A stretch of 61,299 nucleotides of DNA, taken from assembly GCA_029567375.1 (NCBI GenBank), contig JAKQLB010000168.1, forward strand, positions 1-61,299. Direction: 5' to 3'. Below, in pieces: positions 1-61,299 of this stretch. The notes below the pieces were generated by a model. It worked only from the letters and a program-made list of their open reading frames with translations, was not told where the DNA came from and made no database searches. The stretch comes from Bacteroidota bacterium (lineage in GTDB: Bacteria > Bacteroidota > Bacteroidia > Bacteroidales > UBA932). A program made the position numbers and the translations under genes. Every line of letters starts with the position of its first letter. The stretch's first letter is position 1.

Positions 1-2
1 AC

Positions 3-932
3 TTTGGTTTTATGAATGATAGGATCACAGGTAGCCTCGAAGGTTATTACCGTTACACTTACGACCTGCTCAACGAAATTTCGACTCCTCTGGGTTCAAA
101 CTTCGGCAACAGTATCATCTCCAACATTGGTAATATGGAGAATAAGGGCGTTGAGTTCTCTCTCAATGTGATTCCTATAGAGACAAGCGATATGTCGCTC
201 TCGATTGGCGGAAACGTTACCCTTCAGAGCACCCAAATCACAAAGCTTACGAGTGTTGAGACAGAGGGCTATCTTGGAGTTACCACCGGTTCCGGTATGG
301 GCGGTACGGGAGGATACACTTCACTTCACCGCACCGGATTTGCGCCCTTCACGTTCTACCTTTTCCAGCAGCTCTATGATTCGCAGGACAATCCGATCCA
401 GAATGGATTGGTGGATCGTGACGGCGATGGCGTAATCACTGACGCTGATAGGTATGTGACCGGCTTCAAGCCCACTCCCGATGCGTTTTTCGGACTCAAC
501 CTCAAATTCAGGTACAAAAAATGGGACCTCGGCTTCAACGGCCATGGTTCGTTTGGTAACTACATTATCAACAGGGTTGCGATGTCCTACGCTAGTTCAT
601 ACAGTGACAACTGGAATAAGGGCTACCTTGACAATTTGAGCAACATCTATCTGGTGAATGGCTGGACGGCAGCTATGGAAAACAACCAGAAATATAGCGA
701 TATGTTTATCGAGAATGGTTCATTCTTCAGGATGGACGATATCAACTTAGGCTACACATTCGACAAAGTAAAATGGGTAGAGAGCATCCGTCTCTCCGCT
801 TCTGTGCAGAATGTATTTGTAATTACAAAGTATAGAGGTCTCGATCCCGAATTGCAGGCATCTGACGGTGTGGATTCCAATATCATTCCCCGTCCCCGTC
901 TCTTTACTTTGCGTTTAAATATTAACTTCTAA
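3..932 (+). CDS. susC: SusC-like TonB-dependent receptor, C-terminal part
   Basis: This is the 3' end of an outer-membrane TonB-dependent receptor; the reading frame is open to the left window edge, so the ATG at 12 is internal and the true start lies upstream. The visible ~309 residues are the last beta-barrel strands: a segment of the form NDRITGSLEGYYRYTYDLL, alternating aromatic strands, and the C-terminal strand ending in LRLNINF, typical of the SusC/RagA family. The stop is followed two bases later by a SusD gene, the invariant SusC-SusD pairing. With the downstream starch-binding lipoproteins and amylases, it most likely imports malto-oligosaccharides across the outer membrane. Substrate is inferred from context only. 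Confidence 0.9.
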   Translation, partial: FGFMNDRITGSLEGYYRYTYDLLNEISTPLGSNFGNSIISNIGNMENKGVEFSLNVIPIETSDMSLSIGGNVTLQSTQITKLTSVETEGYLGVTTGSGMGGTGGYTSLHRTGFAPFTFYLFQQLYDSQDNPIQNGLVDRDGDGVITDADRYVTGFKPTPDAFFGLNLKFRYKKWDLGFNGHGSFGNYIINRVAMSYASSYSDNWNKGYLDNLSNIYLVNGWTAAMENNQKYSDMFIENGSFFRMDDINLGYTFDKVKWVESIRLSASVQNVFVITKYRGLDPELQASDGVDSNIIPRPRLFTLRLNINF

Positions 933-934
933 AA

Positions 935-2617
935 ATGACCCGACGTATGAAAAAGATATTAAATATTAGTTTCTTGGCGCTGTTGGTATCTCTGATCTTT
1001 GCTACTTCCTGCATAGGTGACCTGAATACACAGCCTCTCAATGAAACTGACGCAACCTCGGAGACCGCGTATAAGGACGAGGTGAGCTATCTCAAGTCTT
1101 TGGGATATATCTATGGATACTGGGCATTGGCAAGCCAGAATGATGCCGGATCGTCGGACATTAACGTGTCAGACGCCGGTCAGAGCGAGCTTTGTCGTAT
1201 GTATATGATACTCAATGAGCTCAGTACAGACGCACTCAAGATCATCTGGGGCGACAACTATATCAATCCTATCCAGTATCATAAATGGACATCAGCCGAT
1301 AACGAAGCCATTATCGCGGTTTACACACGCTGCATGAAAGGCATCACCCTGGCAAACGAGTTTCTCGTGAGAACAACTCCCGAGATGCTTGCAAGCCGCG
1401 GGCATGAGGCGTTCCAGAAAACTATTGACCAATATCGTGCAGAGGCAAGATTTAATCGTGCACTCTACTACTACCTTTTGATGGACTTCTTCGGCAATCC
1501 TCCCTTCGCAATGCCTGAAAATATAGGTGGCGACCTGCCTGAGCAGATCGGCAGAGTAGAACTTTTCAAGTGGATTGAGAGTGAGCTCAAAGAGCTCTCG
1601 GAACTCTCCGATATGCCTAACAAGGGTACGGTACCTTATCCCCGTGCTACCAAGGGTTCCGTATGGGCTCTTCTTGCAAGGATGTATCTCAATGCAGAGG
1701 TCTATACCGGTACGGCACGTTGGCAAGATGCAAAAGATGCGGCAGCTAAGGTTATCGGTATGGGCTACAAGCTCCATGACAACTACCACGAACTCTTTAT
1801 GCAGGACAACACCACCAACGGTGCTGCGGAGGAGTTTATATTTGCCATTTCCTATGACAAAGACCAGACACAGAGCTGGGGTGGTACCACCCACCTTGTT
1901 TCGGCAACACTCAGCGATGCGGCAAATGCGGCTATCGGAGCAGCAGTTGTTGGAGAAGGTCAACTTATCAACCCTGAGAACTGGAACGGCTATCACGTAG
2001 CTGATGACTATGTTGCTCGTTTCCAACTTGTAAATGTTAAGTGGGGCGGAGAAGGTTTCGGTTATGACAGAGCAGCCAGCGATAAGAGGGCATTCTTCTA
2101 CAACGGTGGTGCGACCAAGGAGTTTGACAACACTACAACTGATTCCGGCTGGAGATGTTGGAAGTTCTCCGGACTCTATTCAGACGGTCATGCCATATCA
2201 AGCTCCGAGACCAACTACAAATTCTCGTCAATCGATTTCCCCATCTTCCGTCTTCCGGAGATGTATCTCATTTATGCGGAAGCTGATGCCCGCCTGAACG
2301 GCGGAAATGTTTCCGACGAGACTGCAAAAGGCTATATTCGTCAGCTCCGTCAACGTGCGGGTGTTGATGCGACAACTCCTTCTATTATGGATCTCAACTG
2401 GCTCCTCGACGAGCGTGCCAGAGAGCTTATGTGGGAGGGTCACCGCCGTGTTGACCTCATACGCTATGGCCTCTTCACTTCAATGCAGTTCCCCTGGACA
2501 TTGAAAGGTGGTGTACCTAACGGAAAGATTGCTCTTCCCGAATTCCGCACCATCTATCCTATCATTATCAGTGACCTCAACGCCAACCCCAAGCTGGTGC
2601 AGAATCCCGGTTACTAA
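935..2617 (+). CDS. susD: SusD/RagB-like surface glycan-binding lipoprotein
   Basis: A 560-residue SusD-family lipoprotein, the lid of the SusC transporter. The N-terminus has a hydrophobic stretch and a lipobox ending in FATSC (Cys about residue 27). The family's TPR-like core is visible as YRAEARFNRALYYYLLMDFF-type sequence (about 170-190), and the conserved C-terminal block ERARELMWEGHRRVDLIRYG sits near residues 495-515. An alternative ATG at 947 (MKKILNIS) gives a more typical signal peptide and may be the real start; the ATG at 935 is only two bases after the SusC stop. It should bind the imported alpha-glucan at the cell surface. Assignment to the starch system rests on the neighbours. 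Confidence 0.93.
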   Translation: MTRRMKKILNISFLALLVSLIFATSCIGDLNTQPLNETDATSETAYKDEVSYLKSLGYIYGYWALASQNDAGSSDINVSDAGQSELCRMYMILNELSTDALKIIWGDNYINPIQYHKWTSADNEAIIAVYTRCMKGITLANEFLVRTTPEMLASRGHEAFQKTIDQYRAEARFNRALYYYLLMDFFGNPPFAMPENIGGDLPEQIGRVELFKWIESELKELSELSDMPNKGTVPYPRATKGSVWALLARMYLNAEVYTGTARWQDAKDAAAKVIGMGYKLHDNYHELFMQDNTTNGAAEEFIFAISYDKDQTQSWGGTTHLVSATLSDAANAAIGAAVVGEGQLINPENWNGYHVADDYVARFQLVNVKWGGEGFGYDRAASDKRAFFYNGGATKEFDNTTTDSGWRCWKFSGLYSDGHAISSSETNYKFSSIDFPIFRLPEMYLIYAEADARLNGGNVSDETAKGYIRQLRQRAGVDATTPSIMDLNWLLDERARELMWEGHRRVDLIRYGLFTSMQFPWTLKGGVPNGKIALPEFRTIYPIIISDLNANPKLVQNPGY

Positions 2618-2648
2618 TGGCACGAAACATTGAAAAATCAATAAGATT

Positions 2649-3755
2649 ATGAAACAGTTTAAATATATAGTAATGCTGATGATGACCATGTTTCTCTTTT
2701 CCGCCTGTGAAATGGAAATCGAACATGTCAAAGTCGATCCTGCGCAAAGCGTTGCTCCAACATTGCTTGGCCAAAAGGACATTATTGTCAACCAGGATAA
2801 CAGCAAGGTTGAGGCAGTGGTTTTCAACTGGACATCAGCTTCGTTCGGAGTACCTACTCAGATTCAGTACGCTCTCTATCTGACACTTGGAGAAAACAGT
2901 GTTCTGGCGGGTACCTCCTTCTCAAACTCCTTTACCATCAGCAAGCAGGATTTGAACGGACTCGTTTGCAATGACCTGAAGGTCAAGCCCAATGAGACCG
3001 CTAATATCAGCGCCGGCCTAGTCGCTTCCATTTACGGCACTAATGTGGCGCCTGTCAAATCCAACAATATCAGCTTCAATATCACAACCTATGCTGCTGA
3101 GCTGAGGTTTCTCTTCCTTCCCGGTAATTATCAGTCATGGAACATTACCCAGGCACCCCAATTCTGGGAGACGGACGGTGGTACAAATCTCTACAAGATC
3201 CTTGTCGATCTTCAGGACGGCAGTGCCGATTATTCCTATTTCAAGGTGACTGTTGCACGCAACTGGTCCGATGAGAACTGGGGTTATAACTACCTCACTC
3301 CTTCTTGGACCTGTCCCGAACAGTCCGACTCCAACCTTTCTGTAGATCTGAGAGATGGTTCCATCTACGAACTCACAGTAAATCGCAGTGCAATGACTAT
3401 AGACAAGGCAGTTGTTGACGGAGTTGGAATGTGCGGCGCATACAACGGATGGTCTTATGGCACTACCGGCGATGACCCTCTTACATATGACGCAACGGAG
3501 AATGTGTGGGTTTCACCTGCCGTGACATTCAAAGAGAGTGACGGACTTGCCTTCCTCATCCGCCTCAATACCGCCAATGACCCCAACAACTGGGCATTTA
3601 AGTTCGGCACAAATGGCGAAGCCAGTGCGGAAGTCCCCGGTGGCATCAAGCTCGTACAGGGTGGAGGCGACATTACGGTTCCTTCAGCCGGCACTTATAT
3701 TATGAAGCTGCACGGCAACAGGACTCCTTATGTTTTGGTAATGGAAAAACAGTAA
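2649..3755 (+). CDS. SusE-like outer-membrane starch-binding lipoprotein
   Basis: A 368-residue lipoprotein (lipobox LFSAC, Cys20). The first ~140 residues resemble the SusE N-terminal Ig-like domain (VVFNWTSASFG...QYALYL pattern). The remainder holds two carbohydrate-binding-type modules: one beginning FLFLPGNYQSWN near residue 155, and one beginning VGMCGAYNGWSYG near 258, the same two module types repeated in the next gene. SusE proteins are surface exposed and hold starch near SusC/D. It lies 32 bases after susD and 19 bases before the larger paralogue. It is shorter than the next gene, so it probably occupies the SusE position. Confidence 0.85.
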   Translation: MKQFKYIVMLMMTMFLFSACEMEIEHVKVDPAQSVAPTLLGQKDIIVNQDNSKVEAVVFNWTSASFGVPTQIQYALYLTLGENSVLAGTSFSNSFTISKQDLNGLVCNDLKVKPNETANISAGLVASIYGTNVAPVKSNNISFNITTYAAELRFLFLPGNYQSWNITQAPQFWETDGGTNLYKILVDLQDGSADYSYFKVTVARNWSDENWGYNYLTPSWTCPEQSDSNLSVDLRDGSIYELTVNRSAMTIDKAVVDGVGMCGAYNGWSYGTTGDDPLTYDATENVWVSPAVTFKESDGLAFLIRLNTANDPNNWAFKFGTNGEASAEVPGGIKLVQGGGDITVPSAGTYIMKLHGNRTPYVLVMEKQ

Positions 3756-3774
3756 CCTTTAAAACGATAATACA

Positions 3775-6333
3775 ATGAAAAAGATATTAAGCTTTATTGC
3801 AGTTGCTGCTTTGATGTTGGGCACTACCTCCTGTGAGGTATTCCCGGAGGATGCCTTCTCCACAGCCCCTGTGGCTCCGGAGCTCTATTCCCATTCGGAT
3901 ATCCTTATGACATCCAACACAATGGATGAGGATATAAACTTCTCCTGGTCGGCATACAGATTCCTCCCTGAAGGATTGAACTATGACTTCTACGCGGAGT
4001 ACGAGGGTACTGCAGCAAAACTTGCATCCACAAAAACTCTTTACTACATCGCTTCCAAAAGCGATTTTAAGACAATCCTTTATAATACTTTCTCTTCACT
4101 TCCCGAGAACAATACATTTACGATGTCGTTCTTTGTGCAGGTGACGGATGGCGCCAATACCTACAAGTCAGAAACCATCACCATTGACATCTATGCCTTT
4201 GGCGATGCTGTGGCTCCAGTATTCGGCGAAGTCATCAAATCGGTTACCCTCGATCCCGCCGACCCTACAGGTGAGATTATGCTCTTTACCTGGGAGCCGG
4301 CACGTCTCGGATACAATGAAGAGATTACCTACAGCGTATTTGCACAGTTTGAGGATGGAGATGCTGTTGAACTGGCTTCCGATCTTAAAAACACCTCATA
4401 CACAGTAACAGTAGATGCTTTCAATGATGCGATTGTTTCGACAGGTGCACCTGAGGATGCAACTTCAGATGTAAAATTCTTCGTTAAGGCATTTTCCGAA
4501 ACTTATGCTTCGGGTGTGCCTTCGGCTGTGATCACAATTCCTGTTAAAACCTACATAGCGTCATACCCTGACATCCTATATCTCCCCGGTAGCCACCAGG
4601 GCTGGAATCCTGCAACTGCTCCGACGATGTACGAGTCCACTGTAGCTAAGGGATTTTATGAGGGAGTCATTGACCTCAGAACTGAAGATGGCTCTGATGT
4701 TGAGTTCAAATTCTGTATCAAGCCTGAGTGGGGTGATGATTTCGGCGGCATTGTTGAGGTTTCTACCTTTGCCGGAGAATATGCCTCAGCAACAGGTGCC
4801 GTTGGTGCCCCTAATAATATTAAGGTACCTTCAGGTATCTATAATATTGCTCTCAACAAGAAGCTCAACACCATCTATATGGTAGAGCTTGGCACTCTCG
4901 GAGTAATTGGTACCGCAGTAGGCGGATGGAGTTCAGACATTGATCTTGCATATGATGCAGAAAAGCAGACTTTCAGTGCACCTGTTGACATTGTTCCCGG
5001 GGAATTTAAATTCCGTTTCAATGATGACTGGACCCATTCCATGGGTGGTCACAGTCTGAACAATGTATCGACAACTATTGGCAACAACCTCAATTATGAT
5101 GGTCCCGAAGGTAACTTCAAGATTGTTCTCAATGTATCTAAGACTCCTTATACGGTTACATTCATCAATACTGCATATCCGGACAATCTCTATATCCCCG
5201 GTAATCACCAGGGTTGGAATCCCGGTACGGCTCCGATGCTTACAGGTGACGGCAACGGCCATTATGAGGGCTTCGTACACCTTGACGGTGACTTCAAGTT
5301 TACTCACGAGCGCAATTGGGACAACGACTTCGGCGGCACTTTCGACGCACTTGTGTTGAAGGGCAGCAATCTCACTCTTGAGAAGGGTTATTACTATCTC
5401 TCAGTGGATCTGACGGAGCTCAAGGCTACTGCTCTCCTTATTACAAGGGTTGCGGTTGTAGGCTCATTCTGCGGCTGGGGTAGTCCTGAGGATGCGGCGA
5501 TGGCATATGATGCTGCTTCCAACAGCTGGAAGATTTCAGGCCTTGTATTCCCCGCCAATACGGAGTACAAATTTAGAATGAATGCAGGTTGGGATCTTCC
5601 CGATGCATATAACCTCGGCGGTGAGGCTTCCAATCTGGTGTATGGCGGATCCAATCTCAAGGACCCCGAAGGCGGAACATATGATATCGAGTTGATACTC
5701 TCTTCGAAGCCTTTCAAAGCCATTATCACCAGGACAGGCGATGCTCCGGCTCCCGCTTATGCTCCATTCATTACCGTACCCGGCAGTTATTCAGGCCACT
5801 CCTGGAACCCCACCGATGATGTGGCACTCTATCAGGGTGGTGCAGAGGGACTCTACAAGGGTGCAATAGCGATGTATGGCGGTTCCAACCAATTCAAGTT
5901 CCATGAAGCCGGCGCAGGCTGGATTTCCGGACAACTTGTGGCCGGTACCACATACGAGTTTAACCTCTGGAGCGGTGACAATATGGAAGTGGCTGACGGT
6001 ACCTATTTCTGGACAGTGGACTTGCCCGGCAAAAAGGCTGTCGCTACTCCGATAACAAGGGTGGCCATCGTGGGCTCATTTGCCGCAGGCGATGATTGGG
6101 GTGATGGTGTCGAGATGGCATTTGATGCAGCAACCAGGACTTACAGTGCCACTGTGGAGTTTAAAGCCGGTTCTGAATTCAAGTTTAAATTCAACAATAA
6201 CTGGGATTATAATCTGGGTAGCGGTGATAAAGGACTTGTTTTCAACGGTGATAATATCAAGGTGGCAGAGGCCGGCAAATACAAAGTCACTCTCGATATT
6301 GCCAACACTGCAAAATATGTTTTGACAAAATAA
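3775..6333 (+). CDS. SusF-like lipoprotein with three pairs of starch-binding modules
   Basis: An 852-residue surface lipoprotein (lipobox TTSC, Cys20). Two Ig-like SusE-type segments occupy roughly 30-255. After that two module types alternate three times. Type A starts with a PGxHQGWNP-like motif near residues 268, 471 and 666. Type B starts with a VxGSFxGW...MAYDA-like motif near 376, 559 and 763. Each contains F-K-F and W/N residues of the sort used to stack on glucose rings. SusF of Bacteroides thetaiotaomicron has three CBMs in about 485 residues, so this version is much longer. It ends 17 bases before an intrinsic terminator, closing the binding/transport part of the locus. Confidence 0.85.
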   Translation: MKKILSFIAVAALMLGTTSCEVFPEDAFSTAPVAPELYSHSDILMTSNTMDEDINFSWSAYRFLPEGLNYDFYAEYEGTAAKLASTKTLYYIASKSDFKTILYNTFSSLPENNTFTMSFFVQVTDGANTYKSETITIDIYAFGDAVAPVFGEVIKSVTLDPADPTGEIMLFTWEPARLGYNEEITYSVFAQFEDGDAVELASDLKNTSYTVTVDAFNDAIVSTGAPEDATSDVKFFVKAFSETYASGVPSAVITIPVKTYIASYPDILYLPGSHQGWNPATAPTMYESTVAKGFYEGVIDLRTEDGSDVEFKFCIKPEWGDDFGGIVEVSTFAGEYASATGAVGAPNNIKVPSGIYNIALNKKLNTIYMVELGTLGVIGTAVGGWSSDIDLAYDAEKQTFSAPVDIVPGEFKFRFNDDWTHSMGGHSLNNVSTTIGNNLNYDGPEGNFKIVLNVSKTPYTVTFINTAYPDNLYIPGNHQGWNPGTAPMLTGDGNGHYEGFVHLDGDFKFTHERNWDNDFGGTFDALVLKGSNLTLEKGYYYLSVDLTELKATALLITRVAVVGSFCGWGSPEDAAMAYDAASNSWKISGLVFPANTEYKFRMNAGWDLPDAYNLGGEASNLVYGGSNLKDPEGGTYDIELILSSKPFKAIITRTGDAPAPAYAPFITVPGSYSGHSWNPTDDVALYQGGAEGLYKGAIAMYGGSNQFKFHEAGAGWISGQLVAGTTYEFNLWSGDNMEVADGTYFWTVDLPGKKAVATPITRVAIVGSFAAGDDWGDGVEMAFDAATRTYSATVEFKAGSEFKFKFNNNWDYNLGSGDKGLVFNGDNIKVAEAGKYKVTLDIANTAKYVLTK

Positions 6334-6350
6334 CATATGATTTTATGATT

Positions 6351-6384
6351 AAAAAATGCGTCGCTTATCGCGGCGCATTTTTTT
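6351..6384 (+). terminator. Intrinsic terminator after the susCDEF block
   Basis: A near-perfect hairpin (AAAAAATGCGTCGC pairing with GCGGCGCATTTTTT across a TTATC loop, one G-T pair) runs directly into a T tract. It separates the binding/transport genes from the amylase genes. Confidence 0.85.
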
Positions 6385-6412
6385 GATTGTTTGCGTAGAA
6401 TTATTAACTTTA
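6382..6412 (+). promoter_or_regulatory. Candidate promoter for the GH13 operon
   Basis: A TTTG box at 6382-6385 and a TAACTTTA box at 6405-6412 are 19 bases apart, close to the Bacteroidetes TTTG / TAnnTTTG consensus (last base differs). The -33 box lies inside the terminator's T tract, so termination and re-initiation are packed together. The start site would fall about 60 bases before the first GH13 gene. Confidence 0.4.
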
Positions 6413-6482
6413 AAATTTATAGTGTTTGTAGTAAAATGTCATTCAATGCCGGCAGCTAAGAGTTGTCATAAAGCAAGTTAAG

Positions 6483-8528
6483 ATGGGAAGAAAGATCATA
6501 TTGTTTCTGGCACTGGTATTAAGCCTGTTTGCCTCCGGAGCCTCCTGCAATCCTTCCGTTAATCCCGATACGCAGGAATTCAAGGATGTAATGACATTCC
6601 CGCCCCAATGGGACGGGACAAAGAGGGGAGATATCACCTATCAATTGCTGGTTTACAGTTTTGCAGATTCCGACGGTGACGGATGGGGCGATTTCCGTGG
6701 AATAATTGACAAACTGGACTATATTCAGTCACTTGGGGCCTCTGCAATCTGGCTTTCGCCCATACATCCGAGTGCTTCTTATCATGGATATGATGTGGAA
6801 GATTATGGTATTATAAATCCGCGTTTCGGTACGATGGCCGACTTCAAACAATTGGTCAGCGAGGCCCACAAACGCAATATCCGCATTTATCTTGACTATG
6901 TGATCAACCATTCCGGAGTTAACCACCCCTGGTTCAAAACCGCCACATCATCGATGGAGAATCCATATAGGGAGTACTATATTTTCTCAGATGATCCGCA
7001 AAAGGATATAGCTGCCGGTAAAATACCGATGATTGGCACAGAAGGTGCCGGCGGATATGACGGTGGACAGTGGTTTCCTACGGGGACGATACCTTCCGGC
7101 ATTTATAAATTCACTCTTGACTGGAGCAACAGCAATGCTCCGACAGTGACGATATCCATTGGTGGCACCCCGGATCCCGACAACCCCGACCAATCTACCG
7201 AAGGGGCGAAATATCTCTATTATGGTGATGGTATTTGTAAGAAATTTTATTCTAAAGGCAACGGTGTTTACGAGTTAACGGTGGATTTCAACTCCGGTTG
7301 GGGTTTCCTTGTGAGGACATCAAACTCCTCATCCTGGCCACTCGGCACCAAATATGGTGCAAAGAAGGACGCATCTGCCCAGCTTGCGTTTGATGTGCCA
7401 TTTACTCTTTATACAGATAAGTCTAGCAACGACAATATACAGAATTTGACTCCTCCCGGAGCCAAGATGTATTACTATCACTCTCATTTTTGGACAGACT
7501 GGTTTGCGGATCTCAATTTTGGCCCGGTTGCAACAGCAGAACACTCCCCAGCATTCAAGGCCATCGTAGAGGATGCGCAGGTGTGGATAGATGCCGGCAT
7601 CGACGGTTTGCGTCTCGATGCAGTGAAGCATATCTACCACAATGAAAATTCAGACGAGAATCCTCAATTCCTCAAAAAATTCTACGATGCTGTCAATGCC
7701 CGTTTCAAGGCGAAAAACGGCAGGGATATTTATATGGTGGGAGAGGTCTTCTCCGATTGGGATAGGGTCGCACCCTATTACAAGGGGCTTCCGGCCCTCT
7801 TTGACTTTTCATTTTGGTGGCGCATGAGCGCTGCCATAAATCAAGGCCAAGGACTTGAATTTGCCGAAGGCACAATCAGCATCCACGAAGCTTACCGTAG
7901 CCATCACAATAACTTCATTGCAGCCACAAAACTCTCCAATCATGACGAAAATAGAGCTCGTAGCGAGCTGGGAGGCTCACTTACCAAAGCCAAATTGGCC
8001 GGAGCGATGTTGCTCTCTTCGCAGGGCTCACCTTACATCTATTATGGCGAGGAACTCGGTTATACCGGAACGAAAAGCGGTGGTGATGAATATATCCGCA
8101 CTCCGATGTACTGGGGCGACCGCTATGTCACCTCCTATACCGACAAGATAGATCCTGCAGTACAGACAACTGTAGGCAGTGTTGTGTCACAGGAGGCAGA
8201 TGCTTCTTCAATCCTGACGATGTATCGTCAATTGGGCAGACTCCGCAATTCCTGTCCGGCACTGGCTGCCGGGAAAATAGAGCTTCATCCTGTAATCAAT
8301 CCTCAGACCGGTGGTATTTACTCTCAAGTGGCCGCATGGTATATGATCGAAGGGAAACAAAAACTTCTCGTACTTCACAACCTCGGCCAGAGCGAGATGA
8401 CAATCTCCCTCAGTGACTCGCTCGAAAAACCTCTCTTTGTAAACGGACGGGTGCAGAGCAAAAAGGGAAAAGATCATTACCAGTTGAAGATGGAAGGATA
8501 TTCATCAGCAATTTTTAACTTTAAATAA
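6483..8528 (+). CDS. susG: SusG-like GH13 alpha-amylase lipoprotein with inserted CBM
   Basis: A 681-residue GH13 enzyme with a lipobox (SGASC, Cys22). The catalytic barrel begins near residue 50 (DITYQLLVYSFADSDGDGWG). The GH13 residues are present: nucleophile Asp379 in GLRLDAVKH, acid/base Glu421 in VGEVF, and Asp488 in SNHDENR. Between the domain B start (HPWF, near 157) and YYYHSHFW (near 330) lies an extra ~160-residue module containing WFPTGTIPSGIYKF and YYGDG motifs. This is the position of the CBM58 insertion in B. theta SusG (692 residues). Expected role: cell-surface cleavage of starch into oligosaccharides for SusC/D. First gene of the GH13 run, followed after six bases by the next. 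Confidence 0.9.
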   Translation: MGRKIILFLALVLSLFASGASCNPSVNPDTQEFKDVMTFPPQWDGTKRGDITYQLLVYSFADSDGDGWGDFRGIIDKLDYIQSLGASAIWLSPIHPSASYHGYDVEDYGIINPRFGTMADFKQLVSEAHKRNIRIYLDYVINHSGVNHPWFKTATSSMENPYREYYIFSDDPQKDIAAGKIPMIGTEGAGGYDGGQWFPTGTIPSGIYKFTLDWSNSNAPTVTISIGGTPDPDNPDQSTEGAKYLYYGDGICKKFYSKGNGVYELTVDFNSGWGFLVRTSNSSSWPLGTKYGAKKDASAQLAFDVPFTLYTDKSSNDNIQNLTPPGAKMYYYHSHFWTDWFADLNFGPVATAEHSPAFKAIVEDAQVWIDAGIDGLRLDAVKHIYHNENSDENPQFLKKFYDAVNARFKAKNGRDIYMVGEVFSDWDRVAPYYKGLPALFDFSFWWRMSAAINQGQGLEFAEGTISIHEAYRSHHNNFIAATKLSNHDENRARSELGGSLTKAKLAGAMLLSSQGSPYIYYGEELGYTGTKSGGDEYIRTPMYWGDRYVTSYTDKIDPAVQTTVGSVVSQEADASSILTMYRQLGRLRNSCPALAAGKIELHPVINPQTGGIYSQVAAWYMIEGKQKLLVLHNLGQSEMTISLSDSLEKPLFVNGRVQSKKGKDHYQLKMEGYSSAIFNFK

Positions 8529-8534
8529 TATTAT

Positions 8535-10619
8535 ATGAAACCTAAATCTCACACTCTCCGCAAGTTGGCGCTGGCTATCGTACCGGCCATCTGCCTGTTA
8601 AGCGGTTGTTCGCAAAAAGAGTTTTCGTTTGACTATGCCGAGCATCTGGGTAATCTGACCCCTTGCATAGTGGAACAGGATACAACCGTCGTTATTCTCA
8701 GGGATTATTTCCCGAAAATGAACGATATGGATACTCTCACCATCATCACTTCTGCAGAAGCTCCTTTTCTGGTGATGTATGAGTGTTATGACACGGTGGA
8801 TGGAGTGGAAAAATTTTGTCCTTTGCTCGTCAAAAATGCCATTCCGGCGAAGCTCGAAGGAGTGGATAAGAGCCAGGCTCCGAAGATGTCCACCCTGCCT
8901 GCAGGCAGCTCCGGCAAAGATTTCTTCATCAAAATAGATGGGGGAATGGAACAGCTGGTAATCCTATGGGAGGGTCGAATTCTCGAACGTGGTCGCCACT
9001 TTGATCTACTCAGCGACTCGCTGGTGAGAGTAAGGGCACCCAGAGCAGCACGCAAAGTGGAGCGCTCACACATTCAAGCTTTTGCGGCCAACGTTTCCGG
9101 AGTCGGTAACGATATACTCATACCCCTCGAATTTGGAAAGGTAATCAGAGATCCGGCGCAACTCAAGCGCACCGATAAACATTCACAAATACTCTATTCG
9201 CTACTCATAGACCGTTTTGTAAATGGAAACATTGATAACGATTGGAGCATTGGAGATCCTTCGCTGGTGCATCCCAAGGTGGATTATTGGGGCGGAGATT
9301 TGGCAGGAGTAACTGCCAAAATAAAGGATGGTTACTTCCGCGATCTGGGCATCAATACCATCTGGCTCTCGCCAATTACCCAGAATCCCTATGACGCTTG
9401 GGGATACGCACCTGATCCCGGCACGAAGTTCAGCGGATATCACGGCTACTGGCCAATCTTCGCCACCCGTATCGACGACCGTTTCGGCACTGATGAGGAG
9501 CTCAACGAACTGTTGTCAGAGGCTCACGCGGCAGATATGAACGTGATACTCGATTATGTTTCCAATCATATGCATATCGAGAGTCCCACTCTCAAGGCAC
9601 ATCCGGATTGGACTACCCCTTCATACACCCCTGACGGCCGCAAAAACCGCGAATTGTGGGATGAATTCCGTCTCACCACTTGGTTTGACGACCACATTCC
9701 CTCTTTTGACCTTGAGAGGGAGGAGATCTGCCGCCAGCTTTCGGATACCGCACTGTTCTGGATGCAAAATTATGATTTTGACGGCTACAGGCACGATGCC
9801 ACCAAACATATTCCGGAGGGCTACTGGCGTCTCCTGACCAGAAAACTCCTCGATTCGCTGCCCGAAAAGAGTCTCTACCAGATAGGAGAGACCTATGGCT
9901 CGCTATCGCTGATTTCATTATATGTCAAGCCGGGTATGCTCGATGGTCAGTTTGATTTCAATGTGTATGATACCTATATCTGGGCTACGACGCGTCCGGA
10001 TGGCTCTTTTGAGGGTCTTGCGGGTTGTATTGATGCCAACCTTGGGGTCTACGGCTACCATAATCTTATGGGATATATCTCCGGCAACCACGATCGTCCT
10101 CGATATGTCTGTCTGGCATCGGGTGATGTGAAGCACGATGAGGACCAGAAGCTCGCAGGGTGGAAACGAGATATTGTCGTAAGCGATACTATGGCTTACC
10201 GTAAGTTGGCTATGCTTCACGCGTTAAACCTTACGCTCCCCGGAGTACCCTGCATTTATTACGGAGATGAGTATGGTCAGCCGGGTGCAAACGATCCCGA
10301 CAATCGCCGTTGGATGGAGTTTGAAGGCTACAGCAGCCATGAGCAGCAAGTGGCCGATGCTGTCAAGGAGCTGACGCACCTGCGCCGTTATTCGATGCCT
10401 CTGATGTATGGGGATTATTTCCGGCTTGCAGCTGAAAATGATATTTTCGCATATATGCGTTCATATATGGGCGAGGCCTTCATTACATTCCTCAACAAAT
10501 CTGCAGACTCTCGTGAAATCTCCGTTTCTTTGCCCTTCGGGCTTGAATATAACGGCTCATCGACTGTTAGCGTGACTCTTGAACCCTATTCTTATCTGAT
10601 TATTGAAACAAATAAATAA
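8535..10619 (+). CDS. GH13 alpha-amylase-family lipoprotein
   Basis: A 694-residue lipoprotein (lipobox LSGC, Cys25). The first ~210 residues contain beta-rich sequence with no motif I can name. The GH13 barrel starts near residue 217 (SLLIDRFVNGNIDNDW) and has the catalytic set Asp421 (GYRHDATKH), Glu452 (IGETYG) and Asp520 (SGNHDRPRY). The DRFxNGD-type opening resembles neopullulanase/cyclomaltodextrinase or MalS-like amylases more than SusG. A beta-sandwich domain C ends the protein. It should act on alpha-glucan in the outer membrane, facing either outward or into the periplasm. It is an extra enzyme relative to the classic B. theta sus operon (susA, susB, susG). Confidence 0.85.
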   Translation: MKPKSHTLRKLALAIVPAICLLSGCSQKEFSFDYAEHLGNLTPCIVEQDTTVVILRDYFPKMNDMDTLTIITSAEAPFLVMYECYDTVDGVEKFCPLLVKNAIPAKLEGVDKSQAPKMSTLPAGSSGKDFFIKIDGGMEQLVILWEGRILERGRHFDLLSDSLVRVRAPRAARKVERSHIQAFAANVSGVGNDILIPLEFGKVIRDPAQLKRTDKHSQILYSLLIDRFVNGNIDNDWSIGDPSLVHPKVDYWGGDLAGVTAKIKDGYFRDLGINTIWLSPITQNPYDAWGYAPDPGTKFSGYHGYWPIFATRIDDRFGTDEELNELLSEAHAADMNVILDYVSNHMHIESPTLKAHPDWTTPSYTPDGRKNRELWDEFRLTTWFDDHIPSFDLEREEICRQLSDTALFWMQNYDFDGYRHDATKHIPEGYWRLLTRKLLDSLPEKSLYQIGETYGSLSLISLYVKPGMLDGQFDFNVYDTYIWATTRPDGSFEGLAGCIDANLGVYGYHNLMGYISGNHDRPRYVCLASGDVKHDEDQKLAGWKRDIVVSDTMAYRKLAMLHALNLTLPGVPCIYYGDEYGQPGANDPDNRRWMEFEGYSSHEQQVADAVKELTHLRRYSMPLMYGDYFRLAAENDIFAYMRSYMGEAFITFLNKSADSREISVSLPFGLEYNGSSTVSVTLEPYSYLIIETNK

Positions 10620-10631
10620 AATATACTATCT

Positions 10632-12029
10632 ATGAAACGTTATCTCTTATTTTTGATCATTGCAACCTTTGCGCTGTTTGGTTGCAAGCCTGGCCAACCG
10701 GAAGGCAATTTTTCCAATATTGAGCACCCCGAATGGGTAAAGGATGCTGTTATATACGAAGTTAACATCCGCCAGTACACTCCTGAAGGCACATTCGCTG
10801 CATTTGAACAACATCTTGACCGTCTGCAGCAGATCGGAGTCGATGTGCTCTGGCTTATGCCGATCCATCCTATAGGAGAAGAGGGTCGTAAAGGCACTCT
10901 CGGCAGTTATTATTCAATAAAGGATTATTGCGAGATCAATCCCGAATTTGGAACGATAGAAGACTTCAAACAACTCCTTGAGGCTGCCCATCAGAGGGGC
11001 TTCAAAGTAATTCTCGACTGGGTTGCAAACCATACTGCGAGAGATGCAAAATGGACGGTGGAGCATACCGAATGGTATTACAAGGACTCTCTGGGCAACC
11101 TCGCCATCCAGTATGACTGGACGGACATTGCCCGTCTCAATTATGAAAATCAGGATTTGAGGGAAGAGATGTTTGCCGCAATGAAATATTGGATTGAGCT
11201 CGGGGTTGACGGTTTCCGCTGTGATGTAGCAGCTGAACTTCCTACAGATTTCTGGAATGACGCGGTAGCACGCCTCAAAGAGATCAAGCCCGACATCTTT
11301 ATGCTCGCCGAGGCGGAGAAAGCAGAACTGCAATACGATGCATTTAACGCCTATTACACCTGGGATCAGATGCACAATTGGTATGCTCTTGCAGCAGGAA
11401 AGATTGATGCCGACTCCATTGCCAACTTCTATGTAAATTATCAGGATAGGAGCGGAATGCCTTCCAATACCATTCCGATGAACTTTACCACTAACCACGA
11501 CCAGAATTCCTGGTACGGTACCTGTACGGAAATGTATGGCCCCGCCGTCAGACAGTTTGCAGTTCTATCGTTTGTGGTTCCCGGAATGCCGTTGATTTAC
11601 AGCGGCCAGGAGGCAGGTCTGGATAAGCGTCTTGAGTTTTTTGAGAAAGATCTTATAGACTGGGAGGCCGACCAAGACAATATGGCCGATTTTTACAGGG
11701 AACTGATAGCTATGCGTGACAAACATGCCTGCCTCTGGGCCCAGCCCTGGGGTGGTGTAATGGTCATTCTCCCCTCTGACAGACCTGAGGAGATCTTTGT
11801 TTTCGAGAGAGAAGCCGAAGGCGACCTTTGTCTGGCCATGTTCAATTTTTCCGATCAGACAGTTACATTCAATGTTGACAACCATGTTGTTACGAGGGAC
11901 TCAGAGTTTACATTGCCTCCTCATGGGTATCATATTATTTTCAGCATAGGCGAATGTTTTGGCGACTGTGATGAGCCCGGTGAAACAGAAACAGACGCAG
12001 AGGTAGAAACCGAAACCACAAAGAAGTAG
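10632..12029 (+). CDS. GH13 alpha-amylase-family lipoprotein with acidic tail
   Basis: A 465-residue GH13 lipoprotein (lipobox ALFGC, Cys18) of minimal architecture: barrel from about residue 35 (DAVIYEVNIRQYTPEG) with catalytic Asp198 (GFRCDVAAELP), Glu227 (LAEAEK) and Asp290 (TNHDQNS), then a short domain C. The last ~25 residues are a Cys-containing (GDCDEPG), Thr/Glu-rich tail (ETETDAEVETETTKK) that looks unstructured and is unlike the other three amylases here. It lies 12 bases after the previous GH13 gene and 3 bases before susA, so it is co-transcribed. Specificity cannot be read from sequence. Confidence 0.85.
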   Translation: MKRYLLFLIIATFALFGCKPGQPEGNFSNIEHPEWVKDAVIYEVNIRQYTPEGTFAAFEQHLDRLQQIGVDVLWLMPIHPIGEEGRKGTLGSYYSIKDYCEINPEFGTIEDFKQLLEAAHQRGFKVILDWVANHTARDAKWTVEHTEWYYKDSLGNLAIQYDWTDIARLNYENQDLREEMFAAMKYWIELGVDGFRCDVAAELPTDFWNDAVARLKEIKPDIFMLAEAEKAELQYDAFNAYYTWDQMHNWYALAAGKIDADSIANFYVNYQDRSGMPSNTIPMNFTTNHDQNSWYGTCTEMYGPAVRQFAVLSFVVPGMPLIYSGQEAGLDKRLEFFEKDLIDWEADQDNMADFYRELIAMRDKHACLWAQPWGGVMVILPSDRPEEIFVFEREAEGDLCLAMFNFSDQTVTFNVDNHVVTRDSEFTLPPHGYHIIFSIGECFGDCDEPGETETDAEVETETTKK

Positions 12030-12032
12030 TTC

Positions 12033-13898
12033 ATGCGCAGGATAACTGCACTTGTGCTTCTACTGCTGGTCAGTGCGGTGGGATTTGCACAGGTAATAGA
12101 GCGTGTTGAGCCGCCTTGCTGGTGGGTGGGAATGAAAACTGACCTTCAGTTGCTCATCAAGGGTGACAACATCCGCGGTTCCACTCTGATTCTTGCTCCC
12201 GAAGATGCCAAACGGGGAGTCTCCGTAGGGAAAATCCATAACGGCGACAGCCCTAACTATATCTTTGCAGATATCAAGATAGGGGCAAGGACTCCCGCTG
12301 CCGGATATCATTTTATCCTTGTCACTCCCGATCAAGACTCCATAAGATTTGAGTATAATATTCACAATCGTGAAAAAGGTTCCGCGCAACGCGCCTCCTT
12401 CGGCCCTCAGGATGTGGTTTATCTGCTGATGCCGGATCGTTTCGCCAATGGCGACTATTCAAATGATTCAGTAGAAGGGGCGATTGAGAAATGCGACCGT
12501 TCACTGCCTGAAGGACGTCATGGAGGCGATATTCAGGGCATCATCGACCATCTGGACTACATTGCCGAGCTTGGAGTTACGGCCATCTGGTCTACACCTA
12601 TGCTCTTTGACAACGAAGAAGAGTACTCCTATCACGGTTATGCCTGTGCTGATTATTATCGCATCGATCCTAGATATGGCACGAATGCTCTTTACAGGGA
12701 GTTTGTAGAGAAAGCGGCGGGAAAAGGGATAAAGGTAATAATGGATATGGTGCCTAACCATTGTGGAGTTGCACACTGGTGGATGGAGGACCTCCCTCTT
12801 GACAACTGGGTGCATATGTACGATTCTTTCACGCGCTCATCTTTTGCCCTTTCGACACACTATGATCCATATGCTTCAAAGTATGACAAGGATGCCTGTA
12901 TCAAGGGCTGGTTTGATACTTCCATGCCCGATATGAATCTGGCGCACCCTTTCGTGCTCAGGTATTTTACTCAGATGGCAGTATGGTGGGTGGAATATGC
13001 CGGTCTGGGAGGTATCCGCGTAGATACTTTTCCCTACTCTGATAAAGCAGCAATGTCCAAATGGGTGAAGAACATCCTCAGGGAATATCCTAAAATGAAC
13101 ATAATGGGCGAATGTTGGTATGGTGATCCTCTCTCATGTTCCTACTGGGAGGGAGTAAAGCAGCACGACGGTTATAATTCAAACCTCCCCTCAATAATGG
13201 ACTTCCCCTTGAGGGATGCCATCATTGCAGGCTTTGCCGACGATTCCGACACTCCCTTCTGGGGTGAAGGCCTAGTCAGAGTGTACAACTCCCTTTCACT
13301 TGATTTTGTTTATAATAATCCTTCGAATATTCTGATATTTGCCAATAATCACGATACAAATCGTCTGGCTCACGATCTGAAGGGGGATTTTGCCAAGCAG
13401 AAGATGGTTATGGCCCTTTTGGCTACAATGCGTGGAGTACCACAGCTCTATTATGGAGATGAACTCGGATTTGTGAGCAAGGATGGGACTACCGGCCACT
13501 CGCAGGAGAGAATAGATTTTCCGGGCGGTTGGCAGAGCGACCGAGTCAATCTTTTTAACAGGAACGGACGGAGTGCTGCTCAGAATGATCTGTTTGATTA
13601 TACGTCGCGCCTCATGAATTGGAGAAAGGGATCAAAAGCCGTTACACAGGGCTCTATGCTTCATTATCGTCCGGAAAATGATAATGTATATGTCTATTTC
13701 AGATATGTGAGAAAAGAGGTTGTCATGGTTGTGATCAACAACGGACAGAGTGATTTTAAGATCGATTGGAGCAAATATCAGGAAATATCTTCTAAATTTG
13801 CGGCTTCTGTGCGAAATGTTATCACCGGAGAGACTTTCCTTGCGAATAGTTACGTGACGGTGCCCGGACAGAGCGCGGTGATTTTTGAGTTTAAATAA
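12033..13898 (+). CDS. susA: SusA-like periplasmic neopullulanase (GH13)
   Basis: A 621-residue GH13 enzyme, matching the length of B. theta SusA (about 617). It has a signal peptide without lipobox (VSAVGFAQ), so it should be a soluble periplasmic enzyme, unlike the three lipoprotein amylases before it. Residues about 25-110 form the cyclomaltodextrinase N-terminal beta-sandwich (RVEPPCWWVGM, LLIKGDNI). The barrel begins at VVYLLMPDRFANGD. Catalytic residues: Asp331 (GIRVDTFPYSD), Glu360 (MGECWYG) and Asp441 (ANNHDTNR). A C-terminal Cyc-maltodextrinase-type domain ends the protein. Expected to cut imported malto-oligosaccharides to smaller sugars. No GH97 susB or susR is seen in this window. 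Confidence 0.88.
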   Translation: MRRITALVLLLLVSAVGFAQVIERVEPPCWWVGMKTDLQLLIKGDNIRGSTLILAPEDAKRGVSVGKIHNGDSPNYIFADIKIGARTPAAGYHFILVTPDQDSIRFEYNIHNREKGSAQRASFGPQDVVYLLMPDRFANGDYSNDSVEGAIEKCDRSLPEGRHGGDIQGIIDHLDYIAELGVTAIWSTPMLFDNEEEYSYHGYACADYYRIDPRYGTNALYREFVEKAAGKGIKVIMDMVPNHCGVAHWWMEDLPLDNWVHMYDSFTRSSFALSTHYDPYASKYDKDACIKGWFDTSMPDMNLAHPFVLRYFTQMAVWWVEYAGLGGIRVDTFPYSDKAAMSKWVKNILREYPKMNIMGECWYGDPLSCSYWEGVKQHDGYNSNLPSIMDFPLRDAIIAGFADDSDTPFWGEGLVRVYNSLSLDFVYNNPSNILIFANNHDTNRLAHDLKGDFAKQKMVMALLATMRGVPQLYYGDELGFVSKDGTTGHSQERIDFPGGWQSDRVNLFNRNGRSAAQNDLFDYTSRLMNWRKGSKAVTQGSMLHYRPENDNVYVYFRYVRKEVVMVVINNGQSDFKIDWSKYQEISSKFAASVRNVITGETFLANSYVTVPGQSAVIFEFK

Positions 13899-13913
13899 AT
13901 AGAGATAGCCAAT

Positions 13914-14834
13914 ATGAAACCGACACTTTTGATACTTGCAGCCGGTATGGGCTCGCGCTATGGTTCTCTCAAACAGATGGATGGACTTGGTCCCTCCGGT
14001 GAGACTATCATAGATTATTCGATTTATGATGCGATCAGAGCCGGTTTCGGCAAGGTCGTGTTTGTGATAAGACACTCATTTGCCGAGGAATTCAAAGAGA
14101 TCTTTGCCCCGGAAAGATTTGGCGGAAAGATTGAGGTGGAGTTTGTTTTTCAGGAGCTGGAATCTCTGCCGGAAGGCTATTCGGTTCCCGAAGGCAGGGT
14201 AAAACCGTGGGGTACAAACCATGCGGTAATGATGGCTAAAGGGGTTATAAAAGAGCCCTTTGCAGTGATTAATGCCGATGATTTCTATGGCAAGGAGAGT
14301 TTTCAGATAATGGCGAACCACCTCCGTAAGATAGCAGGCACCAGGGGCAAATACGCTATGGTAGGTTATCACCTGGAAAATACCCTTTCCGAGTTCGGGA
14401 CGGTATCACGTGGAATTTGTGTGACAGATGTTGACTACAATCTGATAAGCGTCGTAGAGCGCACCTCCATCCAACGCAAGGAGTTTGAGATATGTTATAG
14501 TGAAGGTGGAAAGGATTATCCTCTGGCAGCCGATACTTTTGTTTCGATGAATTTTTGGGGTTTTACCCCCGAATATTTCGACTACTCGGAAGAGATGTTC
14601 AAGCAATTCCTCGATGCCGAGAGCACCAAAAACAATCTCAAGGCGGAGTATTTCATTCCTTACGTAGTAGATCTTCTTATACAGAGGGGTGATGCCTCGC
14701 TCAAGGTGCTTGAATGCGATGCCAAATGGTTTGGCGTCACCTACAAGGAGGACAGACCCTTTGTGGTGGAAAAACTCAACCAACTCATTGAGAAGGGAGT
14801 ATATCCGAGAGATCTTTGGGTGAGGGGAGAATAG
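13914..14834 (+). CDS. Nucleotidyltransferase (sugar-1-phosphate type)
   Basis: A 306-residue nucleotidyltransferase of the RmlA/GalU-like fold. The N-terminus carries the nucleotide-binding loop LAAGMGSRYGSLKQ (residues 8-21) and a VINADDFYG motif near 120 that would bind the metal and sugar phosphate. No second domain is apparent. It follows susA by 15 bases with no terminator between, so it appears to be the last gene of the alpha-glucan operon. One reading is that it activates a glucose phosphate derived from starch; that is inference. The exact NTP and sugar cannot be told from the sequence. Confidence 0.8.
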   Translation: MKPTLLILAAGMGSRYGSLKQMDGLGPSGETIIDYSIYDAIRAGFGKVVFVIRHSFAEEFKEIFAPERFGGKIEVEFVFQELESLPEGYSVPEGRVKPWGTNHAVMMAKGVIKEPFAVINADDFYGKESFQIMANHLRKIAGTRGKYAMVGYHLENTLSEFGTVSRGICVTDVDYNLISVVERTSIQRKEFEICYSEGGKDYPLAADTFVSMNFWGFTPEYFDYSEEMFKQFLDAESTKNNLKAEYFIPYVVDLLIQRGDASLKVLECDAKWFGVTYKEDRPFVVEKLNQLIEKGVYPRDLWVRGE

Positions 14835-14886
14835 CTCACTTTATTGGCAGAATAAATTAAATATTTTCAAATCACCGGAAAATATA

Positions 14887-14894
14887 TATTTTTG
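14887..14894 (+). promoter_or_regulatory. Candidate -7 box for rubredoxin
   Basis: TATTTTTG fits the Bacteroidetes TAnnTTTG -7 element, 55 bases before the rubredoxin ATG. No clear -33 element was found. Confidence 0.35.
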
Positions 14895-14948
14895 TGAAAG
14901 ATTCAACTACGGTTGAAACCATTAAATAATTAATAAAATCAGATAGAT

Positions 14949-15110
14949 ATGACAAAGTACGAATGTGACGTTTGCGGATATATTTATGATCCGGCAAAAG
15001 GAGATCCAGATAACGGAATTGATCCCGGAACACCGTTTAGTGAACTTCCTGACGAGTGGGTTTGCCCTCTCTGTTTTGTAGGGAAAGAAGATTTTTCACC
15101 TATAAGCTAA
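14949..15110 (+). CDS. Rubredoxin
   Basis: A 53-residue protein with the complete rubredoxin signature: [10 protein letters not shown] near the N-terminus (Cys6, Cys9) and CPLCFVGK near the C-terminus (Cys39, Cys42), plus the conserved [13 protein letters not shown] and LPDEWVCP segments. The four cysteines bind one iron for cytoplasmic electron transfer, often to peroxide- or superoxide-reducing partners in anaerobes. It stands alone between the alpha-glucan operon and the convergent nitrite reductase cluster and has its own terminator. Partners are not evident nearby. Confidence 0.95.
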
Positions 15111-15132
15111 AATAAGAAGGTGAAATAATAAA

Positions 15133-15169
15133 AGATAGCCGTCGGTATTTTGCCGACGGCTATTTTTTT
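15133..15169 (+). terminator. Bidirectional intrinsic terminator
   Basis: A perfect 11-bp stem (ATAGCCGTCGG / CCGACGGCTAT, loop TATTTTG) is followed by a T run on the plus strand and preceded by an A-rich stretch, so it can serve rubredoxin and, on the minus strand, ccsA. Confidence 0.9.
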
Positions 15170-15170
15170 G

Positions 15171-15228
15171 TTACGAGGTATGGGTTGCGGGTTACGAGTT
15201 ACGCGATGCAAGGTGAGTCCAACTCCGT
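15171..15228. repeat. Degenerate GTTACGAGTTACG word run
   Basis: Imperfect words (TTACGAGG, GGTTGCGGGTTACGAGTTACG) between the rubredoxin terminator and the ccsA stop, of the same style as four other intergenic runs in the window. Confidence 0.45.
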
Positions 15229-15233
15229 AACAC

Positions 15234-16019
15234 TTAATATACGTGAATGCTTCCCTGTGCGGAGGGGAGGTAATTTACGCCGATCCATGTAATCAACAGG
15301 AGGATTAAGGCGACGGGAAGGAGCCACAGGGCAACCTTTTCTCGTTTTTCTCCTTGCAATCTAAGATGAATATAAGCCAGATACCCCATTGATGTAACGA
15401 AAGCCCATGTCTCTTTTGGATCCCATGTCCAATAGTGTCCCCAGGCCTCTTTTGCCCATACACACCCCATCAGCATACCCAGTACAAGAAATCCAAACCC
15501 GACGTAAACCAAATTGTCAAGGAGGTCAAATATCTTTTTATCGGAAAGGCCTTTTCGATTAATTTTCCTTAGTTGCACAAATGCTCCTACTGTTGCAGCG
15601 CCAAACATGGCATAAGAGAGGATATAGGAGGTAACGTGGGGTATAAACCATATGCTTTGCAAAGCAGGCATAAGGTTTTTGGAGTGGATTTCCGGCTTAA
15701 ACAGGTTGATGCAGATAAATACGGAGGCCACTAATGCGGAAAAGGATAATAACCACGGATATTTCCATCTGCGATATGTTACATAGCCCACAACCGATAG
15801 AAAAAAGGAGTACCAAAGACGTGTTTCTCCCATTGTTCGCAATGGAGGTCGTTCAATATTTATCCAAAAGCCTATTATAAAGAGGGTATAAATCGATATT
15901 CCCGCAATCATTAAAATATCAGCCAGAACTTTGCTTTTTTTGCGATATACCACAATTCCGGCACTTGCCCACAATATCATGGCAGGTAACGCAAACCATA
16001 TAAAGGTATCCCAATTCAT
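15234..16019 (-). CDS. ccsA: CcsA/ResC-like cytochrome c haem lyase subunit
   Basis: A 261-residue polytopic membrane protein of the System II cytochrome c biogenesis family. The haem-handling tryptophan-rich WWD-type segment is visible as WGHYWTWDPKETW (near residues 192-204), and conserved histidines occur in membrane helices (HVTSYILSYAMFG). With ResB upstream it attaches haem to CXXCH motifs outside the cytoplasmic membrane. It is the last gene of nrfHA-resB-ccsA, where it would mature the nine haem sites of NrfH and NrfA. Confidence 0.9.
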   Translation of the reverse strand: MNWDTFIWFALPAMILWASAGIVVYRKKSKVLADILMIAGISIYTLFIIGFWINIERPPLRTMGETRLWYSFFLSVVGYVTYRRWKYPWLLSFSALVASVFICINLFKPEIHSKNLMPALQSIWFIPHVTSYILSYAMFGAATVGAFVQLRKINRKGLSDKKIFDLLDNLVYVGFGFLVLGMLMGCVWAKEAWGHYWTWDPKETWAFVTSMGYLAYIHLRLQGEKREKVALWLLPVALILLLITWIGVNYLPSAQGSIHVY

Positions 16020-16037
16020 TCTTTTTACTTCTCCTGT

Positions 16038-17315
16038 TTAGTCGGTTAACAAAGTTTTGCGATTTGGCGAATGCCCTCTCACTATCATTACGACAGCGCC
16101 AAGGGCAATCATAATAAATCCGATATATACCGGAACTATCCAAGGGTCGTAGACCAACTCCATACTGCTGTAGGAAGAGAGTCGTCCTGCCGCATTGTCG
16201 TAACCATACTGATATATGGTCCAGCCACCGATACGCAAAGGGTGGTTTACCTCCAGTATGGCACTTTTAGTTGTCCCGTCCGGGGTGTATACTTCTATAT
16301 CTGACATAAAACGCTTGGGCTCAGTAATGGTCATTACAACAGTGTGTTGCTCACTAAGTTCGAGCGTCTTGTAGAGTTGTGCCTGATTACCTCCACATAC
16401 CCATCCTTTACGGACTTCCCCGGTTGAGGGATTGGTCATGGTAATGTGTGCAGCAGGGGTGGCTCCGGGCATTGGAGCTTCGCGGTAGGTACTGTCGCTG
16501 TTGCGTACTGCCTGATGGATATATTCATTCATTTTCAACACCCATCCGTCAAGTTTTCCTGTAGGAGCTTTTGTGTCGATCTGATAGTAGTCAGGAGCCG
16601 ACAATGGTTGAGGCTCTCCCGTTGTCCTGTCTATAATAGTTAGTTTTGGCGGATACTCCTCCATGTCAAAGTCATTGAGTTGAATGGCTATGGGCAACTC
16701 TTTTACTGTCCCTTCAGCATCGTAAACCCGCCATTCCACCTCACCTTCTCTGACATGCATAATATATCGCTCCATATCTGCATGACCCAGGCCACCGGCA
16801 AATAAGACTAACCACAATCCAATATGGTTGAGATAAAAGCCCCAATCTTTAATCTTAAATTTGGCCAGTCGGCGAACGATCAATGAACCTAGCGAAAGAA
16901 GGGTAGTAAAATAGATAAGAATAAATGGCCAGGAGCCTGTCATATTGTTGAATCCCAGCAAAGCAAAGAAGTTGTCGTTGGCATTCGCTGCCCCTGAGGC
17001 GGTTTGAGGAGTAAGTCCCATGATTAATGTAAGGACGAGCAAAGCCGAGATAATGCAAACGGAGAAGGGTACGCCCGTAAACCAACTGAGGAATTTTGAT
17101 TTTTTCAGAGCAAGAGTCAATAGGCACAAGCCTATGATCAAAGCTCCAACAACAAGATTGACAGGTGAAGTAAGCAGATAAAAATTAAACCCTTTAATAG
17201 TTATTTGTAGCATAAATCCTACAAAAACAATCCCTGCCGTTATAGCGATGCTCTCAGGATAGCCCCAAGGCATTTGCCACATCTTACGCTTATTTTCTTG
17301 CTTCATAATTATCAT
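16038..17315 (-). CDS. resB: ResB/CcsB-like cytochrome c biogenesis protein
   Basis: A 425-residue membrane protein with four hydrophobic segments in the first ~190 residues, a long periplasmic domain (about 190-385), and a final membrane helix (WIVPVYIGFIMIALGAVVMIV), the ResB/Ccs1 layout. The periplasmic part includes LRIGGWTIYQYGYD, a recurring ResB motif. It partners CcsA, which starts 18 bases after its stop. The start is uncertain between ATG codons at 17315 and 17306; both lie immediately after a hairpin with a T tract that may limit read-through from nrfA. Confidence 0.85.
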   Translation of the reverse strand: MIIMKQENKRKMWQMPWGYPESIAITAGIVFVGFMLQITIKGFNFYLLTSPVNLVVGALIIGLCLLTLALKKSKFLSWFTGVPFSVCIISALLVLTLIMGLTPQTASGAANANDNFFALLGFNNMTGSWPFILIYFTTLLSLGSLIVRRLAKFKIKDWGFYLNHIGLWLVLFAGGLGHADMERYIMHVREGEVEWRVYDAEGTVKELPIAIQLNDFDMEEYPPKLTIIDRTTGEPQPLSAPDYYQIDTKAPTGKLDGWVLKMNEYIHQAVRNSDSTYREAPMPGATPAAHITMTNPSTGEVRKGWVCGGNQAQLYKTLELSEQHTVVMTITEPKRFMSDIEVYTPDGTTKSAILEVNHPLRIGGWTIYQYGYDNAAGRLSSYSSMELVYDPWIVPVYIGFIMIALGAVVMIVRGHSPNRKTLLTD

Positions 17316-17358
17316 AAAAAACGCCTACATACGCGGTGTTATTCCTTATGTAGGCGTT
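17312..17358 (-). terminator. Hairpin and T tract between nrfA and resB
   Basis: A perfect 12-bp inverted repeat (AACGCCTACATA / TATGTAGGCGTT, 15-base loop) is followed on the minus strand by TTTTTTAT that runs straight into the resB ATG. It has the form of an intrinsic terminator and would lower expression of the maturation genes relative to nrfHA. Confidence 0.75.
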
Positions 17359-17378
17359 ATAATTTATAGGTGTCTGTT

Positions 17379-18875
17379 TTAGTTGGCTGCTAACCTGCCG
17401 TTGGCACGTGCCGTCTCTATCCAAGCGGGCGGTGTGGTCTTAAGCCAGGTCTCTTTATCTTTTTCCAGTTTTTCCATATCCAGACCGATAAACTTCTGAG
17501 CTTTTGCTTTGGTGGAAATATCGGGCATCTCAAACTTGGTTACACCAAGTTCAAATAAAACCTTCTGAAGCTCAATCTGCGCCTGCATGGAGCGGTCAAG
17601 GCCGTGGGCAAGGATACGCTGTGTCTCAACAGGTGCGTGGAATGATCCTCCATGTGATGCAACTCCAAAGTCCCAGCGCCATTGAGCCTGACGGATCAAT
17701 TGGAGAGCAGGTTTCATCCTTGCTTCCTTTGCTCCTTTATCCCAGGCTACCTTTGCCATAATATGGGCTTTTGCCAACTCAACTTCAACTCTGTCACGGA
17801 TCTCGAGGGCTTTATCCTGATATTCATACACATAATTTCTTAACTCTTCCTCGCTATCTCTGTGGCAAGTCTGGCAGGTGGAAGAGATGTTTTTCAGAGG
17901 GCTCATAACTTGGTGGTCAGAATACTTGATTCCACCCTCAGCTATGTAAGGCATATGGCAATCTGCACAAGAGAGGCCACGCTTAGCATGAGGACCAAGT
18001 ATGAACAACTCGTAATCGGGGTGCTGAGCTTTCAGCATCGGAGCCTTGCTCACACTGTGAGTCCAGTCTGCATATTGTGCATTATCAAAATATGCCTCCA
18101 TGTCTTCCATGGTAAAGCCACCATCCCAAGGGAATGTGAGATATTTTTCATCACCCTTGAAATAATACTCCACGTGGCATTGAGCACACACTAATGATCT
18201 CATTTCCTGAGGTGTTGCGTTGGCAATATCGTCTCCCCGACGTTCATATGCTTCGATCAGAGCAGGACGGGTAATTGTGAGGTTCATCGTTGCAGGATCA
18301 TGACAATCTGCGCATCCTATCGGGTTTACAACCTCGTGCCCATATTGACTCCATGGTGCTTTGTAGAAGTTCTCAACCCCCACTTCTTGCATCATACGAG
18401 GCACATCAGGGCTTTTACATGCCCAGCAGGTCGAAGGCTGCATGTCTTTGACCTCCGGACCGGGTGTGCCGGTACGCAAAGTTTGTGTAACATCTTCTAT
18501 GGTATACATATGTCCCCTGGGAGCTGTATAGTCGCGAGAAAAGGCATATCCTGCCCAAAGAATTACCATTTCAGGACGAGTTTCAAGAACATCATAGGTA
18601 TTACTGCCAAGGTGTTTACTTGTAAAGTCCATCTCTTTGGTCTTTTTCCACGTGTTATACTCACGAGGATAGTTTAGACCCCACTCTTCACTCTTGGGAT
18701 TTATACCTGTAATCTCGACTTTCTTGTTGTTGTAAAGCGTTGCTATCTCGGCTCTGCGCTCGGTGATAGAGGCTGCCAGTAACCCCAGCAAGAATACCAA
18801 AACCATAACTACGACAAACAATACCCATCCTATAGAGGGTTTACGTCTGATTGATTCTGCTAATTTCTTACACAT
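17379..18875 (-). CDS. nrfA: Ammonia-forming cytochrome c nitrite reductase NrfA
   Basis: A 498-residue pentahaem cytochrome c552. The active-site haem motif with lysine ligand is CWACK at residues 150-154; the other haem sites are CADCH (188-192), CAQCH (230-234), CADCH (303-307) and CQTCH (334-338). It reduces nitrite to ammonium with six electrons at the outer face of the cytoplasmic membrane, fed by NrfH. The N-terminus has one hydrophobic helix (WVLFVVVMVLVFLLGLL) that can act as signal or anchor. It lies 15 bases after nrfH and should be co-transcribed. Confidence 0.97.
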   Translation of the reverse strand: MCKKLAESIRRKPSIGWVLFVVVMVLVFLLGLLAASITERRAEIATLYNNKKVEITGINPKSEEWGLNYPREYNTWKKTKEMDFTSKHLGSNTYDVLETRPEMVILWAGYAFSRDYTAPRGHMYTIEDVTQTLRTGTPGPEVKDMQPSTCWACKSPDVPRMMQEVGVENFYKAPWSQYGHEVVNPIGCADCHDPATMNLTITRPALIEAYERRGDDIANATPQEMRSLVCAQCHVEYYFKGDEKYLTFPWDGGFTMEDMEAYFDNAQYADWTHSVSKAPMLKAQHPDYELFILGPHAKRGLSCADCHMPYIAEGGIKYSDHQVMSPLKNISSTCQTCHRDSEEELRNYVYEYQDKALEIRDRVEVELAKAHIMAKVAWDKGAKEARMKPALQLIRQAQWRWDFGVASHGGSFHAPVETQRILAHGLDRSMQAQIELQKVLFELGVTKFEMPDISTKAKAQKFIGLDMEKLEKDKETWLKTTPPAWIETARANGRLAAN

Positions 18876-18890
18876 AGTCTGTATTGTTTT

Positions 18891-19469
18891 TTATTTTTTT
18901 ATCATTTCTTTCAGCCACGTGGGAACAGGAGATTCCGGCAGCGGTGCAATCGCATTAGGAGAGGATGCGAGGTTACTCACCACTGTATGCGGTATATCTC
19001 TGTGACAATCCCAACATGCTTTACCTTCTCCTTGGGAAGCTTGCGAGTAGCTTATTTGTCCTGCTTTTACAAATTCGGTGGTAAGTTGTGTATGGCAACG
19101 GATACAGTTCTCCATAATAACTCCATTGCTGGCATTGCGAGGACGAATAGCCATAGGTTCGTTCTTTAAAGTGAAGACCGCCGAATGGTACAATCCGTCA
19201 GCTGCTTTGAAGGCATATTTGTTGACGAAGTTGTCTTGTGGAACATGGCAATCATTACAGTGGGCCCATTCACGATGGGAACTTTTTTCCCATGATTGAT
19301 AATAGGGGACCATAATGTGGCAATTGATGCAAGCCGAAGGCTCATCTGTTGCGTAAGTATGAAGCCGTGCGATATAGGCCGTATATGCACCTAGCCCCAC
19401 AATTATACCGGTAACAACAAATAGCGGTACAACAAAAACACGCGGTATTATGTTCAAAAACTTCTTCAT
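18891..19469 (-). CDS. nrfH: Tetrahaem quinol dehydrogenase NrfH
   Basis: A NapC/NirT-family membrane cytochrome of about 192 residues: one N-terminal membrane helix followed by four haem motifs (CINCH, CNDCH, CIRCH, CWDCH). It oxidises menaquinol and passes electrons to NrfA. An in-frame ATG at 19487 exists, but it overlaps a good -7 promoter box (19485-19492), and MKKFLNIIPR at 19469 gives the expected short N-terminus, so 19469 is preferred. Confidence 0.95.
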   Translation of the reverse strand: MKKFLNIIPRVFVVPLFVVTGIIVGLGAYTAYIARLHTYATDEPSACINCHIMVPYYQSWEKSSHREWAHCNDCHVPQDNFVNKYAFKAADGLYHSAVFTLKNEPMAIRPRNASNGVIMENCIRCHTQLTTEFVKAGQISYSQASQGEGKACWDCHRDIPHTVVSNLASSPNAIAPLPESPVPTWLKEMIKK

Positions 19470-19484
19470 AACTGAAAACTTGCC

Positions 19485-19516
19485 CAAAGATATAAAAAAA
19501 AGGTTTAATTGTTCAA
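19485..19516 (-). promoter_or_regulatory. Promoter of the nrfHA-resB-ccsA operon
   Basis: On the minus strand TTG (19516-19514) and TATCTTTG (19492-19485) are separated by 21 bases, matching the Bacteroidetes consensus. Transcription would start only about 10 bases before the chosen nrfH start. Confidence 0.5.
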
Positions 19517-19567
19517 TTATTTTTATAAATTTTAATAATTTTAAATAGGTTCCCTTATTTTATAAGT

Positions 19568-20671
19568 TTACGCCTGTTTCTTATAGGTGACGGCGGCGAG
19601 AATATTGAAGAGGACTGAGAAGCTTCCGAGGGCAACGAAGTCCTGCCATAGTTCGGAGAGGGTTGTTCCTTTCAAATAGACCGAACGCAAAATGTCAACA
19701 AAATATCGCGGCGGCAGAAGAAGTGTAAATGTTTGCGCCCAATCGGGCATAGAATCGATAGGAGTAAGCAGCCCACTCATCAGAATGAAAATCATAATGA
19801 AGAAGAATAATATAAACATTATTTGTTGCATCGTATCTGAAAAGTTTGCAGCTGTAAGACTAAATCCGGAAATGGTCAGAATAAATAATACCGTACCCAA
19901 TAATATAACCCAAAAGGAGCCGGCAGGTAAAAGTCCATAGACAAGGTGAGCAATCATCATCGCCGCTATAAGAACGAAAATACCTATAGCCCAATAGGGT
20001 ATCAGTTTTGACAGGGTAAAAGTAAAACGACTCACGGGTGAGACATTCATCTGTTCAATCGTGCCGACTTCCTTCTCTTCCACTATACTCAATGCCGGCA
20101 GAAACCCGCACACCAGAATAAATATGATAATCATCAGAGCGGGAATCATATAATGGCGATAATTAAGTGTTGGATTAAAGCGATTTTGAACCGTTACCAA
20201 CTCGGACATTTGATTTGGATTTTTTTCGTTGCGAACTTCCACAAGCGCGTGTGCAATGGTTTGTATGACATATTGAGTGCCCATTGTACCTTTGGTGGCG
20301 TTCACGGCATTTGCTATTATGCTTATTTTTTCTGGAGTTGAAACCCCCATATCACGCTCAAAATGGTCGGGAATCTGAACTATAACATCAACCCTGCCTT
20401 CCTCCAGCCTTTCCATGGCAAGATCAAATTCGGAAGTTGCCCCTACCAATGAAAGATATTCGGAAGCCTTGATATGTGATATAATGCGGTGAGAAGTGGT
20501 TGAGTGGTCAAGATCGACAACCGCAACATTGACATTTCGCACATCCATTGTAGCAAGCATTGGCGAGATGAGCATTATCAGTATTGGGAAGGATAATATC
20601 AGCTTGGGCAGAAACGAATCGCGACGAATCTTTATAAGTTCCTTTTGCAATAATACGATAAATTGTCTCAT
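19568..20671 (-). CDS. ABC-2 type export permease
   Basis: A 367-residue ABC-2 membrane protein: one N-terminal helix after a basic start, a large extracytoplasmic domain (about 45-170, starting NVNVAVVDLDHSTTS), then five to six C-terminal helices with the characteristic EEKEVGTIEQMNVSPVSR loop near residue 200. It is the last gene of the efflux operon, four bases after a paralogous permease. The two permeases probably form a heterodimer driven by the two ATPases. Best compared with YhhJ/YbhR-type drug or toxin exporters; the substrate is unknown. Confidence 0.88.
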   Translation of the reverse strand: MRQFIVLLQKELIKIRRDSFLPKLILSFPILIMLISPMLATMDVRNVNVAVVDLDHSTTSHRIISHIKASEYLSLVGATSEFDLAMERLEEGRVDVIVQIPDHFERDMGVSTPEKISIIANAVNATKGTMGTQYVIQTIAHALVEVRNEKNPNQMSELVTVQNRFNPTLNYRHYMIPALMIIIFILVCGFLPALSIVEEKEVGTIEQMNVSPVSRFTFTLSKLIPYWAIGIFVLIAAMMIAHLVYGLLPAGSFWVILLGTVLFILTISGFSLTAANFSDTMQQIMFILFFFIMIFILMSGLLTPIDSMPDWAQTFTLLLPPRYFVDILRSVYLKGTTLSELWQDFVALGSFSVLFNILAAVTYKKQA

Positions 20672-20675
20672 GGCA

Positions 20676-21770
20676 CTACTCTAATTTATCATTGAACTTT
20701 ATTAGCGATACGCCCAAAAATGCGACAGTCATACCAAGCAGTATTGTAAATTCTTTCCACACGGCCAGAAACGGTGAACCCTGAATCATCATTTTACGGA
20801 TGGCCTCTACATACCAACGAGCAGGAACAATATTTGAGAAATATTGAAAAAATATGGGGGAATTCTCAATGGGAAAGAGCATGCCTGAAAGCAACAACAT
20901 GGGTACCATCATTACCATAGCCGAAATAAGCAGTGCCATGACCTGCGTTTTGGCGACTATCGAGACCATAAGTCCCAGAGAGAGCGATAATAACACATAG
21001 AGCAGCGATAACGAGAAGATTCCCCAAACGCCACCTGACATCGGTACATGAAGCAGATAATAGGAAAGGAGCAGTATTATTATCAGTACCAAACAAGAGA
21101 TGACAAAATAGGGGATCATTTTGGAAAAGATAATCTTCGACGGACGTATAGGAGAAACGAGAAGTACTTCCATTGTTCCAACTTCTTTTTCGCGTACGAT
21201 AGATACCGAAGTCATCATTGCACAAACCAGAATAACGATCAGGCCCATAATACCCGGCACGAAGTTGTAAGCGCTCTTCATTTGAGGATTGAAAAGCATT
21301 CTGGTTTCAAACATCGCCTGCTGTGATGCTGTGCCAAGCAGAATCTCTTGCAGATAGGCAGTTGACGCGCCGGCTGTATTGACATTCGAAGCATCAACAA
21401 CTAACTGTATAATCGGCGTTGAAGGCAACCCTGTAGAAATCTGCGCCATACGACGGTCAAAATCTGAAGCAAAAACTATTACGGCGCTCACTTTTCCTGA
21501 ACGTAATTCCTGATCTATCTGGTCGGGGTCGATATAACCGCAGAAGGTAAAGTAGTCGTTGTGTGCAATACGATTGACAGCATCTACCACGCCGTCTGTG
21601 CGCTCAGGAGCGACTACTGCCACATCTACATTATTTACCTCGGTAGATATGGCAAAACCAAACAACACTATCAATACCACAGGTATAAGCATTACAATAA
21701 GCATTGTAACCTTATCGCGCAAAATATGTAGTGACTCTTTTTTTATAAATGATAGAAAGCTGTTTTTCAT
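20676..21770 (-). CDS. ABC-2 type export permease
   Basis: A 364-residue paralogue of the neighbouring permease with the same layout: N-terminal helix, extracytoplasmic domain (starting NNVDVAVVAPERTDG), the REKEVGTMEVLLVSPIRPSK coupling loop near residue 196, and C-terminal helices. It overlaps the upstream ATPase gene by four bases, which indicates translational coupling. Together with the TolC and HlyD-like proteins it describes a tripartite exporter crossing both membranes. Confidence 0.88.
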   Translation of the reverse strand: MKNSFLSFIKKESLHILRDKVTMLIVMLIPVVLIVLFGFAISTEVNNVDVAVVAPERTDGVVDAVNRIAHNDYFTFCGYIDPDQIDQELRSGKVSAVIVFASDFDRRMAQISTGLPSTPIIQLVVDASNVNTAGASTAYLQEILLGTASQQAMFETRMLFNPQMKSAYNFVPGIMGLIVILVCAMMTSVSIVREKEVGTMEVLLVSPIRPSKIIFSKMIPYFVISCLVLIIILLLSYYLLHVPMSGGVWGIFSLSLLYVLLSLSLGLMVSIVAKTQVMALLISAMVMMVPMLLLSGMLFPIENSPIFFQYFSNIVPARWYVEAIRKMMIQGSPFLAVWKEFTILLGMTVAFLGVSLIKFNDKLE

Positions 21771-22516
21771 GTTTCCAATTCTCCTCTTTCTGCATCGCGA
21801 GCCAGCGTACGAAAGACTTCATGCATCGACTCAGCATTAAACTGTTCTTTTAAACGGGTGGAAGTGTCAAGGGCCCGTACCTCACCATCAACCATAATGG
21901 AGACTCGCGAGCAATACTCTGCCTCATCCATATAGTGAGTAGTAACAAATATCGTTGTCCCTCCCTCCGCCGCCTTGTAAATCATTTCCCAAAATTGACG
22001 TCTGGTAACCGGGTCAACGCCACTCGTAGGTTCATCTAAAAAAACAACGTCAGGCTTGTGAACCGTGGCAATTGCAAAAGATAACTTCTGCTTCCAACCC
22101 AGTGGTAATGCCTTGACAAGCGTGTTACGCTCCGACGAAAATTTGAGTTCGGCAAGCAATTCCTCAGTACGCTTCTCGGCACTCTTTTTCGAGAGTCCGT
22201 AGATGCCCGCGAAAAGGTTGATGTTCTCACCGACCGTAAGGGTATTATAGAGAGCAAATCTCTGGCTCATATAACCGATATGGCGTTTGATCATCTCTCC
22301 CTCGCGTGAAACATCGAAACCTGCCACTGTGCCTTTCCCTGAAGTGGGATAGCTCAACCCTGAGAGCATACGCATTGCAGTGGTTTTTCCCGCTCCGTTT
22401 GCACCCAGAAAACCAAAAATTTCACCCTTGTAAACATCAAAAGAGATATTGTTTACAGCAATGAAATTGCCAAAAGTTTTGGTAAGGTTGCGTACTGAAA
22501 TTACTATTTCGCTCAT
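21767..22516 (-). CDS. ABC transporter ATP-binding protein
   Basis: A 249-residue nucleotide-binding protein. Walker A is GANGAGKTT (about 38-46) and Walker B with switch is VVFLDEPTSGVDP (about 159-171). The signature motif is altered: the usual LSGGQ position reads LPLGWKQ, as seen in the second ATPase half of YbhF/RbbA-like exporters. It would therefore pair with the next ATPase, which keeps a canonical signature. Four-base overlaps with both neighbours point to a coupled operon. Confidence 0.93.
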   Translation of the reverse strand: MSEIVISVRNLTKTFGNFIAVNNISFDVYKGEIFGFLGANGAGKTTAMRMLSGLSYPTSGKGTVAGFDVSREGEMIKRHIGYMSQRFALYNTLTVGENINLFAGIYGLSKKSAEKRTEELLAELKFSSERNTLVKALPLGWKQKLSFAIATVHKPDVVFLDEPTSGVDPVTRRQFWEMIYKAAEGGTTIFVTTHYMDEAEYCSRVSIMVDGEVRALDTSTRLKEQFNAESMHEVFRTLARDAERGELET

Positions 22517-23412
22517 TGTTTCATCAGATTTATGAATACATCCTCAATAGTAGGTTTGGCAGATTCAATAGTAAGGTTGGTCAAAGATTCCAACTGATCC
22601 ATAAAGCTGCGCGTGTCAAACGTTGCATCTGCAATTAGGTGATGCATTTGTCCAAATGGGTAGCATTCCACCACACCTTCGACCTGTCGCGCTGCTTCAA
22701 GCAGAGAATACATATTATCGGCACTAATGGCATAGAGCCTCGATTTGAATTGTTTAATAATTCCCTTCGGAGTGTCAATTCCCAAAATGCGCCCTTCATT
22801 ACAAAGTGCAATTCGTTCACAAAGTGAAGCCTCGTCCATATAAGGAGTAGATACCAGGATGGTAATTCCTTTCTCTTTGAGATTTTTCAACATATCCCAG
22901 AGTTCACTACGAGATACGGCGTCAATGCCCGTTGTAGGCTCATCAAGAAAGAGTACGCTCGGATTGTGAATCAATGCACACGAGAGAGCGAGTTTTTGTT
23001 TCATTCCACCTGATAATTTGCCCGCCTGGCGTTTTCTAAAAGGCTCAATCTGTTGGTATATTGGAGCAATAAGATCGTATGAGTCTTTAACCCTGACACC
23101 AAAGATAGAGGCAAAAAAATTGAGGTTTTCTTCCACCGTAAGGTCAGGATAAAGGGAGAATCTGCCGGGCATATAGCCCAACAGTGGGCGTATTTGACGA
23201 TAATCTTTACTAATGTCCAGACCCTCTATGGTAGCACTGCCTTCATTAGGATTAATCAATGTAGTAAGTAGACGAAAAAGGGTAGTCTTGCCTGCACCGT
23301 CCGGGCCTATAAGACCGAATAGTTCGCCCCGCTTCACTGAAAAGGAGACGGAGTCAAGAGCTTTAACTTTTCCGTAGCTCTTTGAGAGACCATTTACTTC
23401 TATGACATTCAT
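22513..23412 (-). CDS. ABC transporter ATP-binding protein
   Basis: A 299-residue nucleotide-binding protein with Walker A GPDGAGKTT (about 36-44), canonical signature KLSGGMKQK (about 138-146), and Walker B VLFLDEPTTGID. A C-terminal ~80-residue extension follows the core, ending VEDVF-like (PTIEDVFINLMKQ), typical of drug/antibiotic exporter ATPases. YbhF in E. coli fuses two such domains; here they are separate overlapping genes. Confidence 0.93.
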   Translation of the reverse strand: MNVIEVNGLSKSYGKVKALDSVSFSVKRGELFGLIGPDGAGKTTLFRLLTTLINPNEGSATIEGLDISKDYRQIRPLLGYMPGRFSLYPDLTVEENLNFFASIFGVRVKDSYDLIAPIYQQIEPFRKRQAGKLSGGMKQKLALSCALIHNPSVLFLDEPTTGIDAVSRSELWDMLKNLKEKGITILVSTPYMDEASLCERIALCNEGRILGIDTPKGIIKQFKSRLYAISADNMYSLLEAARQVEGVVECYPFGQMHHLIADATFDTRSFMDQLESLTNLTIESAKPTIEDVFINLMKQ

Positions 23413-23413
23413 A

Positions 23414-24301
23414 CTACAACGTTACATTGCCGGACAATCCGATTTTAAGGCGACCATCATTTTTTACGGCAATTTTTACGGCATAGACCAAATTTGCACG
23501 CGAATCTTCCGTTTGTATGGTTTTGGGCGTAAATTCGCTTTCAGAAGAAATCCATGTGATGCGACCTGCATAGTCGTAAAGTTCGGTTCCACCAAAATCG
23601 GCAATAACGGTAACCTCGTCGCCAAGTTTTAGATTTGCAAGTTGATTGGATGTGAAATAGGCACGCAGATAAATGTTGTCGAGATTGGCAATTTTCATCA
23701 AGGGTCTGCCCATAGTTGCCAGTTCACCGGCTTCGGCATACTTTACCAATATGATACCCTCAACAGGTGACACTATACGGCACTTTGAAATGAGGTCGTC
23801 CAAAGCCTCAATTTGCGCTTCGAGAGCCTCAGCATTGCTATTGATGGCAGCGGTGTTTTTGTCAAGGGTTGAGAGAGTAGCAGAAAGCTGGCTTTTCAGA
23901 ATCCTTATGTGTGCCTCAATGTCGTCATATTGTTTTTGGGTGGCTGCACCATCTTTGAGCATATTTTTTATACGCATCAGTTCACTTTTTTGTTTTGCTA
24001 TCTGCTCACGCAACGATGCAACCTGTGCCTTTGTGTCAGGACGACTATCCAAAAGTGCCGAAAGCTGTGCCGACAACTGCTTGTGCTGAAGGTAAAGTTG
24101 CAGACTGTCGATTGTGCCTAACTTTTCGCCTGCTTTAACCGGCATGCCCTCTTCAACTTCAAAACTCAAAATCCGTCCTGTAGCTTCCGATGAGACTATC
24201 ACTTCTGTAGCTTCAAAAGTGCCCTGTGCATCATATTTTCCATTATTGCCACAAGATGACACGGTAAGTAGTATTATGGCAATGTAGATGATTCTCTTCA
24301 T
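23414..24301 (-). CDS. HlyD/YbhG-like efflux adaptor lipoprotein
   Basis: A 295-residue periplasmic membrane-fusion protein with lipobox VSSC (Cys17). The lipoyl half-motifs flank a coiled coil of about 80-165 (many Leu/Gln/Lys heptads, e.g. AQVASLREQIAKQKSEL). The second half-motif VSPVEGIILVKYAEAGE is near 177 and is followed by beta-barrel sequence. It bridges the inner-membrane ABC pump and the TolC channel encoded six bases upstream. Confidence 0.9.
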   Translation of the reverse strand: MKRIIYIAIILLTVSSCGNNGKYDAQGTFEATEVIVSSEATGRILSFEVEEGMPVKAGEKLGTIDSLQLYLQHKQLSAQLSALLDSRPDTKAQVASLREQIAKQKSELMRIKNMLKDGAATQKQYDDIEAHIRILKSQLSATLSTLDKNTAAINSNAEALEAQIEALDDLISKCRIVSPVEGIILVKYAEAGELATMGRPLMKIANLDNIYLRAYFTSNQLANLKLGDEVTVIADFGGTELYDYAGRITWISSESEFTPKTIQTEDSRANLVYAVKIAVKNDGRLKIGLSGNVTL

Positions 24302-24306
24302 TTATT

Positions 24307-25590
24307 TTATTCGTTTAATGTGTGTTTCAATCTGTAAATGGCTTGTAACAGCTCTATCTCGTGAATGTTGCATTTGAGTATTGCCGTAGTCTCGTCTGTT
24401 ATTTTACGCAGTAAGTCAGTAGCATCGATAACACCGTTTTGAAGCTTTGATTCCGCTGCTAAGCGTACGGAACGTCGCAATTCAACAATACGGGCATCAT
24501 TTTCAATTGCCTTGCGAAGTCGGGTGATCTCGCCATCTTCCCGGGTAGTCAGCATTTGAGTGTTAAATTGTAATACATCGCGCTGAACAGCCAATTGTTG
24601 TTGGGCAACATCTATTTTTTTGAGATTATTATTTCTGGTGTAGAATGCACTAAGATCCCACGATAGACGTACACCCACAATAGCATTGAAAGTTAAGTCG
24701 GGTGAAGTCATACTCTCGAATATATCCATGCCGGGGTAGCCATAATAACCTTGTGCAAAGAGACCCAAACGGGGCCTCACAGATGAGTTGATGGCCATTT
24801 TTTGAGCTGTTAATCTGTTTTCCTGTGCGTCAAGCAAAGCAAATTCGGGACGTGCCGAAGTATAACTATTAATAATTTGCTCAGCCGGTCGTGCCAGCTT
24901 ATCGGAATTTAGTGGTTGGCCAATAAAAATCTCCAACATACGACGATAGCTTGCAAGGGATGATTCTACCAGAGACAACTGTTGCTGAGCTGTAAGTAGT
25001 TCTGCTTCGATCATATCTACATCAGACTGCAATGCCACGCCGTTTTTAAGATATGTGCGCATACGCCCCAGATTACTCTCCAACACCTCAATCATGGTCT
25101 TAGTCTGTTCCACGCGCTCATCAAGCAGCAAAATACCGAAGTATAGACCATCCACCCTTGCCTGTAGGTCGTAGAGTGAGACATCAACACGACTACGCTG
25201 CTCGGCTGCCTCAGCTCTAGCTATAGCTCTGTTCGCTTTCGAATAACCGCCATCCCAAATCGTTTGACTGATATCAATGGCAATCTTGTATTGATCTTTG
25301 TTGATTTCAGTCATCTCTACATCACCATCCTGCATCTTCATCAATGTCTCAAATGCTTCGGGTAAGGTTGGAGTTACAGACTGATATGTAGCCTGTCCCG
25401 ATATCGCAAATTGTGGTATCCAGGCCTTCGCCGCATTTGATAAATTGAATTGTTCCGTTTTGGCAACAAGATTGTATTGTCTGATCTCGGGGTAATGCTC
25501 TCGGGCAAGACGGCGGCACTCATCAAGTGTTTGAGCCTTAATACTTATTGTCAAAAGAACAAGTATTAAAGATAAAGAAAGTCGTTTCAT
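24307..25590 (-). CDS. TolC-family outer-membrane efflux protein
   Basis: A 427-residue TolC-like protein with a signal peptide (LTISIKAQ), an N-terminal TLDECRRLAREHYPEIRQ motif typical of the family, and two long helical repeats, the second ending near the C-terminus. It is the first gene of the six-gene export operon that runs to 19568. No regulator of the TetR or MarR type adjoins it, and no convincing promoter box could be picked in the 115 bases upstream. Confidence 0.9.
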   Translation of the reverse strand: MKRLSLSLILVLLTISIKAQTLDECRRLAREHYPEIRQYNLVAKTEQFNLSNAAKAWIPQFAISGQATYQSVTPTLPEAFETLMKMQDGDVEMTEINKDQYKIAIDISQTIWDGGYSKANRAIARAEAAEQRSRVDVSLYDLQARVDGLYFGILLLDERVEQTKTMIEVLESNLGRMRTYLKNGVALQSDVDMIEAELLTAQQQLSLVESSLASYRRMLEIFIGQPLNSDKLARPAEQIINSYTSARPEFALLDAQENRLTAQKMAINSSVRPRLGLFAQGYYGYPGMDIFESMTSPDLTFNAIVGVRLSWDLSAFYTRNNNLKKIDVAQQQLAVQRDVLQFNTQMLTTREDGEITRLRKAIENDARIVELRRSVRLAAESKLQNGVIDATDLLRKITDETTAILKCNIHEIELLQAIYRLKHTLNE

Positions 25591-25705
25591 GATTAATGAA
25601 CGGGAATTATAAGGTCAGTAAGGAATTCTTAGGCAAAATTCGTCGCTAGTTAATGCAGCAAATTTTATACCTCAAAGCGAGAAATGCTCTTATTTAGAAG
25701 AATTT

Positions 25706-26698
25706 TCAGCAATATGTGGCGATAAGCTCCCTTATTTCAACCTTGGCGGCTTTCCAGCGCGGAATGTCAATCTTCGGGCCGATTACCTCGACTACTTTTG
25801 CGGATATGATGGAACCCACTTCTCCACAAACTTTTAATGGCATCCCCATAGAGTGGGCATATAGAAATCCGGCAGCATAAATATCTCCGGCGCCCGTGGC
25901 ATCAATTGTATTTGCAGGCCAGGCTTCAATATAGTGATATTCGTCTCCCTGACGCACCATTGAGCCATCCTTACCTATCTTAACGACTGCTATATCACAC
26001 AATTCAGCGATGATGTCAAGCGCCTTGCGGGGTTCATGGCCGGTAAATGAGGTGGCCTCTGTCTCGTTGGCAAAGACAATGTCTATATAGTTTTTGACTA
26101 TGTCGTGCAGAAAGGCATTGTTGGACTCCACAACATTGTAACTGGCCATATCCAGGCAAATGATCATCTCCTTCTTTTTGCCTATTTCAACTGCACGGCG
26201 AATCAGACGCTGATTTTGCACCAGATAGCCCTCAAGGTAGAGATAGTCATATCCGTCGAAATATTCAGGTTTGAGATCTTCGGGCTCAAGCTGTAACGCC
26301 GCACCAAGGTAGGTGGCAAAAGTTCTGTCCGCATTTGGTGCGGTGATGAATACCATCGCCCGACCTGAGGCGGCAGTACCTTTGAGCAGGTTGGAGCGTA
26401 TGCCGTTCTGCACCTGCTCTGCCTTAAAGAGCGACCCCAACTCGTCGTCGCCCACCTTGCCTATGAATCCTGCCGGCATACCGAAGATTGCGGCTCCGGA
26501 GATTGTGTTGGCGGCCGAACCGCCGGCCACATATTGAACTCCAATCTCTTTGAGGCTCTCCCAGATTACATTGCCTGTCTTGGCATCTACATGCTGCATA
26601 CTACCTTCAGGTAGATTGAATTTAGTGAGGAGAGTGTTGTCGGGGAGGATTGCGAGTATGTCAGTTAGTGCGTTGCCTATGCCAAGTATGGATTTCAT
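25706..26698 (-). CDS. PfkB-family carbohydrate/adenosine kinase
   Basis: A 330-residue ribokinase-fold kinase. The substrate-binding GG pair (VAGGSAANT, residues 58-66) and the catalytic/anion-hole motif DATGAGD (266-272) are intact. NETEATSFTG near 211 matches the conserved NxxE motif. The overall sequence resembles the adenosine-kinase-like branch common in Bacteroidetes; the true substrate is not proven. It is divergent from the flippase-like gene with only four bases between the open frames, and the two promoters overlap. Confidence 0.85.
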   Translation of the reverse strand: MKSILGIGNALTDILAILPDNTLLTKFNLPEGSMQHVDAKTGNVIWESLKEIGVQYVAGGSAANTISGAAIFGMPAGFIGKVGDDELGSLFKAEQVQNGIRSNLLKGTAASGRAMVFITAPNADRTFATYLGAALQLEPEDLKPEYFDGYDYLYLEGYLVQNQRLIRRAVEIGKKKEMIICLDMASYNVVESNNAFLHDIVKNYIDIVFANETEATSFTGHEPRKALDIIAELCDIAVVKIGKDGSMVRQGDEYHYIEAWPANTIDATGAGDIYAAGFLYAHSMGMPLKVCGEVGSIISAKVVEVIGPKIDIPRWKAAKVEIRELIATYC

Positions 26699-26720
26699 AT
26701 GAATGGTGTTATTCTGTCTG

Positions 26721-26754
26721 TTTGGCTACAAACATAAGAATTTTTGTACTTTTG
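26721..26754 (+). promoter_or_regulatory. Promoter of the flippase-like gene
   Basis: TTTG (26721-26724) and TACTTTTG (26747-26754) are 22 bases apart. The position rules out translation from the upstream in-frame ATG at 26703 and supports the ATG at 26775. Confidence 0.5.
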
Positions 26755-26763
26755 TGCTACAAA
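26729..26763 (-). promoter_or_regulatory. Promoter of the PfkB-family kinase
   Basis: On the minus strand TTTG (26763-26760) and TATGTTTG (26736-26729) are 23 bases apart. It lies on the opposite strand over the promoter of the divergent gene. Confidence 0.4.
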
Positions 26764-26774
26764 TCGAGATTAAG

Positions 26775-27791
26775 ATGAATAAGATAAAGAAAAAGGTAAA
26801 GATAAAAGATGTGGTAAAGTATCTGCTGATGTTGGCTTTGGCGGGTCTCTTGCTCTATTTTGCCTTCCGCGATATAAGTTGGGATGATTTTGTGGAAGGG
26901 CTGCGCAGCTGCAATTACTGGTGGATACTTCTCTCAATGATTATATCCTGGATTGTTGTGGTTCTAAGAGGCTGGAGATGGCGTTTGATGATGCGCCCTC
27001 TGAGTAAGGAGATAACCCGCCTGGAGGCCTACGATGCATATAACATCTGTTATCTGGCAAATTTGGTGCTTCCCCGTTCCGGTGAAGTAGTCAGGTGCGG
27101 TATGATTGCCAACAGCGGTAAAGCCACTTTTGAAGGGGTTCTTGGCACCGTGGTGCTTGAGAGGACCTGGGATCTGATATGTGTAGTGATTGTCACTCTA
27201 CCTCTCTTCTTTTTCGGTACATTTAAAGATTTCCTTATTGAGAAAATGTGGCAACCGTTTGTGGAGTCGCTTCCATTCAAGGCTGTTTGGCTATTTGTAG
27301 GCATCATCCTTTTTATTGTAGCAATCGTACTGATTTTCCGCGCGTACCGCCAAAAAATTGCAGCCACACGTCTCGGAGCAAAAGTCATAAAGGTTTGGAA
27401 AGGACTTGTAGATGGTGTAAAAGCCGGTTTCAGGATGGAATACAAATGGGCATTCTTCGGCTACTCTGCCCTTATTTGGATAGGTTATTGGGCGATGAGT
27501 CTCTTTACGCTTTATGCATTTCCGGCCGCTACCGGTTTGACTATTTGGGACGCGCTTTTTTTGATGGTCGTAGGTTCGTTAGGATGGATTGTGCCGGTGC
27601 AAGGGGGCTTCGGAGCTTATCATTTCATCGTCGCCATGACACTCGTTCCCGTCTATGGATTTACCCAATCGGACGGATTGATTTTCGCTACGATTTCACA
27701 CGAGTCACAGGTGGTCCAGATGCTCATATGCGGTCTCATTTCTATCATCACTTACGCAATTTACAGCAAAAAGTACAATAAAGCTATGTAG
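26775..27791 (+). CDS. Flippase-like/LPG-synthase transmembrane-domain protein
   Basis: A ~338-residue polytopic membrane protein of the YbhN/lysylphosphatidylglycerol-synthase TM family (UPF0104-like). Visible features: basic N-terminus (MNKIKKKVKIKD), about seven or eight hydrophobic segments, the RGWRWRLMMRPL motif after the second helix, LPRSGEVVRCGMIA near residue 105, and VPVQGGFGAYHF near 275. Proteins of this type lack the catalytic domain of MprF and are thought to move lipids. The start at 26775 is chosen because the promoter lies between it and the earlier ATG at 26703. Confidence 0.8.
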   Translation: MNKIKKKVKIKDVVKYLLMLALAGLLLYFAFRDISWDDFVEGLRSCNYWWILLSMIISWIVVVLRGWRWRLMMRPLSKEITRLEAYDAYNICYLANLVLPRSGEVVRCGMIANSGKATFEGVLGTVVLERTWDLICVVIVTLPLFFFGTFKDFLIEKMWQPFVESLPFKAVWLFVGIILFIVAIVLIFRAYRQKIAATRLGAKVIKVWKGLVDGVKAGFRMEYKWAFFGYSALIWIGYWAMSLFTLYAFPAATGLTIWDALFLMVVGSLGWIVPVQGGFGAYHFIVAMTLVPVYGFTQSDGLIFATISHESQVVQMLICGLISIITYAIYSKKYNKAM

Positions 27792-27835
27792 TCGCCTAAG
27801 AAAAAAGAGACCTAATTCGATTATTTTTTAAAAAA

Positions 27836-27867
27836 TTGTCAATAATAAAAAAAATATATTACCTTTG
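27836..27867 (+). promoter_or_regulatory. Promoter of the first DUF3575 gene
   Basis: TTG (27836-27838) and TACCTTTG (27860-27867) are 21 bases apart over an A-rich spacer. The start would leave a leader of about 185 bases. A closely similar promoter (A-rich spacer, same -7 box) precedes the second DUF3575 gene. Confidence 0.55.
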
Positions 27868-27885
27868 TTACTGAATAGGTAGACT

Positions 27886-27934
27886 GCATCGCATTCCGTG
27901 CCAACGACTCATATTGAGATGTAGGACCTTTTTT
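27886..27934 (+). promoter_or_regulatory. Conserved leader block, copy 1
   Basis: A ~49-base block beginning GCATCGCATTCC and ending GTAGGACCTTTTTT. It is shared with 29448-29493 upstream of the second DUF3575 gene (start GCATCGTATTCC, end ACAGGGCCTTTTT). Being inside both untranslated leaders suggests an RNA- or DNA-level control element. The function is unknown. Confidence 0.5.
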
Positions 27935-28060
27935 GGGGGATGTAATGCCAAATTTGCGTATAAGGTAAGAGTTACCTATACCAAAAAGGCTATATTAAGT
28001 ACCAAAAGTAAATTGTATTTAAGTAAATTCTTGGAATAACACTTTATAAACATACAGATT

Positions 28061-28678
28061 ATGAAACAAAAGCTATTCTTTTTTATCATTCTCGCATTGT
28101 TGCTGAACGGAGCACCGGCAGTAATCGGCTCGCATAGTGCTTCTGCGCAGAACTATGCAATTAAGACAAACCTTGTTTGGGATGCTACGGCTACACTCAA
28201 TGCCGGTTTTGAGTTTAAGTTAGCACCTAAGTGGACAGTGGAAATCCCCGTTAACGTTAATGCCTGGATGAAACCCGGTGATGATACTCCCAAATGGAGG
28301 CAATTGACGGTCCAGCCTGAAGTAAGATATTTCTTCAAGGAAGCTTTCAAGGGTCATTTCGTAGGCTTTCACGCTCACGGTGGAACATTTAATTTAGGAG
28401 GTATAAAACTTCCCATTAACTTTTTAGGCTCGGACTTTAACAAGTTAGAGAAGTTAGACAATCGCTACGAGGGATGGCTTGTTGGTGCAGGAGTTAACTA
28501 CGGTTATGTGATTGGGCTCTCTCCTCATTGGAAACTTGAGTTAGAGCTCGGAATTGGCTACGTCTATCTGGATTATGACATTTTCAAATATGCCTTAAGC
28601 GGCAAACAGGTTGGTAGCAACACTCATCACTATTTTGGTCCGACCGAGCTTGGCGTTACAATCGCTTACCTATTTTAA
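28061..28678 (+). CDS. DUF3575 pilus-locus protein, copy 1
   Basis: A 205-residue secreted protein with a signal peptide (LLLNGAPAVIGSHSASAQ) and the DUF3575 opening YAIKTNLVWDATATLNAGFE. The body alternates beta strands with aromatic residues and ends in an Ala-Tyr-Leu-Phe C-terminus, like a small outer-membrane beta-barrel. DUF3575 genes usually sit at the head of Bacteroidales type V pilus operons, but their exact role is not established. This copy is about half identical by eye to the one at 29627 and has its own promoter, leader and terminator, so it is a separate transcript. Confidence 0.85.
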   Translation: MKQKLFFFIILALLLNGAPAVIGSHSASAQNYAIKTNLVWDATATLNAGFEFKLAPKWTVEIPVNVNAWMKPGDDTPKWRQLTVQPEVRYFFKEAFKGHFVGFHAHGGTFNLGGIKLPINFLGSDFNKLEKLDNRYEGWLVGAGVNYGYVIGLSPHWKLELELGIGYVYLDYDIFKYALSGKQVGSNTHHYFGPTELGVTIAYLF

Positions 28679-28727
28679 TTGAATTCAAAGGTTAGCAATT
28701 AAAGTCTTTTTATTCGAGTCTCGTTGT

Positions 28728-28756
28728 ACCCGTTATCTTTATCGGTTGCAACGGGT
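28728..28756 (+). other. Small hairpin after the first DUF3575 gene
   Basis: A 7-bp stem ACCCGTT / AACGGGT with a 15-base loop follows the gene by about 50 bases. A stronger terminator lies just beyond. Confidence 0.4.
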
Positions 28757-28773
28757 TTCGCTTTGTTTCTTAA

Positions 28774-28811
28774 TCAAACAGTCATGTGAAAGCATGGCTG
28801 TTTGGTTTTTT
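28774..28811 (+). terminator. Intrinsic terminator of the first DUF3575 gene
   Basis: A 12-bp stem (CAAACAGTCATG / CATGGCTGTTTG, one G-T pair, loop TGAAAG) is followed by GTTTTTTAT. Confidence 0.85.
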
Positions 28812-29355
28812 ATACTATTACAAAAGGTGCGGTAGCGACCCCATTTGTAAGTTACACTAAAAAGTAATAGAAATCCGTATGCCGGTATGAAAATGACGAT
28901 GATAATATAGTGCCGGTGATAGTTTTATTTTTATGCTAAATGCTTCGATCCAGGAGCACAAATACCAAACAAATAATGCGCATTTTCTGCTAATAGTATG
29001 GAGATGCGCTTTTTTTTATTTTTTTCGACAAATAAATCAGCTTTTTAATAGAAGGAGAGCTAACAAATTATAAGTTCGTTAAATGGATTTGGAGCGGGTT
29101 TGTTCTCAAACCGGTCAACCTTATAATGAGTTGAAGTACACATTATTGTACCAGGATATTTTTTAAATGACAGACTTTGCTCCTCAAGTTATGTGTTACC
29201 TCATTTTGTTAAAACCTTGTTTTTAGTTGCAAAATGTAATTTTGCACCATGGCATAGCATGTGTTTATCTAATAATCTATAAATCAATATGTTGTGAAAG
29301 AATAGTTCTTGCTTTGCGAGAATAAAAATCATATTTTTCTATTTTAGAAGGAAAG
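28812..29355. other. Gene-poor interval between the two DUF3575 genes
   Basis: About 540 AT-rich bases with no convincing reading frame. It holds a second hairpin with a long T run (28974-29018), a GGTTTG/CAAACC hairpin near 29096-29112, a GCAAAAT-GTA-ATTTTGC inverted repeat at 29229-29245 that includes a TAATTTTG -7-like box, and a TTCTTGC/GCGAGAA hairpin near 29309-29325. It could hide a small RNA or a decayed gene; nothing here proves either. Confidence 0.4.
28974..29018 (+). terminator. Second terminator-like hairpin
   Basis: AATGCGCAT and GAGATGCGC-type arms (core 6-bp GCGCAT/ATGCGC with a long loop) precede a TTTTTTTTATTTTTTT run. No gene for it to end is visible directly upstream. Confidence 0.5.
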
Positions 29356-29386
29356 TTGCGAAATAAAAAAAATATAAATACCTTTG
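29356..29386 (+). promoter_or_regulatory. Promoter of the main pilus operon
   Basis: TTG (29356-29358) and TACCTTTG (29379-29386) are 20 bases apart over an A-rich spacer, nearly the same layout as the promoter at 27836-27867. The leader to the second DUF3575 gene would be about 235 bases. Confidence 0.55.
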
Positions 29387-29447
29387 CCACCCGAAAGTTG
29401 TAAATTATAAAAAGTATTAACTACTTCTGTCTTCCCAAGGGAGATTT

Positions 29448-29493
29448 GCATCGTATTCCACACAAGGACTTGTATAATCTACAGGGCCTTTTT
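29448..29493 (+). promoter_or_regulatory. Conserved leader block, copy 2
   Basis: Copy of the block at 27886-27934: GCATCGTATTCC start and GGGCCTTTTT end. It sits 61 bases after the -7 box here but 18 bases after it in copy 1, so the block itself, not its distance from the promoter, is conserved. Confidence 0.5.
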
Positions 29494-29626
29494 CTCGATG
29501 GATGCGGTGCTTTTGTTGCGTAAAAGTGAAGGCAATTGTAGGTTTAACTGCCGGCAACGGAGAGGAACAGATTGAAAAATTAATTTGAGCAAATCCTCGG
29601 AAGAGGTATGTATGAACATAACGAAT

Positions 29627-30253
29627 ATGAAACGAAAGTTATTCTTATTTATATTTTTTGCATTGCTTCTGAATGGGGTACCTGCACTGATCCGATCTAA
29701 TGGTGCCTCTGCCCAGAACTTTGTGCTTAAGACCAACTTGCTCTACGATGCTACTGCGACAATCAATGCCGGCATAGAGTTTAAAATTGCGCCTAAGTGG
29801 ACAATGGACATTTCAAGCAACTTCAATGCCTGGATGACCCCAAATGATTCCGATCCTGCCACAATCGATCCCAAATGGAAACACTGGACGATACAGCCTG
29901 AGGCCAGATATTACTTCTGCAATCCCCTCAGTCGCCACTTTATTGGTATCCACGCTCATACAGGTAATTTCAATGTCGGTGGTTTGAATATTCCTCTGAA
30001 CCTTTTAGGAACGGACTTCAGACAGCTTAAGGAAATGCGCTACCAGGGATGGTTTGTCGGCGGAGGAGTCAGCTACGGCTATGTGATTGCTATAAGTACC
30101 CACTGGAACATTGAGTTTGTTCTCGGTTTGGGCTACTCTTATACGGATTATGATGTTTTCCTATGTCCTGCATGTGGTAAGCAGGTCGGTAGTGGTACCC
30201 ATCACTATGTCGGTCTTACCAAGGCTGCCATTTCACTTGCGTACCTATTTTAA
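29627..30253 (+). CDS. DUF3575 pilus-locus protein, copy 2
   Basis: A ~208-residue secreted protein with a signal peptide (LLLNGVPALIRSNGASAQ) and the DUF3575 opening FVLKTNLLYDATATINAGIE. It is clearly paralogous to the protein at 28061 in sequence and ending (AYLF). In-frame starts also exist at 29585 (TTG) and 29612; 29627 is chosen because MKRKLFLF matches the MKQKLFFF start of the first copy and the base context before the ATG is the same. It lies two bases before the DUF3868 gene and is the first gene of the long pilus operon. Confidence 0.87.
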   Translation: MKRKLFLFIFFALLLNGVPALIRSNGASAQNFVLKTNLLYDATATINAGIEFKIAPKWTMDISSNFNAWMTPNDSDPATIDPKWKHWTIQPEARYYFCNPLSRHFIGIHAHTGNFNVGGLNIPLNLLGTDFRQLKEMRYQGWFVGGGVSYGYVIAISTHWNIEFVLGLGYSYTDYDVFLCPACGKQVGSGTHHYVGLTKAAISLAYLF

Positions 30254-30255
30254 AG

Positions 30256-31707
30256 ATGACTACTATGAGAAAATATATTGCAATACTCGCATCTCTGCTG
30301 GCATTGATATTCAGTGCCAATGCGCAGACGATTATGAATGGTTCTCTGGCTATCGACAGGATAGAGATCAACCGCAGCGGTGAACATATCATAATCGACA
30401 TGAAGATCAATCTCAGTAAATTAGAATTAAAGAGCAGCCAGGCAGTACTTATCACACCGGTTTTGGTTAATAATGACCGGCGGCTGGAGCTTTCTTCTAT
30501 CGGTATCTACGGTCGCGATAGTTATATCAACTACAAGCGCACTATTGGAGAGATCATGCTCGGAGGCCCGGATGAGATCAAATTCCGCAAATCCGAAAAG
30601 CCTGATGTGCTCAACTATCAGAAGGTGCTTCCTTACCAGAGTTGGATGAATGGGGCGATGATGATTATTGAAAAGAAGGTGCACGGCTGCTGCGATCGCA
30701 TTGATGATCGCGCAGAAGCGCTGGTAGGTGGTTATGAGGAGTTTATCTATCAGCCCGAGTTCATTTATGCAATACCGGTGGGTAAAGCCAGTGCTAAAGT
30801 ACACTCACTGGAGGGTACTGCAATGATTGACTTTCCGGTCGGCAAGACAACTATTATTCCCGACTATAGATCCAATAGAGCCGAGATAGAGAAGATTGTC
30901 GGGACTATCAAATCGGTGGCTGATGATAAAGATGCAATCATAAGTAACATTACCATTACCGGTTATGCATCTCCCGACGGTCCTTATGTTACTAATGATC
31001 GTCTTGCGCGCGAGCGTACCACTGCTTTAAAGAATTATGTGTCGGATTTACTTGGAACTACCGGTCAGTTCATTTCCACCAGCCATGTGGCTGAGGATTG
31101 GGAGGGGTTTAGGGCAAAAATAGCTGACTCACATATGACCAACCGCGATGCAATTCTGGCTATTATCGACAGTCAAGATGAACCTGACCGGCGAGAGCGT
31201 AAGATCAGGCAGGCTTATCCCAAGGAGTTTGCCACTTTCAAGGAGACTATTTTCCCTGCTTTACGTCGCACCGACTACAAGGTCGAATATGAGATTCGCA
31301 CCTATACTGATGTGGAAGAGATCAAGGCCCTTGTGCGCACTGCTCCCCAAAAGCTATCCCTTCAGGAGTTTTATTTGGCTGCCAGCGAGATGCAGCTGGG
31401 GGGAGATGAATTTGACTATATCTTCGAAACGGCAGTAAAGATGTTCCCTGACGATGAAATAGCTAACATAAATGCAGCCAACGCTTCTATGAGTAAAGCC
31501 AATCTCAAGGATGCGGCCTCTTATCTGGCAAAAGCCGGCAATAGTGCTGAGGCTGATTATGCCAGAGGAGGGCTTGCTGCGCTCAATAAAGAGTATGCTG
31601 CAGCCATTGTTCATTTACAAAAGGCTTCTGATGCCGGTCTTGTCAAAGCAGCTGAGGTGGCTGCAGAGATTGAAAAGGTAGGCAAGAATGTCTTTAAGCT
31701 TCCTTAA
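30256..31707 (+). CDS. DUF3868/OmpA-domain pilus-locus protein
   Basis: A 483-residue secreted protein (signal peptide LALIFSANAQ). Residues about 25-200 match the DUF3868 pattern, with a GCCD motif near 135. Residues about 215-345 resemble an OmpA C-terminal peptidoglycan-binding domain (ITGYASPDGPYVTNDRLARER). The last ~120 residues look like TPR helices. Such proteins accompany type V pilus genes in Bacteroidales and may anchor or help assemble the fibre; the exact role is unproven. Start may be the ATG at 30265 (MRKYIAIL). Confidence 0.85.
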   Translation: MTTMRKYIAILASLLALIFSANAQTIMNGSLAIDRIEINRSGEHIIIDMKINLSKLELKSSQAVLITPVLVNNDRRLELSSIGIYGRDSYINYKRTIGEIMLGGPDEIKFRKSEKPDVLNYQKVLPYQSWMNGAMMIIEKKVHGCCDRIDDRAEALVGGYEEFIYQPEFIYAIPVGKASAKVHSLEGTAMIDFPVGKTTIIPDYRSNRAEIEKIVGTIKSVADDKDAIISNITITGYASPDGPYVTNDRLARERTTALKNYVSDLLGTTGQFISTSHVAEDWEGFRAKIADSHMTNRDAILAIIDSQDEPDRRERKIRQAYPKEFATFKETIFPALRRTDYKVEYEIRTYTDVEEIKALVRTAPQKLSLQEFYLAASEMQLGGDEFDYIFETAVKMFPDDEIANINAANASMSKANLKDAASYLAKAGNSAEADYARGGLAALNKEYAAAIVHLQKASDAGLVKAAEVAAEIEKVGKNVFKLP

Positions 31708-31764
31708 CAAATTTGGAATCATATTCATTTTATAAATCATTATTAACAATTTAATTCTAAAGTT

Positions 31765-33435
31765 ATGAAATTTAAAGCTTTTTTATTGAGTGCCATTGCA
31801 CTCGTGTTGTTTGTAGGCTGCGAGAGAAACATCGAGCCTGAATTCAACAGTGCAGAGTCCTTTTTGGCCGTTCAAATTGTCTCTCCTTCCGATGCTGCGA
31901 CAAAAGGTACGCAAGGCGGTTTTACCAGCGGTACTGCGGATGAGGCTAAGATCAACAATGCCTACTTCTATTTCTATGATGTTTCGGGCAATTTTGTAGT
32001 GAAAGGCGAAACCCTCGGCGCACTCACCACAACTAACGTTGATAATAACGTTGAACGCCGAATCAATGCCACTATTGTGCTTAGGAATGTTTCCGTATTG
32101 CCTGATCAGATGCTCATAGTGCTCAACCTTCCTGCCGCTGATGATAGTAAGTTTGACAACAAAAGTTTGACACAAGCACAGGCAGCAATTACCAACCTCT
32201 ATCGGAATGCCACTGATAGTTATATCATGACCACTTCCACCTACCTCAAGAAGGATGAGACCCCCAAAATTGTTTGCACAACCCGCGATATTGGGACTTA
32301 TCTCGAAACTACTGAGGCGGCAGCATTAGCCAACCCTGTAACAGCATATGTTGAGCGTCTTGCCGTAAAAGGTAATTTAACGATTAAGGATGCGGCTACT
32401 ACAGCAGGTATGCCTAATGTAACCCCTGCCTCTTTCACCACAGTACAAGCACCATTTCAGAGTAACCAAGAAGATGTTACTATCCGGCTCAATGGCTGGA
32501 AATTCAGCAATCTCAACAAACAGAGTTATTATATCAAGAAGATTGACGATACCTGGGATTTTACTTGGAATTGGAATGATTACACATCAGGAGGAACCAC
32601 ATGGGGAGGAAAATATCGTACATTCTGGGCACAGGATGCCAACTATACAGATGGAGTTTATCCTACCAGTTATAGTAATTTCATATCAACTCATGGTGGT
32701 GATGCCAGTGCTATATCATTGACTTATTTGTCTTACAATGACGTAGCAGCAGATGCTTGGCTTGGTGCGGATTATTGTCATGAGAATACCATTGCCGGCG
32801 GTCTTCTCACCGATAGCAAATATAAGTCTGCAGCTACAAATATTTTGTTAGCAGCGCAAGTGAAACTCGCCTCTGCAGGTGCCTATACGACCCTTTACCG
32901 TTTCAATGGCGTATTTTATGACTGGGCTCAGTATTCAGCTATTCTTGCCCAGAATATGAATACTAAGGGTTACAGAAAGACCGGCAATCTTGAATATGCT
33001 GCAGGTGATTTTCAGCAGCCCGATCCTTCTGTCGCATCTACCCATACTCACCTCTATGACGGAAAGATCAAGCCTCTCCTTACGACAGCTGCATCCACAG
33101 ACTCAGATGCGGGAGCAATTACCTATCTCGCCGATGACAGATTCATCACTGAAGTCTTTACAGATGGCAAGATGTATTACTCTATTTCCATAGAGCACTT
33201 TTTGAATCCCGACTATACTAAGAATCATGCAACGACTCCTTTCATAGTTGGTGACTTCGGCGTTGTTCGCAACCATTGGTATCAAGTGACCGTAACTGAT
33301 ATTAAGCATGTAGGTACCGGTGTGTTCAAGGATGATGAGCCGATTGTTCCCCATGACGATCCTTCGACTCGCTATCTTGCCGCTCAAATCAATATCCTTG
33401 CTTGGCAGACTGTTACACAGAATGTGGAATTGTAA
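31765..33435 (+). CDS. Mfa1-type major pilus subunit
   Basis: A 556-residue pilin precursor exported as a lipoprotein (lipobox FVGC, Cys19). In type V pili the N-terminal strand is removed by a protease and a C-terminal donor strand of one subunit fills the groove of the next. Seen here: the N-domain strand region ESFLAVQIVS...TKGTQ, INNAYFYFYDVSGNFV, and the Mfa1-like end DFGVVRNHWYQVTVTDIKHVG followed by INILAWQTVTQNVEL, the likely donor strand. It is placed between DUF3868 and the Mfa2/FimB-like gene, as in other Mfa loci, and is followed by a strong GC hairpin. Confidence 0.9.
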   Translation: MKFKAFLLSAIALVLFVGCERNIEPEFNSAESFLAVQIVSPSDAATKGTQGGFTSGTADEAKINNAYFYFYDVSGNFVVKGETLGALTTTNVDNNVERRINATIVLRNVSVLPDQMLIVLNLPAADDSKFDNKSLTQAQAAITNLYRNATDSYIMTTSTYLKKDETPKIVCTTRDIGTYLETTEAAALANPVTAYVERLAVKGNLTIKDAATTAGMPNVTPASFTTVQAPFQSNQEDVTIRLNGWKFSNLNKQSYYIKKIDDTWDFTWNWNDYTSGGTTWGGKYRTFWAQDANYTDGVYPTSYSNFISTHGGDASAISLTYLSYNDVAADAWLGADYCHENTIAGGLLTDSKYKSAATNILLAAQVKLASAGAYTTLYRFNGVFYDWAQYSAILAQNMNTKGYRKTGNLEYAAGDFQQPDPSVASTHTHLYDGKIKPLLTTAASTDSDAGAITYLADDRFITEVFTDGKMYYSISIEHFLNPDYTKNHATTPFIVGDFGVVRNHWYQVTVTDIKHVGTGVFKDDEPIVPHDDPSTRYLAAQINILAWQTVTQNVEL

Positions 33436-33496
33436 TTATTTTCTAAAAAGAGATTGCTGAGGTTTATTATACCGAGGTATTTCTATATCAATCTTT

Positions 33497-33520
33497 CGGG
33501 GCGGGTGGGGCCCCGCCCCG
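33497..33520 (+). other. All-GC hairpin between pilin and anchor genes
   Basis: A perfect 9-bp stem (CGGGGCGGG / CCCGCCCCG) with loop TGGGGC lies in the 139-base gap after the major pilin gene. No T tract follows, so it is more like an mRNA-stabilising or processing structure than a terminator. It stands out sharply from the AT-rich surroundings. Confidence 0.8.
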
Positions 33521-33580
33521 GAGGATTATTTTAAAGCCGAAGCCCCGACATTAAAAAACAAACAACAAATCGGAGTGATG

Positions 33581-34630
33581 ATGAAACGATTGATCTATTT
33601 GCTGCTCATATTTATTGCGATGACCTCCTGTAGCGTGATATATGAATATGAGGGCGACTGCGATCCAAAGTATCGAGTAGTCTTTAGGTATGACTACAAT
33701 ATGAAATATGCTGACGCCTTTGCACATGAGGTCACATCGGTGTCACTCTTTGCCTTTGATGCCAATGGAAAACTTGTTTTCCAGAAGACCGATCAGGGGT
33801 CCCAACTTGGTAGCGGCGACTATTCAATGGAGGTCGATATGGAGCCGGGTACCTATGATCTTGTCGCCTGGTGTGGTCTGGAGGATGGTAAATCCTTTTC
33901 AGTTCCCGTTATCCAGAGGGGCTTGACAACCAAGTCCGAGTTGACTTGTAAGACTAATGGGAAAGATGTTAGTGGTGTGACCGTTGTTGATTACCAACTC
34001 AAGCCACTCTATCATGGTTCACTCAATTCAGTGGTATTTCCTGACGAGGAAGGTGTTCACATTGTGACCATACCGCTGGTAAAAAACACCAACTCTATAC
34101 GTGTAATTCTGCAGCACATTTCCGGCAAACCGGTCAATCCTGATGATTTTACCTATCATATCACAGATGACAACGGACTTCTTGCCTGGGACAATGAAAT
34201 TGTTCCCAACAACATAGTCAACTATGAGGCCTACTACACAGCCACCGGTAAAGAGGTGCTGAGTAAGTCGGATACTCTTACCGCAGGCGCTGCAGCGGTG
34301 GCAGAATTTGCCACTTCTAGACTGATGGCCTCCAGCAATGCACGGATGACTATCAAAAATACTAAAGGAAAAACAGTGCTCTCCATACCTCTGATAGAAT
34401 TTCTTCTGCTGGTAAAGAGCAATTACAATAGCCCGATGACTGACCAGGAATACCTCGACCGTCAGGATGAATATCACTTCATATTCTTCCTTCAGGACAA
34501 AAAGGCTGACGGAAGTACCGGTCCGGATGAGGGTACCGATCCGGACGATCCTGATGGTGAATATACCTGGATGAATGCTTACATATACATAGGAGCATGG
34601 AAAGTTGTTTTGTCATCCATAATACTATAA
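33581..34630 (+). CDS. Mfa2/FimB-family pilus anchor lipoprotein
   Basis: A ~349-residue lipoprotein with lipobox AMTSC, followed by the family's N-terminal YEYEGDC motif and strands FRYDYNMKYAD, VSLFAFDANGKLVF and MEPGTYDLVAWCGL, which match FimB/Mfa2 anchors. These cap the pilus base and fix it in the outer membrane. Three starts are possible in a row (GTG 33575, ATG 33578, ATG 33581); a GGAG at 33572-33575 spaces best to 33581. The C-terminal acidic run (GPDEGTDPDDPDGE, near 300-325) is unusual. Confidence 0.88.
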   Translation: MKRLIYLLLIFIAMTSCSVIYEYEGDCDPKYRVVFRYDYNMKYADAFAHEVTSVSLFAFDANGKLVFQKTDQGSQLGSGDYSMEVDMEPGTYDLVAWCGLEDGKSFSVPVIQRGLTTKSELTCKTNGKDVSGVTVVDYQLKPLYHGSLNSVVFPDEEGVHIVTIPLVKNTNSIRVILQHISGKPVNPDDFTYHITDDNGLLAWDNEIVPNNIVNYEAYYTATGKEVLSKSDTLTAGAAAVAEFATSRLMASSNARMTIKNTKGKTVLSIPLIEFLLLVKSNYNSPMTDQEYLDRQDEYHFIFFLQDKKADGSTGPDEGTDPDDPDGEYTWMNAYIYIGAWKVVLSSIIL

Positions 34631-34648
34631 TAATTTGAATCTGATCGA

Positions 34649-36307
34649 ATGCGATTGAAACTGAACATACCGGCTTTATTACGCTTGCTGATCGTTGCGC
34701 CATTGATGTCACTTATGGCGGCCTGCAATCTCATTTACGAGGACTGCAGCAAGTGTGTTCTCACCGAGCCGGTTGAGATAGGTTTCACCATTTCGACAGG
34801 TAAGTTCAGCACTCCGGAAACTAAGGCTCCCTATTATGGAAGTGAGCCAGGTTCAGGTTTCGAAGATTATATTGATATAGAGCATGGAGACCTTATGTTC
34901 CTTTTCTTCGATAAGGATGGAAAATATCTCCAAACCTTACGGCCGGCGCTGGAGGATATTATCCTTATCGACCAGTCCGGTCTGGTTCCAAACCCCGATC
35001 CTACAGGGGAGCCTATGCCCGTCTATAAGGCTTATTATATCAGCGGAAAGCTCAATCAGGCGTATACGGACTTTACGATGGTAGCTCTGCTCAATTATGG
35101 TGGAGCCAACGGCCGATATCCAATTGGCTCGGATGTGGCTTCAGAGAGTGAAACTCCTGATCTTTATGTCGGTACTTCAACGCTAAACGATCTGATCTCC
35201 AATAATGCGGCCGGAGGTTGGGGGACATTTAACTACAATCCTGCCATTCCTTACTCGCCCGCCCCGTCAGCACCGATGCCTATGTACGGGTTACGTAAAT
35301 TTGAGAATTTCGAATTTCTTGAAAATATGCGTACTGACCTTGGGGATATCAACGTGCTTAGGGCATATTCAAAGATTCGCGTGCGACTTGTAGGCGAGTT
35401 AGCAACCGGTTTTGATATTGTAAGCGCTACACTCAATAAATATTCGACAGTAGCATACAAGGCCCCTAATATTACACAGACCACCCCAAGAGGTGTCACG
35501 ATCTCTACTGAGCAATACTGCTCATCGACGGAAATTTCGTCCGGCTCAATTCCTTTCAGGAGGATCACGGATGATATTTATGAGATCTATGTTCCGGCCT
35601 ATGACAATATCAATGCTTCTGCGGATAAAAAAGCAACCATTACTGTTCAGCTTTCTAACGGCCAGACATTCGATGATGCTATCCATTTTGCCTATTATGA
35701 CGATAACGGCAAACTTCCTTCAAACCCGACCTATTTCAACATCCTGCGCAATCATATCATCGATTATCGCATTACCGGTATTAGCGGTGCAGACCTTACA
35801 CTCCAGCTTGAAGCAAATCCATGGGATGTTAAACAATCCAATTATCAGTACACGGAATTGGTTGCGTTTTCTGAAGGTGGATTCCCGGCATTTGTAGAGA
35901 ATAGTATCAGTACGATTGATTATTCAGATCAGGCCAACGGCAATGTATATGTAATCATGAAACAGGACAACACAATTGCCGAAGTGAACTTTAATATTAT
36001 GTCTCCTATCGGAAGTACCTGGAAGGCGATATTGGTGAGACAGAAAGGGGATACCGGAGCATTCTCATTCGTAGATAGTGGCGGCAATGTAATAATAGAG
36101 CCCTCGGGTCCAATAGATGCTTCCAATGCCACATTGCGCATAAAGAAGAACCTTCCACAGCCGGCGGATGAGCACAATGAGTATATACTCCGTATAATGG
36201 TTGTATTCCCTCCGCCAGCTACTGTTTCATTCAAGATCAATTATCTTGAAATCGCGGGTGTTTACGGTACGGCGAAAGAGTTCACCATTGTTCAACCGTC
36301 TTCATAG
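34649..36307 (+). CDS. Fimbrillin-like accessory pilus lipoprotein
   Basis: A 552-residue lipoprotein (MAAC lipobox) whose start, NLIYEDCSKC, resembles Mfa2-type proteins. It continues VEIGFTISTGKFSTPETKAPYYG, a fimbrillin-like N-terminal strand with a Lys/Ala processing region. Later blocks (DIEHGDLMFLFFDKDGKYLQTLRP, KAYYISGKLNQAYTDFTMVALLNY) fit the Ig-like pilin fold. Position after the anchor gene matches minor or adapter subunits such as Mfa3 in Porphyromonas gingivalis, but that correspondence is inferred from order and fold, not proven. Confidence 0.7.
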   Translation: MRLKLNIPALLRLLIVAPLMSLMAACNLIYEDCSKCVLTEPVEIGFTISTGKFSTPETKAPYYGSEPGSGFEDYIDIEHGDLMFLFFDKDGKYLQTLRPALEDIILIDQSGLVPNPDPTGEPMPVYKAYYISGKLNQAYTDFTMVALLNYGGANGRYPIGSDVASESETPDLYVGTSTLNDLISNNAAGGWGTFNYNPAIPYSPAPSAPMPMYGLRKFENFEFLENMRTDLGDINVLRAYSKIRVRLVGELATGFDIVSATLNKYSTVAYKAPNITQTTPRGVTISTEQYCSSTEISSGSIPFRRITDDIYEIYVPAYDNINASADKKATITVQLSNGQTFDDAIHFAYYDDNGKLPSNPTYFNILRNHIIDYRITGISGADLTLQLEANPWDVKQSNYQYTELVAFSEGGFPAFVENSISTIDYSDQANGNVYVIMKQDNTIAEVNFNIMSPIGSTWKAILVRQKGDTGAFSFVDSGGNVIIEPSGPIDASNATLRIKKNLPQPADEHNEYILRIMVVFPPPATVSFKINYLEIAGVYGTAKEFTIVQPSS

Positions 36308-36316
36308 AAAAGAGAT

Positions 36317-38662
36317 ATGAAAAGAATAACATTGCATATAACATTACTGCTTGCAGTGCTTCTGGTCGCCTCTTGCAACTGGTTTGAGAATCCTGTGCCC
36401 CAAGCGAAAGGAGAGCTCAGGCTTACCCTGATAACAACGGGTCTGGAGACAAAGGGACCCGAAATCGGAGCAGCAGGTGAGACTAACCTCAATGAAAATC
36501 TTCTTGATACCGTAAATGTATTCTTCTATAAGAATGAGGCGGATAGTAATACAAATGCCGTGCACTGTGTGCAAATGGTACTGCCGCCAAACTCCCAATC
36601 TATTGTCACAGTCAATATTCCTCTTAATATTTTTGAGGTTGAAAGGATCTTCGGTCCGGTACCCTCAATACCTGCACCTGCTACTGCTAAAGTATACGTG
36701 ATTGCCAACGCAACCCATCCTGCCAGGTCTGCACTCAATCAAATAATGACAAATGCATCAGCTGCCACGCCCTCTTATACAGGTACATCTATCAAGAGCC
36801 TTAAATATTTGGAGATTAATAAATATGGCCCTTATATCAGTCAAACGGAACCCTCATTTGTAATGGATGGATCCGCTGTGGTTACTCTGACCGCTGATCG
36901 AACAACCGTAACCGGTCATGTAAAGATGAATCGCTCCGCCTGTAAGATCCGTCTCTTTATCACTGAAATAGAGGAAGTGACTACACCGGATGGAACTTGG
37001 ATTCCACAACCTCAGTATATGAGACTTTTCATTTTCAACGGCACAAGGAAAACTCGGATTGATGAGACTCTTTTCCCTTATACTCCCAATCCGGAAGATT
37101 ACTTTACTATCAGGGGTAACAACATGATATTGGCAAGAACCTTGTCACGTATGCCTGCCGATACTACACAAGCACTTCAGTACTGGTTTAATACTATTCC
37201 CTACTACAGCTATCCTTATCACATTGATCCTACAAGTGGTCTGGATCCGACTTCTTTGGTGCTGGTGCTCCCTTGGTTGTGTCCGATAGCCGGTCATTCG
37301 CACTCACACAACACTTACTATCAGATTCCGCTCGGCGACCCTCAGCATGGCCCTAACCTTCAACGAAATGCTTACTATCAGATTTATATAACTGTGGGTA
37401 TGCTCGGTAATTTTGAGGAAACAGATCCGTTACAGATACCTTTCAGTCTCATTATAGCAGATTGGACTACCGCAAAGATAGAGGCAGAGATACGTGAGTT
37501 TAAATATCTCACTGTAGATCGCAACTACGCGGAATTGATCAATCAACACTCAGGAATATTCAACTATTCCAGCTCTTCCCCTGTGTCGGTAAAGATCAAT
37601 TCCATTACCTACATGAATTATTCGCAAAATAATTTTCAGCAAATTTCAGTTCCAATTACCGGTAATGGCGGTACGTCTCACACCATTACAGAAAATCGCA
37701 TAGTCCATCCACCGGGACAAATTGCACAATCCTTTACGGACATCTATAAAGTGTCGGTAGAGCCCGGTAATATTATTAAATTCGAAAGAAATATTCCCGA
37801 TGGTGTGTTTACGATGAGTACTATCAACTTTACAGTGACAAATGAGGACGGATTCTCCGAAACCATAGTCATAGAGCAATATCCTCCTATATACCTTACA
37901 GGTGAGAAATCTTTCGTTGCCAGCAATTACGGTTCAGTAATAGTATATGGCTATCGGTCGAAAAGTGGAACATCTTATGATCTCATATATGATGACCAAA
38001 ATGGAAAACTAGGTGCGGTACAACGCTTTGGTGGAGTTACCGGTACCGGCACAAATAATAACCAGAACCAGTACAATATTCATGTGGGATCGCTTGCTGC
38101 CGGGTTTTTATCAGGAGATAATCGCAGTTATGCAATCGGAGATCCTAGAGTAAATCTTTCAGAAGCATCCGCTCCCGCAGGACTTCACAACTACAATACT
38201 TCAGTAACACTTAACCAGTATCGCAAAACCCGTACAGGTGATGAGGCTTCCGATATGATTGCCCCCGTGTACAAGGTAGCTTCCTCTTATGGAAAAACCA
38301 CTTATATGTCCTTTGCCCAGGCAGAAAAACGCTGTGCAGCCTATCAGGAGAATGGATATCCGGCAGGAAGATGGCGTGTGCCGACCGAAGCGGAGATTTG
38401 GTTCATAGCCAATCGTTCCAATGCAGGAGTTTTTCCGACGTTATTCGATGGAAGATATTGGGCTTCTAGTGGAAGATATTATGACTCATCTGCTAATAGT
38501 TTCGGAACAGGAACAGCTGAAAGAGCTGTCCGTTGTGTCTATGATGTATGGTATTGGGGTGATGGGAAAGGTGATTTTGATGGAGGTGGAGTGGATTATG
38601 GTATACCTATGATGGGAGATAATCCTAATGGGATAGTAGAACAATGGGGAAATGCAAGATAA
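36317..38662 (+). CDS. Large pilus accessory/tip lipoprotein with FISUMP-like tail
   Basis: A 781-residue lipoprotein (VASC lipobox). The N-terminal half has fimbrillin-like strands (LNENLLDTVNVFFYKNEAD, VYVIANATHPAR) and fits DUF4906-type pilus accessory proteins. Residues about 640-740 (PVYKVASSYGKTTYMSFAQAEKRC, RWRVPTEAEIWFIANRSN, YWASSGRYYD, AERAVRCVYD) resemble the FISUMP/C-type-lectin-like fold, a binding module suited to a pilus tip. After it comes a Gly/Asp-rich end. Base composition of this tail is ordinary for the region, unlike the similar tail at 58885. Confidence 0.65.
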   Translation: MKRITLHITLLLAVLLVASCNWFENPVPQAKGELRLTLITTGLETKGPEIGAAGETNLNENLLDTVNVFFYKNEADSNTNAVHCVQMVLPPNSQSIVTVNIPLNIFEVERIFGPVPSIPAPATAKVYVIANATHPARSALNQIMTNASAATPSYTGTSIKSLKYLEINKYGPYISQTEPSFVMDGSAVVTLTADRTTVTGHVKMNRSACKIRLFITEIEEVTTPDGTWIPQPQYMRLFIFNGTRKTRIDETLFPYTPNPEDYFTIRGNNMILARTLSRMPADTTQALQYWFNTIPYYSYPYHIDPTSGLDPTSLVLVLPWLCPIAGHSHSHNTYYQIPLGDPQHGPNLQRNAYYQIYITVGMLGNFEETDPLQIPFSLIIADWTTAKIEAEIREFKYLTVDRNYAELINQHSGIFNYSSSSPVSVKINSITYMNYSQNNFQQISVPITGNGGTSHTITENRIVHPPGQIAQSFTDIYKVSVEPGNIIKFERNIPDGVFTMSTINFTVTNEDGFSETIVIEQYPPIYLTGEKSFVASNYGSVIVYGYRSKSGTSYDLIYDDQNGKLGAVQRFGGVTGTGTNNNQNQYNIHVGSLAAGFLSGDNRSYAIGDPRVNLSEASAPAGLHNYNTSVTLNQYRKTRTGDEASDMIAPVYKVASSYGKTTYMSFAQAEKRCAAYQENGYPAGRWRVPTEAEIWFIANRSNAGVFPTLFDGRYWASSGRYYDSSANSFGTGTAERAVRCVYDVWYWGDGKGDFDGGGVDYGIPMMGDNPNGIVEQWGNAR

Positions 38663-38677
38663 GAGGAGGATATTGAG

Positions 38678-41074
38678 ATGAAGAAGATACTTTACAGCAT
38701 AATGATGATTCTGGCGCTCTTTTCCTGCCAAAAGTTTGATATCGAAAAGGTAGATAATTTTCCAATCGAAGGGAAAAAAGTGGTTGTCAGGATTGGTGTT
38801 AATTTTCCCGAAATGTCACCTATGACCAAATCGTTTGGTGATGACCCGCTGACGATTGGATATTTACCTTTACATATTGTAGTATTTGACGGTGATGGTA
38901 TGTACGTGGAGCGCACTACTGCAACTTATGTCAATAAATCTCCCGACGATCAAGCCAATTTCCTCTGTACTCTTACTACCTCTTCCAACAAGCGTAATAT
39001 ACATATGGTCTCTAAGGCGACACCGGCTGATTTTCCGGGTACCGGCTATGAGCTTTTTAACTCACTTGCCGTAGAGGGCAATCAGGATGCTTATTGGCAG
39101 AAAATACAATTTCCTGATGGTATTCGCTTAGACGAAAATGATAGTACGCAGTTGAGCCCTGCGACTCTTGCACGGTTTACCAGGATCCCGATGCTTCGCA
39201 ATTATGCGCAGGTTACCGCCAAGAAGACGGTAGCCGTTACCAACTTCACAATTACCGGTTTGACTGTAGTTAACACCCTCAACAAAGGAACTGTGGCTCC
39301 ATATAATGCTGCAGTGCTTAACTATGTGGAGTATATGAAGCCTGGCGGTGGGGAGAAGGAGTGTAAAAACTACTTTCAGCTTCTCGCGGAGGGTTATATA
39401 GGCAATATGCCGGAAGGGGCTACATTGACAAATACCCCGGCCATGCTTTCTGCTGCTTCATTTGTGGCTGCGGGCCAGCCCTACTATCTCTATGAGCGCA
39501 CCCAGCCGGGTGATAATACCAACACTTTTGCCATAATCAGGGGTAGGTATGGTAGTGACACTTATGACACTTACTATAAGATCGATTTGATCTACAATGA
39601 GGGTGGTGTCAACAAATTTTACCATATACTCCGCAATTTCAATTACGAGATTGAGATTACCCATGTCAGCGCAAGAGGTTCTGCCACCGCAGCTGAGGCT
39701 GCAGCCGGTACTGCATTCAACAACCTTTCTGCGGATGTACAGCTTAAAAATCTGACAAATATCTCCGATGGTACGGCACGACTCTTTGTGAGTTACACTG
39801 ACACAACGCTCAATACCACAAATGATGTCAAATTTAAATTTAAGTATTACTCAAACTTCCAACAGGGCACTCTCAGCAATAATAGTGTAACGTTTGGAGT
39901 GGCAAATGGTAATATCTTCAGTGGCACAGTCCTCTCCAACACCCCCCTTTCAGGCGAATGGGCCGGATGGAATGAAGTGACATTGGATGTTAAAGATGGA
40001 GCGATCGGTGCGCTTGCCAAAAGGCAATCCATTCTGGTAACGGCCTCCGGCTCAGGCCTGAGCCGTGAGATCAGATATGTCCTTCGTGAGAAAAGGACAA
40101 TGTATGTCACTTGTGAGCCACATCTGCTGGATCCGGTAACTCATGCAAACGGCAATGTCTATATCGATATTCCAAATGATCTGGACTCGACTGCATTTTC
40201 GTTACATTTTTATATTGATACTGATACGAAAAGTCTCTATCCCAGAGTAGACGGTCCGGCGAGCAGTCAACTTATGCCGTTGGTATTGATCACCGATGCG
40301 CATGGCAGAGGTACCTTTGCTTTTCAGAGAACACTAACTTGGACTGAATACTTAAGTTTACCCGATGCACCCATAACTCCCGGAGGCACGCCTGCGGGGT
40401 ATAAGAGGATAACCTGTTGGATGGCAACCAATGAAGGAGTAACCTTTACAGATGCTGATAATATTACTGTTACTGTCTCCAATAAGTATTTTAATGATGC
40501 ATCTGACTATTTTAAGAGGTTACCTTTAATGATTACCAATACGACTTTGGTTAATGGAGAGAACTATGGACAAGGTACACCTATTCAACTTACTTTTACT
40601 GTCAACAAGCCTAATGAGCCCTTGAGAATTGAGCTTACGGAGGGTCTGGAGGGAACTTCCGGTCAGACCGTGATTCACGTAATACCGACTACGCCAACTG
40701 TTACCGTAGATCTTGTCTCAACAGCTTTTGACGGTACACGTTCACTTCTTATTTATCATAATGTTCCTGAACCTGACTTGGATGTTCCCGTATCGGTTAG
40801 TGTTATAGTGAATAGGTTATCTGTTAGCGTCCCTTATTCAGGAACGATCGGAAATCAATATCATTATATTTATAGTGATGCCAGTCATACTAATCAGTTA
40901 GGTTCATATACGGTAAGTGGCGGTTATGTTACCTTTACATTGACCGGCACTTACACTGAAAACACTATGTTGTATTTCAGATCACGCTATTGGAGTTGGG
41001 GTTATTATTATACATACGCCAATGCAACTGTCGCACAACTATTAGATCCAAACTTTACGTTGGTATTTAATTAA
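38678..41074 (+). CDS. Large pilus accessory lipoprotein (DUF4906-like)
   Basis: A 798-residue lipoprotein (LFSC lipobox) with N-terminal strands VVVRIGVNFPEMSPMTKSFG and GYLPLHIVVFDGDGMYVERT typical of Bacteroidales fimbrillin-like accessory proteins. The middle consists of repeated Ig-like beta domains (about 350-700). It ends in an aromatic segment (RSRYWSWGYYYTYANATV). It starts 15 bases after the previous gene and is the last of the pilus operon, closed by a terminator. A tip adhesin or regulator of fibre length are both possible; no enzymatic motif is visible. Confidence 0.62.
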   Translation: MKKILYSIMMILALFSCQKFDIEKVDNFPIEGKKVVVRIGVNFPEMSPMTKSFGDDPLTIGYLPLHIVVFDGDGMYVERTTATYVNKSPDDQANFLCTLTTSSNKRNIHMVSKATPADFPGTGYELFNSLAVEGNQDAYWQKIQFPDGIRLDENDSTQLSPATLARFTRIPMLRNYAQVTAKKTVAVTNFTITGLTVVNTLNKGTVAPYNAAVLNYVEYMKPGGGEKECKNYFQLLAEGYIGNMPEGATLTNTPAMLSAASFVAAGQPYYLYERTQPGDNTNTFAIIRGRYGSDTYDTYYKIDLIYNEGGVNKFYHILRNFNYEIEITHVSARGSATAAEAAAGTAFNNLSADVQLKNLTNISDGTARLFVSYTDTTLNTTNDVKFKFKYYSNFQQGTLSNNSVTFGVANGNIFSGTVLSNTPLSGEWAGWNEVTLDVKDGAIGALAKRQSILVTASGSGLSREIRYVLREKRTMYVTCEPHLLDPVTHANGNVYIDIPNDLDSTAFSLHFYIDTDTKSLYPRVDGPASSQLMPLVLITDAHGRGTFAFQRTLTWTEYLSLPDAPITPGGTPAGYKRITCWMATNEGVTFTDADNITVTVSNKYFNDASDYFKRLPLMITNTTLVNGENYGQGTPIQLTFTVNKPNEPLRIELTEGLEGTSGQTVIHVIPTTPTVTVDLVSTAFDGTRSLLIYHNVPEPDLDVPVSVSVIVNRLSVSVPYSGTIGNQYHYIYSDASHTNQLGSYTVSGGYVTFTLTGTYTENTMLYFRSRYWSWGYYYTYANATVAQLLDPNFTLVFN

Positions 41075-41113
41075 CAGTTGAGTCTGATAGAACGTTAAAT
41101 TTTGAAAATATTT

Positions 41114-41147
41114 AGAGGGTGGCCTAACGGTCACCCTCTGTTATCTT
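41114..41147 (+). terminator. Terminator of the pilus operon
   Basis: Stem AGAGGGTG(GCC) / (GGT)CACCCTCT with a TAAC loop, followed by GTTATCTT. The T tract is weak, but the hairpin is strong and well placed 40 bases after the last pilus gene. Confidence 0.65.
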
Positions 41148-41174
41148 AAAAAATACTATCTTCGCATTAAAGAT

Positions 41175-41579
41175 ATGAGGGATATGCAGGTTTTTGATCC
41201 GTTGAGGAAAAAGTATGTCAGGCTCACTCCTGAGGAGAAAGTGCGCCAGAATGTCATTGCCTGGCTTGAGCAGGAGTGGGAGGTTCCTCTTACGTTGATG
41301 TCCAGTGAATGGGCTTTTACCTTCAACGGAATGCAATACAGAGCCGATGTGGTGGTTTTCGACCGTGGGTTGCAGCCTCTGATGCTGGTGGAATGCAAGT
41401 CCCCAGATGTACCTATCGACCGGACGGTCGTAGATCAGGTCATCAGGTATAATCTTTCGCTCAAAGTAAAATACATTTTGATAACAAACGGCAAAAGCAG
41501 TTATCTTTGCGGTAGGAATCCTGAAACTGAGCAATATGAATTTCTTGACCGGATTCCGAAATATGAGCAGATGCTATGA
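41175..41579 (+). CDS. Stand-alone HSDR_N-like PD-(D/E)XK domain protein
   Basis: A 134-residue protein matching the type I restriction enzyme R-subunit N-terminal domain family. The nuclease-fold motif is visible: Asp58 in YRADVVVFD, Glu73 and Lys75 in LVECKSP. No helicase motor or HsdM/HsdS partner is nearby, so it is not part of a restriction system here. It overlaps the CCA-adding enzyme gene by four bases (ATGA), suggesting joint translation. Small proteins of this kind adjoin housekeeping genes in many Bacteroidetes; their role is unknown. ATG 41184 is an alternative start. Confidence 0.75.
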
Positions 41580-42979
41580 CAGGGCCATTGGATCAGAAGA
41601 TATTTGAGATAGTGGCAGCTAAAGCTGCTAAACTGAACGTCAAAGCCTTCGTTATAGGCGGCTATGTGCGTGATCATTTTCTCCAGAGAGAGAGTACAGA
41701 TATAGATATAGTGGTGGAGGGGAGCGGTATAGAGTTGGCCGAGGCAGTGGCAAAGGAGCTTCATACCAGTGTTACGGTATTCCGCAATTTCGGTACGGCG
41801 ATGCTCAAATATGAGGGCATTGAACTCGAATTTGTCGGGGCAAGACGAGAATCCTATCGTCGCAACTCCCGTAAACCCATTGTCGAAGAGGGTACGCTCG
41901 AAGATGATCAGTTGCGTCGTGACTTTACCATCAATGCGCTTGCCTTCAGCCTCCAAAAGGAGGATTATGGTACGCTGATAGATCCTTTCGGTGGCATCCG
42001 TGATCTGGATGCCGGTCTGATACGTACTCCCACCGATCCCGATACCACATACTCAGACGATCCTCTGCGGATGATTCGCGCTATAAGATTTGCTACGCAA
42101 CTGGGATTTAAGATAGTGCCGGAGTCACTCGATTCCATCCGCCGCAATGCCGGACGTCTCAATATTCTTGCGCGCGAAAGGATAGCCGATGAACTGCACA
42201 AGATATTGATGGCGGATAACCCCTCAAGCGGCCTGCGTCTGCTCGATGAGTGCGGACTTCTTCCTTTGATACTCCCTGCCATTTCCAATTTAAAATCTGT
42301 TGAAACGGTGGACGGTTGTGGACACAAGGACAATTTTGAGCACACTCTGCAGGTACTTGACAATGTTGCAGCTGCCGGAGGAGATCTATGGTTGCGCTGG
42401 GCCGCGCTACTTCACGATGTAGGTAAACCCGCTACCAAGAAGTACGAACCCGGCACGGGATGGACCTTCCACGGACACGAATTTATTGGTAGTAAGATGG
42501 TGCCGGGCATATTTAAGCAGCTTAAGATGCCTCTGAACGATAAGATGAAATATGTGCAGAAGTTGGTTCTGCTTCATTTGCGTCCAATAGCTCTCGTTAC
42601 CGAAGAGGTGACCGATTCAGCAGTGCGCCGCCTTCTTTTTGATGCAGGAGATGATATAGATGATCTGATGACCCTCTGCCGTGCGGATGTCACCTCGAAG
42701 AATGAATATAAGGTCATGGCAATCCGGCGTAATTTTGAAATTGTGGAGGCCAAACTTATCGAAGTTGAGGCCAAGGATGCCCTCCGTAACTTCAAAAATC
42801 CCATCACGGGTGAATTGATTATGGAGAAATATGGTTTGTCGCCTTGCATCACCATTGGTGTGATTAAGGAACATATCAAGAATGCCATTCTCGATGGAGA
42901 AATACCAAATGAGTTTGAAGCAGCCTACCGTCTGATGGAGTCCAAGGCTGCCGAACTAGGTCTTGAGCCGAAGAATTAA
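41576..42979 (+). CDS. cca: CCA tRNA nucleotidyltransferase (HD-domain type)
   Basis: A 467-residue class II nucleotidyltransferase. The N-terminal head has GGYVRDHFL (about 28-36) and the catalytic DIDIV pair (about 43-47); [11 protein letters not shown] and [15 protein letters not shown] mark the neck. A C-terminal HD domain is visible as [12 protein letters not shown] (about 278-289). It adds or repairs the CCA end of tRNAs; poly(A) polymerase activity is the main alternative for this family. It overlaps the PD-(D/E)XK gene upstream and its stop overlaps the stop of galE on the other strand. Confidence 0.92.
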
Positions 42980-44013
42980 TCTTCTGAAATTTCCAATCCA
43001 CAGAGCCGCTGCTGCCATTTCCAGGCGGAGCGGAGAGTTTCGTAAAGACTTTTGCGTGCGTACCAGCCGAGTTCCTCGTTAGCATACGAGGGGTCTGCCC
43101 ACATTGCCTCGATATCGCCCGCACGTCTGCCGGTAATGCGGTAGTTGAGGTGTAGTCCATTGACCTTTTCGAAAGTCTTGACTATTTCCATAGTGGAGAC
43201 TCCACGTCCCGTACCGATATTGAAGACTTCGAACTCCTCTTTCATCTTATCGCTTATCATCCTGTCGAGAGCTGCTACGTGAGCAGCTGCCAGATCATTT
43301 ATGTCAATATAGTCACGGATGCAAAATCCATCCGGAGTGTTGTAGTCATCTCCGAAAATGCTCAGTACCTCTCGAATACCTGCAGCTGTCTGGGTAACAT
43401 AAGGGAGGAGATTGTTGGGTACCCCGCGCGGCAGTTCGCCTATGAGGGCACTTGGATGGGCTCCTATCGGGTTGAAATACCTTAGGGCGATGGCACTTAT
43501 GGAGTCATAGGCCTTGACGCTGTCTCGGATTATATCCTCGCAGATGCGTTTAGTGTTGCCATAGGGCGACTCTGCCTCGAGTCTCGGAGTCTGTTCCGTG
43601 GCAGGGAGTACTTCCGGCTGCCCGTACACGGTGCAGGAAGAGGAAAAGACCAGATTGGGCACGCCATACTTGCGCATCAGAGAGATGATGTTTATAAGGG
43701 AGAGTATGTTGTTGTGATAATAGTCCAGAGGCTGTTCGACTGATTCCCCGACGGCTTTTGCCGCAGCGAAATGTATTATGGAATCAAATTTCCCTTTTTC
43801 AAAGAGTTTTTTGAGCACTGCGACGTCGCGGCAGTCCGCTTTGATGAACTCCGGTCTGACACCGGTAATGGCCTCTATGCCCTCAAGCACCGATTCATCG
43901 GAATTTGAAAGATTATCCACGATAATCACCTCATAATCTGCTTGGATAAGCTCCACAGCAGTATGTGAACCTATATAACCGGTACCTCCGGTAACCAATA
44001 CTCCTGTTCTCAT
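42976..44013 (-). CDS. galE: UDP-glucose 4-epimerase
   Basis: A 345-residue short-chain dehydrogenase-fold epimerase. NAD-binding motif GGTGYIG is at residues 9-15; the catalytic pair is Tyr151 and Lys155 in SPYGNTK, with SSSCTVYG (about 124-131) supplying the active-site Ser. It interconverts UDP-glucose and UDP-galactose. The open frame extends to 44157, but [10 protein letters not shown] at 44013 gives the normal length and a -7 box lies just upstream. Confidence 0.95.
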
Positions 44014-44035
44014 ATCATTATGCTGTTTTGTAACA

Positions 44036-44043
44036 CAAAAGTA
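44036..44043 (-). promoter_or_regulatory. Candidate -7 box of galE
   Basis: TACTTTTG on the minus strand, 23 bases before the galE ATG, supports the start at 44013. No clear -33 partner. Confidence 0.35.
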
Positions 44044-44055
44044 AGAAAAATTAGT

Positions 44056-44063
44056 TATATTTG
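44056..44063 (+). promoter_or_regulatory. Candidate -7 box of the Ser/Arg-rich protein gene
   Basis: TATATTTG, 53 bases before the ATG at 44117; a TTTG lies 25 bases further upstream, slightly too far for an ideal pair. Confidence 0.3.
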
Positions 44064-44116
44064 GTCCGTTATTTGATAATGAATAAGGTGAATACTCACC
44101 ATTTAAATTTAGAAAA

Positions 44117-45457
44117 ATGAAGAGGTTTACACAAGTAGCTTTAGTCCTTAGCATCATAATGATGTTAGCTAGCCCGAGTGAGGTATGGGGACAAAACAGG
44201 AGAACGAGCAGTTCGAGCGAACGTAAGACATCTCAGAGCAGCAACTCTTCCAATAGCCGCTCCGGCAGCTCTTCATCTAGTAGCCGTAGCTCAGGTAGTT
44301 CTCAGAGCCGCACTACTTCCGGCAGCCGCTCCGGTAGCTCTCAGAGCCGCAGCACTTCAAGTTCTACGCAGAGAAGGACAGGTGTGAAGGCTTCATCAGG
44401 CAATACATACGACTTTAAAGTCGATCCTAACTACAAGTCACCATCCTCAGGAACTCAGTCACAGAGTACTTCGACTCGCAGGAGAACGACCACTACTTCA
44501 GACCGTCAGGTGAAAGATTACAGAGGCAGCACCGGCTCAAGCTCCTCTTCAGGTTCCCGCAGTTCCACTGTCACCACAAGACGCAGCTCAAGCAGCTCCT
44601 CCGCAGTGACCGGCTCGGATAAGACATCGACCAGAAGGAGTTCAAGCTCAAGCAGACAGGCAGTCACTACTGACCGCAACCGCTCTGCTGCAAGCCCCGG
44701 CACCAACAGATCTTCAACCACAACCACCCGCAGGAACGCTACAAGTGTCAACAGTACCGTTCCAAGGAGAACCTCTGACAGGGGCACCCCTACGGTTGAC
44801 CGCAAGCCGGCTGCCGTGCAATATCACAACAGCGTACCCCCTCCAAGAGATAAAAACTGGGTGAGACCCTATATAAAGAAGCATTACAGGCCGGTTCCTT
44901 CTTATCATTACGGTCATCACTACTTCGGCTACCGAGTCCACTACCTTCCTTATAGAGCAGTGCTTAGGGTTCATAACCACATTCACTACTACTATTATGA
45001 CGGTATCTATTACCGTCCTTACTTTGGAGGAGGATATATAATCTGTCGTCCGCCCGTAGGCAGCTACATCAGCAGTACCATGCTCAATGTGGCTTTGACA
45101 GTGGCAGTAATTAATGCCCTGAATAATGCCGTTGAGCGTGCAAACCGTGCTGTCGCATTGGCCGAGCGATACTCCAGAATCAATACCAACTACACTATTA
45201 GGGAGGTTGATTCCTACGTAACAAACGTAGCTAACCAAAATGAAGAATATTACTATCAGGATGGAGTTTTCTACACTCTTTCCGACGGCCATTACTACGT
45301 GATTGAACCTCCCATCGGAGCTCTGGTCACTCAGTTGCCCGAAGACTACGTAGAGGTGGAGATAGGTGGCGAGACTTATTATCAGGTCGAAGATGCACTT
45401 TACAAGGTGACAGTCATCGACGGAGCCCTCTACTTTGAGGTGGTCCTCGCCCTATAA
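44117..45457 (+). CDS. Secreted Ser/Arg/Thr-rich protein with DUF6515-like C-terminus
   Basis: A 446-residue exported protein (signal peptide ending EVWGQ). Residues about 27-230 are low-complexity and strongly basic: Ser, Arg, Thr, Gly repeats such as SSSSSRSSGSSQSR. Residues about 235-310 are Tyr/His/Pro-rich (HYRPVPSYHYGHHYFGYRVHYLP, HIHYYYYDGIYYRPYFGGGY), then a hydrophobic stretch (STMLNVALTVAVINAL) and repeated YYYQDGVFYTL / YYQVEDALYKV units that match the DUF6515-type fold. No enzyme motif is present. A surface or envelope role, possibly with a disordered linker that is glycosylated or binds peptidoglycan, is speculation. Confidence 0.75.
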   Translation: MKRFTQVALVLSIIMMLASPSEVWGQNRRTSSSSERKTSQSSNSSNSRSGSSSSSSRSSGSSQSRTTSGSRSGSSQSRSTSSSTQRRTGVKASSGNTYDFKVDPNYKSPSSGTQSQSTSTRRRTTTTSDRQVKDYRGSTGSSSSSGSRSSTVTTRRSSSSSSAVTGSDKTSTRRSSSSSRQAVTTDRNRSAASPGTNRSSTTTTRRNATSVNSTVPRRTSDRGTPTVDRKPAAVQYHNSVPPPRDKNWVRPYIKKHYRPVPSYHYGHHYFGYRVHYLPYRAVLRVHNHIHYYYYDGIYYRPYFGGGYIICRPPVGSYISSTMLNVALTVAVINALNNAVERANRAVALAERYSRINTNYTIREVDSYVTNVANQNEEYYYQDGVFYTLSDGHYYVIEPPIGALVTQLPEDYVEVEIGGETYYQVEDALYKVTVIDGALYFEVVLAL

Positions 45458-45474
45458 CTCCGAAATCCTCCTGT

Positions 45475-46485
45475 ATGGATTGTGCTATAGTCATACTCAA
45501 TTGGAATGGTCGGAATTATCTTGAAAGGTATATTCCGACCCTTCTTGATTGTACTACCGGTGAACATTGTTTTGTGGTAGTGGCAGACAACGGTTCCGAA
45601 GATGGGTCCGTGGAGTGGCTAAAAGAAAATCATCCGGATATACGAGTCATAGAATTTGATCGCAATTGGGGCTTTACCGGAGGTTACAACCGCGCTTTGG
45701 CTGAAGTTGAGGCCGATTATTATGTGCTGCTCAACTCCGATGTAGAGGTAACTCCGGGTTGGACAGATACACTCCTTTCCTTTATGGAGGAACATCCTGA
45801 AGTAGGTGTGTGTCAGCCGAAAGTGCTTTCAGTAGCAGATAAGAACTCTTTCGAATATGCCGGTGCCGCAGGCGGATTCATTGATAAATATGGATATCCA
45901 TTTTGCAGGGGACGCATTCTTTCCAATATAGAGAAGGATAACGGACAATATGACCAACCGAGAGAGGTCTTCTGGGCCACCGGTGCCTGTATGATGATCA
46001 GATCTTCGCTATATCACCATTTGGGTGGTCTGGACGACCTGTTTTTTGCCCATATGGAGGAAATAGACCTCTGTTGGCGGGCCAAATTGTTGGGATATGA
46101 GGTATGGGCTATTCCTGCGGCAAAAGTTTATCATGTGGGTGGAGGCACTCTTCCCAATGAATCTCCCCACAAACTCTATCTAAACTACCGTAACAGTCTG
46201 CTGATGCTCTGGAAAAACCTTCCTGACAAGATTCGTTGGAGAAGGTTATTTGTCCGCAAATTACTTGACGGAGCTTCTGCCATGATATATCTTATTACCG
46301 GTAAGTTTGAGAATTTAAAGGCTGTATGGCGTGCGCACCGCGACTATTCCCGAATGAAACGCGAGCTTGACCCTTCGCCATTCTCTGAAGAGATCAACAA
46401 TAAGGGCTACTATCCATACAGCATAGTGCTAAAATTCTATCTCTCGCGTGGAAAAATCACTTTTGACAAGCTCAAAGATATCTAA
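45475..46485 (+). CDS. Glycosyltransferase family 2 protein
   Basis: A 336-residue cytoplasmic GT2 enzyme of the rhamnosyltransferase-like branch. Motifs: VILNWNGRNYLE at the start, VVVADNGSEDGS near 33, LLNSDVEV (metal-binding DxD position) near 88, and EEIDLCWRAK near 198 carrying the catalytic-base ED/E-D-x-W region. The remainder (RNSLLMLWKNLP) is helical and membrane-associated in relatives. It would add a sugar to a cell-surface polysaccharide. It lies 17 bases after the Ser/Arg-rich gene, and a link between the two (for example modification) is only suggested by adjacency. Confidence 0.88.
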   Translation: MDCAIVILNWNGRNYLERYIPTLLDCTTGEHCFVVVADNGSEDGSVEWLKENHPDIRVIEFDRNWGFTGGYNRALAEVEADYYVLLNSDVEVTPGWTDTLLSFMEEHPEVGVCQPKVLSVADKNSFEYAGAAGGFIDKYGYPFCRGRILSNIEKDNGQYDQPREVFWATGACMMIRSSLYHHLGGLDDLFFAHMEEIDLCWRAKLLGYEVWAIPAAKVYHVGGGTLPNESPHKLYLNYRNSLLMLWKNLPDKIRWRRLFVRKLLDGASAMIYLITGKFENLKAVWRAHRDYSRMKRELDPSPFSEEINNKGYYPYSIVLKFYLSRGKITFDKLKDI

Positions 46486-46494
46486 AGTGGCTCG

Positions 46495-46746
46495 TCAATC
46501 CTTGAGATTATCGATTGACTGGTATAGCGCAAGTATTTTGTCGGCTATCTCCAGAAGTTCTTCACCCTTTTTCGTCAGAACAAGGGTTTGGCTTATTCGG
46601 AGAAAGAGTGCTCCGCCCAGCTCCTTTTCGAGCAGGGCTATATGTTTGGAAACAGCCGGCTGGGATATGCCGAGAATTTTGGCTGTCTTGACAAAGCTCA
46701 ACTGGCGGGCAGCCACGGCAAATACTTGCAGTCTTTTGTCGGTCAT
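46495..46746 (-). CDS. Mini LysR-type DNA-binding protein (HTH only)
   Basis: An 83-residue protein consisting solely of a LysR-family winged helix-turn-helix: RLQVFAVAARQLSFVKTAKILGISQPAVSKHIALLEKELGGALF, followed by a short helix (ELLEIADKILALYQSIDNL) that in full-length relatives leads into the effector domain. LysR regulators normally have about 300 residues, so the ligand-binding part is absent; the frame ends cleanly with no trace of it in the nine bases before the convergent GT2 gene. It is divergent from the M16 protease and may regulate it. Confidence 0.8.
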   Translation of the reverse strand: MTDKRLQVFAVAARQLSFVKTAKILGISQPAVSKHIALLEKELGGALFLRISQTLVLTKKGEELLEIADKILALYQSIDNLKD

Positions 46747-46753
46747 AATGGCA

Positions 46754-46761
46754 CAAAGTTA
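46754..46761 (-). promoter_or_regulatory. Candidate -7 box of the mini LysR gene
   Basis: TAACTTTG on the minus strand, eight bases before the ATG, so the leader would be very short. It nearly abuts the -7 box of the divergent M16 gene. Confidence 0.35.
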
Positions 46762-46772
46762 GTGAAAATGCA

Positions 46773-46780
46773 TAAATTTG
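46773..46780 (+). promoter_or_regulatory. Candidate -7 box of the M16 protease gene
   Basis: TAAATTTG. It overlaps the region just before the earlier in-frame ATG at 46785 and favours translation from 46839. Confidence 0.35.
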
Positions 46781-46838
46781 TAAGATGAACTTTAGATTTT
46801 TTAATAACACTTTTATAATATTTATTCAAAATTTTAAA

Positions 46839-49649
46839 ATGAGAAGAATCATTTCAACTATCCTGTCACTCTTCGTGACATTTATTTCTTTTGCACAGGT
46901 CAATCCGCAGGGCCTCCTTGAGAGAGACCCCTCCGTAAGGTACGGCAAATTGGAAAACGGACTGACCTATTACATTAAACACAACGACAAGCCCGCGCAA
47001 CGCGCTGATTATTATCTTTTCACCAATGTGGGTGCTATCCAGGAGACTCCCGCCCAAGACGGCCTTGCCCATTTCCTGGAGCATATGGCTCTCAACGGTA
47101 CAAAGAATCTTCCCGGCAAGATGATGATCAATTATTTCGAGAGCATCGGAGCCAGTTTCGGTCCCAATATCAATGCCTCGACAGGAGTGGAACAGACAAT
47201 GTATATGCTCACCAATATCCCCACTACCAGGGAAGGTATTATCGACACAGCGCTGCTGGTGATGCACGATTACTCCGCCTTTGTGACCAACGACCCTGTC
47301 GAAATAGATAAGGAGAGAGGTGTAATAATAGAGGAGTGGCGTACCCGCCGCACTGCCGAATGGAGAAGCACCGAGAAGGTTTGGGAACATCTTTACAAAG
47401 GCTCTAAATATGCAACCTGTAATATAATAGGTACTAAGGAGAATCTTGAGACCTTCCCCGCAAGCGAACTTCAGGATTTTTATCACACCTGGTATCGTCC
47501 TGATCTTCAGGCAGTGGTTGTGGTTGGTGACATTGATCCCGAAGTAATTGAGTCCAAGTTAAGGGAGCTCTTCAAGGATATTCCCGCACACGAGAATCCC
47601 AAACCCAAAGAAGAGATACTTCTTCCGGAAAATGAAGAACCTATTGTCGGCATTATCACCGATCCCGAAACAAGAGTAAGTCAGGTGCAGTTTGTAATAA
47701 AATATCCCCTATTGACTCCGAGGATGGCACGCCAGTATGGAGCAGGTTTTATGAACGATCTTGCTCTGGATCTTGTCAATGCCGTTTTCTCCGAGAGATT
47801 TGGAGATATCGCCAAGCAGGCCAATGCTCCATTCTTTGCAGGCGATGCCTCATTTACGAACCTCATCACTACTTCGGATGCATTTCTGACCGGTGTGGCA
47901 TTTGCTGACGGAAAAGCTCTGACAGCATTCGAGGCAGCTTTGACAGAAATAGAGAAAGCTAAAAGATTCGGATTTACAGAGGGTGAGCTCGATCGTGCCA
48001 AGACCAATATGATTGCAAATGCTGAAAGGGCTACTTCCAATGCTGAGAGTCGTAAGAATGGTGAGTACGTACGGGATTATATGACTGATTTCTTCATGGA
48101 CTGGCCCTTCATGACTCCCGCTTATAAAGAAGAACAGATAAAAGGTTATCTTCCTTTTCTTTCCCTGGAGGTAATAAATGCATTCCTCAAGAGTATCTCT
48201 TATGACAAGAATGTAGTGGTTCTCTATCAGGCACCCGAAAGGGAAGGCCTCGTGCATCCCGTAGAACAGGATTTCATAACCATAATCGACAAAGTGAAGA
48301 ATGCTGAAATGGAATCAGACCTTAAGGATGAGGAGTTAGGAGAACTTGTAGATGCTTCTCTTCTTATAGGCAGTAAAGTGAAAGAGGAGAAGGAGGGTCT
48401 TTTCAATTCTACAGTTTGGATCCTTGAAAACGGCATCCGCGTGGTTATAAGACCTTCAGACTACAAAAAGGAGGAGGTGACATTCCGTCTTCAGGTTCCC
48501 GGTGGAAAATCCCTGATTGCAGAATCCGAAATTCCTTCGCTTGACGATAATATGCTCATGTTATACAACAATTTGGCGGGTGTTTCTCATTTTCCTTCGA
48601 CAGCATTAAGTAAAATGCTTACCGGTAAAATAGTCTCCGAATCACCCTTTATCGGTGATGAATTCCACGGAGTGAGCGGTCAATGCGCACCTAAGGATTT
48701 CGAGACACTGATGCAGCTGGTATATCTTCAGGTGACCGAGCCCAGGTTTGTGGAAGAGGAGATCGCTCCTGCATTCGCTCAGATGAATGCCATTGTCCCC
48801 AATCTCTCCAAACAGCCCAATTATATTCTTAGTGAAGCATTCCTCAAGACTGCATACGGAAACAGCCCCCGCAGGCAGCTTATCTCTATGGATATGGTGG
48901 GCAAGATGTCCGTAGCTTCCCTGGAGCAATCTTACAAGACACTATTCTCCAATATGGCCGGTGCTTGCGTTTATATTACCGGTAATGTAGACCTTGAAAC
49001 CATTAAGCCGTTGGTGGAGAAATATCTTGGCTCTCTTCCCACAAAAGGTGAGGGGAACGCATATATTGACCATAATCTCCAGGTGGTGCCCGGAAAAGTG
49101 GAGAATATCTTCAATGCTCCTATGACTACTCCTAAGAGCAGCGTATTGCTGATCTATAGTGGTGATGTAGAGTATAATCTCGAGAACGGAATTACAATGC
49201 AAGCTTTCCGCTATACTCTTGACCTGATCTATACCGAGACTATTAGGGAGGAGGAGGGTGCAACCTACGGTGTGGGCACACAAGGTTCCGTATCAGCTAT
49301 CCCTCAGAATAGGGGTGAGATGATCATTCAATTTGATACCGACCCCGCCAGAGCGGAAGAGATGATCAAACTGGCGATTCAAGGTGTCGAGGATATAGCG
49401 AATAACGGTCCTACCGAAGAGCAGATGGTTAAAGTCAGGGAAAATTTCCTGAAAAATGTCTCCGAATCTCGTATTAGCAACAGTTACTGGTCAAACAACC
49501 TGCGTCAGTATGACCTCACAGGAGTGGACCAGGACACTGAGCGTGAAGCAGTAATCAACTCCCTTACTGCTGAAAAAGTGAAGAATTTTGTTTCGGAATT
49601 CATCGGTCAGGGCAACTTCGTCAAGATTGTGATGAACCCGGAAGAATAG
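46839..49649 (+). CDS. M16-family zinc metalloprotease (pitrilysin/PqqL-like)
   Basis: A ~936-residue secreted protease with two M16 halves. The inverted zinc motif HxxEH is HFLEH at residues 78-82 (His78, Glu81, His82), with the downstream glutamate in the RGVIIEEWRTRR region. The signal peptide is MRRIISTILSLFVTFISFAQ, giving the start at 46839 rather than 46785. The second half (from about 520) lacks a zinc site, as usual. It degrades peptides in the periplasm. The last base of its stop is followed by an intergenic palindrome. Confidence 0.93.
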   Translation: MRRIISTILSLFVTFISFAQVNPQGLLERDPSVRYGKLENGLTYYIKHNDKPAQRADYYLFTNVGAIQETPAQDGLAHFLEHMALNGTKNLPGKMMINYFESIGASFGPNINASTGVEQTMYMLTNIPTTREGIIDTALLVMHDYSAFVTNDPVEIDKERGVIIEEWRTRRTAEWRSTEKVWEHLYKGSKYATCNIIGTKENLETFPASELQDFYHTWYRPDLQAVVVVGDIDPEVIESKLRELFKDIPAHENPKPKEEILLPENEEPIVGIITDPETRVSQVQFVIKYPLLTPRMARQYGAGFMNDLALDLVNAVFSERFGDIAKQANAPFFAGDASFTNLITTSDAFLTGVAFADGKALTAFEAALTEIEKAKRFGFTEGELDRAKTNMIANAERATSNAESRKNGEYVRDYMTDFFMDWPFMTPAYKEEQIKGYLPFLSLEVINAFLKSISYDKNVVVLYQAPEREGLVHPVEQDFITIIDKVKNAEMESDLKDEELGELVDASLLIGSKVKEEKEGLFNSTVWILENGIRVVIRPSDYKKEEVTFRLQVPGGKSLIAESEIPSLDDNMLMLYNNLAGVSHFPSTALSKMLTGKIVSESPFIGDEFHGVSGQCAPKDFETLMQLVYLQVTEPRFVEEEIAPAFAQMNAIVPNLSKQPNYILSEAFLKTAYGNSPRRQLISMDMVGKMSVASLEQSYKTLFSNMAGACVYITGNVDLETIKPLVEKYLGSLPTKGEGNAYIDHNLQVVPGKVENIFNAPMTTPKSSVLLIYSGDVEYNLENGITMQAFRYTLDLIYTETIREEEGATYGVGTQGSVSAIPQNRGEMIIQFDTDPARAEEMIKLAIQGVEDIANNGPTEEQMVKVRENFLKNVSESRISNSYWSNNLRQYDLTGVDQDTEREAVINSLTAEKVKNFVSEFIGQGNFVKIVMNPEE

Positions 49650-49702
49650 TTGTTGGCTGTTGGCCGTTGGCTTTTAGCCAACGGCCAATGGCTGATGGCT
49701 AG
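49650..49702. repeat. Degenerate short tandem words with perfect 13-bp palindrome
   Basis: Directly after the M16 stop, variants of TTGGCTG / TTGGCCG repeat. Inside them 49660-49672 (TTGGCCGTTGGCT) and 49676-49688 (AGCCAACGGCCAA) form a perfect 13-bp inverted repeat with a TTT loop. No T tract follows. Confidence 0.7.
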
Positions 49703-49718
49703 GCATGGTGGAGACATT

Positions 49719-50123
49719 ATGAATCTGAAACGCATTTCAAGGCTTTTACCGTTAGCTTTGTTGCTGGTTCTGGTTTTGCCCTTTATTTCTTATGGTCAGG
49801 ATTTGGCAGAAAATAGTATTCTTGGTATTTGGATGGACGAGAGGGGCGAAACCAAGTCTGAGTTTTATCGCAATGATGATGGCACTTTCGGTGCAAAAGT
49901 CCTTTGGCATGTAAGCCCTAAAAAACAGGATCGTGTCGGCCTTGTCTTCATCAAGGATATGACTTACAACGTTTCCGACAGCACCTGGACAACCTCTTAT
50001 ATGTACTCGCCCGACCACCGATTAACTGCCAGAGGTACCCTATGGATTAAGGATGGTATCCTTTATGTCAAAGGTCGCAAATTTGGCATTTCAGCCACTC
50101 GCCGTTTCTTTCGCATTGAGTAG
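49719..50123 (+). CDS. DUF2147-family exported protein
   Basis: A 134-residue exported protein (signal peptide ending FISYGQ). The mature part has the DUF2147 pattern: ILGIWMDERGETKSEFYR near the start, FGAKVLWHV, and the C-terminal RGTLWIKDGILYVKGRKFG...TRRFFRIE strands of a small lipocalin-like beta-barrel. The frame is open back to the M16 stop, but those residues are encoded by the palindromic repeat, and MNLKRISRLL at 49719 begins a normal signal peptide. Function of the family is unknown. Confidence 0.8.
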   Translation: MNLKRISRLLPLALLLVLVLPFISYGQDLAENSILGIWMDERGETKSEFYRNDDGTFGAKVLWHVSPKKQDRVGLVFIKDMTYNVSDSTWTTSYMYSPDHRLTARGTLWIKDGILYVKGRKFGISATRRFFRIE

Positions 50124-50151
50124 CCATACTGCCCACAAATCAGATGGAAGT

Positions 50152-50805
50152 TTAGACAAAACCGTCCAGGAGGCTCAGACGGGAGCCGTGAATTTCCGGG
50201 ACAGAGGTTTCTGCGATAATTTGTCGGGCGTTTTCGGGAGTGATTCCCGCGCCGGCCATTATCAATGTGCCACTACCCACACTCATTTGTACCATTTGAG
50301 CAATGGTATCTCTTCCTTCGAATGCCGACTTTGCTCCTCCCGAAGTTAGCACGCGATCTGCGCCAAGGTCAATTACCTTCTCCAAAGCCTTGAAAATATC
50401 CCTTGAACGATCAATTGCCCGATGAAAGGTAGTCGATAGGCCATACTGGCATGCAGCGGCGAACATTTCGCTGCAAGCGCCATACTCTATGGAACGATCA
50501 CGTGCAAGTGCGCCTATGACCACACCGTCCATCACCTTACCCTCCTCCGTAATCAAAGAGCCGCAGAACTCAATATCTTTCAGGATACGGGAAATCTCGG
50601 CAGCAGAATAGCAGAAATCCCCTCCGCGTGGCCTTATAAGTACGTTGAGTCCAATATTCAACTGCCTACGCGCTTGTTCAATCTCTTCATAAGATGGTGT
50701 TATCCCTCCGATAGAAAGGTTGTTGCAGAGTTCCACCCTTATGGCCCCTTTCTCCTGCGCCTTGAGCGCAATTTCGATATTTTCAGAACAAATCTCTATC
50801 AGCAT
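50152..50805 (-). CDS. cutC: CutC-family protein
   Basis: A 217-residue TIM-barrel protein of the CutC family, named for copper homeostasis although the biochemical role is unsettled. Visible family motifs: LIEICSENIE at the start, RVELCNNLSIGGITPS near 23, VLIRPRGGDFCYS near 55, FHRAIDRSRD near 126, and LTSGGAKSAFEG near 153. The ATG at 50823 is upstream of a -7 box at 50810-50817, so the start at 50805 is preferred. No copper-related genes adjoin it. Confidence 0.92.
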   Translation of the reverse strand: MLIEICSENIEIALKAQEKGAIRVELCNNLSIGGITPSYEEIEQARRQLNIGLNVLIRPRGGDFCYSAAEISRILKDIEFCGSLITEEGKVMDGVVIGALARDRSIEYGACSEMFAAACQYGLSTTFHRAIDRSRDIFKALEKVIDLGADRVLTSGGAKSAFEGRDTIAQMVQMSVGSGTLIMAGAGITPENARQIIAETSVPEIHGSRLSLLDGFV

Positions 50806-50809
50806 AGTA

Positions 50810-50817
50810 CAAATATA
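50810..50817 (-). promoter_or_regulatory. Candidate -7 box of cutC
   Basis: TATATTTG on the minus strand immediately before the chosen ATG (50805), implying a leaderless or nearly leaderless transcript. Confidence 0.4.
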
Positions 50818-50907
50818 GGTCATTTTTCGTAAATTGCAGAGTTATCCTCAAAGAGCGACAATACACAAAGAGATAATACAAAGATTGACAATTAAAATTC
50901 CTTTAAT

Positions 50908-53505
50908 ATGAAAATCCTCCGCACTATTACAACCGCAGCAATGGTCGCTGCGACTACACTGATACTTACCTGCTGCGCCTCTCCGGAAGCTCGTCTGCGC
51001 GCTATCACTGAGCGGGACCTTACGGAAAAACTGGATTTGCTGCAATACCGCTCGGATTTTGATGCAGTGTTGGAACTCTGCGAAACCGATCAGGAGCGTG
51101 ATGCAATTAAATTTCTCTACGCATATATGCCGCTTGGTGACATTGCCGATTATGACGCTAAACTTTATATAGAGGGTGTCAGGAGCGCTTTCAAGGCACG
51201 CGAAGAGATGCCCTGGGGCAGTAGTGTGCCGGATGATCTCTTTAGGCACTACGTTCTTCCGCTCAGAGTCAACAATGAAAATCTCGATTCGGCCAGGACC
51301 GTGTTCTACCGGGAACTTAAGCCGAGAGTAGAGGGACTCTCCATGTACGATGCGGTACTGGAGGTCAACCACTGGTGTCACGAAAAGGTGACATATACTC
51401 CGAGTGATGCACGTACCTCAGCTCCTCTGGCTACGGTACGTACCGCATACGGTCGCTGCGGCGAAGAGTCCACCTTTACTGTGACCGCTCTGCGTGCTGT
51501 TGGTATCCCTGCGAGGCAGGTCTATACTCCGCGTTGGGCCCATACCGATGACAATCATGCCTGGGTAGAGGCCTGGGTAGATGGCAGGTGGCACTATCTG
51601 GGCGCTTGTGAGCCTGAGGCCCGTCTCGATGTTGCCTGGTTCAGCTCCACAGCCCTGCGTGCTTTGCTGATGCATAACCGGAGCTTCGGACGCTATTCCG
51701 GTAGTGAGGATGTCATACAGAATACCGATTGCTTTACAGAGATCAATGTAACAGCAAATTACACATCGACGGAGCGACTGACGGTCTGTGTGAGGGATTT
51801 ATCCGGCGCTGTGGTGCAGGATGCCTTGGTGGAGTTTAAGATATACAATTATGCAGAATTTTACAGTGCGATAAGAGTTTTATCCGATGCCCGTGGATGT
51901 GCCTCTGCAATTCTCGGCAAGGGAGATGTTCTGGTGTGGGCCTCCAAAGGCGGCTCTTATGGATATGTAAAGGCACGGGCAGGAGAAGAGGGGGATGAAG
52001 TTACTATAATACTTGATCACAAGGTAGGTGATTGGTTTCATGATGAAATTGATATCGTACCTCCGACGGGAGGAGAGGTTCCTGTGGTTATATCCCCCGA
52101 AGAGAAAGCAGCCAACGACCTGCGTCTTGCCTATGAGGATGCCATTCGCAACAGCTATGTCTCCACTTTTGTAAAGCCTTTGGCAAATGATCCCGAAAAT
52201 GGTTTTCTGGTAGCATCCAGAGGCAATTGGAGGGAGATTTCCCATTATCTTGAGCAGATTAAATCGGGTAGCAAATCCCGTTATCGTGACGGTATTAGTT
52301 TGCTAGGACTCATAACTGAAAAAGATCTGCGCGATACCCCTGCTTCCGTACTTCTCGATCACCTGAACAACTTCTGTGGGGTAGACGGAATGTATCCGCA
52401 GCAGCGGGAGATATGGTACCGCTATGTACTTAATCCCCGTATTGGCAATGAATTGCTCAAGAGCTGGAGAGGGAAATTCCAGACTCTCGAGATTTCGGCC
52501 TCTCTGGCCTCGGGAAAAGAGATTGCATGTTACGTCCGCGATAATATCAAGGTGCTAGACCGCTACAATCCTCAGCGCATTCCCATGACCCCTTTGGGAG
52601 TCCATTCTCTTCAGGCTGCGGATGCCTTCTCGCGAGATTGCTATTTTGTGGCACTTTGCCGCGCCCTTAACATTCCGGCGCGGATAGAGGAGATAAGCGG
52701 CAAGGTACAGTACTACGATTCAGGGTACTGGATTGATGCCGCCACAGAACTCTCATCCGAGAGCGATGATGCCCCTGTGTCGAAGGTGCCTTCCGGCTTC
52801 CTGATGCTCACCGACAGTAACCTCGACAATATTGAAGACCCTAAATTTGAGTCACACTTCACTATCGCTTCGCTTGAAGGCGGCCGCATCAACACTCTGA
52901 ATTTTCGCGATAAAGAGGGCATAGAGGGGACAATGAGTGTGCGAAATGTATTCAAAGAGCCTGTAGAACTCGATTGCGGCAGTTATCTGCTCACTACGGG
53001 TACACGTATGGCGAGTAGCAAGGTTCTTTCAGGATTATATTCCTTCAATATAGAAGAGGGGAGTACCACCACTATTGATCTTCGTCTGAGAGAAGATGAT
53101 GACGATTTGCAGGTTCTGGGCAATTTCTACGCAGATCCCCTCTTGCCGCTTACAGGCAGGGGGATGTATATTCTTGCATTCGTAAGGCCCTCACACGAAC
53201 CGAGTGATCATATTATCCGTACTCTCTTTGCCCATGAGTGGACCATTCCGGTGATTCTCTTCTTCAACTCTGAAGCAGAGATGTCCCGTTTCAATGTAGA
53301 GTTGTTTCCTCAGATACCACACAAAGTATCAGTTGCAACCGATGACAACAACACATTGACTGCCATTTGCGATGCGATGAAACTGGATCCCAAACATCTC
53401 AAAATGCCCCTGGTGGTAATAGCGGACAGTTTTGGCCGAATTTTCCTTACCTCCGACGGCTACTCTACCACTCTGCTCGATCAGCTTGTAAAGGCTGAGC
53501 GTTAG
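50908..53505 (+). CDS. Transglutaminase-like lipoprotein
   Basis: An 865-residue lipoprotein (lipobox LTCC, Cys22/23). A transglutaminase-like core spans about 120-260: NHWCHEKVTYTPSDART, nucleophile Cys184 in YGRCGEESTF and His217 in DDNHAWVEAWVDG; the third position reads YLGACEPEARLD, not the canonical VD. A second, degenerate copy of the fold is suggested near 570-640 (FSRDCYFVALCRALNIPARIEE, DSGYWIDAA). The last ~130 residues look thioredoxin-like (DPLLPLTGRGMYILAFVRPS) without a CXXC. Such proteins are common in Bacteroidetes; protease or peptidoglycan-peptide processing roles are possible but unproven. Confidence 0.8.
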   Translation: MKILRTITTAAMVAATTLILTCCASPEARLRAITERDLTEKLDLLQYRSDFDAVLELCETDQERDAIKFLYAYMPLGDIADYDAKLYIEGVRSAFKAREEMPWGSSVPDDLFRHYVLPLRVNNENLDSARTVFYRELKPRVEGLSMYDAVLEVNHWCHEKVTYTPSDARTSAPLATVRTAYGRCGEESTFTVTALRAVGIPARQVYTPRWAHTDDNHAWVEAWVDGRWHYLGACEPEARLDVAWFSSTALRALLMHNRSFGRYSGSEDVIQNTDCFTEINVTANYTSTERLTVCVRDLSGAVVQDALVEFKIYNYAEFYSAIRVLSDARGCASAILGKGDVLVWASKGGSYGYVKARAGEEGDEVTIILDHKVGDWFHDEIDIVPPTGGEVPVVISPEEKAANDLRLAYEDAIRNSYVSTFVKPLANDPENGFLVASRGNWREISHYLEQIKSGSKSRYRDGISLLGLITEKDLRDTPASVLLDHLNNFCGVDGMYPQQREIWYRYVLNPRIGNELLKSWRGKFQTLEISASLASGKEIACYVRDNIKVLDRYNPQRIPMTPLGVHSLQAADAFSRDCYFVALCRALNIPARIEEISGKVQYYDSGYWIDAATELSSESDDAPVSKVPSGFLMLTDSNLDNIEDPKFESHFTIASLEGGRINTLNFRDKEGIEGTMSVRNVFKEPVELDCGSYLLTTGTRMASSKVLSGLYSFNIEEGSTTTIDLRLREDDDDLQVLGNFYADPLLPLTGRGMYILAFVRPSHEPSDHIIRTLFAHEWTIPVILFFNSEAEMSRFNVELFPQIPHKVSVATDDNNTLTAICDAMKLDPKHLKMPLVVIADSFGRIFLTSDGYSTTLLDQLVKAER

Positions 53506-54911
53506 GGGAGTTGTGCTCCGTAGCCCCGGACTGCACCGAAGAATTTAAGCGCATCTTCAAAAGGATATCTGTTGGCAAACATAGATGCGGAAGAGTCGAT
53601 GGTGCCCTGCATATTCATACCCATAGCCTGGCGGAAAACATTTGCGCCGGAGTTGGGGTCGAAATTGGTCTTTTCATTATATGCAGCCTCGATAAAGCCT
53701 TTGAGATAGGGCTCATTGAGGGCACCGTTGAAGATAGAGGGATCGGATACGGACTTGTTGCCGGAAACCTCTGCAAGTTGTTCTACATCGTCAAAGTCCT
53801 TTACCCATACTCTTAGGAACATACCGCCCCCGGGGAGACAAATGTCAGCCTGTTTGTTGAGGAAGAATAGAGAGTTTTCGCAAGTCGTTACCTTCTCACG
53901 CTCCCTGGCGGCATTGCTGTCAATACGGCAACGGTCAAGACCGGAGAAAATGCTGCAGCCGATAATATTATGGTCAAGGTAGCTGTGTACACCATTCATA
54001 TAACGATAGCCGTAACCCATATCAGCCATATCTTTAAGACGCGACCAGGTGAAAAGGACTGTGTTATTTGTGAATTTTACCTCACAATACTCTGTTGCAT
54101 AGCTGCCGGATACCTCCATTGCGGCCATACGTATGTTGATGAAAATGCAGTTGTCAACCTCCATTTTGCCTTTGAACATACCCCTTATACCATAGTTGGG
54201 ACTGTTGACGAATGCGCAGTTGCGGACCTTTATATTACAGGTAGGATTGTCCAGATAGATCAGGGCAGTCTCAGTGGTATATACCTTCTCTTCAAAGTTG
54301 GCTCCTCCGATACCTGCCGTACCGATAGGCTGCATCATCGGACTCTCAACTCCCTCTGGCTTGCCTTTGCCGGCCGGATTGTATGCAACGGAATTGCCTC
54401 TGTCGATCAGCAGACCGTCAATCACCACTTCGCCGCCATGGGTGCCTTTGATCTGGATTGTACCGCCACCTTTAGCGGTACCATTGGAAGTAGCGTCCGG
54501 CTGTACCATTGAGCGATATTTCAGAATATCTCTGGTAGAGAAATCATCGGAATAGCCTCCCATGATGGTTAAAGGCTTATCAATGACAATATTGCCGGAG
54601 TTGAGCATTCCAAAATAGTTGCCTTGTGCCACGAGAATAACATCTCCGGGCTTAGCGTTGTCAATCGCTTTTTGGAGATTCTTGTAGGGCTTTGCCTTGG
54701 AGCCGTCATTGCGGTTTGAACCGGTGAGGCTACTCACATGGATGGCATTTCCGCTACTGAAACTACCGGTGTTTCTGTTCTCTTTGTTGTCGGATTTTAC
54801 TTCGCTGGAAACAGCTTCTTTGGCTTTGTTGAGAAAACCGCCCAGCCTGCCCTGTCCCATTGCCGTCGTTGCAACTGCAAATGCAAGGACGAATGTCAAA
54901 ATTTTTTTCAT
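53502..54911 (-). CDS. Secreted right-handed beta-helix protein
   Basis: A 469-residue exported protein (signal peptide ending ATTAMGQ). After a Ser/Lys-rich linker it begins IHVSSLTGSNRNDGSKAKPYKNLQKAIDNAKPGDVILVAQG, the DUF1565/pectate-lyase-like opening, then short beta-helix coils: VIDKPLTIMGGYSDDFSTRD, VVIDGLLIDRGNS, IKVRNCAFVNSPNYGIRG, MEVDNCIFINIRMAAMEVSG. No catalytic set of polysaccharide lyases is recognisable, so binding or a diverged hydrolase is possible. Its stop overlaps that of the transglutaminase gene on the other strand. Confidence 0.75.
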   Translation of the reverse strand: MKKILTFVLAFAVATTAMGQGRLGGFLNKAKEAVSSEVKSDNKENRNTGSFSSGNAIHVSSLTGSNRNDGSKAKPYKNLQKAIDNAKPGDVILVAQGNYFGMLNSGNIVIDKPLTIMGGYSDDFSTRDILKYRSMVQPDATSNGTAKGGGTIQIKGTHGGEVVIDGLLIDRGNSVAYNPAGKGKPEGVESPMMQPIGTAGIGGANFEEKVYTTETALIYLDNPTCNIKVRNCAFVNSPNYGIRGMFKGKMEVDNCIFINIRMAAMEVSGSYATEYCEVKFTNNTVLFTWSRLKDMADMGYGYRYMNGVHSYLDHNIIGCSIFSGLDRCRIDSNAAREREKVTTCENSLFFLNKQADICLPGGGMFLRVWVKDFDDVEQLAEVSGNKSVSDPSIFNGALNEPYLKGFIEAAYNEKTNFDPNSGANVFRQAMGMNMQGTIDSSASMFANRYPFEDALKFFGAVRGYGAQLP

Positions 54912-54982
54912 GTATGAAATGGATTAGTTAGATGTATTCTGTTAAAAATTAAAACGAGGTTCCTAATATTGATGCGGCCTGA

Positions 54983-55555
54983 TTATACTGAAGCGCCCTG
55001 GCCTGCTCTGAAGGCTTTGAGGTTAGCCTCCACGACCTCTTCTCCCTTGTCGGAAAATATTCTGCGGATACCCTCCTCAAACTTCTGCGATTCCATTCCC
55101 AGAAGGTGACTGCAGGCACCCAGAAGGACAATATTAGCCCCACGAGGGTTACCCACGTCACGTGCGATGGTATCCACATCCACCAGAATGGTGTTTTTTA
55201 TTTTGCGGAGTTCCTCCATTAGCGATTCTATCTGAGGATAGTTTGGAATGTTGATAAACGGGGTAGTGTTGGTTACAATCCACCCCTCTTTGGAGAGCCA
55301 TGGGAGGTATCTGAGCGCTTCCATCGGCTCGAGCGAGATGATTATGTCTGCGCAACCTTTTGGTATCAGGTCGGAAGCTATGGGGTTGGAACTTATGCGG
55401 AGATTGGACTGCACATCTCCACCCCTCTGGCTCATGCCGTGGACCTCGGCTTGTTTAATGTTGAAGCCCTCCTTGAGAGCTGCTTCTCCGATGACGGCAG
55501 CGATGGAGAGAATTCCTTGTCCTCCCACACCGGCGAGTATTATATCTTTTTTCAT
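54983..55555 (-). CDS. iorB: Indolepyruvate oxidoreductase beta subunit
   Basis: A 190-residue gamma-domain pyruvate:ferredoxin oxidoreductase subunit: IILAGVGGQGILSIAAVIGEAALKEG at the start and EVHGMSQRGGDVQSNLRIS near 40 are the family motifs. It pairs with IorA to oxidise aryl-pyruvates (from aromatic amino acids) to aryl-acetyl-CoA with ferredoxin, or to run the reverse reaction. The start at 55555 overlaps the iorA stop by four bases; the open frame upstream to 55597 is not used. Confidence 0.9.
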   Translation of the reverse strand: MKKDIILAGVGGQGILSIAAVIGEAALKEGFNIKQAEVHGMSQRGGDVQSNLRISSNPIASDLIPKGCADIIISLEPMEALRYLPWLSKEGWIVTNTTPFINIPNYPQIESLMEELRKIKNTILVDVDTIARDVGNPRGANIVLLGACSHLLGMESQKFEEGIRRIFSDKGEEVVEANLKAFRAGQGASV

Positions 55556-57159
55556 TGTTTTCTCTTTTTTGCGTGACGTTTGGCGGTCTGAATACATTCC
55601 CTTCGGGGAATGATAACCGACAGACCTTTGTATTCTATCTCTTCTCGAATAATGCGTGTAATCTCGGGCATATTCTTCGGCAGAGGTATCACAGTACGGA
55701 TGTGAGCGGGATCAACTCCTACGGCAGCACAGATAGCTTCCAGCTTACCTGTGCCCGCGGAATCCTGTCCTCCGGTCATACCGGTAGTGAGATTGTCTGA
55801 GATGACCACCACGATATTGGCATTGACATTGGCCGCATCAAGCAGACTTGTTATACCTGAGTGGGTAAAAGTGGAGTCGCCTATAACCGCTATGCTTGGC
55901 CATAAACCGGCGTCTGCCGCTCCTCTGGCAACGGTTATGGAGGATCCCATATCGATACAGGAGCTGATGGTCCTGAAAGGAGGCAGCGCTCCGAGAGTAT
56001 AGCAACCGATGTCGCTGAAAACTTTGTGACCCGGATAGTCTGTGAGCACTTCATTTAACGCAGTATAAACATCTCTGTGTCCGCAACCCTGGCAAAGAGC
56101 GGGAGGTCTTGGCACCACCACGCTGCTCGGCAGGTTAGTTTCATGCGCAGGCAGTCCAAGAGCAGCTCTGACTGAGTTCGGATTAAGCTCTCCCATTCTC
56201 GGCAAAGCACCGCTTAGACGTCCGAGCACCTTTACAGGTGTGGGGAGGATACCTTTAATCATCTCTTCAAGCAACGGTTGTCCCTCCTCTATAACGAGGA
56301 TTGAATCGCACTCTGAGGCCATTTTGCGTATCAGGTCCGATGGTGCCGGATATTGCGAAATCTTGAGTATAGGATGTTTGTAGTTCATCACTACATTCTC
56401 CCTGAGATAATTATATGCGATGCCGCAGGCAATCACTCCGAGACTCTTGTCGGGAGCGTCGAGATAGCGGTTCCATCCCTCTTTCGATGCGCTGATGCGT
56501 TCGAGCTCCTCATAACCGGATATCACCTGAGGATATTTGCGGCGTGCGTTGGCCGGAAGCAGTATCCAGGAGGAGGGGTCTTTCGGAAATGTGAGTTTCT
56601 CCCTGCGAGGAATGGGCTTCGTAGCCACCTCTACCACTGCCCTCGAGTGGGCCATTCTGGTGGTAAGCCTCATCATCACGGGGATATTGTTCTCCTCCGA
56701 CAGGCGGAAACCATACTCCATCATATCGTAGGCCTCCTGCTGATCGGATGGCTCCAATATCGGAATAAAGGCAAATTTGCCATAAAAGCGGCTGTCCTGT
56801 TCATTCTGCGAGGAGTGCATCGAAGGGTCGTCCGCAACCACCACAATCACGCCTCCGTTTACTCCGGTAATTGCGGAATTGACAAAGGCATCGGCAGCCA
56901 CATTCAAGCCTACGTGCTTCATACATACAAGCGCACGCTGTCCCACGTAAGAGACACCCAGGGCCGTCTCCATCGCGGTCTTTTCATTGGTACACCATGT
57001 AGAATGAATACCGGCCTCACGTGCCGTCTCACTGCCTTGAATATACTCTGTAATCTCGGTGGAGGGTGTCCCCGGATAGGCATAAACGCCGGTAATTCCG
57101 GCATTTATAGCTCCCAGCGCCACCGCTTCATCACCCAATAGCAATTGTTTAACTTTCAT
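55552..57159 (-). CDS. iorA: Indolepyruvate oxidoreductase alpha subunit, no ferredoxin tail
   Basis: A 535-residue thiamine-diphosphate enzyme subunit. The pyrimidine-binding half has AINAGITGVYAYPGTPSTEI and KTAMETALGVSYVGQRAL near the start. The TPP-pyrophosphate half has PALCQGCGHRDVYTAL near 350, GDSTFTHSGI near 425 and SDNLTTGMTGGQDS near 452. Archaeal IorA of about 620-640 residues ends with a 2[4Fe-4S] ferredoxin domain; this protein ends in RRECIQTAKRHAKKRKQ with no CxxCxxC, so electrons must leave another way. Co-translated with iorB. Confidence 0.9.
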   Translation of the reverse strand: MKVKQLLLGDEAVALGAINAGITGVYAYPGTPSTEITEYIQGSETAREAGIHSTWCTNEKTAMETALGVSYVGQRALVCMKHVGLNVAADAFVNSAITGVNGGVIVVVADDPSMHSSQNEQDSRFYGKFAFIPILEPSDQQEAYDMMEYGFRLSEENNIPVMMRLTTRMAHSRAVVEVATKPIPRREKLTFPKDPSSWILLPANARRKYPQVISGYEELERISASKEGWNRYLDAPDKSLGVIACGIAYNYLRENVVMNYKHPILKISQYPAPSDLIRKMASECDSILVIEEGQPLLEEMIKGILPTPVKVLGRLSGALPRMGELNPNSVRAALGLPAHETNLPSSVVVPRPPALCQGCGHRDVYTALNEVLTDYPGHKVFSDIGCYTLGALPPFRTISSCIDMGSSITVARGAADAGLWPSIAVIGDSTFTHSGITSLLDAANVNANIVVVISDNLTTGMTGGQDSAGTGKLEAICAAVGVDPAHIRTVIPLPKNMPEITRIIREEIEYKGLSVIIPRRECIQTAKRHAKKRKQ

Positions 57160-57185
57160 TATCTATTATTTTTTCATTCAATTTT

Positions 57186-57193
57186 CAAATATA
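57186..57193 (-). promoter_or_regulatory. Candidate -7 box of iorAB
   Basis: TATATTTG on the minus strand, 26 bases before the iorA ATG. A clear -33 element was not found. Confidence 0.4.
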
Positions 57194-57319
57194 GCAAATA
57201 AATGCAATATAACATTGGAATAAAATTCTAAAATTACTTACATATTTGCGTATTTACAACCCCTAACATATCAAATTCTCACAAAAACAGCTAGTTAGAC
57301 CTTTAAATCATTAGAGTGA

Positions 57320-57354
57320 GAAAATAAAAACTCCCCGAATTCTCGAGGAGTTTG
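57320..57354 (-). terminator. Terminator of the aldo-keto reductase gene
   Basis: Stem AAACTCC / GGAGTTT with additional CGA/TCG pairing inside. On the minus strand a TTTTTATTTT tract follows; on the plus strand TTTGTTTCT follows, so it may work both ways. Confidence 0.7.
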
Positions 57355-57393
57355 TTTCTAGAAGATTAGAATTCTAGATATATATTCCCAATC

Positions 57394-57460
57394 GTCATTT
57401 CTAACTCAAAATTTCAAACACGCAACTCGCACCGCGTAACACGCACCCCATACTCCAAAA
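57394..57460. repeat. Degenerate AACTCGCA/CGTAACACGC word run
   Basis: Imperfect short words (GCAACTCGCACCGCGTAACA and similar) just past the 3' end of the reductase gene, of the same style as runs at 15171-15228, 49650-49702, 60413-60480 and 61020-61085. Confidence 0.45.
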
Positions 57461-57461
57461 C

Positions 57462-58601
57462 TCATCCTTCCCGCATTTTGCGGGCAGCTATTTCTCTCTG
57501 GCGACAAATTTCTTTCCAGGAAGGAGCTTTGACAAGTTGCGAGTTGAGTTCGCTGATTACTTCAGGAATGTCAATGCCTTGAGGGCACATTTGACTGCAT
57601 GCACCGCATCCTATGCAGTTTGAAGGGTGACCTTCTTTAGGAAGCGATTCGATGCGCATAAGAGGAGTGAAGGTGGTCTCGACGGCGAAATCGTTGCGTG
57701 CCTGGATCAGAGTGGGGATATCCAGTCCCATAGGGCAGGCCGGAGTACAATAGTTGCAGGCTGTGCAGGGCACGGAGTCTTTCATTTGTTCAGCAAGAGC
57801 ATAGAGACGGTCGCACTCTTCTTGGCTGAGCGGTGTTATACGGTTGAATATCTCGATATTCTCTACCATCTGTTGTTCGTTTGACATACCACTGAGGATC
57901 ATAGTGACCCCGGGGATGCCGGCCACCCACCTGAAAGCCTCCTCAGGTGTGGCGATGGAGAGAAGCTTGCCGCCGCGTAATGGTTCCATCACCCAAATGG
58001 GAATATCTCTCGAATTGAGCAGTTCTACCTTTTCCCGCGCTCTCTGGAGTGACCAGTCTAGGAAATTGAGCTGTATCTGACAAAACTCCATATGCTCTCC
58101 ATAGGGAGAGTCGAGAAAACGCTTGAGTGTTTCAAGCTCCGCATGCGCTGAAAAACCGAGATGACGGATACGACCCATCTCCTTCTGCTTCAGGAAATAT
58201 TCCAGAATCCCCCACTTCGGGTCAAGATAGATATCTATACAGGTCTCATGTATATTATGCATAAGGTAGAAATCAAACCACTCCACCCCGCACTTACGCA
58301 ACTGGTCCTCAAATATTACTTCAGGATTGTATTCGGATGCTATCTGGTGGCCGGGATACTTATTAGCGATGTACCAGTTTTCGCGCGGGTGACGGCGCAA
58401 TGCCTCACCGGCAACAACCTCCGACAGACCTCCGTGATAGGGATACGCGGTATCAAAATAGTTGATTCCATGCTCAATTGCATAGTCTACCATACGGAAG
58501 GTGACCTCACTATCAATCTCACCATCAGGTGTCACAGGTAATCTCATCAGACCGAATCCCAGAAGGGAAAGCCGGAGTTCTTTGAAGTTGGAGTATTTCA
58601 T
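57462..58601 (-). CDS. Aldo-keto reductase with two [4Fe-4S] motifs
   Basis: A 379-residue oxidoreductase. The first ~270 residues are an aldo-keto reductase barrel with catalytic Asp50 and Tyr55 (FDTAYPYHGG), Lys81 (IANKYPG) and His115 (YLMHNIHE). The C-terminal ~100 residues carry two ferredoxin-type cluster sites, CTACNYCTPACP near 279 and CIGCGACSQMCP near 335. The combination suggests an enzyme linking NAD(P)H, ferredoxin-like clusters and a carbonyl substrate. The substrate is unknown. Monocistronic, with promoter and terminator. Confidence 0.9.
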   Translation of the reverse strand: MKYSNFKELRLSLLGFGLMRLPVTPDGEIDSEVTFRMVDYAIEHGINYFDTAYPYHGGLSEVVAGEALRRHPRENWYIANKYPGHQIASEYNPEVIFEDQLRKCGVEWFDFYLMHNIHETCIDIYLDPKWGILEYFLKQKEMGRIRHLGFSAHAELETLKRFLDSPYGEHMEFCQIQLNFLDWSLQRAREKVELLNSRDIPIWVMEPLRGGKLLSIATPEEAFRWVAGIPGVTMILSGMSNEQQMVENIEIFNRITPLSQEECDRLYALAEQMKDSVPCTACNYCTPACPMGLDIPTLIQARNDFAVETTFTPLMRIESLPKEGHPSNCIGCGACSQMCPQGIDIPEVISELNSQLVKAPSWKEICRQREIAARKMREG

Positions 58602-58626
58602 TGTCTCTTTTTTTCGATTATCCTTG

Positions 58627-58657
58627 TAAAGGTAGGTTTTTAAATCGAAAAATTCAA
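58627..58657 (-). promoter_or_regulatory. Promoter of the aldo-keto reductase
   Basis: On the minus strand TTG (58657-58655) and TACCTTTA (58634-58627) are 20 bases apart; the last base departs from TAnnTTTG. Confidence 0.4.
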
Positions 58658-58751
58658 CAAATGACTAACACTATGACAGCCTTTAGAACACTACAAATCT
58701 CCAATATCAATCATCGCGCAATACTTAATTGTTATTTTATGGTATAAAAGA

Positions 58752-58786
58752 TAAAAAAGGGTTGGGACTTTGTTGTGTCCCAACCC
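58752..58786 (-). terminator. Terminator of the FISUMP-tail lipoprotein gene
   Basis: Perfect 10-bp stem GGGTTGGGAC / GTCCCAACCC with an 8-base loop; on the minus strand it is followed by TTTTTTATC. About 100 bases past the stop. Confidence 0.9.
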
Positions 58787-58884
58787 AAGGTTTATGCAGT
58801 GATAGTCAGACAATAGGCCTGATTAATCAGCCGAAGGCATAACCCCATGCCTCTTAAAGGCGGCCGGGGTAATCAATCCGACTA

Positions 58885-60393
58885 TTACCGGGACACCAAG
58901 CGAACGGAGTGCCTTCTGGTGCTGTTGTAGCTGACGCTGTACGCGTAGTTGCCGTTGAAGAACATGTTCCACACGTTGCTGCCGCTGTCCACCGTGGACG
59001 ACCAGTAGTCGCTCCACTCGCCTTGGTGGATGGGCGTGCCCGTGGAAGTCCTATACCCCGCCGCCGGGAACACGCGCGAAACCACGGCAACGCTATTCCA
59101 ATCGGCATCTTTTGCCTGTTGAATCGTGTATTGTGTGGCGGTTTTCTTCATATCGACTACCATTCGGGCATTCGGGTTACCGGCAACCAGGTTCTCCTTC
59201 CGGAAACGAACTATCGCGTATAATGTCGGGTTGGATTGGTGCGTGTAGGTTAACGTGGCGTAAACCACACTGCCAATATTCTCAAAAGTACCGTTCATGG
59301 TATAACTTTCACCGCCAACAGTTACAGCTGCGTTACTGAGTGTACGAGTACTCCAAGTGTTGTTGAAATTAATATAAGTGTTCGATTCCGGGATAATGGC
59401 TCGCCACTCTTGAATAGTGGGCAGGTAGTAATCCTTGCCGCCAAGCGTGGCCGGGGTGGTGTTGTATGCTGTCATGGCATCATTCCAATCAAAGAGATAC
59501 TCCCCTGTGGCGTCGTGATCTGCCTCGAAGGTGCCGGTGAGGTTTGCCATGTTGTGCTCGGCAAAGTAGCTGAGCGGGTTGATCCAGTCGATCGCCGGAC
59601 TCCAGTTGTTTATAGCACCTTTGTAGCGGTCTCCTGCTGCATAGTTCTTTTCAGTTGTAACTGTGTTGCTTTGGAAAGACAATTGCTCTCCGTACAGTGC
59701 TACCATATATTTTCCACCTGCGATTATCTTCATCGCTGCAGGGTCAAAAGAGAGGTAAGCGGTAAGACTACTGTTAGTTGCTGAGAAGGTTACTCCGGTT
59801 ACGTGAAGAGTCATCGATTTAAAGACCCCCGTTGCCGTCTCTTCCGTCCAGTCAATGTGACTGAGCGTCCCTACTTCTTGCGGCACGTTGGTGAGATCAA
59901 ATCTGATGATGCTGCTTTTCAAGACCAGGGAAAAGGTTTGATTGAGAGGGTTGGCCGTTTCGTCGTACAATAGCAGCTTTTTGCTGAGATGTGCCGTTGT
60001 ACCATTTCCGCTTTGTGTCTGCTGCCAGAAGTTATCGGCAAGTTGCACATTTCCGTTATTATCCAGCACGATGGCCTCTGCCGGATAGTAGGCCTTGTAG
60101 ATGTCGGCACCCTTTACCTCTGTTCCTCTAAAATTATTGCCTCCGTCGTATTCGAAAGGAGCACAATCTATATAGGTTCCACCTGCGTCATATCCTGCCA
60201 GCAGTAGTTTGTCACCGGACTCCCATGCGAGTTTGCGTGTGCCGTCGTTGTATGATACGCGTGTATCCGGTGATATATTGGCGCTTATGGTCACGATCTT
60301 TCCCACTTCCTTCTCAGGTTCGGGAATAGGTTCAAGCGTACAGCCCGCCACCATTATGGCAAGCAGTGTAATAATAAATAGTTTTAACTTCAT
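58885..60393 (-). CDS. Fimbrillin-like lipoprotein with C-type-lectin/FISUMP tail; candidate DGR target
   Basis: A 502-residue lipoprotein (lipobox MVAGC, Cys18). Residues about 30-260 have the fimbrillin-like opening VGKIVTISANISPDTRVSYND and beta strands, as in Bacteroidales pilin-like or surface proteins. Residues about 310-502 resemble FISUMP domains: KDYYLPTIQEWRAIIPES, then GYRTSTGTPIHQGEWSDYWSST and a close RRHSVRLVSR. In the last 43 codons, 41 end in G or C, and nearly all Ser, Asp, Asn, Tyr and Phe codons are NNC, whereas upstream codons mix A/T and G/C endings. The shift begins near 59085. It follows a small protein gene on the same strand. Confidence 0.8.
   Translation of the reverse strand: MKLKLFIITLLAIMVAGCTLEPIPEPEKEVGKIVTISANISPDTRVSYNDGTRKLAWESGDKLLLAGYDAGGTYIDCAPFEYDGGNNFRGTEVKGADIYKAYYPAEAIVLDNNGNVQLADNFWQQTQSGNGTTAHLSKKLLLYDETANPLNQTFSLVLKSSIIRFDLTNVPQEVGTLSHIDWTEETATGVFKSMTLHVTGVTFSATNSSLTAYLSFDPAAMKIIAGGKYMVALYGEQLSFQSNTVTTEKNYAAGDRYKGAINNWSPAIDWINPLSYFAEHNMANLTGTFEADHDATGEYLFDWNDAMTAYNTTPATLGGKDYYLPTIQEWRAIIPESNTYINFNNTWSTRTLSNAAVTVGGESYTMNGTFENIGSVVYATLTYTHQSNPTLYAIVRFRKENLVAGNPNARMVVDMKKTATQYTIQQAKDADWNSVAVVSRVFPAAGYRTSTGTPIHQGEWSDYWSSTVDSGSNVWNMFFNGNYAYSVSYNSTRRHSVRLVSR
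58888..59016 (-). other. Candidate variable region (GC-rich NNC codon cassette)
   Basis: The final 43 codons encode a WSDYWSST-to-RLVSR lectin-like end. Codons at the exposed-looking positions are AGC, GAC, TAC, TTC, AAC, ACC and CAC, all reachable from AAC by changing only its two adenines. That is the footprint of adenine-directed mutagenesis by a diversity-generating retroelement, though horizontal import of a GC-rich cassette would also explain the codon shift. Confidence 0.45.
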
Positions 60394-60412
60394 AGTTATG
60401 TGTTTTGTTTTT

Positions 60413-60480
60413 TAATTGCTAATTGTTAATGGTTAATTGCCAAAAACTAACGGCCAATTGTCAACAGCTAATAACTAACA
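60413..60480. repeat. Degenerate TTAATTG/CTAACGGCC word run
   Basis: Imperfect short words (AATTGCTAATTGTTAATGGTTAATTGCC and so on, broken here for length) between the small protein gene and the lipoprotein gene, resembling the other intergenic runs in this window. Confidence 0.5.
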
Positions 60481-60483
60481 AAC

Positions 60484-60621
60484 CTACCAGGCATCTCCTC
60501 CGTCTCCAACGTCAGGCAGACTTGCCGTGAGGATATTTTGGGTAAGTTCAATTTCAATGACTTCGATATCGGGCGCGATATACACTCTCGTTGCCAAATC
60601 AATGTTGACTTCTTTTTTCAT
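60484..60621 (-). CDS. Small acidic protein, 45 residues
   Basis: An intact 45-codon frame: MKKEVNIDLATRVYIAPDIE at the start, then VIEIELTQNILTASL and an acidic Gly-Asp end (GDGGDAW). I recognise the general style (YxxPxxExxxIxxxxxIL then an acidic Gly-rich tail) from small proteins next to fimbrillin-like lipoproteins in Bacteroidales, but know no established function or family name. No signal peptide. It lies 90 bases before the FISUMP-tail lipoprotein on the same strand and is probably co-transcribed. Codon use and frame length favour a real gene; a leader-peptide role is an alternative. Confidence 0.65.
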   Translation of the reverse strand: MKKEVNIDLATRVYIAPDIEVIEIELTQNILTASLPDVGDGGDAW

Positions 60622-60735
60622 AATTTGTAGGGTTTAAAATGATTGTCTGTTTTTTTATTGTTTTCGTAAGAAGAGCTTACAGAGTCACTTCGCAGCAAAG
60701 CCGATTATTGCAGCAAAACGATTCGGTTATTACGG

Positions 60736-60774
60736 AAAAAAGAAACTTCCTGTTGGCTCCGACGGGGCCAACAG
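60736..60774 (-). terminator. Candidate attenuator upstream of the small protein gene
   Basis: CTGTTGGC / GCCAACAG stem, closed inside by CC/GG, followed on the minus strand by GAAGTTTCTTTTTT. It sits in the presumed leader of the small protein-lipoprotein unit, about 115 bases before the small gene, with no minus-strand gene upstream of it to end. Confidence 0.5.
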
Positions 60775-61019
60775 AACTTGGAGATCGGATAGGGTGTAAG
60801 TGCCGTTATACGTGCACGGATGGGGATGGTAAATATCTCTATATCAGCAAGATAGAGTGAATATGCGGACAATTGCCCGCATTGACATAATGCAGTATTA
60901 AGTTGTAGCGCACTCATGGATAAAGTTCCCCGTTTATCTATCTGAGTATTTAGGGGTAAAATTAAATAGAAAAAATAAAACGACAAAATACCAAAGTAAA
61001 ACAATCAAATAGTTTCCAG

Positions 61020-61085
61020 CCATCGACTCCTAACCCATCCGGCCTCCAAGTCCTAACCCAGAAATCTAACTCATAACTCGGCACT
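61020..61085. repeat. Degenerate CCTAACCC/CTAACTCATAACTCGG word run
   Basis: Short imperfect words (CTCCTAACCCATCCGGCCTC, AAGTCCTAACCCAG, CTAACTCATAACTCGG) upstream of the HerA-like gene, of the same style as the other runs listed. Confidence 0.45.
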
Positions 61086-61102
61086 TATAACTAAAAAATT
61101 CT

Positions 61103-61110
61103 TACCTTTG
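61103..61110 (+). promoter_or_regulatory. Candidate -7 box of the HerA-like ATPase gene
   Basis: TACCTTTG, 28 bases before the ATG at 61139. No clear -33 partner. Confidence 0.4.
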
Positions 61111-61138
61111 AAAATTAACCGGAAAAAACCAAATCATT

Positions 61139-61299
61139 ATGTATAAAGACGATAAATTGTATGTAGCCCATTCGGCCAACGGCCCGATATATCTTCAGGG
61201 TAAGATGGCAAACAGGCACGGACTGATAGCCGGTGCCACAGGTACGGGAAAAACCGTCTCCCTGCAGGTGCTGGCGGAGACATTTTCCCAGGCGGGAGT
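61139..61299 (+). CDS. HerA/DUF853-like ATPase, N-terminal part
   Basis: Only the first 53 codons are in the window; the gene runs off the right edge. The sequence starts MYKDDKLYVAHSANGPIYLQ and then HGLIAGATGTGKTVSLQVL, a Walker A P-loop placed very close to the N-terminus as in YjgR/DUF853 proteins of the HerA-FtsK ATPase superfamily. These are annotated as putative helicases; their physiological role is poorly known. Confidence 0.8.
   Translation, partial: MYKDDKLYVAHSANGPIYLQGKMANRHGLIAGATGTGKTVSLQVLAETFSQAG

Follow-up and report, generated by a model that had tools for sequence, protein, structure and literature searches.

A lipoprotein gene family with a retroelement-type variable tail in Bacteroidales draft genomes

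The 3′ end of a 502-amino-acid lipoprotein gene, located in a 61,299-nucleotide stretch of Bacteroidales DNA (the window), carries a well supported footprint of a diversity-generating retroelement (DGR). We read this tail as an orphan DGR variable region that is now exchanged, at least in part, by recombination, and assign this reading a probability of about 0.56. It is highly probable that DGR mutagenesis shaped the tail. On balance, the footprint appears to persist although no DGR now resides in the genome, and recombination appears to be the route in use.

The lipoprotein and its relatives

The gene is on the minus strand. Its parts are as follows.

58885..60393, minus strand: lipoprotein gene, 502 aa, with signal and lipobox MKLKLFIITLLAIMVAGC, the lipobox being read from the sequence
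59611..60297, minus strand: N-terminal beta-rich region, residues 33-261, range taken from predicted strands
58888..59583, minus strand: C-terminal domain, residues 271-502, weakly similar to Lcl_C and FISUMP
59056..59088, minus strand: conserved 5′ tail framework, codons 436-446, from a DNA alignment of 11 tails
58906..59055, minus strand: hypervariable region, codons 447-496, in which G/C-ending codons predominate and most variable sites are NNC
58909..58992, minus strand: variable-region core, codons 468-495, where AAN codons of real DGR templates line up with the variable columns
58888..58908, minus strand: conserved 3′ framework SVRLVSR, from the same alignment of 11 tails

The protein has an adhesin-like N-terminal half followed by a weakly FISUMP-like C-terminal domain. 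The AlphaFold model has a mean pLDDT of 78.3 and a pTM of 0.58. At E≤0.001, FimA/Mfa-type adhesion proteins of Bacteroides make up seven of the eight Foldseek matches, which fall in the N-terminal half (best match 3t2l, E 1e-6), although TM scores normalised by target are a modest 0.31–0.48. A Pfam search of the lipoprotein gave no fimbrillin match. As modelled, the N-terminus appears to resemble FimA/Mfa-type (type V) Bacteroides adhesins.

The Lcl_C and FISUMP similarities of the C-terminal domain are sub-threshold; the window protein scores 18.9 bits against FISUMP (TIGR02145), under the curated cut-off of 41.65. FISUMP was matched at E≤0.01 by 9/14 aligned members, the window protein included, with a best E of 4.9e-7. 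The model of this domain has a pLDDT of 84.5 and a pTM of 0.85, and its best match in BFVD (62 aligned columns, rmsd 1.4, E 0.018) is to a FISUMP protein. This likeness to FISUMP makes a C-type lectin fold plausible, although a PDB structure search with the domain model for such a domain returned nothing at E≤0.001. No Rfam match was found in positions 57300–61299, and a literature search found no paper on this gene family.

A 45-aa open reading frame (MKKEVNID...LPDVGDGGDAW; 60484–60621, minus strand) lies directly upstream of the lipoprotein gene. Similar short reading frames ending DGG.AW were seen in 6/12 relative loci scanned (L025, L035, L041, where there are two, L006, L027 and L028). 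The 45-aa product is a putative small companion peptide.

The genome containing the window (G000) is a draft of 3.38 Mb in 400 contigs, 88.95% complete with 2.97% contamination. It contains 13 matches to the lipoprotein. The SVRLVSR tail type occurs on one other contig, C153, and the other tails read end in VRLF. Some match to the lipoprotein was found in 11/40 genomes of the genus, this one included, and the SVRLVSR type in five: G000, G008, G011, G013 and G027. These carriers are draft metagenome-assembled genomes (MAGs), 51–90% complete, two of the five being at 90%. A tail profile gave 12 strong matches in the 40 genus genomes, every one at the 3′ end of a family gene; at E≤1, profile R1 had a match in 36/40, most of them weak. 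Profile searches of 398 family and 393 order genomes added no further member of the strong subgroup, the best score outside the carriers being 58 bits (G615) versus 127–156 bits inside. A scan of genome_contigs recovered four tails from two MAGs, UBA1392 (G008) and Go_SlDig_bin_255 (G027).

Several of the relatives have unusual features. G008 has four SVRLVSR-type genes, one with an in-frame stop and one split, whose tails nevertheless stay open (L036, L047); these broken genes could be pseudogenes or assembly errors. An identical stretch of 2225 bp occurs in two species bins, G013 C2 (L028) and G011 C35 (L037), and may reflect recent transfer or a misbinned contig. G011 C35, identical to G013 C2 over the gene, was omitted from the alignment. 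Similarly, G027b (L035), a near-copy of G008a, was omitted from the variable-column counts and the template-register test. In another family, G615 C25 (L148, L155) has three related tails within 2.5 kb, and the loci fetched from that contig contain no A-biased repeat pair.

Codon signature and template register

An earlier note on this DNA had counted 41 G/C-ending codons among the last 43 of the gene, with mixed codons just upstream. The count is correct for codons 460–502, where AGA 493 and GTT 497 are the only exceptions. The gene average is 58%, and the best 43-codon stretch away from the tail, sampled every 10 codons, has 33. Endings are mixed at codons 428–435, but the G/C-ending stretch starts earlier than the note had placed it, near codon 436 (61/67 among codons 436–502). 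Because the measured relatives of the same subgroup share a high tail GC3 (0.73–0.93 versus 0.49–0.55 in the body) and sister paralogues ending ...VRLF do not (0.35–0.59), the bias exceeds chance.

C is the third base of 189/265 codons at variable columns, versus 1186/3819 in the body. Amino acids that NNC cannot encode (K, E, Q, M, W) account for 24/265 codons at variable columns versus 589/3819 in the body. Within the same tails, third-base C:G is 189:31 at variable columns versus 109:76 at conserved columns (p 1e-9); therefore the variable sites are biased to NNC more than a general preference for GC would make them. A tail with no DGR history, that is, a foreign GC-rich cassette spread and varied by recombination only, would account for a GC-rich tail within a gene of otherwise average GC and for the one tail that is common to two genes of different species (see below). 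A GC preference should raise NNG as well, however, which the C:G counts contradict, and the variable sites match the AAN codons of real templates. We regard a foreign cassette as improbable.

The window gene (contig C142) was compared with its positional counterpart in a sister species, G011 C109. Both flanks align, with a single 54-base gap just after the stop codon. Nucleotide identity is 0.944 in the body and 0.718 in the tail, so the hypervariability that the earlier note had expected of this tail is seen between positional counterparts. For two pairs of sister paralogues in these genomes, the tails are at least as conserved as the bodies. Differences between C142 and C109 at codon positions 1/2/3 number 16/20/39 in the body and 19/21/10 in the tail (Fisher p 3.6e-4). 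There are also in-frame indels between the two tails.

The same signature was observed across the family. Across 27 variable columns of 10 tails, codon positions 1/2/3 differ between pairs at rates of 0.649/0.635/0.317. For the 17 columns of the core the rates are 0.636/0.632/0.242, and the third base is C in 135/168. Sister tails, which form the same kind of domain end with ordinary GC and also vary in amino acids, served as a control; 9 tails with 29 variable columns gave flat rates of 0.679/0.651/0.654, with C as the third base in 99/257. Variation in the SVRLVSR-type tails is thus concentrated at the positions fed by template adenines (NNC/NNY), and the proposal that the NNC codons are a DGR-type footprint is upheld by these rates and by the flat control.

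Could ordinary diversifying selection on surface loops, combined with local codon bias, produce this pattern? The tail does end a surface-type protein, and the sister tails vary in amino acids as well. Yet the sister tails vary equally at all codon positions, and position-3 differences between C142 and G011 C109 fall from 39/75 in the body to 10/50 in the tail. Selection of this kind is the least probable of the explanations considered and a very doubtful one.

Real DGRs were found in related genomes. Twelve genus genomes have a reverse transcriptase (RT) match, and two of them, G003 and G035, have DGRs with targets ending YYWS...SVRLV, the same tail. DGR template pairs of this kind were also found in G154, which belongs to a different genus in the family, and in G758, which belongs to a different family in the order. 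Because mismatches fall almost entirely at template A (15/15 in G154, 22/23 in G003, 20/20 in G035), the G154, G003 and G035 DGRs are genuine. AAN codons of these three templates lie on the hypervariable columns of the lipoprotein family, with one-sided p of 2e-5 (G154), 3e-4 (G003) and 1e-4 (G035). These values are not independent, as the three templates share homology; in addition, the profile that detected G154 had been built from these tails. The third base is C in 111/127 codons at G154's AAN columns versus 103/228 elsewhere, and the G154 template YWSSTENDTNNAYYMNFNTSNANTNNTNKNNGFQVRCV aligns without gaps to YWSSTVDSGSNVWNMFFNGNYAYSVSYNSTRRHSVRLV of the window over 38 codons. The variable sites therefore coincide with AAN codons of three homologous templates, and the suspected kinship with DGR targets is supported, the tail being homologous to, and in register with, real DGR templates of the same genus and family.

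Because G154 tails on two other contigs differ from the template mainly at A (13/16 and 18/19 mismatches), remote targeting appears to occur in this family. Other template pairs were noted nearby. G025 C10 (L065, L139) has a template/variable-region pair beside an RT with nearly A-only mismatches and a different target sequence. G758 C8 (L156) has template NYWSSTANDNNANYLNFNSDNANMNNNNRNNGQSVRLV, a variable region lying roughly 1 kb from it and A-only mismatches in the stretch tested, and G758 C5 (L149), a contig separate from the template, has a further tail.

Search for a cognate retroelement and evidence for exchange

The earlier note had placed the template and RT outside the window. Neither a near-copy of template type nor a matching RT was found in the genome containing the window or in the other carriers, all of which are incomplete drafts. 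Searches of the own draft by BLASTN, pattern and profile yielded no cognate repeat mismatching mainly at A. With BLASTN, C153 was the sole match to the tail besides the tail itself. A YWSST-type pattern with at most two mismatches occurred at 9 places versus 6 for the reversed pattern, and 6/9 are in family genes; the other three (L081–L083) have nothing tail-like and were rejected as templates. Adenine-compatibility scans against the window tail covered fetched loci, those of the remaining order-level profile matches included; the best template elsewhere was that of G758, incompatible at 26/114 positions, followed by that of G154 at 29, versus 38–42 for the shuffled window. G758 (L156) was accordingly rejected as the cognate template. 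No single template fits the family, as tail length is not constant and, near codons 492–495, the window tail does not follow the pattern of the family.

An RT profile detected only one DGR RT in the five carriers, of phage type and in the genome containing the window. The G003 RT and accessory proteins, used as queries in the five carriers, detected nothing beyond it; as a control, they recover their G035 counterparts. The phage-type DGR (L004 5493–8690, G000 C99) has an Mtd-like target, an Avd, a template near 7009–7120 and an RT, with 12/14 template mismatches at A. Its template encodes GGNWSNGANAGSRTVNLNNYPWNVNTNIGSRFACE, unlike the window tail, and its RT was rejected as the cognate RT. 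The tail profile, which recovers templates or variable regions of G003, G035 and G154, found no comparably strong tail outside family genes in the five carriers. A scan of viral_contigs gave 0 tails, a tail-alignment scan of viral contigs with one peptide pattern gave no relative, and tblastn of the protein against plasmid and phage records gave no match. Thus the machinery is undetectable in the assembled DNA of the 89%-complete own draft and of four other carriers, and these searches could have overlooked a DGR borne by a plasmid or phage outside the bins.

An active DGR may still rewrite the tail in trans, from an RT and template that lie in the ~11% of the genome not recovered or on a plasmid, phage or ICE that was left unassembled or unbinned. 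The strong NNC footprint, the change in the tail after two closely related species split, the off-contig tails of G154 and the presence of a phage-type DGR in the bin itself all fit this explanation. It is weakened by five carriers, two at 90% completeness, that lack a cognate RT, a G003-type accessory gene and a template-like tail, by a protein with no match in phage or plasmid records and two empty viral-contig scans, and by the in-frame tail indels between C142 and G011, which are not expected of mutagenesis from one template. We consider rewriting in trans unlikely, though less so than either explanation that dispenses with a DGR.

Direct evidence for exchange comes from G008 C31 and G027 C54 (22218–23711). 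The first ~830 bases of the two genes are 67% identical (535/801) and the next 540 bases 86% (464/540). The tails are 94% identical (153/162), while the other 54 tail pairs are 54–77% identical. The 3′ flanks are unrelated. Because most variable codons are the same in both, the shared tail is a copy of a finished tail and not the product of independent mutagenesis. What was copied is not necessarily the tail alone and may extend in patches into the domain upstream of it (86%). Read by eye, the 3′ flanks of G027 C54 and the window gene are similar, which suggests that G027 C54 is the positional counterpart of the window gene.

The earlier note had offered a recombined GC-rich cassette as its second choice. 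Exchange was found in this one pair of relatives, the only clear cassette-sharing pair, but not for the window's own tail, of which no near-copy was found in the own genome (BLASTN) or among the relatives compared. Homogenisation of the framework anchors is unsupported, as use of the same codon at synonymous sites is 0.78 and 0.69 in the anchors versus 0.85 in the 120 codons upstream.

The proposed orphan variable region and known systems

For the orphan region that we favour, the following course is proposed. AAC-rich templates would have undergone adenine-directed mutagenesis, giving the NNC codons of the tail, a historical step that is well supported. The DGR machinery was not detected in the assembled DNA of the present genome or of the other carriers. 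Ordinary recombination would now carry diversified tails from gene to gene and from species to species in the form of short 3′ cassettes, a process that one pair illustrates and that may be the general rule. The variable residues would form the ligand-contacting face of a cell-surface lectin-like domain. A fuller two-stage system, in which a DGR wrote a tail library, the RT was lost and paralogues and species now trade finished tails as modular 3′ cassettes, is offered tentatively.

The tail is like the YYWS...SVR DGR regions of Bacteroidales (G003, G035, G154) in its position at the 3′ gene end, its NNC variable codons and its AAN columns. It is unlike the G003, G035, G154 and G758 DGRs in that the drafts of its carriers show no detectable template, accessory gene or matching RT. 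In pilE/pilS and vlsE, antigenic variation from silent cassettes replaces a short 3′ segment inside a more conserved surface gene. The window family works in a similar way, with 3′ segment replacement within a conserved surface gene, but no silent tail-only donor was found, 12/12 strong genus matches being 3′ ends of family genes.

Cyanobacterial DGRs have remote variable proteins, defined (PMC7517822) by likeness to a DGR target in the same organism. The lipoprotein family is similar to these in that genes with C-terminal variable domains are dispersed away from an RT, but those organisms still have a DGR, while a matching one was not detected in the carriers here. RT-less DGR fragments in Nanoarchaeota are described in PMC4372165 as fossils or as remotely diversified. 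These resemble the window tail in having an adenine-directed footprint at RT-less sites; the Nanoarchaeota genomes hold other DGRs, and here a finished tail is also common to genes of two species. DGRs diversify Bacteroides type V tip pilins, according to a J Bacteriol 2025 review (PMC12632263), which cites Macadangdang et al. 2024. RT-less variable regions (PMC4372165), remote variable proteins (PMC7517822) and DGR-varied Bacteroides tip pilins (PMC12632263) are already known. What is new here is a footprint-bearing family in drafts without a detectable matching DGR, together with one case of inter-species sharing of a finished tail.

The survey PMC8144416 states that remote targets would go undetected by its own approach. 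The codon-position test finds orphan variable regions without any RT. If there is truly no machine, gene families of this kind would escape RT-based DGR surveys, and DGR-made diversity would outlive its source as recombining cassettes. If the DGR instead resides on an unbinned element, the locus predicts what its template should look like.
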